From positions 6,490,301 through 6,554,300 of the forward strand of contig CM030848.1 of assembly GCA_018105865.1 (NCBI GenBank): DNA of 64,000 nt, in the 5' to 3' direction. Each line of letters begins with the position of its first letter. The stretch's first letter is position 1. The notes below the pieces were generated by a model. The model saw nothing but the letters and a program-made list of their open reading frames with translations, ran no database searches and had not been told where the DNA came from. Of this stretch, positions 1-64,000 are shown one piece after another. Source of the stretch: Metaphire vulgaris. Lineage: Eukaryota > Annelida > Clitellata > Crassiclitellata > Megascolecidae. The translations under genes were made by a program, and so were the position numbers.

Positions 1-135
1 ACTTCAAAAGGGACTCATTATTTTAATTGACTTCATGATTCAGTAAATAATAAATATATTTGATAAATGGCTTCAAATCTTTGAGCGAAATTCTTGTCAA
101 ATGAATGTTCGCCCACAGTGAACATTTACAATCAG

Positions 136-262
136 CAGGGGTGTTAGTCCTTGGCCTTGGTCCTGGCCTTAAGGACTCGTTAAGGACAAGTTTAAAGTCC
201 TTGGCCCTTGGCCCTTGGTCCTGGTCCTGGCCTTGAGGGTTGAGTCCTTGTTAACATCCCTG
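136..262. repeat. CCTTGG-rich degenerate repeat with hAT-like ends
   Basis: A CT/GG-rich degenerate repeat of CCTTGG and TCCTGG units lies between CAGGGGTGTTA and TAACATCCCTG, which resemble hAT terminal inverted repeats. I see no convincing target-site duplication, so an eroded MITE is only a suggestion. Confidence 0.35.
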
Positions 263-348
263 ATGTCAACCAGATGGACAGGATTTGTTAAGATAGAGAG
301 GCAAATCGAGCATCTGTAGCACAGAGAATATGATATTCTATAACTATA

Positions 349-539
349 CAGTGGCGTAGCCACTAGCCACAGGGGGGTTAAACCTCCCTCTTGGACGGCG
401 CAAAAAATTTTTTTGATGTATTCCCATACAATTTTTATTTTTTGAGGCGATTTTTGGGGATTTTGGGGGTGAACCCTCTTGGTGGTTATCGACGACCTTT
501 TTTTCAAGCTCTCTTCCGGAAATCCTGGTTACGCCACTG
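349..539. mobile_element. hAT-type MITE, family A
   Basis: Terminal inverted repeats CAGTGGCGTAGCC and GGTTACGCCACTG are flanked by an exact 8-bp duplication, TAACTATA (341-348 and 540-547). An 8-bp duplication with CAGTG ends is typical of hAT transposons. The body has no transposase. Relatives in this window: 1817-1994 (inverted), 3098-3444 and 34439-34681. Confidence 0.88.
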
Positions 540-599
540 TAACTATAAATATTTAATTATAAGAGGAATTGCATGATAGCAGGAAGGAAATTTTCATGT

Positions 600-672
600 A
601 TGGGTTGGGTTGGGTTGGGTCAAGTAACCCAGCTGTGTCCGTGGGTTGGGTTGAGTTTGAATAGTTGTGGGT
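600..672. repeat. GGGTT-type short tandem repeat
   Basis: Imperfect runs of GGGTT/TGGGT over about 70 bp. The unit resembles some telomere repeats, but the array is short, interrupted and internal, so I call it simple sequence. Confidence 0.6.
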
Positions 673-1086
673 TGGGTTTTAAAAAATGGACCCATGTCCA
701 TGTCTGCCCTGCCTCACTGACCCCCATACCCACACTTTGGCTGTACACTGTAGCCATTTCTAATTAAGACTAAGCTAATCTCAAAAACTTCTATAGCGCC
801 ACTTCATAATGCACAGGAGCATCAGCCTAAGAATAGGCAGACACGCCACTGCGGTACTAATTCGAAATCGTCGAAATTGCGATATAAGTTCACGAGAATT
901 TATTTAGGGCCTACTTATCTGCGGCAAGATGAAATCTGGTTTCGACGTGGGAGCTGAAGGCGGAGGGAAGTAACCTATATATACGCGCCCCATCTTAACA
1001 ATAATTACAGCGTTGAATTGGTAAACGCGACGCTGTAATTGAGCCAAAGCTCTGCTTCTTCCGACATATATGACCTGGAGCTTTTC

Positions 1087-1089
<3 letters not shown>

Positions 1090-1172
<83 letters not shown>

Positions 1173-1324
1173 CAGAGACAGACAGAGACAGAGACAGAGA
1201 CAGACAGAGACAGAGACAGAGACAGACAGAGACAGACAGACAGACAGAGAGACAGACAGAAAGACAGAGAGATACAGAGAGACAGAGACAGACAGAGAGA
1301 CATAGACAGACAGAGAGACAGAGG
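1090..1324. repeat. (GA)n then GACA/CAGA microsatellite
   Basis: A GA dinucleotide tract of about 60 bp runs into an imperfect tract of GACA, CAGA and GACAGA units. The long open frames across it, rich in Ser/Leu on one strand and Arg/Glu on the other, are artefacts of the repeat. Confidence 0.95.
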
Positions 1325-1816
1325 CAAAGAGGGGGCAGCCGATAGGGCGCCAAACACAGACCACCCGTGCTCCATCCGTCTACAAAGATTCATCAGCCGC
1401 GTGCGTCCAAATGTGGGCGGGGGGGGAGGGTAGATCTGTGTGATTGATCTATGATGCATTGAATTTGAACGCCGTTCGTCGACGGAAAGGTAAACGATAC
1501 AAATTGAGTTTCCGCCGTGATCAGTTCCTTGCAGCGATGAATTTAGTGGACCAGACAATCGTGTGAATAATTCCACGTATCACTATCACCTACCATTAGG
1601 CAATTGTATCAATAGGCGATCAATACGGATGACAACAAGTAGATGCAGTCAGTATAGGCTAAATGCTCCTTAGAATTCATGCAAATCTGATATAGGCCTA
1701 CAGTACTCAGAGATTATAACGAGAGGCTGGTAAGTTGGTAACATCCGTTTTCGTAACTTACTCAGCAACAATCCGGCTGCTCTAAATAAGTGCTCTGCTG
1801 TTGATAGTGACATTGG

Positions 1817-1994
1817 CAGAGGCGTAGCCAGGATTTCCGGAAGGGTTTTGAAAAAAATTTCGTCGATAACCGCCAAGGGGGGTTTCACCCCAAAAATTGC
1901 CTCAAAAAAATAAAAATTGCATGGGAATACATCAAAAAAGTTTCCGCCGCCCAAGGGGGTTTTAACCCCCCAAATCCCCGTGGCTACGCCACTG
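1817..1994. mobile_element. hAT-type MITE, family A, inverted copy
   Basis: Ends CAGAGGCGTAGCC and GGCTACGCCACTG, with an exact TSD GACATTGG at 1809-1816 and 1995-2002. The body is the reverse orientation of the element at 349-539. Confidence 0.88.
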
Positions 1995-2098
1995 GACATT
2001 GGCACGGCCAAAAAGAAGGGTAAAAAGCGTTGAAAAGGTAAAAATAAAAATAAGTAAGAGTAGCTCAGACGTAGATCAAGCCTACTCTGTCCCGTGGG

Positions 2099-2283
2099 CA
2101 GTGGCGGCTCCACATTGGGGATTAGGGGACGTGCCCCGCTTAGTGAATGACTGGCCACCCAGTGGCCTCCTATTGGGACCCTATACTTACTACTACATAC
2201 CTAGCAACAAATAGTTGGCCCCATGCTTAGAAGTTTCCACCCAACGCCCCCACCCCACTTGCCAAATCCTGGAGCCGCCACTG
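2099..2283. mobile_element. hAT-type MITE, family B, inverted copy
   Basis: Ends CAGTGGCGGCTCC and GGAGCCGCCACTG, with TSD CCCGTGGG/CCCGTGGT (7 of 8). The sequence next to the right end, TTGCCAAATCCTGGAGCC, is the reverse of the left end of the copies at 36927 and 46470. Confidence 0.85.
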
Positions 2284-2528
2284 CCCGTGGTAAATACAAA
2301 TGCATGCTGTCCCATCCCATAGGACCTTTCCCATGGTAATAACATTCCCATGGACAACCCTGTTGATCTGAAGCAAAAATGGAGGTCGAGCAAAGTAGAA
2401 AGTCCAGGATCAGATGGTTGGTTCCTTAATCTATTCATATCCTCTCATATTCCAATAAGAAAGTAAGCCGTTGTCAGTTAGGGCGACATTTTACAAAAGT
2501 CAACTATATAACTATATACAGTATATAG

Positions 2529-2601
2529 AGGGTGGCGCAAAACCCGGACTATAGTCACATTTAGGTTTGCATTTAATATAGTCCGATTTTTGCGCCACCC
2601 T
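2529..2601. mobile_element. Short hairpin MITE
   Basis: AGGGTGGCGCAAAA at the left pairs with TTTTTGCGCCACCCT at the right, and the inner TATAGTC/ATAGTCC also partly pair, so most of the 73 bp can fold. No clear TSD was seen, so the superfamily is unassigned. Confidence 0.55.
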
Positions 2602-2606
2602 GTAGG

Positions 2607-2644
<38 letters not shown>

Positions 2645-2704
2645 TATACAATATTATACATAAATATATATATGCAATATATATATATATATATATGCAG
2701 AGAG

Positions 2705-2781
<77 letters not shown>
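2607..2781. repeat. (TA)n and (GA)n microsatellites
   Basis: Interrupted TA tract (about 2609-2696) followed by a GA tract (about 2698-2781). It starts 6 bp after the hairpin MITE. Confidence 0.93.
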
Positions 2782-2783
<2 letters not shown>

Positions 2784-3097
2784 CCGTACATAGTAATCAT
2801 CTGGGTTTCACGTTTTTCGATTTAAAGTTTTGATCAGAAATTGAATTTTGATTTGAAAGGAGAAATTGCTGACGACGACGACGACGAAGTAGAATTTAGT
2901 CGACGAAATTAAAACTGAAAATTTTCAAAATCTAGATTAAATAATGTCAACCTTTATTCGCAAACGCAGATAACACAAGATAAAAATAAACATAATAATA
3001 ATTCTTAGCTAATTATTTGTTCGCGCATCAATTGCCTTTCACTCGCATATTTCGTTTTTAGAATCGATTTCTCAGTTTGATTGTACAGCGACGTGTA

Positions 3098-3444
3098 CAG
3101 TGGCGTAGACGCCGTAGCCAAGGGGCGGGGGGTTTGGGGTGAAAACTCCCGTTTGGCTGCCGACGAAAAAATTGTTTAATGTGTTTCCGTACATTTGTTA
3201 ATTTTCGGACGCGGTTTTGGGGTCAAACCCTCTTGGCTGCCAACCCAAAATAATTTGTAAGCGCTATTGATTGTAAAGATGTAAGGTGACCTTTTTGCTT
3301 GTCAGCACATCTGCAAACTTGCAAAGAAACAAAGTACAAGAGGAAAGATGAGTACAGTATGACCTTTTTTCTTGTCAAGATTTTTCGAAGTTGGTTATGA
3401 TCAAAACTGAAAACTCCCCTTGGGAAATCCTGCCTACGTCACTG
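3098..3444. mobile_element. hAT-type MITE, family A, longer copy
   Basis: Begins CAGTGGCGTAGACGCC and ends CCTACGTCACTG. TSD GACGTGTA/GACTTGTA (7 of 8). It holds two copies of the GACCTTTTT(GC)TTGTCA motif, at 3288-3305 and 3361-3379, discussed in the findings. Confidence 0.82.
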
Positions 3445-3687
3445 GACTTGTAGCATGGGTGCAGAGGCGACCGACCAGAGCTAACATTTAGAAGGCGCAA
3501 AATCTTGGGGACGCAAAAGAAAACATAATTGAAATAAATGACAGGGTAAATAGAGAAAAGAATGCATTAAATTTAAATTTAAAAGTATTACAAATAAAGC
3601 AACTAAACGACCGATGACCGATTTTTGCTCGTCAGACTTTCAGAAGTTGAGCAGCGCATACTGTAGGCCTATATGAGTTTTTCAGGT

Positions 3688-3965
3688 ACAACAAGAAGTC
3701 TGCTGAACAGCATTAAAAAAGGCAAAGTATGCTATTTTGGACACGTCATGAGAAAACAAGGCTCTTGTCTAGAAAAAGAACTAATTCAAGGAACATTATC
3801 CGGAGGACGATCACGCGGAAGACCAAGAACAGCCTGGCTCTAGATAACATAACAATTACATGGACTGGACTCTCGTTTCAAAACATGATTCAAAAAACAG
3901 AAGAATGACAGACATGGAGAGATGTGATACATAGTGTAGCCCAACCTCGCATCGAGGATGGCTAA
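3688..3965 (+). mobile_element. Non-LTR retrotransposon reverse-transcriptase tail
   Basis: Decayed C-terminal end of an endonuclease/reverse-transcriptase ORF. The translated fragments YFGHVMRKQG, GGRSRGRPRTAWL, TWTGLSFQ and PRIEDG follow the usual order of RTE/BovB-like C-termini. A frameshift falls near 3840. Only the 3' end is present, as expected of 5'-truncated insertions. Confidence 0.75.
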
Positions 3966-4584
3966 AGAACAGAACAGAACATATGAGTTTCGCCCCCGGC
4001 GCCGCCAACCCACGCTATTTCGCTGTACTCTCAGATACTGTATCTATATGCACATGCACATGCATAGGCTTTGCTTGTAGACCTACTTTTGCTATTTGTT
4101 CGAGGCAGAAAGTGATACTCTTCGTCCAAATTCAATTCTTACACAGGAGACAAGTGCATGGGATTCTCTTTCAACCTCTGATCGCGGTTGTTGTTCGCCG
4201 GTTGTTGTCGTCGTCGCTCTGTTTGCATTGAAACTCGCCAAACGCACAAGCAACACGCCCTAGGGGTGTGGTCTTGACACCCTCCATATACGGAAAGCCA
4301 AACCAGTAATTAGCAACGCCTGTCTCTCGTTCAACCTTCTTCCACAAACGATACCGCGGATTGCCTTTTTCCATTCATGAAATCTAGAGACTACAAACAA
4401 CTTGTAGAGAAGTTTCTGTATTCGGCGTCTCAAGGAAGTGGGCAGGAAGACGCTTACTTCCTGTGGATCATGTGCGGCGCTCGATTTGCCGGGGGGTTTG
4501 GGAGTTTAGCCCTCTGCTGGTCGAGAACGACGCCCCCTCAGAGGTCGAAAATTTCGATCTTCAGTTACGCGACCCTCTATTAAA

Positions 4585-4846
4585 ATGCTAAGCCGTTGGT
4601 ATGGAAGTAGTCTGACTGCCACTGAATTTTTTAAAATTCGAACATTGATCATATCATTGATCATACCAGGGAGACGATGGGCGGATGACGTGGAAGAGTG
4701 GACAGGAATGAAAATGTCAGCAGCAGTCAAGAAGACAGAAGATCGACATGGTTGGAGGAAAGAAATTCATGCTGTCACCTTAACTTCAGTTCATGAAGGA
4801 ACAAGGAGAAGAAGAAGAAGAAGAAGAAGAAGAAGAAGAAGAAGAA

Positions 4847-4921
<75 letters not shown>
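4585..4921 (+). mobile_element. Non-LTR retrotransposon tail with (GAA)n(TGA)n
   Basis: Reading frame with GRRWADDVEEWTG and KTEDRHGWRK, the Trp-Asp-Asp and ED-R-WR signatures at the C-terminus of many non-LTR reverse transcriptases. It runs into a (GAA)n tract (about 4805-4848) and a (TGA)n tract to 4921, probably an expanded 3' tail. Confidence 0.68.
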
Positions 4922-5760
4922 ATCTTATTCTGCTAAAAGATTGCTTCACCTACAATAGTTGACTAACTGAAGCAAAAACTAAAACAAAATATAATATTAA
5001 AGTTCAGAAAATGTTTGATAATCAGGTGAATAATCTCCAGTGTCCATAAGTTATAATTTATCTGGTTAGTCCCTGCTTAATTACTGTATTAACTACAAGG
5101 ATAGACTCTATAGACCAAAGTGCAAAATTAGTTGCTGACCAAGATCAGCCAAAAGACCATGCAGAGGAAGTTACGATGAACTTTCACAAAATCATTGAAC
5201 TTGTCATACAGACGTAGAGGTCGTTCGACTTCGCACGTTCTACTGCATTAGCGTCATCATAAGTGGGGGCATGTTGGATTTGCCGGTTAAGGTCGACCAT
5301 ACTAGGGGGTCTTAATTTTAGATTTGACTTTTATTTGTCGAGCTGGGAGGCATATCTCTTACTGGCCCAAACATAGAAAGAACTTCCACTGAACACCTAT
5401 TTGGCACCTTTGAGAAATGTGTTCCAACTTCCAAAGGACATGGCGCCGAGAAGGAGCGAGGGGCAAATGCACAGGGGTCTGGCGGCCTGTATATAGGGGC
5501 CCGAAACGGTGACGATGTTGTGTTTTAAATATAGCCTGAATCCTGAAAAAGACTGATAGGCAAAAAGGCCATCTTCGTCATGAGCACAGATAGGCCCATC
5601 ACAGGGGACCGGCGAATGTCAGAGGGCCCGGGCCAATCATGTATTAACTAACATCCTGAAAAAGACCGACAAGCAAAAAAGAGGTCATCAACAGTTTTTT
5701 CATATTTGTTAGGGGCCCGTGACTACCTTTTGCACAGGGGCCCGGAATTTCTCTCGGCGG
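4922..5760. repeat. Unclassified repetitive non-coding stretch
   Basis: No gene seen. Between about 5460 and 5760 the phrases GGGGCCCG, CAGGGG(A/T)C and ATCCTGAAAAAGAC recur two or three times, and GACAAGCAAAAAAGAGGTC (5668-5686) is a reverse copy of the internal motif found in several MITEs. It looks like eroded, overlapping MITE copies without clear ends. Confidence 0.45.
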
Positions 5761-5984
5761 GCCTAGCAAAGGAATACGGGATACACCTTAATATGCTTGG
5801 GTGTAGGCCTAATCGTTGTGTAGAATGAGTTTCAGCTGTAACATGCTTCAATCATTGTCTGCAAGTTGCTCACTCGTATTTTTAGCAATGTATCGATAAT
5901 ATATTTCTCAAAACTAGACTTCATGTAGACCGATAGGTACTAGCTTGTACTTGTGCAGGGTTCGGCGCTGATCTTCGTGTAGCC

Positions 5985-6245
5985 TACTAGGCAAGTCAGC
6001 GACGCAGGTGACTTACGTCAATTAATCTGTGGTAGAGCAGTTTGCCGTTGCCTTTTTCAGAGCCGCGTTTTACCTCCACAGCTCGACGCTACAACCAATT
6101 TGTACACGCCTAAGTGATGAACGTCTTGGTTGGCCCCCGGCACCACGACCCACGACTCGATCCCGGGACGGTACCCATCCAAGTATTAACCACACTCGAC
6201 GTTGCTTAACTTCGGTGTTCTGACGGTAACCAGTCGCACAATGTC
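5985..6245 (-). repeat. 5S-rRNA-derived SINE
   Basis: Read on the minus strand, about 6165-6225 contains GAAGTTAAGCAACGTCGAGT and TGGTTAATACTTGGATGGG, close to the internal promoter region of animal 5S rRNA (GAAGTTAAGC ... GTTAGTACTTGGATGGG). The rest is not 5S-like, so this fits a 5S-derived (SINE3-type) SINE better than a functional gene. Part of the body (5985-6060) is repeated at 42355-42430. Confidence 0.65.
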
Positions 6246-6262
6246 AAGTAGGCCGACTAGAT

Positions 6263-7657
6263 CAGGGCAGGGATATTTTTACACCCCCCTAAGATCCTCT
6301 ACGCCCCCCAATTTGAGGCCGACACCCCCTAATTTGGTAATGTGACAATGGTATGCATACAAAATGCATACTAATTAGCTCCGGACACCCCAATTTGAGG
6401 TTGACAACGACACCCCCAATTCACAATCCTAGAAATTACCCTGGTTCAGGGTTTTCCAAACATTTTGGGTTTTGTAACGTACTGCGGTTTTGTAAAGTAC
6501 CGCGGCCCTATTCATAACATGTAATATAAAATGCATTAGGCCACCTGGCGAACGTTAGTTGAAAAGAAACTTTTGAGTTTTGAATAAATGGCAAAACAGA
6601 AGCTCTGATTCAAATTGAATGAAAATATGGCAAATATATTAGGCAGAAATATCATATTTTTGCCAAATAAGACGAAAGGAGAAAAATATATACTAAATTT
6701 TTTGAAAATTATCTTTTTAAAATTCTGTCAGGAATATACCTTTCTTACGAGTCTTAAAAATTCTATGAGTATGGCAAATTCGTTAAACCGACAAGTATGC
6801 TATACTGTATATATCCAATCAATATTGTAGAGATTCCCTATTGTTTTTGGAGTTTCACAGCAAAATGGTCGGAAAACGCTTTCCCTGCGTTAATCATGCT
6901 ATACCTCGCCATATTAAGAACCGTATCAATTTTCCTAGTTTTTAAGATCTCGATAAAAGACTTACTTCTCACTTTAGCTTGGAAATTTTTTATGTCAAAA
7001 CTTCTCAGTTACCTATTTGTGTTGTCATTTAACCTAGCCATGTTAATCCCTTTATTTTAATGTTTGTATCTTCTTCAATATCATTGTTAATTTTCTCATT
7101 GTTATGTGAAATAAGTAATAGCTAGTTATGGAAGTCCTCTTGATTCTTGATCATAATTATAAAGTGATTATGTAATAATGTGACATTATAGATTAACCAA
7201 TTATCAGGATCCTAGGATCCCTTATAGGTTAATCTTGCTTTGTTTCCGTAGGCATATGGTAATGTTATTTGTTTAGTTATTTGTGAACAAAGTAGTCTTT
7301 TTCATTTTCAATTAAGTACTTTTTTTTGTAATCCGATTGATGACTACTGTCTGCTTTACTTTGGAAATAAATTCAATTGTGAAATAAGATTACATTTTAA
7401 TAGTGCGTAACGTGGTGGCCCTGCAAAAATATTGTCAACTAAAATTGAATAAAACACTAATCATCTTAATACAAGCCTTGTATAGAGGATCGCAGGCATA
7501 TAAGTTTCTTAAAACCTAAGCCTACTTGCAATTTTCAAGCCTTGTGACATTGTGGTATTGGTTCGAAAATGACACATTTGAATACAATTTCGCGCTACCC
7601 CTCAACCCACCTTTGGGTCGCGACCCATAGTTTGGGAAACACTCAACTTTACCACTG
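6263..7657. mobile_element. Non-autonomous hAT element, about 1.4 kb
   Basis: Ends CAGGGTTTTCCAAAC (split by a nested MITE) and GTTTGGGAAACACT...CACTG. The 8-bp TSD GACTAGAT is exact (6255-6262 and 7658-7665). A second copy, inverted and shorter, lies at 39239-40093 and matches at both ends and in the GGGTCGCGACC segment. No transposase is recognisable; the short AT-rich frames at 6615-7060 are not supported as genes. Confidence 0.82.
6268..6443. mobile_element. hAT-type MITE, family D, nested
   Basis: Ends CAGGGATATTTTTAC and GAAATTACCCTG with TSD GATCAGGG/GTTCAGGG (7 of 8). The TSD contains the first CAGGG of the larger hAT element, so this copy inserted into that element's left end. Relatives: 14211-14398, 27035-27236 and 50715-50881. 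Confidence 0.85.
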
Positions 7658-8022
7658 GACTAGATAATAGATTATAGGGCATAGGCCCTATGTGCAGCAG
7701 ACTAAATAATGCCAATTACAGATAGGGTAATGACTTAATAGCACAAACAATAGTGACAACACAATTTATTTAAGACATATTGTCATTTTTATTACATCAA
7801 ATAAGCAACATTCTAACAGAAATTAATGTCAATTAATGAATTATTAACAACAAATATAATTAATGACAACACAAATACATTGAAGACATACTGTAATTTT
7901 AATTTTGCCAAATAAACCAAACACCTATAAAGCATTTAGTCCATAATTGTTCTGTGGATAAGACAAAATTGTCTTAACACTTAAAACTACTTTCTGTCCG
8001 CTGAATCAAAGTCACATTTGTT

Positions 8023-9182
8023 TCACTTTTGCTCTGAGCTAGCTCCTGGAGTCGAGCCAGAAGGTGGAAGAGAATCAGTGTCCATTCGTTCAATAGCGAT
8101 GACTCTTTCGTCCTTCTTCTCCGGGACAGCTTTCTTTGGAGCAGTGATTGCAAGAATTCCATCGCCGCTTAGAGAGGATTTCACCGTGTCTGGATCAACA
8201 TCGCTTGGAAGAACGTATGTTCTACGGAATTCCCTCTGAATGAATCCATGTTCATCCGCTTGTTCTTCATGTTTTCCGTGGATTATGACTCGGTTGTCGA
8301 TGGTTCTGATTGACAACTCTTCTGGCTTGAAATGACTCACATCGAGGCTCACATGAAAAGTTTTGTCGGTATTAGCAACCTGTAAATATAATTAAATCGC
8401 ACATAAATAATAAAAAAAACTACAGATGAATTACAATATTAGGCTCCACTGTGTTATCTGTAAATTAAGCAATCAAATTCCCTGAAATAGCCTAAATAAA
8501 TGTTTTGCAATTGTACAACACGACAATCACACAATGGCCACAATTCACCAGCAATGGAGGCAAGGAACATTATTTTGTCTTACAACCTGCTGTTATTGCT
8601 AGCTCGTCTGTCCCATTACACTGCTAAGCAGTTACTTTGACCCCATTATTTTTTTGGAAAAACTGAATAGTAATGAGACAATGCCCTATCATCAAAATGA
8701 AAATATATAAGAACTATTCCATTTGACGGAATCCCAAGTTCACAATCCTAGAAATTCCCTGATATACAATTATCAATAAATTGACTTTAGGTAAAATAGA
8801 CGTTACATCAAAACGAAGATACAATAAAAACATAATCCCATAAGCAATATATAATATATGACATAATGTAAGCAAATATATCTTAAACTTTAAAGGACTC
8901 AAACTTTAAAGGACTCAAATTGACATCAAATCGCCTAACGCATACCTCGCTAACGCCTGATGCCCGTTGAGTTGGCTGCTTCTTAGGTCTGACTACGATG
9001 CCCCTCCACAGCTGCGGCGGAAGGAGGTCGTCGTCGAGCATCCCGAGTCCGAAATGCTGGTCGAAGAGTCTCGGTGGGCGAATGATGTCACGGTTCCATG
9101 GCTCGCTCCACAGATCCCAAGGAACGAACGATTGGCGACGATACAAAGGGTTGTCGTATAGCGTCAAATAATGTCCGGCCAT
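8023..9182 (-). CDS. Small heat-shock protein (alpha-crystallin family), copy 1
   Basis: ATP-independent chaperone that holds unfolding proteins, normally as a cytosolic oligomer. Two coding exons: 8946-9182 (79 codons, starts MAGHYLTLYDNPLYRR) and 8023-8379 (118 codons plus stop). The donor GAG|GTATGC and acceptor TTTACAG|GTTGCT join in phase 0, giving about 197 residues. Exon 1 is the Trp/Pro-rich N-terminal arm. Exon 2 is the alpha-crystallin domain: SLDVSHFKPEELSI, VIIHGKHEE, REFRRTYVLP, then SGDGILAITAP and an I-x-I-type tail in RVIAIER. Heat-shock-element and TATA-like motifs lie upstream. Copy 3 encodes an almost identical protein; copy 2 is broken. Family and exon structure are clear; the exact orthologue is not. 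Confidence 0.93.
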
Positions 9183-9211
9183 GTCAACCGCTGTCTAGTT
9201 GATTTGTTCGT

Positions 9212-9365
9212 AGAAGACTTCTAGAAGTGGATTTCTCAGCTCCAGTGACTTTAATTAGGTCTCCTCAGCTCCAAGTCGCTTTGGCCAATGCCTCGTGGCA
9301 GGCGCTTTTAAATCTCTCCCGCGAAAGAACGCGAAATATCTGGAACATTCCAAGCGATTCGAGAA
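9212..9365 (-). promoter_or_regulatory. Heat-shock promoter of copy 1
   Basis: GAACATTC (9343-9350) and TTCGAGAA (9358-9365) are two perfect inverted nGAAn units of a heat-shock element, upstream of a TATA-like TTTAAAA (9306-9313). A third cluster, GAAGACTTCTAGAAG (about 9212-9228), lies in the likely 5' UTR. Presumed target of HSF1. Transcription would start near 9275-9285. Confidence 0.72.
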
Positions 9366-10634
9366 CGGTGTTGCCAATCTAGACTTGATAAAAATGGTAG
9401 GCGAAAAGCAAACTTGAAGATACTTCGACAATTATTATCAAGATACTTGAAGATAGTATTTTGTCTATTCTTGTAGAATTGAAAATCAATATACAAGATA
9501 CATTTTAAATTTCTATGACAATTTTTTAGTTGAAGATGGCAAAATAATTGAGGATAGTTGAGTGTCAAAATGGGGTTGAAAATCATTGCTGTGGATTTGG
9601 GCAGTCTTTAAAATCATGCAATATGCTTTGAAACTGAATTTAATGATTTTAAGTATAAGATACTTATATCTCTAGTAAATTTTTAAATATAGTGAAGCAA
9701 ATTAAACAGTAAATTCGTGTATTCGTAAACCAGTTATCTAGTCTAGTGTCACCGACGAGAATTTACAAAACCTCTAGTGTCAACACTAATCAGTAAACAC
9801 AAAGAAGAATCGAGTTTTGAAGACTAAAAAGCGAGATGTTTCGAGAACATTCTTACAAGTATTTTAGCACTTAATAGTGTTTTTAGATAAATTTTAAATA
9901 TATATTGGTTTAGTGAGTTTAAATAGCTTCTCTGCTACAGAATCATCTCATGATCTAGTACACCAGTATGGTATAATTGATACTTATACACCTGAATCAA
10001 TATGTTATATTTATATAGCACTTTAATAATAATAATACATTGGACTTCAGCGTTAATCTCCGCATGCTTTTCAAAATTTTGTTGACATTGACATTTTATT
10101 ATTTCAAGATCAGCAATATAAAAAAATACATAATGCTATAAGTTCAGTTAAGCATCAGAACAAAATACATAATGATGCAAGAGACTTAACTAACTTATGC
10201 TAAACAAGAAAAGAAGCAAAAATAAACTAGGATAACTAGGAATTAATTAATACTAGAATATAATTTTTACATGAGTGAATAGATAAGTATATAATTAGCA
10301 AGTGTAAGTGATTAGCTGATCAGAGATTAATTATGAAAAAAGAGTGCGGGATAACCTAAGGGATAAAAATCCCGTAAGGTGGTTATCCCAAATTTAATTT
10401 ATAGCCCAATGGTTGAGAAAATATATAATTAAGTAAAAATTTATAAGAGTGACTAAAGTGAATATAAAGTATAAGTTAGGATGAGTGATGGTTAGTAATA
10501 GAAGCAAAGTTAAAAGTAAAATACTAGGTATATATTTATTAATATAAATTGTAAATAAAATTCTTTTAGATTAGTTGAAGTTAAATCAGGTTATTAATTT
10601 AAGTATTTATACTTGATTTAGTATAAGGAATTTT

Positions 10635-11190
10635 TTATTTTTTAAGATTATATTTAAATAAGGAAAGATTATTATAATTCTTTATGTGGGATGGTAGTTT
10701 ATTCCAAAGTCTTGGTACTGAAAATTTAATAGTGAATAGTCTAGTTGTTGATGAGGCAAAGGGGATATGGAGGTTATTACTATTTCTAAGTGATTTAACA
10801 TAAAATTTATTGGTTTTATCAAGAAAATAGCTTGAAAAGAAAAATGGAGGTAAGAGTTTGTTAAGAAATTTAAATATGAAAATTGGTTTGGTACTTATGA
10901 ATATTTTCAATTTTTAGAATATTATATCTATTAAATAGATTTGTTGTATTAGTGTGGTCATGATCTTTAAAAATTAACCTGATTTATTTAGTAAGATCTG
11001 AATTTTTTCTGTTATTGTTTTATAATTATTTCCCCAAATAATATTACCATAAATTAAGTGAGGATGAATTAGATTATAATATAGTTTGTGTAGAGCATTG
11101 GTGTTAAGAAATTTTTTAATATGTTTAATTATATTTAAATTTTTAGATATTTTATTGGCTAGTATATCTGAATTTTCTTTTAGTAGAGTC
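10635..11190 (-). mobile_element. Non-LTR retrotransposon reverse-transcriptase tail
   Basis: Minus-strand translation shows LYYNLIHPHLIYGNIIWGNN, then (after a frameshift near 10970) HTNTTNLFNRYNIL and FTIKFSVPRLWNKLPSHIK. This order is typical of the reverse-transcriptase C-terminus of CR1/L2/Jockey-type elements. 5' truncated and decayed. Confidence 0.75.
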
Positions 11191-11242
11191 GTCTGAAAGC
11201 CATTTCAATGGGATCTGTGACCATTTTGTTCATTCTTCTTCT

Positions 11243-11850
11243 TTAGGTGCTGTGTATTTCAACGTTAGTGACCATGGATTTCCACTTTATTCTATCTTTA
11301 CATCCTCTTATTAGTTCGATGTTATTCATTATTCCCTCAATTCCTTCTCGTAGGCAGTCTACATATGTGTTTCTCTGCCTTCCTCTGGCTCTTTTTCCCT
11401 CCACTTTTCCGGTTATTGCCAAATGCTCCAGTCCTTCCTTCCTCATTACATGTCCGAAGAAGGAAAGCTGCCTCTTTTTGATGGTTGCCATGAGACTTCT
11501 TTCTATTCCAATTTCATTCAAAATCTCTTCATTGGTTTTATTTTCCGTCCATGAAATCTTCAGCATCCTTCGCAGAAACCACATTTCTGTGGCTTCCAAT
11601 TTCTTCTCCATTGCCTTGGATATAGTCCATGTCTCTGCTCCATACAAGAGGACTGACCAAATATAGCTTTTGAGCACTCTTAATCGTGTCTCGTAAGAGA
11701 TATGCCTATTTGTATCGTTTTAAGTTCACAGAATGCTGCCTTGGCCAATCCTATTCTTGATGTTATGTCTTTCTTACATTTCCCATCGCTGGTTATCATA
11801 CTGCCTAAGTATTTGAAGTGTGCCACTTGTTATGCACCTTTGCTTGTATT
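11243..11850 (-). mobile_element. Non-LTR retrotransposon reverse-transcriptase tail, RTE-like
   Basis: Minus-strand translation: VAHFKYLGSMITSDG, then (after a frameshift near 11690) SVLLYGAETWT, MWFLRRMLKISW, FFGHVMRKEGLEHL and GKRARGRQR. This is the classic YLGS...LYGAETW...FGHVMR series. About 200 residues survive. It lies next to a different non-LTR tail at 10635-11190 on the same strand. Confidence 0.82.
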
Positions 11851-11859
11851 GCAGACAGT

Positions 11860-12560
11860 CACTGGTTGACGGTCGGGTTTCACCTGCTGCCCGTGACATC
11901 CCCTACCGGGCGAGAGTCTCTGAGTTTTCCTCAGGTGCTCCTTTACACCGTTAGCTTTCTTTTGTAAAGTGTCATCCATGGTTTACCTGGCATATACAGC
12001 AGTGGTTTGCCATTGCCTTCTGCCGGATTTTCTGTTTGGGTTTACTCCCATTACGCAGTTCTAAGGCCATTAAAGTTGCTACACCCATGCCCCTATATGT
12101 TTGTGACAGAACCTTACTGATGTCAGTCATCCATTGCCTCTGTCCAGTACTGGGTAGTGCTGCTGCCCACACCCAGGACCTGTTTATCGACTGGTCAAGT
12201 CTAGATCCGCCGTGTTTTGTTATCGACAGTGGCACCTCGAGTAGGATGTGATTCATCACGCATGGACGGTCATTGACAAGAGGATATGCTATCCTCTTGC
12301 CCTGGGAGTGGTGAGGACCAGTGTGTACTTCTGTACAGTGAAAGATACTACCTCTCCCACTCCTTTGCCACCATTTTGTTCATACCTTTTTTAATTGCTG
12401 ATTCATGTATTTATAATTTGTTGAATATTGTTGACACACTGTTTGACGAGTAGAACGAGTACCCACAAGCGAAATATTGGATGTTTTCGGAAATGGTGGA
12501 GTTTCTTACGAAAAAACATTCATTCATGCCATTCGGATGAGAAATTGGCCTGAATTTAAT
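11860..12560. other. Non-coding stretch, no gene recognised
   Basis: Includes GTTTACCTGGCATATACAGC and AGTGGTTTGCCATTGCCTTC, a phrase that looks like a widespread repeat core but that I cannot classify. Short frames here have no recognisable domain. Confidence 0.4.
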
Positions 12561-12599
12561 GGTGGTCTTGATGAATTATTATAACTAGTTCGTAATATT

Positions 12600-12977
12600 C
12601 AGGGTGCGATTTGTAAGGGAGGGGGATTTCCCCCACTGCCCAACTGCATCCCCCTACTGCTACAACCCCCACCACTACATCCCAACCACTACTTTCCCCC
12701 ACTGCTACACTTCCACAACAACTATATCCCCCAAGCTCAACATCAGTGTTTATTCTAGGCCTTCTCTGGGGGAATTCCCCCTCTTGCCCCAAAGTTTTAA
12801 AATTCTTCCCCCTCAAATTTTTTTAAAGTTGGCTGGGGGATGGAAATCCCCCCCCCAGTGTGGAGACTCTGACCTTGTACCCTTAAGCATTTCAAAATCC
12901 CCCCAATGTCAAGTTGGCTAGAATAAACACTGCTCGACATATTCCCCCCACTGCTCCAGGTCACAAATCGCACCCTA
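12600..12977. mobile_element. hAT-type MITE with nested MITE
   Basis: Ends CAGGGTGCGATTTGT and ACAAATCGCACCCTA with TSD GTAATATT/GTAATATC (7 of 8; 12592-12599 and 12978-12985). The homologous site of duplication copy 3 (25806-25814, CATAATATT) is empty, so this insertion came after copies 2 and 3 separated. Confidence 0.88.
12744..12932. mobile_element. hAT-type MITE, family E, nested
   Basis: Perfect ends CAGTGTTTATTCTAG and CTAGAATAAACACTG, with TSD CTCAACAT/CTCGACAT (7 of 8), inside the MITE at 12600-12977. The same family appears complete at 39404-39559 and as single ends at 22447 and 41164. Confidence 0.87.
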
Positions 12978-13583
12978 GTAATATCGATTCACGACCTACA
13001 GATGATGCAGTGCATTGAACAGTGTTGTTCATTGTTTTTTCTTAGTCTAGGCCTACTCTATAGTACTGTAGTGTAGTATAGCTCTAGTCTAGCCATAATA
13101 ATTCACAATGAACTGGACAGTGGACTTGTGGAGTGGGTGCATTGATCACGGAAACAATCTCCCGTATTTCGACTTTGGATATCTGGTAACCCTACCTGCG
13201 TCCCACCTTTAGGTCGCAACCCAGTTTGGTCACACTGGACTATATTATAGGGTATGGGTCCTATGTGCAGCAGACTAAATATGGCTAATGTCAATTCATG
13301 ACTTAATAGCACAAACTGTAGCGACAACACAATTTATTGAAGACATATTGTCATTTTTATTACATCAATTAATGAATTATTAACAACAAATATAATTACT
13401 GTAATGACAACACAAATACATTGAACCATAACCATAATTAATGACAACATAAATATACTGTATTTAAGACCTACTGGAATTTTAATTTTGCCAAATAAAC
13501 CAAACACCTATAAAGCATTTAGTCCACAAATGTCTTAACACTTAAAAATACTTTCTGTCCGCCGAATCAAAGTCACATTTGTT

Positions 13584-14900
13584 TCACTCTTGCACCGAGC
13601 TAGCTCCTGGGGTCGAGCCAGAAGGTGGAAGAGAATCAGTATCCATTCGCTCAATAGCGATCACTCTTTCTTCCTTCTTCTCCAGGGCAGCTTTCTTTGG
13701 AGCAGTGATTGCAAGAATTCCATCGCCACTTAGAGAGGATTTCACCGTGTCTGGATCAACATCGCTTGGAAGAACGTACGTTCTACGGAATTCCCTCTGA
13801 ATGAATCCATGTTCATCCGCTTGTTCTTCATGTTTACCGTGGATTATGACTCGGTTGTCGATGGTTCTGATTGACAACTCTTCTGGCTTGAAATGACTCA
13901 CATCGAGGCTCACATGAAAAGTTTTGTCGGTACAGTATTAGCAACCTGTAAATATAATTAAATCGCACATAAATAATAATAAAAAACTACAGATGAATTA
14001 CAATATTAGGCTCCACTGTGTTATCAGAGTCAAAGGCTAAATAAAGAAGCAATCAAATTCCCTGAAATAGCCTAAATAAATTTTTAAATTGTACATCGAC
14101 AATCACCCGATGGCCACAATTCACCAGCAATGGAGGCACGGAACATTATTTTCTCTTACAACCTGCTGTTATTGTGGGCTCGTCTCTCCCATTACACAGT
14201 TACTATGACCCATGGATATTTTTACTCCCCCAACCCCTTCCCCCCCAACCACCTCCCCCATTTGAGGTCGAAACACCCCTAAATTTGGTAATGTGACAAT
14301 GGTATGCATACAAAATGCATACTCATTAGTTGCGGACACCCCCTCTATTCCATTTGAGGTCGACACCTCCCAAGTTCACAATCCTAGAAATATCCCTGAT
14401 ATGACCCAACTAACTTTGGGAAAAACTGAATAGGCCTAGCCCGAATAGACGCTATCATCAAAACGAAGATGGAAGAACTTTACGGAATAAACGCAACAAT
14501 TGCCATACAATTATCAATAAATTGATTTCTGTAAAAGGGTGTTGCAAGCATATAATAAAGCATAACATAAGCAATATATAATGTACAACATAAGCAAGAA
14601 TATATTAATGGACTCAAATCGACGAGTTCAGGCAATTATAAAATTTTAAAGAGCATAGGTTACCTCGCTGACGCCTGATGCTCGTTGAGTTGGCTGCTTC
14701 TTAGGTCTGACTACGATGCCCCTCCACAGCTGCGGCGGAAGGAGGTCGTCGTCGAGCATCCCGAGTCCGAAATGCTGGTCGAAGAGTCTCGGTGGGCGAA
14801 TGATGTCACGGTTCCATGGCTCGCTCCACAGATCCCAAGGAACGAACGATTGGCGACGATACAAAGGGTTGTCGTATAGCGTCAAATAATGTCCGGCCAT
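13584..14900 (-). pseudogene. Small heat-shock protein copy 2, frameshifted
   Basis: Exon 1 (14664-14900) is intact and encodes the same 79 residues as the other copies, with donor GAG|GTAACC. Exon 2 (13584-13945) has the complete alpha-crystallin frame, but 5 extra bases at 13931-13937 (TACAGTA where copies 1 and 3 have TA), 8-14 bases inside the exon, shift the frame. With the conserved acceptor the product would stop after 11 codons of exon 2, about 90 residues with no chaperone domain. In the restored frame a TAA lies between acceptor and insertion and no later AG could rescue it. The domain sequence itself is not decayed, so the lesion is recent, or an assembly error. Confidence 0.85.
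14211..14398. mobile_element. hAT-type MITE, family D, in duplication copy 2
   Basis: CATGGATATTTTTAC to GAAATATCCCTG with TSD CTATGACC/ATATGACC (7 of 8). It lies in the heat-shock intron. Copy 3 has it at the same place (27035-27236); copy 1 looks empty there (about 8635-8650), although copy 1 holds a 30-bp remnant of the same MITE end at 8733-8762. Confidence 0.78.
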
Positions 14901-14929
14901 GTCAACCGCTGTCTAGTTGATTTGTTCGT

Positions 14930-15083
14930 AGAAGACTTCTAGAAGTGGATTTCTCAGCTCCAGTGACTTTAATTAGGTCTCCTCAGCTCCAAGTCGCTTT
15001 GGCCAATGCCTCGTGGCAGGCGCTTTTAAATCTCTCCCGCGAAAGAACGCGAAATATCTGGAACATTCCAAGCGATTCGAGAA
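14930..15083 (-). promoter_or_regulatory. Heat-shock promoter of copy 2
   Basis: GAACATTC (15061-15068) and TTCGAGAA (15076-15083) with a TATA-like TTTTAAA at 15024-15030, in the same layout as copy 1. The promoter looks intact although the gene is frameshifted. Confidence 0.68.
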
Positions 15084-16251
15084 CGGTGTTGCCAATCTAG
15101 ACTTGGAAAAAAAGGTAGACGAAATGCAGGCTTGATGATAGTCATGATACTTCGACAATTATTATCAAGATTGTCTATTCTTGTAGAATTGAAAATCAAT
15201 ATACAAGATACATTTTAAATTTCTATGACAATTATGTAGTTGAAGATGGCAAAATAATTGAGGATAGTTGAGTGTCTAAATGCATTGCTGTGGATCTGGA
15301 CAGTCTTTAAAATCATCCAATATGCTTTGAAACTGAATTTAATGATTTTAATTATAAGGCACTTATTTCTCCAGTAAATGTTTAAATATAGTGAAACATA
15401 TTAAACAGTAAATTCGTGAATTCGTAAGCCAGTCATCTAGTCTAGTGTTACCGACGAGAATTTACAAAACCTGTAGCGTCAACACTAATCAGTAAACACA
15501 AAGAAGAACCGAGTTTTGAAGATAAAAATCGAGATGTTTCGAGATTCGAGAACATTCTTACAAGTATTTTACTATTTTAGCACTTAATAGTGTTTTAGAT
15601 AAATTTTAAAATATATATTGATTTAGTGAGTTTAAATAGCTTCTTTGCTAGAGAATCATCTCATTATCTAGTACACCCGTATGGTATAAATAAATTATCA
15701 CTATAATTGATACTTATACACGTGAATCAATATGTTATATTTATATAGCACTTTAATAATAATAATGCACTGGACTTCAGCGTTAATTTCCGCATGCTTT
15801 TCAACATTTTGTCGACATTGACATTTTATTATTTCAAGATCAGCAATATAAAAAATACATAATGATATAAGTTCAGTTAAGCATCATAACAAAATACATA
15901 ATGATGCAAGAGACTTAACTAACTTATGCTAAACAAGAAAAGAAGCAAAAATAAACTAGGATAACTAGGAATTAATTAAGACGATTATAATTTTTACATG
16001 AGTGAATAGATAAGTATATAATTAGCAAGTGTAAGTGATTAGCTGATCAGAGATTAATTCTGAAAAAAAGAGTTCGGGTCTGTGGGATAACCTAAGGTAT
16101 AAAAATCCCGTAAGGTGGTTATCCCAAATTTAATTTATAGCTAAATGGTAGAGAAAATATATAATTAAGTAAAAATTTATAAGAGTGACTAAAGTGAATA
16201 TAAAGTATAAGTTAGGATGAGTGAAGGTTAGTAATAGAAGTAATTGTACAG

Positions 16252-18207
16252 GATATGCTTCAGCAGTTCTACACAGTTAACCAAATAACTTACCAAGGTC
16301 AATCCTGCCCAAAGCCTATTCTCAGTTTCCAAGAGGCTAATTTTCCAGGTAATTCACCGTAATTGCTAACTCTTGTAATATTGCCTAAGCATCAAGGTCT
16401 TCTATTCAAAATGGGTTTCTATACGAAAATTTTATTAACAGTCAATTTCAGTATGCCAGTGTAGTTTATGTTGTCCTATTTGAATAAGTTCCATTGTAAA
16501 TTATTTCCTGTAGAACATGTGGCCAACGCTTTAAAGCAACATAATTGGGTTCAACTGTCGCCCATCGAAGCACAGGGATGGCCAATAGCGCTCGGTGGCC
16601 GAGATCTAGTGATTCTAGTTGGCATCGCTCAGATTGAGTCTGAGAAGACGCTCTCAGTAAGTATAAGCAGCTCTTTACTGTTCTGTTTGTTAGAGTTATG
16701 TTTCAGCGTGGCTGCCTTGCAGCGTTCAAAAACACACGCAAGACATGTAGCTGGGGCATTTTGCAAATTTCATTGAATTAACCAGGATTCGACACTGCCA
16801 CTTTTTCTTTGGTGTCTATTGTACCGCTTCCGAACAGCGCAGGGTCACTGCAAATACTGTCACCGGAAGTGGATTATGGACGACTCGGATCTGTGTAATC
16901 TGTGTAACTCCGGCGCATTGCAAACAATGAATCTAGTTGACTCTTGTCCTATAACAAGACACTAGGCCGGTGGTCTTCTGATGTTACACTCATATATTGA
17001 CGTCACAGTCAAATTTCTGACTTCTTTCAGCACATGTAGCATAAGATAATAATAATTGAATGAGTTAATGTACTGGTGTCATCATTTCTAAGCCATTCAT
17101 CCTTAACTAATTATTGCTTTTTTGCAGTACATTCTTCCTGCAATCATACATGTCAGTCATCAGCCTCATCGTGCTAGAGGAGATGGACCAATTGTAAGCT
17201 TCAGGCTTGAGTTAATAATAATACCAGTCTATAAATTTGTTAACTTACTGACAACCATATTCGATCAGCCATGCGTTAGATGGATTTAGGTTACAGATAT
17301 CCTGGCCTTGTAAGGAAAGGAATTTATGTTTAAGCACAAGCCATTGTTCTAATACAATGTATTCTATGAACTGCATTTGTTTGTTTTTACTTGACAGTGT
17401 CTTGTTTTTGTTCCAACTTACGAAGTTGCAGGGCAGGTGGCCCAGATTGCTTCTGTGTTTGGCTCCACTTCTGGCATACGTTGCATGTGTGCTAGCAGCG
17501 CAGTCACAATGGCACTGCAAACTCAAGAGTTTGAGAAAGGTCAGGGATGCTCATATAGTGTGTTTTGTTAGGTGTTACATTGGCTGTTCTATCGTGATTG
17601 CATGCGTTTGCTCGGTGTGTATTTACAGGAGCCGAGATCTGCATTGCAACTCCCAGTCTTCTTCTAGATCTTTTGGAAGGGAAAAGAACCAACTTGCATC
17701 GTTGTACATATTTGGTTCTTGATGGAGCTGATCACACGCTGGAGATGGGTTATGAGCGTCACATGAGCCAGATTGTTGCTCAAGTCAGGGTGTGTTCTGA
17801 GTACTCAAGTGTTACTGATAACCTAGGGAAAATAAATTTTTTTTTTCACTACAGTTTGTAAAATGCATATACCTTTTAATGAGGAACTTCTGTTCGCTTA
17901 AATATATATTCATAATAACTGTTATTCCTTCTTCCAAATGTTTTCCCATGCGGGTTTCTTTGATCGCTTTACCGTTTTTTGCTAGAGACTCGGAATTCTT
18001 CAGGTGATTGGTATTTTGTTGTAATTTTTGGCAGCCGGATCAGCAGACATTGATGTGGAGCGCCATGTGGACAAAGGAAGTAGAGACCTTGGCAGCACTA
18101 TTTCTGAGCGACTACCTGCTGATTAACTTTTGGTTATGTCAGCTTCAGGCCAACCAGGACATTATTTCAATGGATGTTGTATGTGAAGAGACGGAGGACG
18201 AGACTAG
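16252..18207 (+). pseudogene. DDX5/DDX17-like DEAD-box fragment with altered catalytic motifs
   Basis: Six exons, 16252-16348, 16514-16656, 17128-17193, 17398-17539, 17629-17789 and 18035-18207, all with AG/GT borders and matching phases, encode about 260 residues of a p68-type RNA helicase core. Landmarks: SCPKPILSFQEANFP, PIEAQGWPIALGGRDL (Q motif), ILPAIIHVSHQP, EICIATPSLL, TYLVLDGADHTLEMGYE and QQTLMWSAMWTKEV. Motif I GSGKT has become IESEKT, motif Ia PTREL is PTYEV, motif II DEAD is DGAD and motif III SAT is SAM, so ATP-driven unwinding is very unlikely. The N-terminus and the second RecA domain are absent. The open frame and good splice sites argue against long neutral decay: either a young duplicate or a catalytically dead derivative. 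Confidence 0.75.
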
Positions 18208-18651
18208 GTAAATCTCAAATAACTTTTGTTGCAAATCCATAACATAGGTCTATTTCTTTAGACATGTCTGTCATGCTACATTGCCAACTGCCAAGGGTTT
18301 CAGTGGCGTTATTTAGGGTGGTGTCTGCGTTTATACCTGCCTCTTGGTTAGAAGCACAAAACTTGTTTCAACGTGTTTCATTTCTACATGACTTGATTAT
18401 ATGACTGCACTGTGCTATTTAGTTTCTTCAGTGTCGTTCATTTCGGGCAGTGTTAACTGTTATATCGAATGGTGTTGGGGAGCAAAGCCAATGCGAGTAG
18501 TTGTTATTTCTTAAACACTTGCCTACATTTGCTTATTTCTGAACTGTAAATCACCTGGTTTCATGTGGACCTTCACTTAGCGGACAATACACTACTATGT
18601 CGTGCATAATGTGCAATTTGCAAAGTTGTCATTTTGTGTCTTTTCCTACAG

Positions 18652-20833
18652 AATGTCAAATGGGGTAGCATCTGTCCTAAAAGTAGGAGATCTTTTTGGC
18701 TCGTTACAAGAGGTCCAGGATAAAGTTCTTGCCTTTGAAAGGGAGGCCCGAGTGAATTACTACATATCAGACAGCCGAACTATTGAGAAGGCTATGAAAA
18801 ATGCCCCCGAACAGCAGCAGAAGCACGCAAAGAACTTCTTTACTACTATGTTGTGTATGCATGCATTCACGGGGAAAGGAAGTTCAAATCTAAATCTAAA
18901 GGAGAAAGGCCTAATCAGAGGTTAGTTATTCATAATGGGCGTCCAATATGAGCTCAATATTTTTAAGTATGTATGGGAGTAAGTTAATTAATCATTTCAC
19001 TGATTTCAGTATATTGTTTGATTGAATGCTTGCTAGATTTCACTAACGAGATGGCGGTTAGGCATAGGGAGAAGGTCGGTTGTAGATTTGGACAGAATTG
19101 AAGCAGAGGAGGCAGTAGAGTGCAATGGGAGTAAGATAGAGTGGCTCAATGATTTTTTGGTAACATAAGAGCTATTTAGATATTAGATAGAGTGATGTGT
19201 AATGAGCTAAAAGTAATCAACATTGAGTTATTTGTACTTGCACAATAATTTTGTAAAAGTCTATGTGCCACAACATCTATCTGTTTTAGCATATATAAGC
19301 AAGAATGTAAATCAAAGATTTAATTTGTGTTATCTGACGATGGACAAAATCTAGTAGTTAAAGAGATTAACTACGAGCACAACCACGCGGTGTCAAATAG
19401 CACATTTATGCACCTACCACGCCAGCGAAAGTTGGATACAGAAGCAACAAAGTTAGCTGCTATGCTTCTACAATTAAAAGCCAATAAGAAAATGGTGCAA
19501 GAACATCTGCAGGTATTTCTAAGTCAATTTGGTTTTTACATGAGGGTAATCGCTGGAGAGAAGTAATTTTGACAGACCTTGGTATGACCGGCCCAGCTGC
19601 TTAGGAATTCAGGATGTTTCATCTCAGGACGTTTCATCAGGACGATTCATTGCAGACTATTCATCTCAGGACGTTTCATCAGGAGGACTATTCATCTCAG
19701 GGCGTTTAATCTCAGGACGATTCATTGCGGACGATTCATCTCATTACAGAGGATCGTTTACAGCCAGAGTTCGATGGAATATGAGCATAATGTTGCAATG
19801 CTGCGGTCTACTGGATTGGTATCTGTGATCAATTATTACAATAACAATTGGGCCCCCATTAAGGACGAATTTGTCGAATGTTTTAAGGGCTGCTGCCTGA
19901 CTCTTGGCAACCGAAATAACAATCGACTGGAGTCAATAAACGAGAAAATTAAAAGTGTCTGCTCAAAGTAAGCAGTTCATATTGTGTCTATTTCTTAATT
20001 TTGTTTACGTTCAATGGTGCCACGATTTTAGTCACGGTAGTTCAATGTGTAAAAATTAAATCAACTTTTGAACTTTTCTCTCGATGTAACAGTTATCAAT
20101 CATGCACTATATACACCACAGCTCAGTCAAATTTATAAGATCTATGATGAAAACATTATTGTCGGCATTGATAGCTTGCTGACATTATTTATACTTATTG
20201 ACCAAAGATTAATGCAATTTTTCTATTTGCTCTTGTAGACGTAATTCTATGTCCGTTTTTTACAAAGAACTCCTGATAATTTTTCATTCACTACGCGTTG
20301 AGCGTGATCGTCGAGCTGTGGCTGCGATCCAGAAGAACCCGGTGTCAACTTATGCCTCTGGTTCCATGGAAGTACTTTATTTGGAAATGCTTGCCCCATT
20401 TGCATTCTCCATGATTAGGCGTCAGATTGAGGCACATAGAAATGTAGCAATTCTTCGGTCTATTGACGAAGCGTGTGAAGTTGAATGCAATGGGAGTAGT
20501 GCTGTAGCCTCACTTAAATCATGTTCATGTTTGTTTTACACTTCGACATGGTAACAATGTCGACATATCTTAGCTGTGCGTAGTCACAAAGATATTGCTT
20601 TGTTCGACCTTGCAATAGTACCCCGCAGATGGACCAGAAATTTTTATGCTAGACACCAACAGGCTATAAATGGAAACGATGTTCCACAGTCTACACAAGT
20701 TGGACTTGCAGCAGTTGGTAGATCCAGTATGCTCGCAGCACATCAAAAGTTTCGCATGGCTTCCGTTGTGGCCACAGAATTGGCCACACTAGTTTCTGAG
20801 TCCCCTATGCATCACTTTGAATATAGAATGTAA
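18652..20833 (+). pseudogene. ZSWIM/MULE-type transposase-derived gene, broken
   Basis: Resembles the ZSWIM1/ZSWIM3 family, derived from Mutator-like transposases. Exon 18652-18920 begins MSNGVASVLKVGDLF and holds a FAR1-like segment (YYYVVYACIHGERKFKSK) in a shifted frame; the shift is near 18811-18830. Exon about 19280-19512 has DDGQNLVVKEINYEHNHAV preceded by an in-frame TAA at 19321. Exon 19764-19967 has YYNNNWAPI and NNRLESINEKIKSV. The last exon starts at 20239 (LRVERDRRAV) and contains a SWIM finger, C-x-C-x9-C-x-H, interrupted by TAA at 20552-20554. Most of the catalytic core is missing, with a minisatellite in its place. Exon borders keep consensus splice sites. Confidence 0.75.
19607..19746. 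repeat. Minisatellite, CATCTCAGGACGTTT-type units
   Basis: About nine degenerate units of roughly 15-17 bp (CATCTCAGGACGTTT, CAT(CAGG/TGC)GACGATT). It lies where the transposase catalytic core would be, between two exons of the ZSWIM-like gene. Confidence 0.7.
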
Positions 20834-21045
20834 CAAATGCGTGCTTTATGCGATGCGTGGAAGGCAGACGGACAGACTGCAGTACAAGTATTGAATGACA
20901 TGGGTTCGAATGAGTCGGTGGATGTAGATAGTCACTTTGACCTTGCAGCATTGACCGCGATTCCAGTTTTTAATGCCATGGAGGCGAATGAACTGGTGGA
21001 TGTAGAATCGTAGATAGTCACATTGAGCTTGCAGACACTGACCAT

Positions 21046-21753
21046 ATGCATGTAAATCATGAGGCTGAGACTCCTTTGAGTTTTGCAGATCTTGTAACAG
21101 AAAATTCAAAAATGGACGAATGTAGTTTATCCTATTATGCTGATAATACAATTAATGCATACATAAACAGTGAGACAATCACTGCCAGTGGTGCAGCAGG
21201 AACAGAAGGACCGGCAGTCAGTAAAACACTTGATGTGCTACTGAGAGACATCAAGATGCCACCTAAAATGTGCAAGAGAGGCCGCTCGAAAGGAGCTGAT
21301 AAAACCGTAATTGGGCTCCTGAATAAACGTAAGCGAACCTCCAAAGTTATTCCTTTCGCAGACATGTCTGTATCTAGCAAAGAAGCAATCCTGGTGTGGT
21401 TATTTAGCCCTGCGTTTGTTAATACTGTTTTACGTGGGCATTCAATAGATGCTAATGACATCTTATTGCATGCTACATCACTGTCAACTTCTGTACTGGA
21501 CGACAATGTCGATCTAGCAATGATTAGGAGATTTTTTACCACTGAAGGTTGGTCTGCTGTAAAAGGTGTTGTGGAGAATTTTAAACGCCACGTTTCGTAT
21601 ATATGTTGTGTGTGTAGCTATGATATTGGTGTAGCGATTTCCATTTGCTGTGATCGCTGTCTGTTGTGGTGCCACTTATCGTGCACGAGCTTAAACAAGC
21701 CACCAAAAAAACATTGGTTTTGCCAAACTTGTTCTGCTAAAGCAAATGTATGA
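21046..21753 (+). CDS. PHD-finger ORF, probable C-terminus of the ZSWIM-like gene
   Basis: Open frame of 235 codons. Residues about 75-95 have PPKMCKRGRSKGADKTVIGL, a basic segment also found in the second ZSWIM-like gene (LPPRMKQCGRPRGQEMTAIG near 30470), which ties the ORF to that family. The end is a C4HC3 PHD finger, C-x2-C-x12-C-x2-C-x4-H-x2-C-x15-C-x2-C, including CDRCLLWCHLSC and HWFCQTC; PHD fingers bind histone H3 tails. It is separated from the SWIM part by a stop at 20833 and another near 21010, so a separate start at 21046 is uncertain. Cysteine and histidine ligands are all present. Confidence 0.65.
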   Translation: MHVNHEAETPLSFADLVTENSKMDECSLSYYADNTINAYINSETITASGAAGTEGPAVSKTLDVLLRDIKMPPKMCKRGRSKGADKTVIGLLNKRKRTSKVIPFADMSVSSKEAILVWLFSPAFVNTVLRGHSIDANDILLHATSLSTSVLDDNVDLAMIRRFFTTEGWSAVKGVVENFKRHVSYICCVCSYDIGVAISICCDRCLLWCHLSCTSLNKPPKKHWFCQTCSAKANV

Positions 21754-21759
21754 AGTTTT

Positions 21760-22440
21760 ACGTCTATTTATTTGTCAGTGTCTTCATAAACTTTTGATTG
21801 CAATATATTATTCCATTCTCTTAATCTGTATTCTATTTTTGTGAATTTTTTTCTTCAAATTAACACTTGCTGAACTTCTTGGACAGTTTTTTAACTACAG
21901 GGTGGCACTGTTGTGCATTCATAGCATTGTCATTGTTATTTCTAAACACTTTCTGCGATTTAAAACATTTCCGTCGTAAGTGTCATGGAATGTTGTCGTA
22001 TATTTTTAACATCATGTCACCCCTCATATGTTTCTTTTCTGGTTCTGCTTATTGCAGGTTATTCAAGATTATAATATAAACGTCGGCTTTTTATCGCCGT
22101 TTTCATGACTCCTACACATTACACTCTGAAATATGTTCCTTTACATTTATGGTTGGCAATTAAAATATTAACAATTCCAATGTATGTGTATATAAGCATT
22201 AATTGACATGTTTCCTGCTCTTGTTAACAAGGACGTAGCTAGGCATGAACATGATTTTTGTTGGGGGCTGAAACCCAAGATTCGCCTTCTTTTTGAGCCT
22301 GCAGTGCCATTTAGGCTTTACCCCCCCTCCATTCTGGGCCACGTCCCTGCTTTTTTATGTCTCATTGTGCATAAGACGCTCCACACAAATCAGCCAATGT
22401 ATCTCAGATCATTACTGACTGTTCAAGACAACCAGCACTC
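21760..22440. other. AT-rich flank with one eroded MITE
   Basis: No gene recognised. 22228-22349 has ends CAAGGACGTAGCTAGG and CTGGGCCACGTCCCTG and possible TSDs CTTGTTAA/CTTTTTTA (6 of 8), an old hAT-like MITE. Confidence 0.45.
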
Positions 22441-22446
22441 AACGAG

Positions 22447-22690
22447 CAGTGTTTATTCTAGCCACCTTGACAGTGGGGGGAGGGTTGATATGTTTGGGGG
22501 GACAAGGTGCTAATGACCTTCTTTTGCTTGTCAACCTTTCTCGTGATTTATTGCACGGTACATACCACGACCCTACCCTCTACCAGTCGCGCCCCCATTG
22601 TCCTCAAAAATTCATTCCATCCTTGCTTCCCCCCACCAACTTCCTAGAAATTAATTGCATCCCCACCAAGAATTCTTAGAACCGCCACTG
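22447..22690. mobile_element. Eroded or chimeric hAT MITE, families E and C
   Basis: Left end CAGTGTTTATTCTAG is family E, right end AGAACCGCCACTG is family C, and the body has GACCTTCTTTTGCTTGTCAACC (22515-22536). No matching TSD, so this may be two truncated elements side by side. Confidence 0.4.
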
Positions 22691-23803
22691 GATATGACCT
22701 CCATGCAGTCTGCTACAACGGGAACTAGAAGTAGTCCAAATCCTGATGTCGATTTTCCTAAGTGTGACAGAACTTTTGAGACAATCAAGTCATCTGCTTA
22801 GGTAATTACTTGTAACCCACCAATGGAACCTGCAGAGCTTTACTGGCAAGTCGACCTGCATATTAGTGTTGCTCACAATTTCCTGCATGAAGCTGTCCCG
22901 AAGCTGTTTAATTTGAATTTCACTGTTTGCCAAATCTTCTGTGCCACTCATACTGAACTGGGTATGTGCAGATCACTGAATAATTCCATTCAAAGAATTG
23001 AACAGAATGTGGGCGTCAGTAATGTTCTTATGCAAAGAAGAGCGATTTGGATGCTTTCCTAAAGCCTGTGCCGTTTGTGTATATTCACAGGAGGCTCTGC
23101 AGGACTTCTTAAAGGTCAACTTGCCATGGCGATTGTGGCAGTTTTTGGTATCGACCTTGTAAAGCCGTTTATGCTGTAACCATCCACAAATTCACAAGAA
23201 ATCAACTCACAGAAGCTTGAAAAAAATCAAGGAGTTCTATCAAAAATTGTACCAGCCAATCACACCAGCCTAAGCTTCTTCTTGCTTGACATTCCATGGT
23301 ATCCGGGAATATCTCAAAAGCTATTCGCTTCTGTGAAAGCGGGATACAAGACGCATATTGTACAGGCAGTTCAGGCATTTGTAAACACCCATGTCATGGA
23401 TGCAGTGAAACTGGCGAACTACTGTCAACCAGACCTTGCTGCCACATTGGCCAGACAAAGAAGAAATCATGGAGTATCTGAAGAATATGAAGCACAGTTT
23501 CCAGTTGAAAATGTGTCTTACCATGCTGCCAGTGGCGGTTCCACCATGTTGATGACTGGGGATGCATCCCCCCACCGGGATTCCGGATGACCTTTTTTTG
23601 CTTGTCAGCCTATTTTACGGCGAGTTTTAAAAAATTTGTGAATAATACTGCAAATGACCTTTTTCTTGCTTGTCGGCCTTTTTTGGCAAGGTTTTTTAAC
23701 ATTTAATGAGCAAAACACTACTAACAATGACCTTTTTTCTTGTTTTTCTTCTTCACTTTGCATACCCCCACCAACTTCCAACAAAATTTGTCACCCCCAC
23801 CTC

Positions 23804-24852
23804 CAGTGTTGCGCGGTAACGAAGTAGAAGTAACGCGTTACAATACTTAAGTACAATTCTGAGTACTTCGTAATGTAACGAAGTACACAATTTGCACAGT
23901 ACTTTTTACTTGTAACGAAGTAAGTTTTTATTCAAATATTAGTACTTTTACTTCGTTACATTATGTCCTTCACGTCCCGTTACAATAAAAATTTATCATC
24001 GTCGACTTTCGTTGCATTTACCTGTGTTGCTGTTCAAAACACGGTGTTTAGTTCTTCCGAACTTCCCGTAGGTCTACTTACTTAGTTCCACAGCAGGGTT
24101 GATAGAATAAACAGCAAGCTCTGGGCTATTTTTGACGCTGCCAATGTAGGGCCTAGTTATGAAATTAGGCTAATGGCGTATATCTGTCAAGGCTGGAAAA
24201 AACTAGGTTTCAAAGATAAGATTTAGGTTTTTAGGTTTTAATGCTTGGCATGTCAACGCCTATTAACCATTTTCTATACTCTTGTCACATGTCAAAGCCT
24301 ATAAAATATAAACCTTTCTCTATATTCTTGCCCCACGTGTGTTTCTCTGACTGCAGAGTGAAAGAAACTTTAAATAAATTAAATACGAGGTTATTCATTT
24401 TTCTATTTATAGAACAAAAACCTAAAAGCCTAAATTTTGACATTTTAAGTTTTTTTAAAAGCTAAAAACCTAGGTTTGTAAAACCACATTTTCCAGCCCT
24501 GGTATAGGCACGTGTCGAGGCTGCTGCATGGTGCTTAACCCCTTAACTGGAGATCCCAGATATATCCGTCCATTTTACATTGAGTTACAGTTAAATACAC
24601 GGTTAAGGGGTTAAAAGAGTAGGCCTCAATAAAAATGTGATTTAGCAAGATAAGGTGGAGTTGCTGACGAAATTCCTTCCATCGCGATACTTTTTACTTT
24701 TTACTTAAAAAGTAACTTTTTGGGGAGTACTTTTTTTACTTTTACTTGAGTAACTATTTTCATCGGTACTTTTTACTTTTACTCAAGTAAAAAATGCCAT
24801 AATACTTGTACTTTTACTTGAGTACTCAAACTCAGTACTTCATACAACACTG
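23804..24852. mobile_element. Nested hAT element with AGTACTTTTACT subterminal repeats
   Basis: Ends CAGTGTTGCGCGG and CAACACTG, exact TSD CCCACCTC (23796-23803 and 24853-24860), inside the family C MITE. Both subterminal regions are built of short repeats such as AAGTAACG, GTACTTCGT and ACTTTTACTTGAGTA, in inverted orientation. No transposase frame. A TTAA-flanked mini-element sits inside it at 24539-24610. Confidence 0.9.
24539..24610. mobile_element. piggyBac-like mini-element (TTAA target)
   Basis: TTAA|CCCCTTAACTGG ... CGGTTAAGGGG|TTAA, 72 bp, with internal CCATTTTACATTGAGTTACA. Terminal CCCC and a TTAA duplication are characteristic of piggyBac-type elements. Sister copies: 48377-48449 and 51769-51840, and an eroded one at 37437-37479. 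Confidence 0.75.
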
Positions 24853-26412
24853 CCCACCTCCCACCAAGAATTCCTGGTACCACCACTGCATGCTGCCACT
24901 AATGCTCTTGTCCATAACTTAGGCATGGAAAATTTGTGTGGTTTAGTCAGTCACAGAACAGCAGAGAACAGGAACTTAGAGGCAACCGGCCCAGCAATTG
25001 TCATACAAGGCACCACAGAGCTTCGAGATAAATTTGACGACAATTTCCGAGACTATGTGCAATGAGTTCAAAGAGTGAAAAACATCAAACTTGAGTGGTC
25101 ATAAATCAAGACACTGTAGCTGGAAGAAAAATTGGGAAGAAGCTAGCTCACAATTTGAAAGTTGATGGAAGACTTCTTAAGCAACTCGAGCATTTGAAGA
25201 GTTACAGTGGACCCTTTACCTTGTGCGATGGAAATGATGAGTACCTGCAGCAAGGAGCCTTATCTGGTCAAGTAAAGAAGACAAGGATGAAGATGGAAGT
25301 CCAATACAGCAGTGATAGCAGCCTGTCGGTGCCCGGTAATAATCCAGTGTTTCAAATTCGTCATAAGAAAGGCAAGGAACTGACAGCAGAAGAATTTGGA
25401 AACAACGTGAAGCTCTGATTGCCAAGAAGTGTTTTACGTCCAAATGAACTGTATCAATATCTGCGTTTGTGTCTGCCATTAACTGAATAACTATTTTACT
25501 ATAACATTTTAATTATATTCTCCAAATAAAACTGATAAATACTTCTTTAAATAAGAAAATGTGTATAGTCTATACTAAACGTCGGACAAATGTTTCGAGT
25601 AATGCAATAAGAGGGTGGGCTTGTCAAAATGCCTTCTGGGCTGATCTAAAAAATGATCTTGTTTTCGATCCAACTTTTCTCTTCCATTATACATGCAGGA
25701 GCAATGGAAAAATATTACACCCAACTTTTTAATTTATCTGCACACCCCACTTAGGACTCATTAGAAGGTCTATAATAATAATAATATTATTATTATAACT
25801 AGTTCATAATATTAATTCATTACATGCAGATGATGCAGTGCATTGAACAGTGTTGTTCATTGTTTTTTTCTAGTCTATACTCTATGGTACTGTAGTATAG
25901 ATCTAGCCATAATAATTCACAATGGACTGGACCGTGGAATGGGTGCATTGATCGTGGAAACAATCTCCCATATTTCAACTTTGGATATCTGGCAACCCTA
26001 CCTGCGACCCACCTTTGGGAAGCGACCCACAGTTTTGGAAACACTGGAATAGGGTATAGGGCTATAGGCCCTATGTGCAGCAGACTAAATAGGCCCAATG
26101 TCAATTAATGACATAATAGCACAAACTATAACGACAACACAATTTATTGAAGACATACTGCCATTTTTATTACATCAAATAAGCAACATTCTAACTGAAA
26201 TTAATGTCAATTAATGAATTATTAACATCATAAATAATGACAACACAAATACATTGAAGACATAACCATAATTAATGACAACATAAATATATTTAAGACA
26301 TACTGGAATTTTAATTTTTCCAAATAAACCGAACACCTATAAAGCATTTAGTCCACAAATGTCTCAACACTTAAAAATACTTTCAGTCCACCCAATCAAA
26401 GTCACATTTGTT

Positions 26413-27742
26413 TCACTTTTGCTCTGAGCTAGCTCTTGGGGTCGAGCCAGAAGGTGGAAGAGAATCAGTATCCATTCGCTCAATAGCAATGACTCTTTCT
26501 TCCTTCTTATCCAGGGCAGCTTTCTTTGGAGCAGTGATTGCAAGAATTCCATCGCCGCTTAGAGAGGATTTCACCGTGTCTGGATCAACATCACTTGGAA
26601 GAACGTACGTTCTACGGAATTCCCTCTGAATGAATCCATGTTCATCCGCTTGTTCTTCATGTTTTCCGTGGATTATGACTCGGTTGTCGATGGTTCTGAT
26701 TGACAACTCTTCTGGCTTGAAATGACTCACATCGAGGCTCACATGAAAAGTTTTGTCGGTATTAGCAACCTGTAAATATAATTAAATCGCACATAAATAA
26801 TAAAAAAACTACAGATGAATTACAATATTAGGCTCCACTGTGTTATCAGAGTCAAAGGCTAAATAAAGAAGCAATCAAATTCCCTGAAATAGCCTAAATA
26901 AATGTTTTTCAATTGTACATCGACAATCACCCGATGGCCACAATTCACCAGCAATGGAGGCACGGAACATTATTTTCTCTTACAACCTGCTGTTATTGTG
27001 GGCTCGTCTCTCCCATTACACAGTTACTATGACCCATGGATATTTTTACTCCCCCAACCCCTTCCCCCCAACCCCTTCCCCCCAACCACCTCCCCCCATT
27101 TGAGGTCGAAACCCCCCTAAATTTGGTAATGTGACAATGGTATGCATACAAAATGCATACTCATTAGTTGCGGACACCCCCTCTATTCCATTTGAGGTCG
27201 ACACCTCCCAAGTTCACAATCCTAGAAATATCCCTGATATGACCCAACTAACTTTTGGAAAAACTGAATAGGCCTAGCCCGAATAGACGCTATCATCAAA
27301 ACGAAGATGGAAGAACTTTACGGAATAAACGCAACAATTGCCATACAATTATCAATAAATTGATTTCTGTAAAAGTGTGTTGCAAGCATATAATAAAGCA
27401 TTATAACATAAGCAATATATAATGTACAACATAAACAAGAATATCTTAATGGACTCAAATCGACGAGTTCAAGTAATTTATAAAATTTTAAAGAGCATAG
27501 GTTACCTCGCTAACGCCTGATGCTCGTTGAGTTGGCTGCTTCTTAGGTCTGACTACGATGCCCCTCCACAGCTGCGGCGGAAGGAGGTCGTCGTCGAGCA
27601 TCCCGAGTCCGAAATGCTGGTCGAAGAGTCTCGGAGGGCGAATGATGTCACGGTTCCATGGCTCGCTCCACAGATCCCAAGGAACGAACGATTGGCGACG
27701 ATACAAAGGGTTGTCGTATAGCGTCAAATAATGTCCCGCCAT
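26413..27742 (-). CDS. Small heat-shock protein (alpha-crystallin family), copy 3
   Basis: Exon 1 is 27506-27742 (79 codons) and exon 2 is 26413-26769 (118 codons plus stop), joined in phase 0 through GAG|GTAACC and TTTACAG|GTTGCT to give about 197 residues. It matches copy 1 except for a few residues in the C-terminal tail (for example ALDKKEERV for AVPEKKDERV, and TPRASS for TPGASS). The alpha-crystallin core SHFKPEELSI ... REFRRTYVLP ... GDGILAITAP is unchanged. Frame and splice sites are intact, so it should encode an active chaperone. Promoter elements resemble those of copy 1, but the 5' UTR element is partly deleted. Confidence 0.93.
27035..27236. mobile_element. hAT-type MITE, family D, in duplication copy 3
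   Basis: Same insertion as 14211-14398 (same flanks CTATGACC/ATATGACC), with one extra CCAACCCCTTCCCC unit. Shared by copies 2 and 3, so it was inserted before those two separated. Confidence 0.8.
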
Positions 27743-27779
27743 GTCAACCGCTGTCTAGTTGAATTGTTCGTAGAAGTGG

Positions 27780-27910
27780 ATTTCTCAGCTCCAGCGACCT
27801 TAGGTCTCCTCAGCTCCAAGTCGCTTTGGCCAATGCCTCGAAGCAGCTGCTTTTAAATGTCACCCGCGAAAGAGCCCGAAATATCTCGAATATTCTAAGC
27901 GATTCGAGAA
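27780..27910 (-). promoter_or_regulatory. Heat-shock promoter of copy 3
   Basis: GAATATTC (27888-27895) and TTCGAGAA (27903-27910) form a heat-shock element upstream of TTTTAAA (about 27851-27857). The GAAGACTTCTAGAAG cluster seen in copies 1 and 2 has lost its first half here. Confidence 0.67.
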
Positions 27911-28557
27911 CGGTGTTGCCAATGTAGATTTGAAAAAATGGTAGACGAAACGCAAACTTGAAGACACTTCGACAATTATTATCAAGAATTGATAATATAG
28001 TATTTTGTCCATTCTTATAGAATTTAAAATCAATATACAGGATACATTTTAAATTTCTATGACAATTTTTTAGTTGAAGATGGCAAAATAATTGAGGATA
28101 GTTGAGTGTCAAAATGTATTGTTGTGGATCTGGGCAGTCTTTAAAATCATTCATTATGCTTTGAAACTTAATTTAATGATTTTAAGTATAGGACACTTAA
28201 TTTCCAGTAAAGGCTTAAATGTATTGAAGCAAATTAAATAGTAAATTCGTGAATTCGTAAGCCAGTCATCTAGTCTAGTGTCACCGACGAGAATTTACAA
28301 AACCTGTAGTGTCAAGTGTCAACATTAATTAGTAAACACAAAGAAGAATCGAGTTTAGTTGACTAAAAATCGAGATGTTTCGAGAACATTCTTTACAAGT
28401 ATTTTAGCACTTAATAGAGTTTTTAGATAACTTTTAAAATATATATTGGTTTAGTGAGTTTAAATAGCTTCTCTGCTAGAGAATCATCTCGGGATCTAGT
28501 ACACCAGTATGGTATAATTGATACTTATACACCTGAATCAATATGTTATAGGCAGTG

Positions 28558-30597
28558 TCTAAAATGAGGACTCGATGGGCCACAGTGAAATTGTATTCGT
28601 CGGTATGTTGTCCTGTGAGAATGAGGATAGCCTTTCATGGATGTTTCAGACCCTACGAGCGCGGAACGCCGACATGGATCGTGTGCGGGTCATAGTTACA
28701 GACAAGGATCTGAAGGAACGCCATGTGCTGCGCCAGTGTTTCCCAAACAGTTGCCTTCTTCTGTGCCTGTTTCACACACCACGAGCATTCAGACGAGAGG
28801 TCACATGTGAAAAGATGGGTATATCTGCGGGTCAACGGTTGCTCTGTCTAGAACTGCTGCAAAAGTTAGCTTATGAACGAAGTGAAGTGGCATATGAAGA
28901 TCTGTATGAACAGTTAAAAAGAGATGCACCGCACACAGTTGTTCGTTATTACAACGACAACTGGCACGACATTCGACGGGATTGGGTCATGGCGTTTACA
29001 TTGCAAGTGGGAAATTTCTTGAACACTACAAGCAACCGCATTGAAAGTATAAATTCAAAGTTAAAATCTGTTATTACTAAATTCAGTAGTTTAGAGGAAT
29101 TCTTGGATAAATTGTATGTCATTATTGATTCAATGAAACTTGAGAGAGACAGTAAGACAGCCAATCACTTCTTAAAAGTCAGTACTTCTGCAGCCACATC
29201 TCTTGAAGTGCTACTCTATTGCAGTATGGTCGGCTTCTGACTCCATATGCAGCTGAGTTTGTTCGGGGTCAGCTGAACAAAAAGGATCAAGTGGTGTTGC
29301 ATGAAGTAGTGGAAGATGAGCTATCTACTGTTGATTTCCATGATTCTCTCATTGAGGTGTCAGCAAGTGAGTGCTCATGTCCCTTTAGGAAGTCAATGCT
29401 GCTACCATGCAACCACATTTTTGCCGTTCGCCAGAAGCTGTCTGTGGATCTTTTCAGCGCGTCGCTATGTGATCGTAGGTGGCACACTGATTACTTGAAA
29501 GCTAACGGGCGAGTTTTTACACAGCTTTCTCAGATGTCAGATATTCCTGTTCGACCGTCAAATGAGGATGAAGGACTTTTCGGCTTGACACTGCAGTCAA
29601 AACTGACCAGGTCCAAACACGCAATAACAGGACCACAAAAAGTACAAATTGGATTGCAGTATGGTGTCGCACTTGCTAATCTACATGCTGATGTTGGTAC
29701 GGCTGAATTTTCTGAATGGGTGGAAGTATACAAACAGCTTGAGCGCTTGTGGCAAGGTGGGAAACGTGCTGCTGTCATCGAGTTAGTTGCTGATGCGTCT
29801 TCGGATACAGCACAAGGTGCCGGAATAAGAGTAGAAGTAATACAAAATGGAGTACCGACAACTGGCTACAAATCAACCTCGCTTGAACCACATCTGGAAG
29901 CCGATATACTGGATATGGATGACGCAGATGAACGTCAAGGAATTGTTCTGATGGATATCGATCAACATCTTCCTGTTACAGAACGTGACATGACTGACCA
30001 TGCTGATGTACTAGATGGTTAGTAGTTAGTTAGTAGAACGTGATGTTGTCTATTTGAATGTATTGTTTGCATGTTGTAATGAGTCAATAACATTGTTTAA
30101 CTTTGTGCCTTAAACTTGCATAATCTTTCTTTTTTTGTAGGTTAGTGATTGAGCTAGCTGATGTACTTGTATTCTAAGCACAAGGTAGCTGTCTTTAATA
30201 TTGAAGACTCATAATCCAGTGTCTGTACTTTGCATGTCACAGGTGATGTTGGAAATGATGATGGCACTGAATGTCCACGCACCACACCAGATGTGGCAGA
30301 AGTTCAAACCAGGCTGCAATCAGTTAAAGGTGACACGAAAATCTTAACACAATAAAGTGTCTTTGTGTCTACGGACAATTTATGTTGCATTGCCGTATGT
30401 AAGTGTGCAACTAGCGTTTTATTGGTTTGCACTGGCATGATACAAAAGCTTATTCTATGTAGGTATCAAATTGCCCCCTCGCATGAAGCAATGCGGTCGC
30501 CCAAGAGGTCAGGAAATGACAGCCATAGGCCTGCCAAAGCAACGGAGAGGTGATCGCATGGTACCATTCGCCAAGTTACCATCTTCGAAAGAGAAGA
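28558..30597 (+). pseudogene. ZSWIM/MULE-type transposase-derived gene, 5'-truncated, SWIM finger intact
   Basis: Exon 28558-about 29206 encodes the transposase-like core: MGHSEIVFVGMLSCEN, VRVIVTDKDLKERHVLR, CLLLCLFHTPRAFRREV (the CxxH of Mutator-like transposases) and NRIESINSKLKSVI. The frame shifts near 29206-29219; comparison with the copy at 20239 suggests 11 extra bases. It continues to 30017 with a complete SWIM finger, CSCPFRKSMLLPCNH (C-x-C-x9-C-x-H). Exons 30243-30329 and 30463-30597 follow in phase (phase-1 introns with GT/AG), the last with a basic PPRMKQCGRPRG segment. The FAR1-like N-terminus is missing because the left end abuts heat-shock copy 3. A host ZSWIM-like gene or a domesticated transposase remnant; the frame break makes function doubtful. 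Confidence 0.7.
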
Positions 30598-31172
30598 GTA
30601 AGCATTCTTCTTCGAATGAGTCCAATCGTGCACAAGTATATTTTTCTGTTTGGCTCAGAATAACATGCACAAATGAATGGAACGAGTTAGATTATAAGAC
30701 AGTATCAGCTACTAGTGTGAATGCTTTTAGAAGTTAGGCCTAGTTAATTGAGTACAGTGGGATATTAGATTAGGCATTTATGTGGTAGTTTGATTTATAT
30801 GGAAAAAATTTGAGGAACTAAAATTTATTGTGTACTGTTTTGGCATTGTATACTACTGCATATTGTGTTTTTATGTATTCAACAATAGCAGTTGTTGTGG
30901 AAAACAGACATTGGAGTAGATGGCTGTATGAATGATTTTCTACACAGGAAAAATCCTACTAATCCACTAAAATCCATAAATTATTTTTTTAGGGCCCAGG
31001 GATGCACCCATGAAAATTATTGTTAAGTATGTCAAAGTGGCATAAATAATTTGTGAACAAGTTTCAAAAGTTTCTGACCAGGTGTCAAATTGAATTTCAT
31101 CTAATGAATTTACAAGCACTTCCAACCTGGACCAACCATGTTATCTTATGAATTCTAAATGAGGCCAGAAAG

Positions 31173-31386
31173 CATGGGTGCCCACAGAAATTTTTCCATG
31201 AGTCGGCAAAACACAATGGTCACAGTTATGTTACATAAATTTCTCCAGGAGGGGGCAAAACACATTCTAGCACTGTGGTCACGGTTAATATTTTAGCAAG
31301 TTTTTCAAATTTCAATGCAATATATTGGTATTTGCATTTTCGAGGGGGCATGTGCCCCCTCTTGCCCCAGTGTGCGGGCGCCCATT
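31173..31386. mobile_element. hAT-type MITE
   Basis: Ends CATGGGTGCCCAC and GCGGGCGCCCATT with exact TSD CCAGAAAG (31165-31172 and 31387-31394). The terminal bases have drifted from the usual CAGGG/CCCTG. Confidence 0.78.
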
Positions 31387-32184
31387 CCAGAAAGCAATTA
31401 TAAGAGCATGGCAAAACTTTAGTGACTTTAGCACATATTTTTTATTATGTTTTGTTACTTGTCATAGGTTCTGCCACAATATCAACCAAAGGGGACGTTA
31501 CTTATGGATGCCTCTGTAGTCAAGGCTCTTTCAGTTTGATTCTAGATCTGATCTGAATTATTGGAAACATTGATCTGCTGTACAAGAGCCACAGTTGACT
31601 TGACAAAACATTGTTATTTGCATTAATTTGAATGTTGTATATTTTCAAGTTTGCTAAACCCTTGCTTCATTTCTAGACGACTCATTCTGTGTGTTACCCA
31701 AGATTTTCTGACACATGAGAATTGATTGACTTTTTACTATATATGATTTTTGAGAATCTGTCTTATCAATTAGAGCCCTACATTGTCCAAAATTTGGCCT
31801 AATTGGGAGTCATAAATTGCTAAAGTATTTTATTTCTTAGCCTGTTATAGCTTCTCAGATTTGTCAATGTCCATTGGAAGCTTTGAGTTTAATTTGTAGC
31901 TGCTGTGAATGAAGGATTCTAATGGACCATGTCAGGACCATTGTCAGAACAAACATTATAACAATGGCTACTAATTAGGCCGTAAGATTGAAGGTTAGTG
32001 CCTTCAAACTATTGGTGCATCAGCTGGACAAGGTCATTTTCCAGCCTTTCCTTTCTTGTCTTTCCTTTAATCGAGTAAACACTAAACAGCCGATATAGGC
32101 CTACTCACTCACAGTGGAGTTGATTGGGTGTGCACATGGGATGGTACGACTGAAGAGTTTCTGCTATAAATCCTGCAATCAGTC

Positions 32185-32579
32185 AGGGGCTGTCCATTAT
32201 GTCAACAATTTTTTGTCAATTTTTGACCCCCACTTCCTCCTTGTCAACAACTGTCAACTTTCACTTACCCCCCATAATTATGTCACTTTTTACAAATAAT
32301 CAAAAAAATTCATGGAATACTACTTATTACAATGGAAAAAAGCATGGCAAAAAGGCCATCACCACCACATTTTGACACTGGATGAGCAAAAAAGTGGGAA
32401 AATGGTCATCGCCACAAAAAATAATAACCTTGTTATTGGGACCTGACATTGATCTTGGGGGGGGTCGAAAGTTTTTGACATAATTATGGGGGGGTTAAGT
32501 GAAAGTTGACAGTTGTTGACAAGGGGGGAGGGGTCAAAAATTGTCCAAAAATTGTTGACATAATTAATGGACAGCCCCT
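32185..32579. mobile_element. Fold-back MITE with about 100-bp inverted repeats
   Basis: AGGGGCTGTCCATTATGTCA at the left is matched in reverse by TGACATAATTAATGGACAGC near the right end, and the similarity continues inward for about 100 bp (GTCAACAACTGTCAACTTTC and its complement). No TSD was found, so the superfamily is open. Confidence 0.75.
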
Positions 32580-33110
32580 TTTGCACCCCGTACATTTTTG
32601 AACCCCTACCCTATGTGTACGTATTAATTATTAATTTAATTTTATCGTCCGTTTCAAACACATAGGTGTTCATCGGGTCGACGTACAAATTAGCTGCTCT
32701 GCCCCCGCCCTGGTTTATTAAATTATAGTTTTGTAATATTGTGTTTTCTGACGTTGATATTTATTAAAGAAATTCAATAGAACATTCAAGTGATAGGCCT
32801 ATGGAGGCTATGGCATTGAACACTGCATCTGACTAAATAATTGTAGTTGTGCTCAAATCTAATGTGTGTGGGAATAACCAGTCTTTTACCTGCGCGATTT
32901 TTGAATTGTTGCACAGGTTATATATAAATTTGTTCATACATACACATTCATTCGAGACTCCTCCCTCTCCCAGTATGCAAAATCTCCTAAATACTATACC
33001 ACCACCCCATCATCTCAGTGCGTTCGTAATACAGTCAATGGATATCTCCTCACCAAAATTTTGGTTGAGCAATATTAACCTTTATTCTCTTGCTTTATAG
33101 AACATCACTG

Positions 33111-33260
33111 CAGGGTTATTTCTAGGGTTATCAATTTGGGGGTATTGGTATTTTCTAGGAGGAGGGCCCTGCCAAAAAAGTATGTCAAGCAAAAATAAAG
33201 GTCATCCGGCTCACAGATTGGAGGGTGTTATAGGGGGTGTAAAAATAATAAATATCCCTG
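33111..33260. mobile_element. Probable hAT-type MITE
   Basis: CAGGGTTATTTCTAGG to AATAAATATCCCTG; weak TSD CATCACTG/CTGTACTG (5 of 8). It contains TGTCAAGCAAAAATAAAGGTC (the shared motif, reversed) at 33184-33204. Confidence 0.45.
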
Positions 33261-33679
33261 CTGTACTGCACCGCAGTCTTAAAAATTTGATAGGCTATGG
33301 CCCATTGTGACCCATTGACCTATATAACCCATTGACCTATATGACCCATTAGGTATTGACGACCCATTGTCATCTCTCCTGTGTAGCATCCAAAATTCAT
33401 GTTATCTAAAGACGGCCATTCAAGTTATGTTAATAACCCATGTTAATGTCATTCTACTGAATTATGTTTATTACGTAAGCTCGTCCACTCCTCTTCTAAT
33501 ACATTGTAGTTGTAAGTTTTCTCTCGTTATGGTGCTGTGATGATTTACTTTAATACGGATTTTCTGGGCAGATCTTCCAGAGACAGATCTTGCCTGTAGA
33601 AACATAAAAATCAAGATCACATTATACCTTAACAATGCTTAACAGAGCTCGTGATGTGGTACTGACGTATAATAATAGG

Positions 33680-33680
33680 C

Positions 33681-33721
<41 letters not shown>
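33680..33721. repeat. (AAT)n microsatellite
   Basis: Uninterrupted AAT/TAA units over about 40 bp. Confidence 0.93.
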
Positions 33722-33722
<1 letters not shown>

Positions 33723-34137
33723 CACTTCTATGGCACCATTTCTAATACCCAAGGGTATCAAGTGATGTTATAGCTTACTTCAAATCCTTTTGCAAAGATC
33801 GCACATTCACTTCTATCATTTTCCCTTCTATCATACTAGGCCTACATACACTCTGTGATCATACTGCCTACCTCGCACACTAAAATTTCTCAACAGTTTT
33901 GCGAAAATCCCACGACCGGCCCCAGTCAGAATATGGGAGCCCGGCTCCATCTAGGTGTCCCCCACAATCCCCATTGCTGCGCCAATGGTTGTTTAATGAT
34001 GGTTGCACAGTGGCTAACATGTTCGTGGCATGGCCAGCTATTTCGATCGGGCTCGAATATTCTGTAAAAGACTGACGATCTGCCTTCTGCTCGAATCAAA
34101 GCATGTTGCCTTAAAAATTATTGAAAACAGAGACGTA

Positions 34138-34316
34138 GCCAGGAATTTGATTTGGGAGGGTATAAATATTTTGGGTGGGTATAAATCTTAACTATAAACC
34201 ACATAAACCATATAAACCACATATACCACATGTAAATCACATAAAAAACTTTAAGGTAGGCTGATTTTGGGGGTATATATACCGATATCGGATATACCCC
34301 CGTCGCTACGCCCCTG
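34138..34316. mobile_element. hAT-type MITE
   Basis: Ends CAGAGACGTAGCC and CGCTACGCCCCTG with exact TSD ATTGAAAA (34130-34137 and 34317-34324). A related segment that includes the right flank (GGAAGAAAAGACG ... TTACTTATTCGT) recurs at 44450-44600, so part of this locus was copied together with host flank. Confidence 0.85.
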
Positions 34317-34438
34317 ATTGAAAAGGAAGAAAAGACGGCACATGCTTACTTATTCGTGCCTTTAGGCGTATATAACTTTTCGATCTTTCTCCATGGTGAG
34401 AAATTAGCAACAAAATTTTTGGGTGGGTTGGGGCCATG

Positions 34439-34681
34439 CAGTGGCGTAGCCAAGGGGGTTGGGAGTTAAACCCCTTTTGGCTGCCGCCGAAATTTTTTAA
34501 AACATGCTTTTCTATACATTTTCATTTTTCGGACGCGATTTTGGAGGTCAACCCCCTCTCCTTCTTGGCTGGTTGCCGACCGAAAACATTTCTAAGTGCT
34601 ATAGAAAATTTGCTTGCCAAAAAAATTTGGGGTCACGATCGAAACCAAACCCCCCTTCCGGAAATACTGGCTACGCCACTG
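34439..34681. mobile_element. hAT-type MITE, family A
   Basis: CAGTGGCGTAGCCAAGG to CTGGCTACGCCACTG. GTTGGGGC lies directly after the right end (34682-34689) and 4 bp before the left end (34427-34434, then CATG), so the TSD is exact if the element starts with CATGCAGTGG. Confidence 0.78.
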
Positions 34682-34790
34682 GTTGGGGCACTTATCCTGT
34701 ACCCCACCCCTGGACCCTCCCACGAATGTACTGTATATATTTGAGCCCCAATCAACGATTCATTTCGTACAGTGAGATCCACGTTCTGAC

Positions 34791-36612
34791 CTGGAGCTTG
34801 TCTCTTCTGCTGCAGGTCTTCGTATCCAATGACCGCTTCGCCGGATAGCTCGTGAGAGAGTGATGCCAGCTTTCTTATGAGAGGCGCCATCTGGAGTCCG
34901 TCTCTCTCCCTCTGTCGAATCGTCAGTCGCAAAATGGCGGCCAGCGCTGCCATCACGTTACGGTCTCGAAACTGACCAAGCAGCCCAATAAACGGAACAG
35001 CTGTAGGCTGGCCCTCACATAAGCCTAAATTTATATTGCTATTAGGCCTCTAGACTCGAGCCGCCTCCAGTGGCGGTTCCATATGGTGGATGAGTGGGGA
35101 TGCATCCCCACCGGACTTTCGGAGTTTTTTTTGCTTATGAAACATATTTTGGGGTAAAAGTGTAGTAAAACTAGGGGACAAAATTCCCTTTTGTCAGCCT
35201 TTTTCGGCAAAGTTTATTGATTTTTTCCTTCTCTTTTCATCCCCCACAAACTTTTTATGAATTCATTTCATCCCCCCACCAAGAAATCCTGGATCCGCCA
35301 CTGACCCCCTCACACTTTTTGAAGGATTCCATAGGGAATAGGGAGGGTGACAGAGGTTGGGAAGTTCCCAACTTCTTCATCCAAGTTTACGCCAGACTCG
35401 CCAGTTGTCCACCAGATGCAGTAGGGAGGAAGCTCTCAAAGATTTGTTTATTCGGTGTACTTATTTCTATTCCCACGTAATGAGAGGAAAAGACGTGGGA
35501 TAAACAGAATAAAAGACGAAAGATCAGAGGATTTTGTCAGATGAAAAGCAAGTACAGTATAATCAAGTACGGTATGATCTTGATATGAAAAGCAAGTACA
35601 GTATGATCATTGCTTACTGAATCTCCCCCCTCCCCACTGTCCCACTCATAGCAAGTAGAAAGAGTAAAGTTTCATACTTTCAGGCTGTAATTAAAACTTA
35701 CTTAACTAACTCCTCTGGCCTAATGAAACAATTAAGTTCTTCCCCACAAAGGTCCTATACCCCATTGACCTGATTCTCAAATGCCATTCTGGTATTGCAG
35801 CAGAATAGCTGCGTAGACTATGCATATGATAATATCAATCCTCTAGAGACAACAAAAGGCCAATCTACTGAAAAATCTGCCTCTGTCAATGCCTGGAGGA
35901 GACTGGATTCCTTGTTGACGGGCATAATATCGTGAACATTTGTTTAACCTAACATTACTTCCGATACCAGATTTGCTGCAAGGAATTATTCTAGTTGTCA
36001 GGATTATTGTGGGTCTATTCTCCCATTCACCCACTGGATGATCGGATGAGGACGATCCCAATTGAGGCGTTTTGTAACATCGACCAGTGCTATAGGTCTA
36101 AAAAAGTAGCTAACTAATAGAGGACCAACTAACGTTGGTCTAACAGATAAACTGGTAGTCTGGTAGCCTATGCCTTCAGTTTAACAACACATTTTTACTA
36201 CTGCAAGTTTGAAGGAAATTTATAAAGCAACTTCTGAACCTCACACAGAAAACTCTAAGGTTCTACAGCTCTACTGTCAGAAATTGGGCCCTGAAGAAGT
36301 ATGTAAGTAAGTGAATTACTCCAGCGGTTTTGGTGCAGGTACCGTAGTCTCCGAAGAGCAAACGAGAATCCATCTGTCGTGAACAAATACCTGGCTTACC
36401 TGTCCACCGGCGGCGTCGGCTGGCGACATCGTCTTAAAGCCCTCGACCCGTAGGCCTACTCCAGGCCCGTCTACGGCTGCTGCGGCGGGATGCCCGCTGA
36501 CGAAGGTCGCGCTGAGGATAGCGAGGATGACGATCGAAACCATCGACCATCCGGGACCGTCGGCGAGTCGACGAAGGTCTTCGGAACCAGTTGAAGCGGC
36601 GGCGAAGAACAT
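34791..36612 (-). CDS. Candidate secreted peptide precursor (partial gene model)
   Basis: Exon 1, about 36400-36612, opens with MFFAAASTGSEDLRRL; a second Met at 36543 starts a hydrophobic stretch, MVSIVILAILSATFVSG, that reads as a signal peptide, followed by HPAAAAVDGPG. A strong donor GGACAG|GTAAGC ends it in phase 0. A second exon (about 35025 down to 34791; acceptor GTGAG|GGCCAG, weak) continues with PFIGLLGQFRDRNVMAALAA, IRKLASLSHELSGEAVIGYE and DLQQKRQAPG, ending at CCAG|GTCAGA. There are no cysteines and there is a Lys-Arg pair, so a processed peptide precursor is plausible. I recognise no family. The 3' exon is not found. Exon 1 is CpG-rich relative to its surroundings. Confidence 0.42.
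35068..35303. mobile_element. hAT-type MITE, family C, in the candidate intron
   Basis: CAGTGGCGGTTCC to GGATCCGCCACTG; TSD GCCGCCTC/ACCCCCTC (6 of 8). Body similar to 23530 and 41557. Confidence 0.75.
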
Positions 36613-36635
36613 CTCGAGAGACGGCGTCGTCGGTC

Positions 36636-36681
36636 TGGAAATGGCGACTGAACACTGGAACTGAAGGAAACTATTTATAAG
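36636..36681 (-). promoter_or_regulatory. TATA box and initiator of the candidate peptide gene
   Basis: On the minus strand TTATAAATAG (36671-36680) is a near-consensus TATA box. About 25-30 bp downstream a TTCAGTC motif (about 36646) matches the animal initiator TCAGT. The first ATG is about 35 bp further on, at 36612. Confidence 0.6.
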
Positions 36682-36926
36682 GATGTCGCCATTCGTGGTT
36701 CTGTTATCCCACCTTCAGCAACTTTGTTCTACGTTTCACTTGGATTTTTCTTAATACAGGATGCATGCATGCATTTGTCCAGTTATTTCTGCGCGTCTGT
36801 CTCCATTTCGCCCACTCAATCGTCGGGCAGGACTCGGACTTTTTGCACGAGGTTGGACGGTCGGAGGAGCAAAGACCGTAAAGTAGTGCAGAAAGCGGGC
36901 GATGACCATTGTTTGCGTGTCATCAC

Positions 36927-37108
36927 CAGTGGCGGCTCTAGGATTTGGCAAGTGGGGGGCGTGTTGGGGTGGCAACTTCTAATCATGGGGCCAACCATTT
37001 GTTGTTTATGTATATAGAATTAAGTATAGGGTCCCAACTGGGGGCCACTGGGGGTCAGGCACTCAATAGGGGCACGGCCCCCCTGGCCCCCCGGTGGAGC
37101 CGCCACTG
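36927..37108. mobile_element. hAT-type MITE, family B
   Basis: CAGTGGCGGCTCTAGG to GGTGGAGCCGCCACTG with exact TSD GTCATCAC. Nearly the same sequence as 46470-46649; open frames in the two copies correspond to each other because they are the same repeat. Confidence 0.9.
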
Positions 37109-37436
37109 GTCATCACACTGGCAATACCTTCGACGAGGGCGTTTTACTTGTTACAACCATGGTTTCTGGTGCCCCCTCAAGACGGCACACGGGGCAGCTT
37201 CCCCGCCCCCTCATGCAGTGATGGGCAAAATACTTTTCAAAAGTATTTTCAAAATAGAAAATAAAATAGTGCAAAAAAGTATTTTGAAAATAACAAAATG
37301 AAATAATTTACAAAAGTATTTGCATAATACAAAATAAAATAGTATTTTCAAAATACTTTTTGGAAAATACTTTCGTAAAATACTTTGCCTTACGTCAATA
37401 AATTGATTCTTGCATTGCATCACAATATTGTATTAA

Positions 37437-37479
37437 CCCCTTGACTGCGTTGCGGCAATATATACGCTGCTGCGACCGG
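37437..37479. mobile_element. Eroded TTAA-flanked mini-element
   Basis: TTAA|CCCCTTGACTGCG ... CGACCGG|TTAA; only 43 bp remain of the family described at 24539. Confidence 0.45.
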
Positions 37480-37529
37480 TTAATTTTTAATATGCGCGTA
37501 AACTGTTGCTAACAAAACAGTTGCTAACA

Positions 37530-37960
37530 AATATAACATATATAACACCTATAACATATATAACATATATATAACACATATAACATATGTAACATATATA
37601 TAACTCATATGACATATATATAAAACACATATATAACATATATATAACACATATAACATATATAATATAACATATATGTATATGTTATATATGTTATATG
37701 TGTTATATATAGATATGTTATATACATATATGTTATATATATGTTATATATGTTGTATGTGTTATATATGTGTTATATATGTTATATATGTGTTATATAT
37801 AACATATATAACATATATAGTTATATATGTTATATATGTGTGTTATAGGCCTATATGTTATATATATATGTTATATATAACATATATGTTATATATATAC
37901 ACTATATATGAGTGCAATATATATGTTATATATATAACATATATAACATATATAACGTAA
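37530..37960. repeat. TATAACATA-type satellite with inverted halves
   Basis: About 430 bp of ATATAACAT units; from about 37680 the same unit appears as its complement ATGTTATAT, so the two halves can pair. Confidence 0.85.
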
Positions 37961-38939
37961 TATTGCTATTTGCTAACAAATATAACTAAATCGAAACAAA
38001 ATGCAGTTATCAAAAAGTTTTTAAAAAGCTAACGCTATTTTTTCACGCCAACTGGTTTACTGAAAATGGCAGAAAAGTCAATGCCAATATTTAATTTGTG
38101 TATGATAGGACTGGAAACAGTCAACTTCTCCGACAAACTGCTGCTTGATTATCCTGCTTACATCCAGACACTCCCCTTTTCCCGCCCTTGATAGTGTCAC
38201 TGATGTCACGTGACTTCCATCCAGGCATCAGCTACTCAGCTACTCAGCAACAAAAATATCTATTCACTACTGCGGTCATTAGGCAATTCAATACTGCGGA
38301 CATAAGACCATTACAGCACAATGGGAATACATGCTACTATTTGACGACGCTCGTCGTCACACCGCAAAGAAATTTATGACGACGCTCGTCGTCACGACGC
38401 AGTCAAGAGGTTTAATTAAGGTTTTCTACAGCAGCAGATTCAACACAGTCCATCGTCCATTATGGCCAGTAAAAACTAAAAAACCAACCGCAAATGTCAG
38501 TTCCTCGGCAAAGTTAGCATAATTCCTGAACTGTTGAACACGAGAACAACTCACAAGAACAGTGTAAGTCTGTTAGCCTTACAAGTTGACAACAAACTTA
38601 GATAAAATTCTTAAATTTTTATTTTGAAAAAGTATTTTGGAAAAGTATTTCCTTAAGGTCACAAATACTTCTTAAAACTATTTTGAAAATAATGAAATAA
38701 AATAATTTTAAAAAGTATTTTTAAAATAGAAAATAAAATAGTATTTTTTATTTTCAAAATAGAAATACTATTTTCAAAATAGTATCTTGCCCATCACTGC
38801 CCTCATGTCCCATAGTTACGGCTCTGACATTGCGCGGTTAGGCTTACCTGCCCGTTCTATGTCCTTGTGGATAAGTAAACAATTTGGTAATCTCATAGTC
38901 TTAAAAATAACGGTAATAACTGGTCCTATAGCTAAAATT

Positions 38940-39025
38940 GTTATTTTCCCAAAATCGGTGGCGGGCCGGATGAAATTGTCCAGCGGGCCGGATGCGACCC
39001 GCGGGCGGCCAGTTGGACAACCCTG
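38940..39025. mobile_element. Single end of a hAT-like element
   Basis: GATGCGACCCGCGGGCGGCC followed by AGTTGGACAACCCTG resembles the reversed terminus of Charlie-like hAT elements. The other end was not found. Confidence 0.4.
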
Positions 39026-39238
39026 GTTTAAGAGTTCGCAAATACGGTAAATAAAATTTGCACATTTAAAGTCAAATTGAATGTAAATTGGTGCATAATT
39101 TTAAAATCAAATTGAATGTGGGCGCAGACTTTACTCCTCTGATCTGGTCCAGACTCCCAGCCAATACTTTGAAAGCTGAAAATTTAAAGCTCCTAGTCTA
39201 CATAACCGCCCCTCAACCGACTTTAGACCAGTGTTTCT

Positions 39239-40093
39239 CAAACTGTGGGTCGCGACCTAAAAGTGAGTCGCAGGGTTCAGTCTAGTGGGTCGCGGGGTAG
39301 CGCGAAATTAGATTCAAAAGTGTCATTACTCATTTCATACCACAATGTCACAAGCCTTGAAAGTTGCAAGTAGGCATAGGTTTTAAGAAATGTATATACC
39401 TGCCAGTGTTTAATCTAGGCCGTTTCCGGGAGAAATTGTTTTAGAAAGAAAATTTCAAATTCCCCCGGAAATTTTGGAATACTACATGAACTAACATTAA
39501 AATTGATTTGTCAGTTTTTCAGTTTCCCCCCGAAGTCCATGAGTCTAGATTAAACACTGATACTTGCATCCACGGTTTATATTAAAATGATTAGTGTTTT
39601 ACCCTACTGTATTTAGTTGACAATAAGCTTGGGAAACCCTGATTACTTTTAAAAATTAATTTTATTTCGCAATAACGCAAAGAAAGCGTATTTCTATCAT
39701 TTTGCTCTGAAACTCCGATCTCTGAGTAATTTTTAAATTTTGTCTATCGGTTAAACGATTTTGCCATATTCATAAGATTTTTAAGACGCGTAACAAAGGT
39801 ATGTTCCTGGCAAGATTGAACAAAGATAATTTTCAAGAAATTTTAAATGTCTATTTCTCTCATTTTGTCTTATTTGGCAAAAGTATGAATAATCTTGCTC
39901 AAGATATTTGCCACAAGTTCATTCAAATTGAATCAAAACTTTTGTTTTGCCATTTATTCAAAACTCAGAAGATTGTTTTCAGCGTTCTCCAGATGGCGTC
40001 AGATGCACTTTTATATTACATGCTATGAATATGGTCGCGGCACGAAACTAAACGCTGAAGTTGACCGCGGTCCAAAATGGTTGGGAAACCCTG
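39239..40093. mobile_element. Non-autonomous hAT element, inverted relative of 6263-7657
   Basis: CAGTGTTTCTCAAACTGTGG and GGTCGCGACC at the left; CCGCGGTC and GGTTGGGAAACCCTG at the right. Both ends match the element at 6263-7657 in opposite orientation. No clear TSD. A nested family E MITE sits at 39404. Confidence 0.75.
39404..39559. mobile_element. hAT-type MITE, family E, nested
   Basis: CAGTGTTTAATCTAG and CTAGATTAAACACTG, TSD ATACCTGC/ATACTTGC (7 of 8). The uninterrupted homologous segment in 6263-7657 acts as the empty site. Confidence 0.87.
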
Positions 40094-40380
40094 CTTTGCC
40101 TGATAATAGGCTAAACATTTAGGATTCGGGTTTTCCCAAACATATGCTATTATTTGTAGGAGAATTATAGCCAAAAAGTTGCATTGTACAAGGCTGAGAG
40201 TGACTTGTTTGCTGTAGTTTAGTAGCTTGCAACAGCGGCTTCTATCCCCCCTTGCAGCCGGGCTCAATTTCCCCAAAAAAAAGAGACAAATTTCCCCCTG
40301 TTAAGTTGCTCCCTTGTAGACTTAGTATTATATTCAGCTTTTTATCCTTTGTGTTAGGCATAGCTATCATTGATTACGTC

Positions 40381-40499
40381 CAGTGGCGTATTTAGAATTT
40401 TGGTAAGGGGGGGCCAGACACTTTCGACCTTTTTTTGCTTGTCAAGCAAGACCAAAGGGGGGCCATGGCCCAAATGGCCCAATGGTAAATACGCCACTG
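40381..40499. mobile_element. hAT-type MITE, 119 bp
   Basis: CAGTGGCGTATTTAG and TAAATACGCCACTG with exact TSD ATTACGTC. Contains GACCTTTTTTTGCTTGTCAA at 40426-40445. Confidence 0.9.
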
Positions 40500-41550
40500 A
40501 TTACGTCACGGTCAGTGTTATTTTTAATCAATATCAGTCTCGGTTCAGTTCAGGTTAGTAGCAAAATATCCCCCCATTTTTCCGGGCGCAGCTGCGCCCG
40601 CCTTAAATAGAGATAGATGCCCCTGGCTTGCAAGAAAATACCGGACACATGCTTGTCAGGTATTGTCTAATTAATATTTCGCCGAACAAATAGGCAAAAT
40701 ACCGGATAGACCGGTTAAAACCAGACATCTGGCAACCTACTTGCCCCGGGCGCCAAGTACCTTATAGCTACGGTTCTACGCAACCTACCGAGTTCTTCTG
40801 AAAAGAAGAATCGGTTTCGCAGCCACCGAGTAGAAGGTTCGATAGTAGAAAAAACACCAACGGACCGACCAAGGCGCGTGGTGGGAACACATCTTGAATT
40901 TCTAATAAAGAACGCTGTGTCGAAAAATACAGACTATATAATAGGCCTACTATAACGGTGGCTTGCTATAATAGTTTCATTGTCAAAAACAGACATAGCC
41001 TAGTGTTGAGTGCCGCGTAGACCCATCAGTGACGCTGTCGTGTGTCTGGGGTTGTCGGACCAAGACTGGATTAACGTTTAGGCCTATTGCGCACCATGCT
41101 CCCCTCCCGTAGGCCTATAGGATCCATCCACATAGTACGTACACACTGAGAGTGGAGTGGTTGCAGTGTTTATTCTAGGCCTTCTTAGGGGGGGGAATTT
41201 CACCCCCAAAGTTTTAAAATTCCCCCTCAACATTTTTTAGATGTTGGCTGAGGAGATTTTGCGTATGAACGTTGTGTGAATAAAACTGAGTGGTTGGATT
41301 GAGGGTTGAAAATATGCCTTTTTCGCGTACGCACTATAAGGATGAGCCCCATAGCGAAAAATAGCAATTCCAACAACTGAAATGAAAAAGAAAGACTTTC
41401 TTCCATGTCAGTTAATGTGTAATTTGATACTTCGGTGATATTTCGCAGGATGAAAAACTACATATTTCTCATAAGCATGACACGACACGTGCCAAGCGCA
41501 ATCGTCTCGCGTGCCACTTTGGCACCACGAGTGCCATAGGTTCGTCCGCC
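40500..41550. other. Non-coding stretch with one MITE end
   Basis: No gene recognised. CAGTGTTTATTCTAGGCC at 41164 is the left end of a family E MITE whose body resembles 12744-12932; the right end is missing. Confidence 0.5.
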
Positions 41551-41556
41551 CTGGAC

Positions 41557-41928
41557 CAGTGTCGGTTCCACCATGTTGATGAGTGATGACTGGGGATGCG
41601 TCCCCCAACTGGGGTTATCTTGCTTGTCAACATATTTCTCTTAAGCTTTTAAAATCTTTAAATTCGGCCAACTTAATGCCGCGTATGACCTTTTTGGCTT
41701 AATTGTCAACCTATTTTCCGGTAAGTTTATTTTAAAAATCTACTGAAAAATACTGCGACTAACGGCGGTTTTTTGCTTGTCAGCCTCTTTTGGCAAGGTT
41801 TATTAACTCTTAGTGGGCAAAACCACTAACCTTTCCCCTCTCTTTTCTGTTTTCTTCTTCACTTTGCATCCCCCAACATCCTATAATTTTGTTCATCCCT
41901 CCACCAAGAATTCCTAGAACCGCCACTG
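41557..41928. mobile_element. hAT-type MITE, family C
   Basis: CAGTGTCGGTTCCACC to CTAGAACCGCCACTG; TSD CCCTGGAC/CCCAGGAC (7 of 8). It carries several GACCTTTTT-TTGTCA motifs (41687, 41769). Confidence 0.84.
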
Positions 41929-42354
41929 CCCAGGACTACAGTATAGGCCTACGCTCAACTGAGGATCGTACATCGAGATTTTCTATTTGGTTAGAGGAAT
42001 AATTTTCAGGCAGCAATAAGTAAGTAGATTAATATGTGCCTGTTTATCAAGAGGTCACTGGACAGATCCACGTCATGCACTGCACTTTAATTCTGTGGTC
42101 CTCATAATTTCACGGATTACCGGGATTAGAACAATTAAATTTTGGTCGAAGAAAGCCTAATTAAGTCCTTTGAGGACTTATGAAGTAAGTCAGCTGCAAA
42201 GGTACAGAATGTAGATTAATTAATTAAGAATGCGTAGGATTCAGTATTAGTGATATCCGTTTGGTCTATGATGCTAAAAGATTCTCGTAGTCCCGTACTC
42301 GATTTCGAGCGTCTCGGCCCGAGTCGGCCGGTGCTGATCTCTTTTTTTTGAGGC

Positions 42355-42430
42355 AGGCAGCGACGTAGATGGCTCACGCAATTGAACTAAAGTAGTTTGC
42401 CAGTCAGAGGCGCCCATCCCCCCTGTCTGC
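42355..42430. repeat. Fragment related to the SINE at 5985
   Basis: GCAGCGACGTAGATGGCTCA and AGTAGTTTGCC match, with changes, the segment at 5997-6045, so both are copies of one repeat. Confidence 0.5.
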
Positions 42431-42512
42431 TGGAAGCAGCTTCCCCCCTTCCCTGTCCTCCCTTCCCTCTCCTACACCTAAACGGGGATCCGGCATGGAG
42501 TTATCTACATCA

Positions 42513-42605
<93 letters not shown>
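42513..42605. repeat. (ATT)n microsatellite
   Basis: About 30 uninterrupted ATT units. Confidence 0.96.
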
Positions 42606-42606
<1 letters not shown>

Positions 42607-45080
42607 CGAAAAACTAGCAGTATAACACTCGACATTGGACATTGACATCCCGCTGCAAATTTATGGGAAAAAGCCTGAGGTCCGGGGTATAACCCCGGAA
42701 ATTTTTTGAAATCAATAGATGCTCGTAGTGAGTTTCAGTGCGTTTTGGAAATTACATCGCACACTTTGGTGCACCAGGATAGGTCTCATACCAGTAACTT
42801 CTAATTCTCAATTTCTGAAAAATTTCAGCAGCCACAAAGCACTAATAGATGTATAGTAAGTTGAAACTAAAGAGAGATATCGCAGTAATTGCGCTGGCAA
42901 ACTATTCAAAATTACCTGCAAATTATCTATTTTGTTTAGTATTTAGTTTAAAAATTAGATTTCTCCAACAACCACACCTAGGCCTACATCATTTTTAGAG
43001 GCATTAAAGCTGCAACAACTGCAAAAGGGATAACTAGACTTAAGGCAGCTGACTGAAACAAGTTATTAACAATATCTAATTGCACTGTTTCACAGTCTTG
43101 GATGGATTGTAATTTGTTGATGGAGGTCTTTGGAAGGCTATAGTGGAGGGAGTTGCAGTAGTCTAATTTGGAATGTAAACTTCATGTGAGTCTATTGGTT
43201 TGTTATAAGTTATATATTTATATTTCACATGAAGTTTACATTCTGCATGCATCATTAGAATGACTGTACGTAAAAGTGACAATAATAATAAAATTTTATG
43301 AACGCCTGATAATAATGAACTTGAATTGAGTACCGGTAAGCTTATATAAAGTTACAAAACTGCACTGCAGTAAAACCAGTAATTTTCTTGCACAGGCATT
43401 TAGGGGCCTATCGAATTAATATGCTACTCTAACGTAATACAAAAACTCAGGGAGGGAATTTCCTCCCCCAGGTTTTGTAGGAAGCATTTGCTTCCTTTCC
43501 CCCTTGTGTGGGCGCCCCTGTTGCCAGTTATACTCTCGATCCACGTTTACATTCGCAGCTTCGTCTGCTCTTCATTTACAACCAGTCACCACCCTCTAAC
43601 GAATGGAGTTTGAGTCGACCTTAAGGCTTCTGCAGGAGTCGATCCCTATAAGCTTCCGTCAGTGTCGTAGAGTACTAGAGTTAACCACCTGCCATCTTCC
43701 CGCCCCTCTATGATTCTAGCGGGTCTAATTTCCCTGCTGATTTCACTATCTTATCATCATGCAAATACATGTAAGAGTTAATGTATCTCTGTGCGCTGTT
43801 AATCAAGTGTTATGTTGAGTTCCGATTAGTCTACCTTGTATACCCATTGTTATATAGTATATACATGTATATTATATAATTATATATATATAATATTGTG
43901 TATATTATATACATGTTATATACAGTATACTAGAAAGATGCTCGCTTCGCTCGCAGTGCAGGATAATACTAATCCAATACCTATACCTAATACCCAATCA
44001 TTGAATTCATGCTGAACAACATTTCAATGATGTACATACACCACCTAGCCAAGCTCTGCGCCACGTAATAATTAGGCCCATGTACGCTAAAATCACGCAA
44101 CTGTGACCATTTGTGACGCTGTACACGTATTTTTTGTGTACGTTAAAATTGCGCAACTTCCTCGAGCTACGCCCACCAACGCATATCGACGTTGTACACA
44201 TTATGACGTTGCAATGAACAATTGAACGTACACTTCGTCAAACGCTTCTTCGACTAAACCGTTTGGTTACCAATAGCAACGTCGTCTTCGAACATCGCCC
44301 ACCAACGCATCGCGACGTAAGGACTAAACCGTCTACCAATAGTCAACCAATCGGAACGCTTGAAGGTAACAGACAGAGAGACATACAGATAAGGATCTTA
44401 ATATTATAGATATATATATGTTATATATACTGTATTATATACATATGCTGATTTTTTGAGGGGGTATATATACCGATATGCCACCTCTGTCGCTACGCCC
44501 CTGATTGGAAGGGAAGAAGCGACGACACCCGTTTACTTATTCGTACCCATAAGGGGGCTGTAACTTTTCGGGTTTTTGTTGTGACAAGAAACTAGCAAAC
44601 CAAATTAAATTCTAAATGTCTGGCTGCGTCCATGGACTACATTTTGGTGCGTGCATACATCAGACCAAAAGATTCTCTTCTCCAGACGTCTTGTAATCAG
44701 AAACCAGCTCTCCTCTTACAACTTCTTCTATTATTTTAGACGATATTGCGGATAAACAAATACTATAACGTTTCGTTCAGACTTTTAATTTAATTTGCAG
44801 TATGCGGAGTTGCATGGACAAGAATTACATTAACGAAAGATGAGATGTGTTCTTCATAAACAGAAGAAAAGCAAAAGCTCAGTGTTGGATTTCGTTATAT
44901 CATCTTACGTCGTTCGAAGCATTTGTAAAACGAGACCAAACTCACGACAATAGAACAACAAGCTATGATTTCCTCGCGAATAATTAAATGTTTCTACGAA
45001 ATACTGTAAGTTTGTTAACAGTTTCAAAAGTTTTTGCCAAAAAAACTGAAATATGAGCCATCCATAGGCCTATATTCTTT
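42606..45080. other. Non-coding stretch with scattered repeat remnants
   Basis: No gene recognised. 43085-43190 (minus) reads like a decayed non-LTR reverse transcriptase (YGLPKTSINKLQSIQD). 43171-43189 and 43225-43243 are perfect 19-bp inverted repeats. 44450-44600 is a paralogue of 34257-34420. 43840-43935 and 44400-44440 are TA-rich tracts. Confidence 0.5.
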
Positions 45081-45084
45081 CTTT

Positions 45085-45425
45085 CCTTCCGTCGTTCCCT
45101 ATTTGGTTGGACAATGGGTCTGAACAAGTATCTTCCACTTCTGTCTGTCTCTTTCTGCCCCGGTCATTTGGATGAAGTTCATTTGCATTTCTTCTGCGTA
45201 CTCTTTTAAGTTTTTATACGCGTCTTCTTCCTTTTCTCCTTTTCCCTTCAACACAGCTGTATAGTGCTTACTATTGGTAGTCTTCCTTCTTTCATTCTTT
45301 CAACATGACCAAACCATTTCTGTATTGATTCGAGACAAGCGGTTGGGGGAGTCTTTATTGCTCCAGCCAATCTTTTCTCACTATTTTTAGATCGACGTAA
45401 AACCCGTAGCCTTATCACCATTTAT
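45085..45425 (-). mobile_element. Non-LTR retrotransposon tail
   Basis: Minus-strand translation gives RRSKNSEKRLAGAIKTPPTA, then SIQKWFGHVERMKEGRLP, the FGHVERM signature of the reverse-transcriptase C-terminus, before the frame decays. Confidence 0.68.
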
Positions 45426-45711
45426 AATTCAGACAGACAGACACGCAGGCAGACATTCAATTTGTCTTCTCCTGCATTGAGATATACAGTGTTTGCGTAT
45501 AGTCACGTAAAATGGCTTTTGTCAAATTGCAAAAGGATGTTTGCATTTTTAATCCTCAATAAAACCATCCATGCACAATGTAAGAAATTGGGGTGAGGGT
45601 CCAACCTGACTATTATACAGCCCCCTCCAAAAATATATTTAAAATTTAAACCAAGCTGCCAAAGATACTTGAACGTGTTGCTGTTTGGGCAATTTTGTTG
45701 TTACTTCAACA

Positions 45712-45785
45712 CAGTGGTGGCTGGGGGGCCCGTGCCCCCTATTGAGTGCCTGCCCCCAAGTTTGGACCCTATACTTAATGCCCAT
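45712..45785. mobile_element. Truncated family B MITE
   Basis: CAGTGGTGGCTGGGGG followed by GGCCCGTGCCCCCTATTGAG; matches the right half of 36927-37108 in reverse. The other end is missing. Confidence 0.45.
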
Positions 45786-46205
45786 ACATCCCCGTCTGGA
45801 AGATGACATTCGAATTGACTGTTTTTTTACGTGTTTACGCAAACCTTTATTGTTGACAAATGCCTTACTACATAAGTTGGGAACTTTCCTTCACTTATCT
45901 CCGCCATTTTAAAACAGTATAAGATAATACTATGGGCAGTGTTGCAAATATAAATATTGCTTGCCGTGATTGGCAGATTTTCTCTCCCCAACCGCTTGTG
46001 ATTCGAGTATGTTTCTTTTTGCTCTGTCTTTTCTCTGATCGTTTCATTTCTTATTCTTTGTCTTCTGCTTAAGTAAGTAAGTAGGTAAAATCTCGTGGAT
46101 TTATATAGCGCTATGGGAGCAGCACAACAGTAGCTGCTTATTCTTAGGCGCTCAGCCTTTCTTAAATTAGCTATGGGAAAGATATATGATCAGCTAGGCA
46201 ATAGT

Positions 46206-46255
46206 CAACACCCAAAGGGCAGTGACGCTATAGCGTCACTGCCCTTTGGGTGTTG
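46206..46255. repeat. Perfect 50-bp spacerless palindrome
   Basis: Two 25-base arms (46206-46230 and 46231-46255) are exact reverse complements with no spacer; the centre is GACGCTATAGCGTC. No mismatch was found. Confidence 0.93.
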
Positions 46256-46469
46256 TTTTTGTGTCATGTCTATGATGATTCAACAGTACTGCATATGAGA
46301 AAGTGGTGTAAATTTATGTAGATTTACTTTCATGTAGCAATTTTTGGCAATTGCGTTAACTGAGAAGAGGTGACTTAAACTCGCGCTTAATCATGCATTG
46401 TATTTGCTATTCTCTACGAAAAATAACCGTCCAAATTTACGTGGTCAAAACCGCGCTTTCGGTTCGGTT

Positions 46470-46649
46470 CAGTGGCGGCTCTAGGATTTGGCAAGTAGGG
46501 GGGCCGTTGGGGTGGCAACTTCTAATCATGGAGGGCCAACCATTTGTTGTTTAATGTATGTAGCATTAAGTATAGGGTCCCAACTGGGAGGGGGCAGGCA
46601 CTCAATATGGGGGCATGGGGGTACGGGCCCCCCGGTGGAGCCGCCACTG
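46470..46649. mobile_element. hAT-type MITE, family B
   Basis: CAGTGGCGGCTCTAGG to GGTGGAGCCGCCACTG with exact TSD GTTCGGTT (46462-46469 and 46650-46657). Confidence 0.9.
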
Positions 46650-46659
46650 GTTCGGTTAA

Positions 46660-49600
46660 CCGTAACAGCACTGCCCTGTGATTGGCAACTGGGTCTTCCA
46701 TATTGTACTTGCCCGGGGCCTCTCACCTTTGTAAAACAATGTCAAAATTTCCATGGCTGGTTTACCAAGCCAGTCCAACCCTGCTTATGATCCAGCATTC
46801 TGATTCATATACTGTATATACAGTAATACTCTCTTCTCCAGATGTGCTGTAATCACCTTTTTGCTTGTCAGGCTTTTTTCCATTGCAATAAATAATATTC
46901 CATAAAATTTCAATTTTTTTATTTTTTGTTGATGTAATTACTTGACAACCCCTTGGCACAAATGGTTGGATATGACTGCTAACGTCACAGTAACGCATCA
47001 TTTTGAGGAAGGTCAAATAGTAAAAATATTACAAGAATCACGAAAATTAATTTAAATTACACAGAAATTAAACCCAAAATTAACGATAGCAGAAGACATT
47101 TATTATAACTGTTGGACTGGATTTGTATATCTCTGTGAAAAGTATTTACAGACAAGCAAAATCAAATTAATGCATAAAAATAAAGCAAATAGGCCAAAGA
47201 AAGTCTGTAACAAAACATTTCAAGCAATTTATAACTAATCTCTAACAATCACTTATTGAAAGTCAATAAATATCATTCTACATATAATAATAATAAAGTT
47301 CAAAATATTCAATTTCATCAACATCTTGTCATTAAACACTAACAAAAAAAACTTGGTTCACCTTCTTGATATAAGAGACAAAGTTCTCACATATAACTCA
47401 AATTAGAACAAAAATAACAATCACAACTCTAATCAGGCTACTTAAAAAAGCAGCGAACAAATACATAGATAAAGTTATCTATCGACAATAGACTCTGTAT
47501 TCAAAAAAGGGTAGATTTCCAAGAACAAATACAAGACACAAGAACAATAAAAAAGGAAAAAATTAGTTACAAGAGAAACTCTCACAGAAGCCAAAGTAAC
47601 TTGCTTCATTAGCTCATTCAGATTCACATGACGAGGAATGTACTGCAAAGCTGGATAACAATCACGGATGAAGAGAAAATACATTAGTAGATACATTTAC
47701 CGTAGAAAGAATTTTCTGAATGGAAAAATTAAGAATAAAAATATGAATATATGTAAAAATCAATAAAAATACAGAACTATATATAAAAATACTGTCACTA
47801 TTATCTATAAAAATTAATTATAAACAAAATTATCATGCATGTGATAGGCATTCTAACTTCATTATTGTGCATCAGCAATTCATTGATGCATTAAATTCAG
47901 AAACAGTTTAGTCGGTTAACAACATAAGCAGCACTGTTTTATTTCCATAACATCAGTTAATCATAACTGAAAGTGCAGTGAGGCAGGGAGCCAGATGGTG
48001 ATAGTCATTTGTAGTGCCTATAAGTGAAAACCTGCATTTGTGCGGTTCACAAATGAACACCTGATACAACTTAAAGAGATGAGGTCTTCAAAGATTTGAC
48101 CTAAATTGATGGCACGTTCCAGGAAACACAAAACACTTGCTACTTGTATTGGTTCAAAATGGTTTTAGCAAAGACACAGTTATGTTTACGTAAAAAGTGG
48201 TGAATTTGTATAGCACTTTCTAAAGTAGCGCCCAGTCACTGTCTACACCAGTACTTATGCACTTAGTCTAAATTTGAAATAGCTATGGCCAAAAGGTGAT
48301 GGGTCAGTCAAGAAAGGTAATTTCATCCAAAGGGTTATCATGGCTGGGACATTATGGCTATGGAGGAAATGCTTAACCCGTTAACTGGGCGCCCCAAGTA
48401 ACGCTCGTCCATTTTACATTGAGTTACAAATAGTTGCCCAGTTAAGGGGTTAATGAGGTGAGAAATGCTTTATGTTTATAGATAGAAAAACTTGAGATGT
48501 GGCAAGAAGTGAAGGAAATTTTGAATGAGAACTTATTGTCTGACTGTGGTGTTGGCAGCAGAGGGATGCTGGATGTTTAGCAAGAAGGACAAATGAACCA
48601 AGATAAAGTCTCAGTCAACAGAAGGCAATGTTCCCCAAGTCGGAGAGTCCCAGAAATTTAAACAGCCATGGTAAAGAAAAAGATATCGCAAACTTGGGAC
48701 GATTGCACAGACTCCTGCACTTTGCTTTTGAGACTGCATGACAGTCAAATTGTCAAATTAAGAAGAGAACTATGTAAGGTGACATCATCAGTCAAGACAA
48801 TTCTGGGAGAAACTGCTTTTTCTCTCGGGAACAAGAAAGCATCATCCACAGAAAAAGACCACTAAAGAATATTACAGATCAAATGGAAAAAATTCATGCC
48901 ATACTGGTAACAACTCTGAGGACGGTAAGGTCCTAACTGCCCAGCCGATAACTTGAACTTACTGTCTTATGAAGCAAGCTGGCTGTGTGTTCAATATTGG
49001 GCAGTGCAGAAGCTTCATGCAAAGCCAGATCAACTGAGTTTACTACTAGAAAATACCATGAGAAATAAAAGCTTCTATTATTCTGCAGAAGCAATGGCAT
49101 TGAGAACGATACATCTGCTAATATGTTGCAAATAAGGAACAGTCGTTTAAAACTTGCCAAGAGTTCGGTAAAATGAATAAGTGTGTGTGTTATGAGGCAT
49201 GACAAACATGATTATAATTAATTATTAAATAAGTATTACTGTAAACGGTTGCTGCGCATACTTACTATTATGATGACCAATTTAAACACCCTAAATTTTT
49301 ATTTACATACATATACAGAACACAAGCAATGAACAAATTTTCCAACAGTGGCAAAACAAGCCATCTTAAAAACAGTAACAATTTTCATTATGCAATTTTG
49401 TAAGAAAACAATTTCATTATAAAACAGCCAACAGCAAAAAGCCTTAAGCTTAAGTCTTGCCTTAAGCTTAAGTCTTAAGCTTCAAAAAACTACCAATTAC
49501 ACCCAAAGTCCTCAACTATGGTCATGAATCTACAGAAGTATGGAAATAAAATAAAATTTAATAAACACAGAAATATAAATTGACATATTCTTAAAAATAT

Positions 49601-50350
49601 AGATTTTTATAAATTTGTAGACAAAAATCAATCAGCAATAACAAAGCATTCTAAAAATTAAAATTTCGTCTTTATCCATTAATTATCACCTATCAAATGC
49701 TTGAAAACCAAGGAATGCAAAAAAGTTGTGACACAAAAAAAGAGAAAAATATCACTATATAATAAGTATGACATGACAAAAAAATAGGTCGATTTTATGA
49801 ATCAGCAAAAACAATCATTGATCTAATTACCAGATTTCATTCATCACAGAAGAAATGTGCAAAGCCTTGCATTATGCATAAATTACCGTAATTTTCGGCA
49901 TTCAAGTCACGCTTTTGTACAAACATTTCTGGTGCATAATGTACACTCAAATCATGCTGCAGCTTGCGAAAGAAGCCACTGTTAGCAGCAAACAAACTCT
50001 TACAGCTTATTGAAGCATTACATAAAGCACAAAGCACAATTCTATCTTTATCAGGTTTAACTTTATTTGCAAAAAATCTATTGTAAACACAAATAATAGC
50101 ATATCTTAAACTGTACTTAAACACTCCTACATTTATTATTGATAAAAATCACAAATTAACGTACTTCTACCTTGCCTAACCTTACTTATTGATAAAGATG
50201 GCAAGCTGAAGGAGTGCAGACATAAAAAAGTGCATAACTTGATCCAAAGAACAGCAGTTCCAAAACTGTTACCCATATTTATTTACCACAGTGACTGAAA
50301 GAGTCATAGCCAAAAAAATACAATATGGTCAAGAACCGGAAACCGTCAAA
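46660..50350. other. AT-rich flank downstream of VEPH1
   Basis: No further gene recognised on either strand. 46854-46873 has CACCTTTTTGCTTGTCAGGC outside any element I can delimit. A minus-strand AATAAA lies at 50278-50283, about 70 bp after the VEPH1 stop codon, and could be its poly(A) signal. Confidence 0.5.
48377..48449. mobile_element. piggyBac-like mini-element (TTAA target)
   Basis: TTAA|CCCGTTAACTGGGC ... GCCCAGTTAAGGGG|TTAA, 73 bp, with internal CCATTTTACATTGAGTTACA as in 24539-24610. Confidence 0.77.
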
Positions 50351-50352
50351 TA

Positions 50353-62755
<12,403 letters not shown>

Positions 62756-62779
62756 TGTGATATATATGTGATATCACCT

Positions 62780-63480
62780 TAGAACAAGAAACAATATAAA
62801 CCATAACCATAGGAAAATGTCATAATCCATGACAACCCCAAATACATTAATTACATCAAATCTTAAACTCTAGTCAGTAATCAAACCAATAGCCTTACAA
62901 ATTTTCATCATGAGGTACTAAGATACTTGTGACTGAAATTACGAACAAAATACGAAACTGGAAACTCTATTTCAAAAGTAATATGTCAACTGTGATTGCA
63001 TGCATGCCAAATGGTAACTGTGATTATTACAAAGTGCACCATTCAGATGGACTTGTCTTGTTACTTCAGTTCCAACCTAGTCCTTCATTTGTACAAAATG
63101 CGGATGACAATGAATGGTTAACAGGCAATCAGCAAAAGTGTCACTATTCAAGGATCTCAGTAAAGCAATTGGCACAAGTTTAGTAAATGGCAATAATCCA
63201 AGAAGTTCACAGAGCTCAAAAGTGATGCAATACAACACAGTGAATGGCAGACCTGAAAGAGCACAGACATTAAAGCAATCGACTATCATTTTAGTCATCA
63301 TACAAGTTACATCCGGTGTGGCATTTAAACATAGCATGATTCAAAGTGAAAATAATTTACAATGCTAAAATGCAGCTTTACCTCAAGGTCTGTAGGAAAA
63401 CTGAATTAAATTTCAGCATTTCAATTAAAAATAAATAAAATATGTTACACATAAATTCAACAAGATAAATTTGAAGTCTT
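62780..63480. other. Region upstream of VEPH1 exon 1
   Basis: No coding exon or clear promoter seen; short frames on both strands have no recognisable domain. A 5' UTR exon or promoter could lie here or beyond the window. Confidence 0.4.
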
Positions 63481-63483
63481 CTG

Positions 63484-63985
63484 TTAGTTAGTTAGTTATC
63501 TTTGCTTAGACAACAAGGGTCCATAGCATTGATCTACTATGGCCACGATCATGAGATTTCTCCCATTCTTTTGCAATTGTTGAGGGTGTGCCGTTGCCAA
63601 GCTGTTGCACCCAGGTGTGGCGAGGGCAACTAGGAGGTCTCTTCCACCCTAGAGGTGAATTCCTTTCTCACTTGCAGTTGATGGCTGTAGTTAGGAGCGC
63701 TGTGGCCCGGTGTAAGGGTATGTAAGGGAATGTAAGGGTTTAGACGTGCCATGTGACCGAAGATTGCTGTCAGTGGCGACTGATGGTTTGTATGATAGGT
63801 TCTAGGTTGGTCATCTGAGTGACCTCAATGTTTCGAATGAAGTCGTACCACTGGACTCCCTGCATGCGGCGCTGGCATCGCATGTGGAATGCTTTGATTC
63901 TCTGTATGTCCTATGAGGGTCCAGGTCTCTGAGTTCTTGGTCGGCTAAACTTCGGTTTTACCAAAGTTTCCCCAGAGCACATTGT
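63484..63985 (-). mobile_element. Non-LTR retrotransposon tail
   Basis: Minus-strand IKAFHMRCQRRMQGVQWYDF and IRNIEVTQMTNL, then WKRPPSCPRHTWVQQ, are the usual C-terminal reverse-transcriptase segments. The 3' end is a TAAC-type tail at 63484-63500. Confidence 0.8.
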
Positions 63986-64000
63986 ACTTCATCTAAATGG

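Follow-up and report, generated by a model that had tools for sequence, protein, structure and literature searches.

The window, by which we mean the whole stretch of 64,000 nucleotides analysed here (C17:6490301-6554300 of Metaphire vulgaris), contains three duplicated units. Each carries a small heat-shock gene (hsp20) on the minus strand, and a domain search matched PF00011 in all three. The closest named protein belongs to another earthworm, Carpetania matritensis (75% identity). Copies 1 and 3 each hold a two-exon frame of 197 residues. The units are a mosaic, in which copies 1 and 2 are 99.5% identical around exon 1, while copies 2 and 3 are 98.7% identical in a stretch of the intron. 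Judged from the alignment, this alternation of closer and more distant stretches would be as expected from gene conversion. An open reading frame with a MULE transposase / ZSWIM1-3 RNaseH-like domain (28575-29237) lies shortly past the portion of unit 3 that can be aligned with the other units. The genome searched comprised 728.3 Mb in 246 contigs. The published assembly of this species, assembled from Nanopore contigs with short-read polishing, is given as 728.6 Mb in 280 scaffolds and is described as highly heterozygous in the accessible text (PMC7666815). The features are listed in Table 1.

Table 1. Positions of the hsp20 units, the scars and related sites, and two resident elements (window positions unless a genome piece is named)
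Feature	Position	Strand	Remark
hsp20 unit, copy 1 (aligned part)	7900-9242		
hsp20 unit, copy 2 (aligned part)	13461-14960		
hsp20 unit, copy 3 (aligned part)	26290-27802		
Copy 1, exon 2	8023..8379	-	empty site TA at 8370-8371
Copy 2, exon 1, coding part	14664..14900	-	ATG to GCGAG/GTAACC donor (slash, splice point)
Copy 2, exon 2	13584..13945	-	frame shifted at scar 3
Copy 3, exon 2	26413..26769	-	empty site TA at 26760-26761
Scar 1, TACTGTA	13397..13403	.	past 3' end of copy-2 frame; 5-bp gain, absent from copies 1 and 3
Scar 2, TACTGTA	13456..13462	.	5-bp gain relative to copy 3 (TA at 26290-26291); the 5 bp likewise lacking in copy 1
Scar 3, TACAGTA	13931..13937	.	nucleotides 9-15 of copy-2 exon 2; frameshifting 5-bp gain relative to copies 1 and 3
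TACTGTA in copy 1	7889..7895	.	not a scar: point change relative to TACTGGA in copies 2 and 3
TAGGCCTA in copy 2	13048..13055	.	TATA in copy 3; candidate GGCC-class scar
Tc1-type element	L036 548-2310		perfect inverted ends next to TA
Element of the second TA-CAG family	L040 1717-3117		perfect inverted ends next to TA

The first-pass annotation had reported that copy 2 reads TAC(A/T)GTA (hereafter TACWGTA) at three places where a sister copy has plain TA, and had attributed these sites to the excision of Tc1/mariner-type elements. A coordinate check confirmed the letters at 13397-13403, 13456-13462, and 13931-13937, as well as plain TA at 7861-7862, 26290-26291, 8370-8371, and 26760-26761. In a base-by-base comparison of the three units, all three 5-bp gains were unique to copy 2. 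The sites at 13931 and 13397 have plain-TA homologues in copies 1 and 3, and the site at 13456 has one in copy 3. Both sister copies read GTCGGTATTAG at scar 3. At scar 2, copy 3 reads AAATATATTT and copy 1 reads AAATACATTG, which likewise lacks the 5 bp and has CA, plain TA being found there only in copy 3. At 13397, a local tandem duplication caused the whole-unit alignment to open larger gaps; when copies 2 and 1 were aligned locally at scar 1, 55 letters were identical and the only gap was one of 5 bp. The residues are CTG, CTG, and CAG, each between duplicated TA, and the proposed form of TA plus CAG or CTG plus TA is borne out. A genome-wide search for the exon site (flanks of 11 letters with 0-5 bp allowed between them, a pattern that cannot catch an occupied site) found three places, namely, two empty sites and copy 2, which is five bases longer (27 bp).

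The third scar was also said to shift the frame just inside exon 2, and this agrees with our gene model. Joining exon 1 of copy 2 (14900-14664) to exon 2 (13945-13584) gives a frame of 90 residues, compared with 197 in copies 1 and 3, with a stop at 13910-13912. The HSP20 domain of copy 2 is still open, but out of frame (ORF 13584-13913). In this model, scar 3 would truncate the hsp20 frame of copy 2.

Other differences between the units were inspected. When copies 2 and 3 were aligned by BLAST, four 5-bp gaps appeared: two are CTG/CAG scars, a third reads TA-GTG-TA, and the fourth lacks the TA form. A TACWGTA at 13064 had been flagged as an exact gain and was rejected, the site being common to copies 2 and 3 with a gap nearby. 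The three scars lie within 541 bp of copy 2 and none occurs in its sisters, and we counted this tight cluster against an origin by excision. Local hopping, which would here involve hops of 60-500 bp, may account for it; approximately 80% of Sleeping Beauty re-insertions in frogs fell within 3 Mb in the portion of the report available (PMC3271037).

We consider the three TACWGTA sites to be footprints left by the excision of CAG-ended cut-and-paste transposons of the Tc1 type, with a probability of about 0.86. This reading is based on the exact gains from TA to TACWGTA, which the sister copies lack, on an allelic pair, on a genome-wide excess of the word, and on resident elements with TA-CAG ends; the last three are described below. 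Elements would once have sat at the three sites, at which no element is seen in the one genome available. Each would have inserted at TA and duplicated it. On departure, three end letters would remain with the flanks, CAG on one side and CTG on the other. The two 3-nt ends would pair apart from the middle letter, and repair would retain either CAG or CTG, giving TA-CAG-TA or TA-CTG-TA with a net gain of 5 bp. These steps are those of excision and repair by Sleeping Beauty.

The same 7-bp product, the TA duplication, and the 3-nt core characterize Sleeping Beauty, for which TAC(A/T)GTA is given as the excision footprint in the accessible text of two papers (PMC3432063, PMC4378557). The present scars differ in being natural ones in an annelid, in which the resident elements are Tc1-like. 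Sleeping Beauty itself was not upheld as a named source: PF25787 scored 24.0 bits in L036 and 27.7 bits in L032, below the cut-off of 43, and these elements may be called Tc1-like only. Natural footprints of the Tc1/mariner superfamily were likewise recognized through empty sites in gene copies for a Stowaway MITE in the beta-amylase genes of Triticeae; the excerpt describes several residues (TA...GTA and four others) at one locus, whereas two fixed words were counted genome-wide here (PMC1925063). A genome-wide survey in rice also used homologous comparison to score sites that DNA transposons had left empty. According to the portion consulted, 8 of its 94 excisions were perfect and the rest left deletions or filler, whereas only short fixed scars were sought in the present study (PMC4423477). 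No paper on Tc1 excision in earthworms was found in the open literature searched.

The window contains exactly 26 TACWGTA sites, the number counted by hand in the first-pass annotation. The excess over expectation, put there at twofold, is approximately threefold by dinucleotide shuffling (8.6 expected, sd 3.0, largest 17 in 100 shuffles). The window was rejected as a hotspot of the word, since 22.6 sites are expected at genome density. The genome count, which had been proposed as a check, also gave an excess. TACWGTA was found 257,567 times in 728 Mb, more often than every control motif counted (159,853 for the reversed ATGWCAT, 81,873 for TAGWCTA, and 120,468 for ATCWGAT). The density is 354 per Mb, approximately threefold the roughly 111 per Mb in mouse if the mouse genome is taken as 2.7 Gb. 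Over 300,000 TAC(A/T)GTA sites are stated for mouse in the text available (PMC4378557).

Model-based expectations were obtained from a 264-kb sample consisting of the window and 20 pieces chosen by place (L009-L028). The sample contains 90 TACWGTA sites against 36 expected under a second-order model (2.49x) or 58 under a fifth-order model (1.55x); scaled to the genome, the excess is approximately 158,000 or 97,000, respectively. TACWGTA had the largest z (8.9) among the 32 TA-NNN-TA classes and, level with TCGWCGA, the top second-order ratio among the 64 W-centred 7-mer palindromes. Some of these sites are not scars: 3 of the 90 are MITE ends, 4 lie in another repeat, 2 are in a satellite in L015, and several are in (TA)n. 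The flanks were also compared, in a set from which 13 sites in (TA)n were dropped and which includes eight genome pieces (L001-L008) fetched because they hold TACWGTA. T stood at +3 outside the word in 47% of 178 half-sites, compared with 32% around all TA, which we counted in favour of an origin by excision. The same preference appears around TACSGTA (46%) and ATGWCAT (43%), which we counted against it.

Pairs of short and long forms were also sought between presumed alleles. Contig C47 (700 kb) is collinear with scaffold C18, with ~98% identity at both places tested, and is presumed to be the second allele of this region; a segmental copy would be the alternative. The L045/L044 pair (6,242 aligned bases, 80 substitutions) contains one 5-bp and two 6-bp indels among those longer than 4 bp. 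The 5-bp indel is TA/TACTGTA, with plain TA in C47, and is thus an allelic pair of the kind that the excision account had called for. Both 6-bp indels are TA/TAGGCCTA. An additional 7-bp indel, of neither scar form, lies in a piece of the alignment outside this count. The TA/TACTGTA pair is the only TACWGTA event and the sole 5-bp indel counted in ~11 kb of allele pairs. Neither scar was present as an indel in the L037/L038 pair (4,835 bases, 21 substitutions), and no scar indel was listed among the subtelomeric copies L041-L043 (99.2-99.5% identity).

A self-comparison of the sample flagged exact gains at 4 of 20 TACWGTA sites and at none of 53 sites of seven control motifs. On inspection, two of the four were false and the other two were the window's own, leaving none outside the window. 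Of the two false gains, that at 13064 is described above, and that at L015 7600 lies in a satellite with ragged indels. In another self-comparison, 4 of 44 distinct 5-bp gains had the TA-NNN-TA form, the residues being AAG, ATG, and, at the window's own sites, CTG and CAG. The tandem satellite of L015 (~5900-8090) contains many small indels and is a source of false scar pairs.

The scars had been taken as the fossil of an otherwise invisible family. This part of the proposal did not hold, because Tc1-type elements with TA-CAG ends reside in the genome. A model of the Tc1-type HTH gave 95 matches genome-wide, 88 of which exceeded the curated cut-off; many lie in open frames. Perfect inverted ends adjoining TA were found in L032, L036, and L041-L043 (CAGCTGTGTGAAAAAGTCCTGCAC) and in L040 (CAGTACTGGCCAAATTATTATGG), and near-perfect ones in L035 (CAGTCCC...); of the first eight transposase loci, only some gave recognisable ends. 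TA-CAG ends occur together with a DDE transposase in L032 and L036, in both of which DDE_3 and the Tc1 HTH scored over the cut-off. In L036, these domains lie in an open transposase frame of 413 residues with a mechanically assigned TTG start. In the window, where the first-pass annotation had stated that no element is left, four of the five TA-CAG ends tried were unmatched, and the remaining end gave a single match with 5 edits.

Exact 20-letter ends of the first TA-CAG family (TACAGCTGTG...) number 371 genome-wide, and those of the second family, that of L040 (TACAGTACTGGCC...), number 92. Among 100 listed ends of the first family, we found 32 close pairs, 26 with a spacing of 223-243 bp, 4 with one of 1.72-1.77 kb, and two single pairs, at 314 bp and 884 bp. 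The pairs at 223-243 bp correspond to a MITE of ~235 bp. A pogo-type DDE_1 model matched 133 times in the genome. Pogo-type elements can also have CAG ends and are possible further sources of scars.

Ordinary repair or replication slippage, through short duplications with filler, might have produced TACWGTA by chance, with the genome excess as an effect of composition. GTA-CA-GTA may be read as a duplication of GTA plus filler, the fifth-order excess is only 1.55x, and some TACWGTA arose by point change (7889) or lie in MITE ends, satellite, or (TA)n; the TA-GTG-TA gap between copies 2 and 3 also suits slippage. However, the three sites share one kind of core between duplicated TA, the sole 5-bp indel counted in 11 kb of allele pairs is again TACTG, and TAGWCTA, equal in composition, has only a third as many occurrences genome-wide. 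We regard this explanation as improbable. The opposite polarity, in which the long form is ancestral and a deletion between the TA repeats later produced plain TA, appears more improbable still. TA-NNN-TA is a short direct repeat that could collapse by slippage, and the allelic pairs have no outgroup; however, neither sister has the 5 bp at any of the three sites, and one gain is therefore simpler than two losses, unless gene conversion moved a loss between copies 1 and 3. Deletion also leaves the genome-wide excess of the long form unexplained.

Another source of the excess might be intact ends of Tc1-type elements or MITEs, in which CAGTA follows TA, rather than scars at empty sites. The L040 family, with its 92 exact ends, starts with TACAGTACTGG and a MITE in L019 starts with TACAGTAGAAC, and the three MITE ends of this kind and the four sites in another repeat among the 90 of the sample point in the same direction. 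Nevertheless, the flanks of most of the 90 sites are mutually unlike by inspection, and the two families counted amount to 371 ends, which lack TACAGTA, and 92 ends, not 10^5. Intact ends also leave the paralogue and allele pairs unexplained, and we consider this the least probable of the explanations weighed here. We conclude that excision of Tc1-type elements is a well supported reading of the three sites. The scars may have built up recently and in large numbers.

The more surprising lead is a second word, TAGGCCTA, which is stronger than TACWGTA and was absent from the first-pass finding. It occurs 140,140 times in the genome compared with 5,394 for the reversed control (~26x), and 48 times in the 264-kb sample, where 2.1 (order 2) or 6.2 (order 4) would be expected. 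On inspection, most of its flanks in the sample are unlike one another, except for a paralogous pair (14431/27269). In the L045/L044 pair of presumed alleles, it stands against plain TA at two places, with TA duplicated and a plain-TA homologue present. The difference between copies 2 and 3 at 13048 could reflect either a loss of 4 bp or a single departure repaired in two ways. The 24 one-letter neighbours of the word were seen 146 times against 126 expected, and the word itself 96 times against 4.3 (sample, both strands). Since the neighbours show little excess, decay of the TAGGCCTA sites appears slight, of the order of 3%.

The two classes share TA in TAGGCCTACWGTA more often than expected (4,061 against ~1,319), and TAGGCCTAGWCTA was found 275 times against ~419 expected. 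C or T is preferred beside TAGGCCTA, which partly accounts for the sharing of TA between classes. Repeats of the same class sharing TA were also frequent (814 against ~360 expected and 3,260 against ~1,200 expected); the reversed control for the latter count was 1,650, which indicates that tandem effects contribute.

An inverted-repeat scan of 364 kb revealed no convincing GGCC-ended element, and such an element may be rare or lost; one match lay inside a larger inverted repeat (L023) and two were weak (L044 and L045). Harbinger elements have a TWA target and a GG(G/C)CC end in the text available (PMC4423477). Harbinger was rejected as the origin because both short alleles read GTAAG and the long ones lack a TWA duplication. 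Passer, of the pogo superfamily, targets TA and leaves footprints of 0 to 4 bp, a range that includes a 4-nt GGCC residue (PMC9976928). However, no GGCC residue is among the footprints reported in the excerpt of that paper (PMC9976928), and no source element was found here. Searches of the open literature for TAGGCCTA with transposon and terminal inverted returned no paper, and the 15 examined among 182 papers containing the word were, by title, on other subjects. A scar class of the form TA-GGCC-TA is without description in the literature searched.

We speculate that TAGGCCTA is perhaps a 4-nt relative of the Tc1-type scar, from an element without a match here. Four self-complementary end letters would allow the broken ends to anneal perfectly, leaving one uniform GGCC scar. 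In its full form, with odds that we consider to be roughly even, this proposal holds that TA-GGCC-TA is a second TA-duplicating scar class, ~134,000 of which formed within one to a few % divergence and are still segregating, that the element is rare or gone, and that the genome would be a record of very large recent hopping by at least two TA-targeting groups. If these sites are scars, their ratio to surviving elements is extreme.

The allele pairs contain three scars of both classes per 101 substitutions. Compared with the excess density of the two classes, and to an order of magnitude only, this would place their build-up at ~1.1-1.3% divergence, from three events only (1.3% as computed and 1.1% using the fifth-order excess). 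The estimate is compatible with the little decay seen in TAGGCCTA. The best reading is that the scars fit a large genome-wide set, which is partly recent and partly still segregating. If this is true, words of 7 and 8 bp, countable in one assembly and checkable between alleles, record past hopping without surviving copies, and one scar turned a copy of a stress-response gene into a truncated frame. TAGGCCTA is so over-represented, and so little decayed in the sample, that its source should be findable. The number of transposition events that leave no element becomes a directly testable question.

Other TA-NNN-TA words were also enriched in the 264-kb sample, including TAGCCTA/TAGGCTA (2.67x) and TAACCTA/TAGGTTA (2.37x), an enrichment that we counted against an origin of the TACWGTA scars by excision. 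TA-GGC-TA might be related to the GGCC scar, as a form with a residue of 3 nt. A 4.9-kb stretch with Tc1-type ends is near-identical (99.2-99.5%) in L041, L042, and L043, which are located close to the end (C28) or the start (C40, C41) of their contigs. L023 holds a 960-bp inverted-repeat element (5328-6287) with perfect 20-letter ends, CAGGGTGAACAAGTAAAAAC, adjoining TA.
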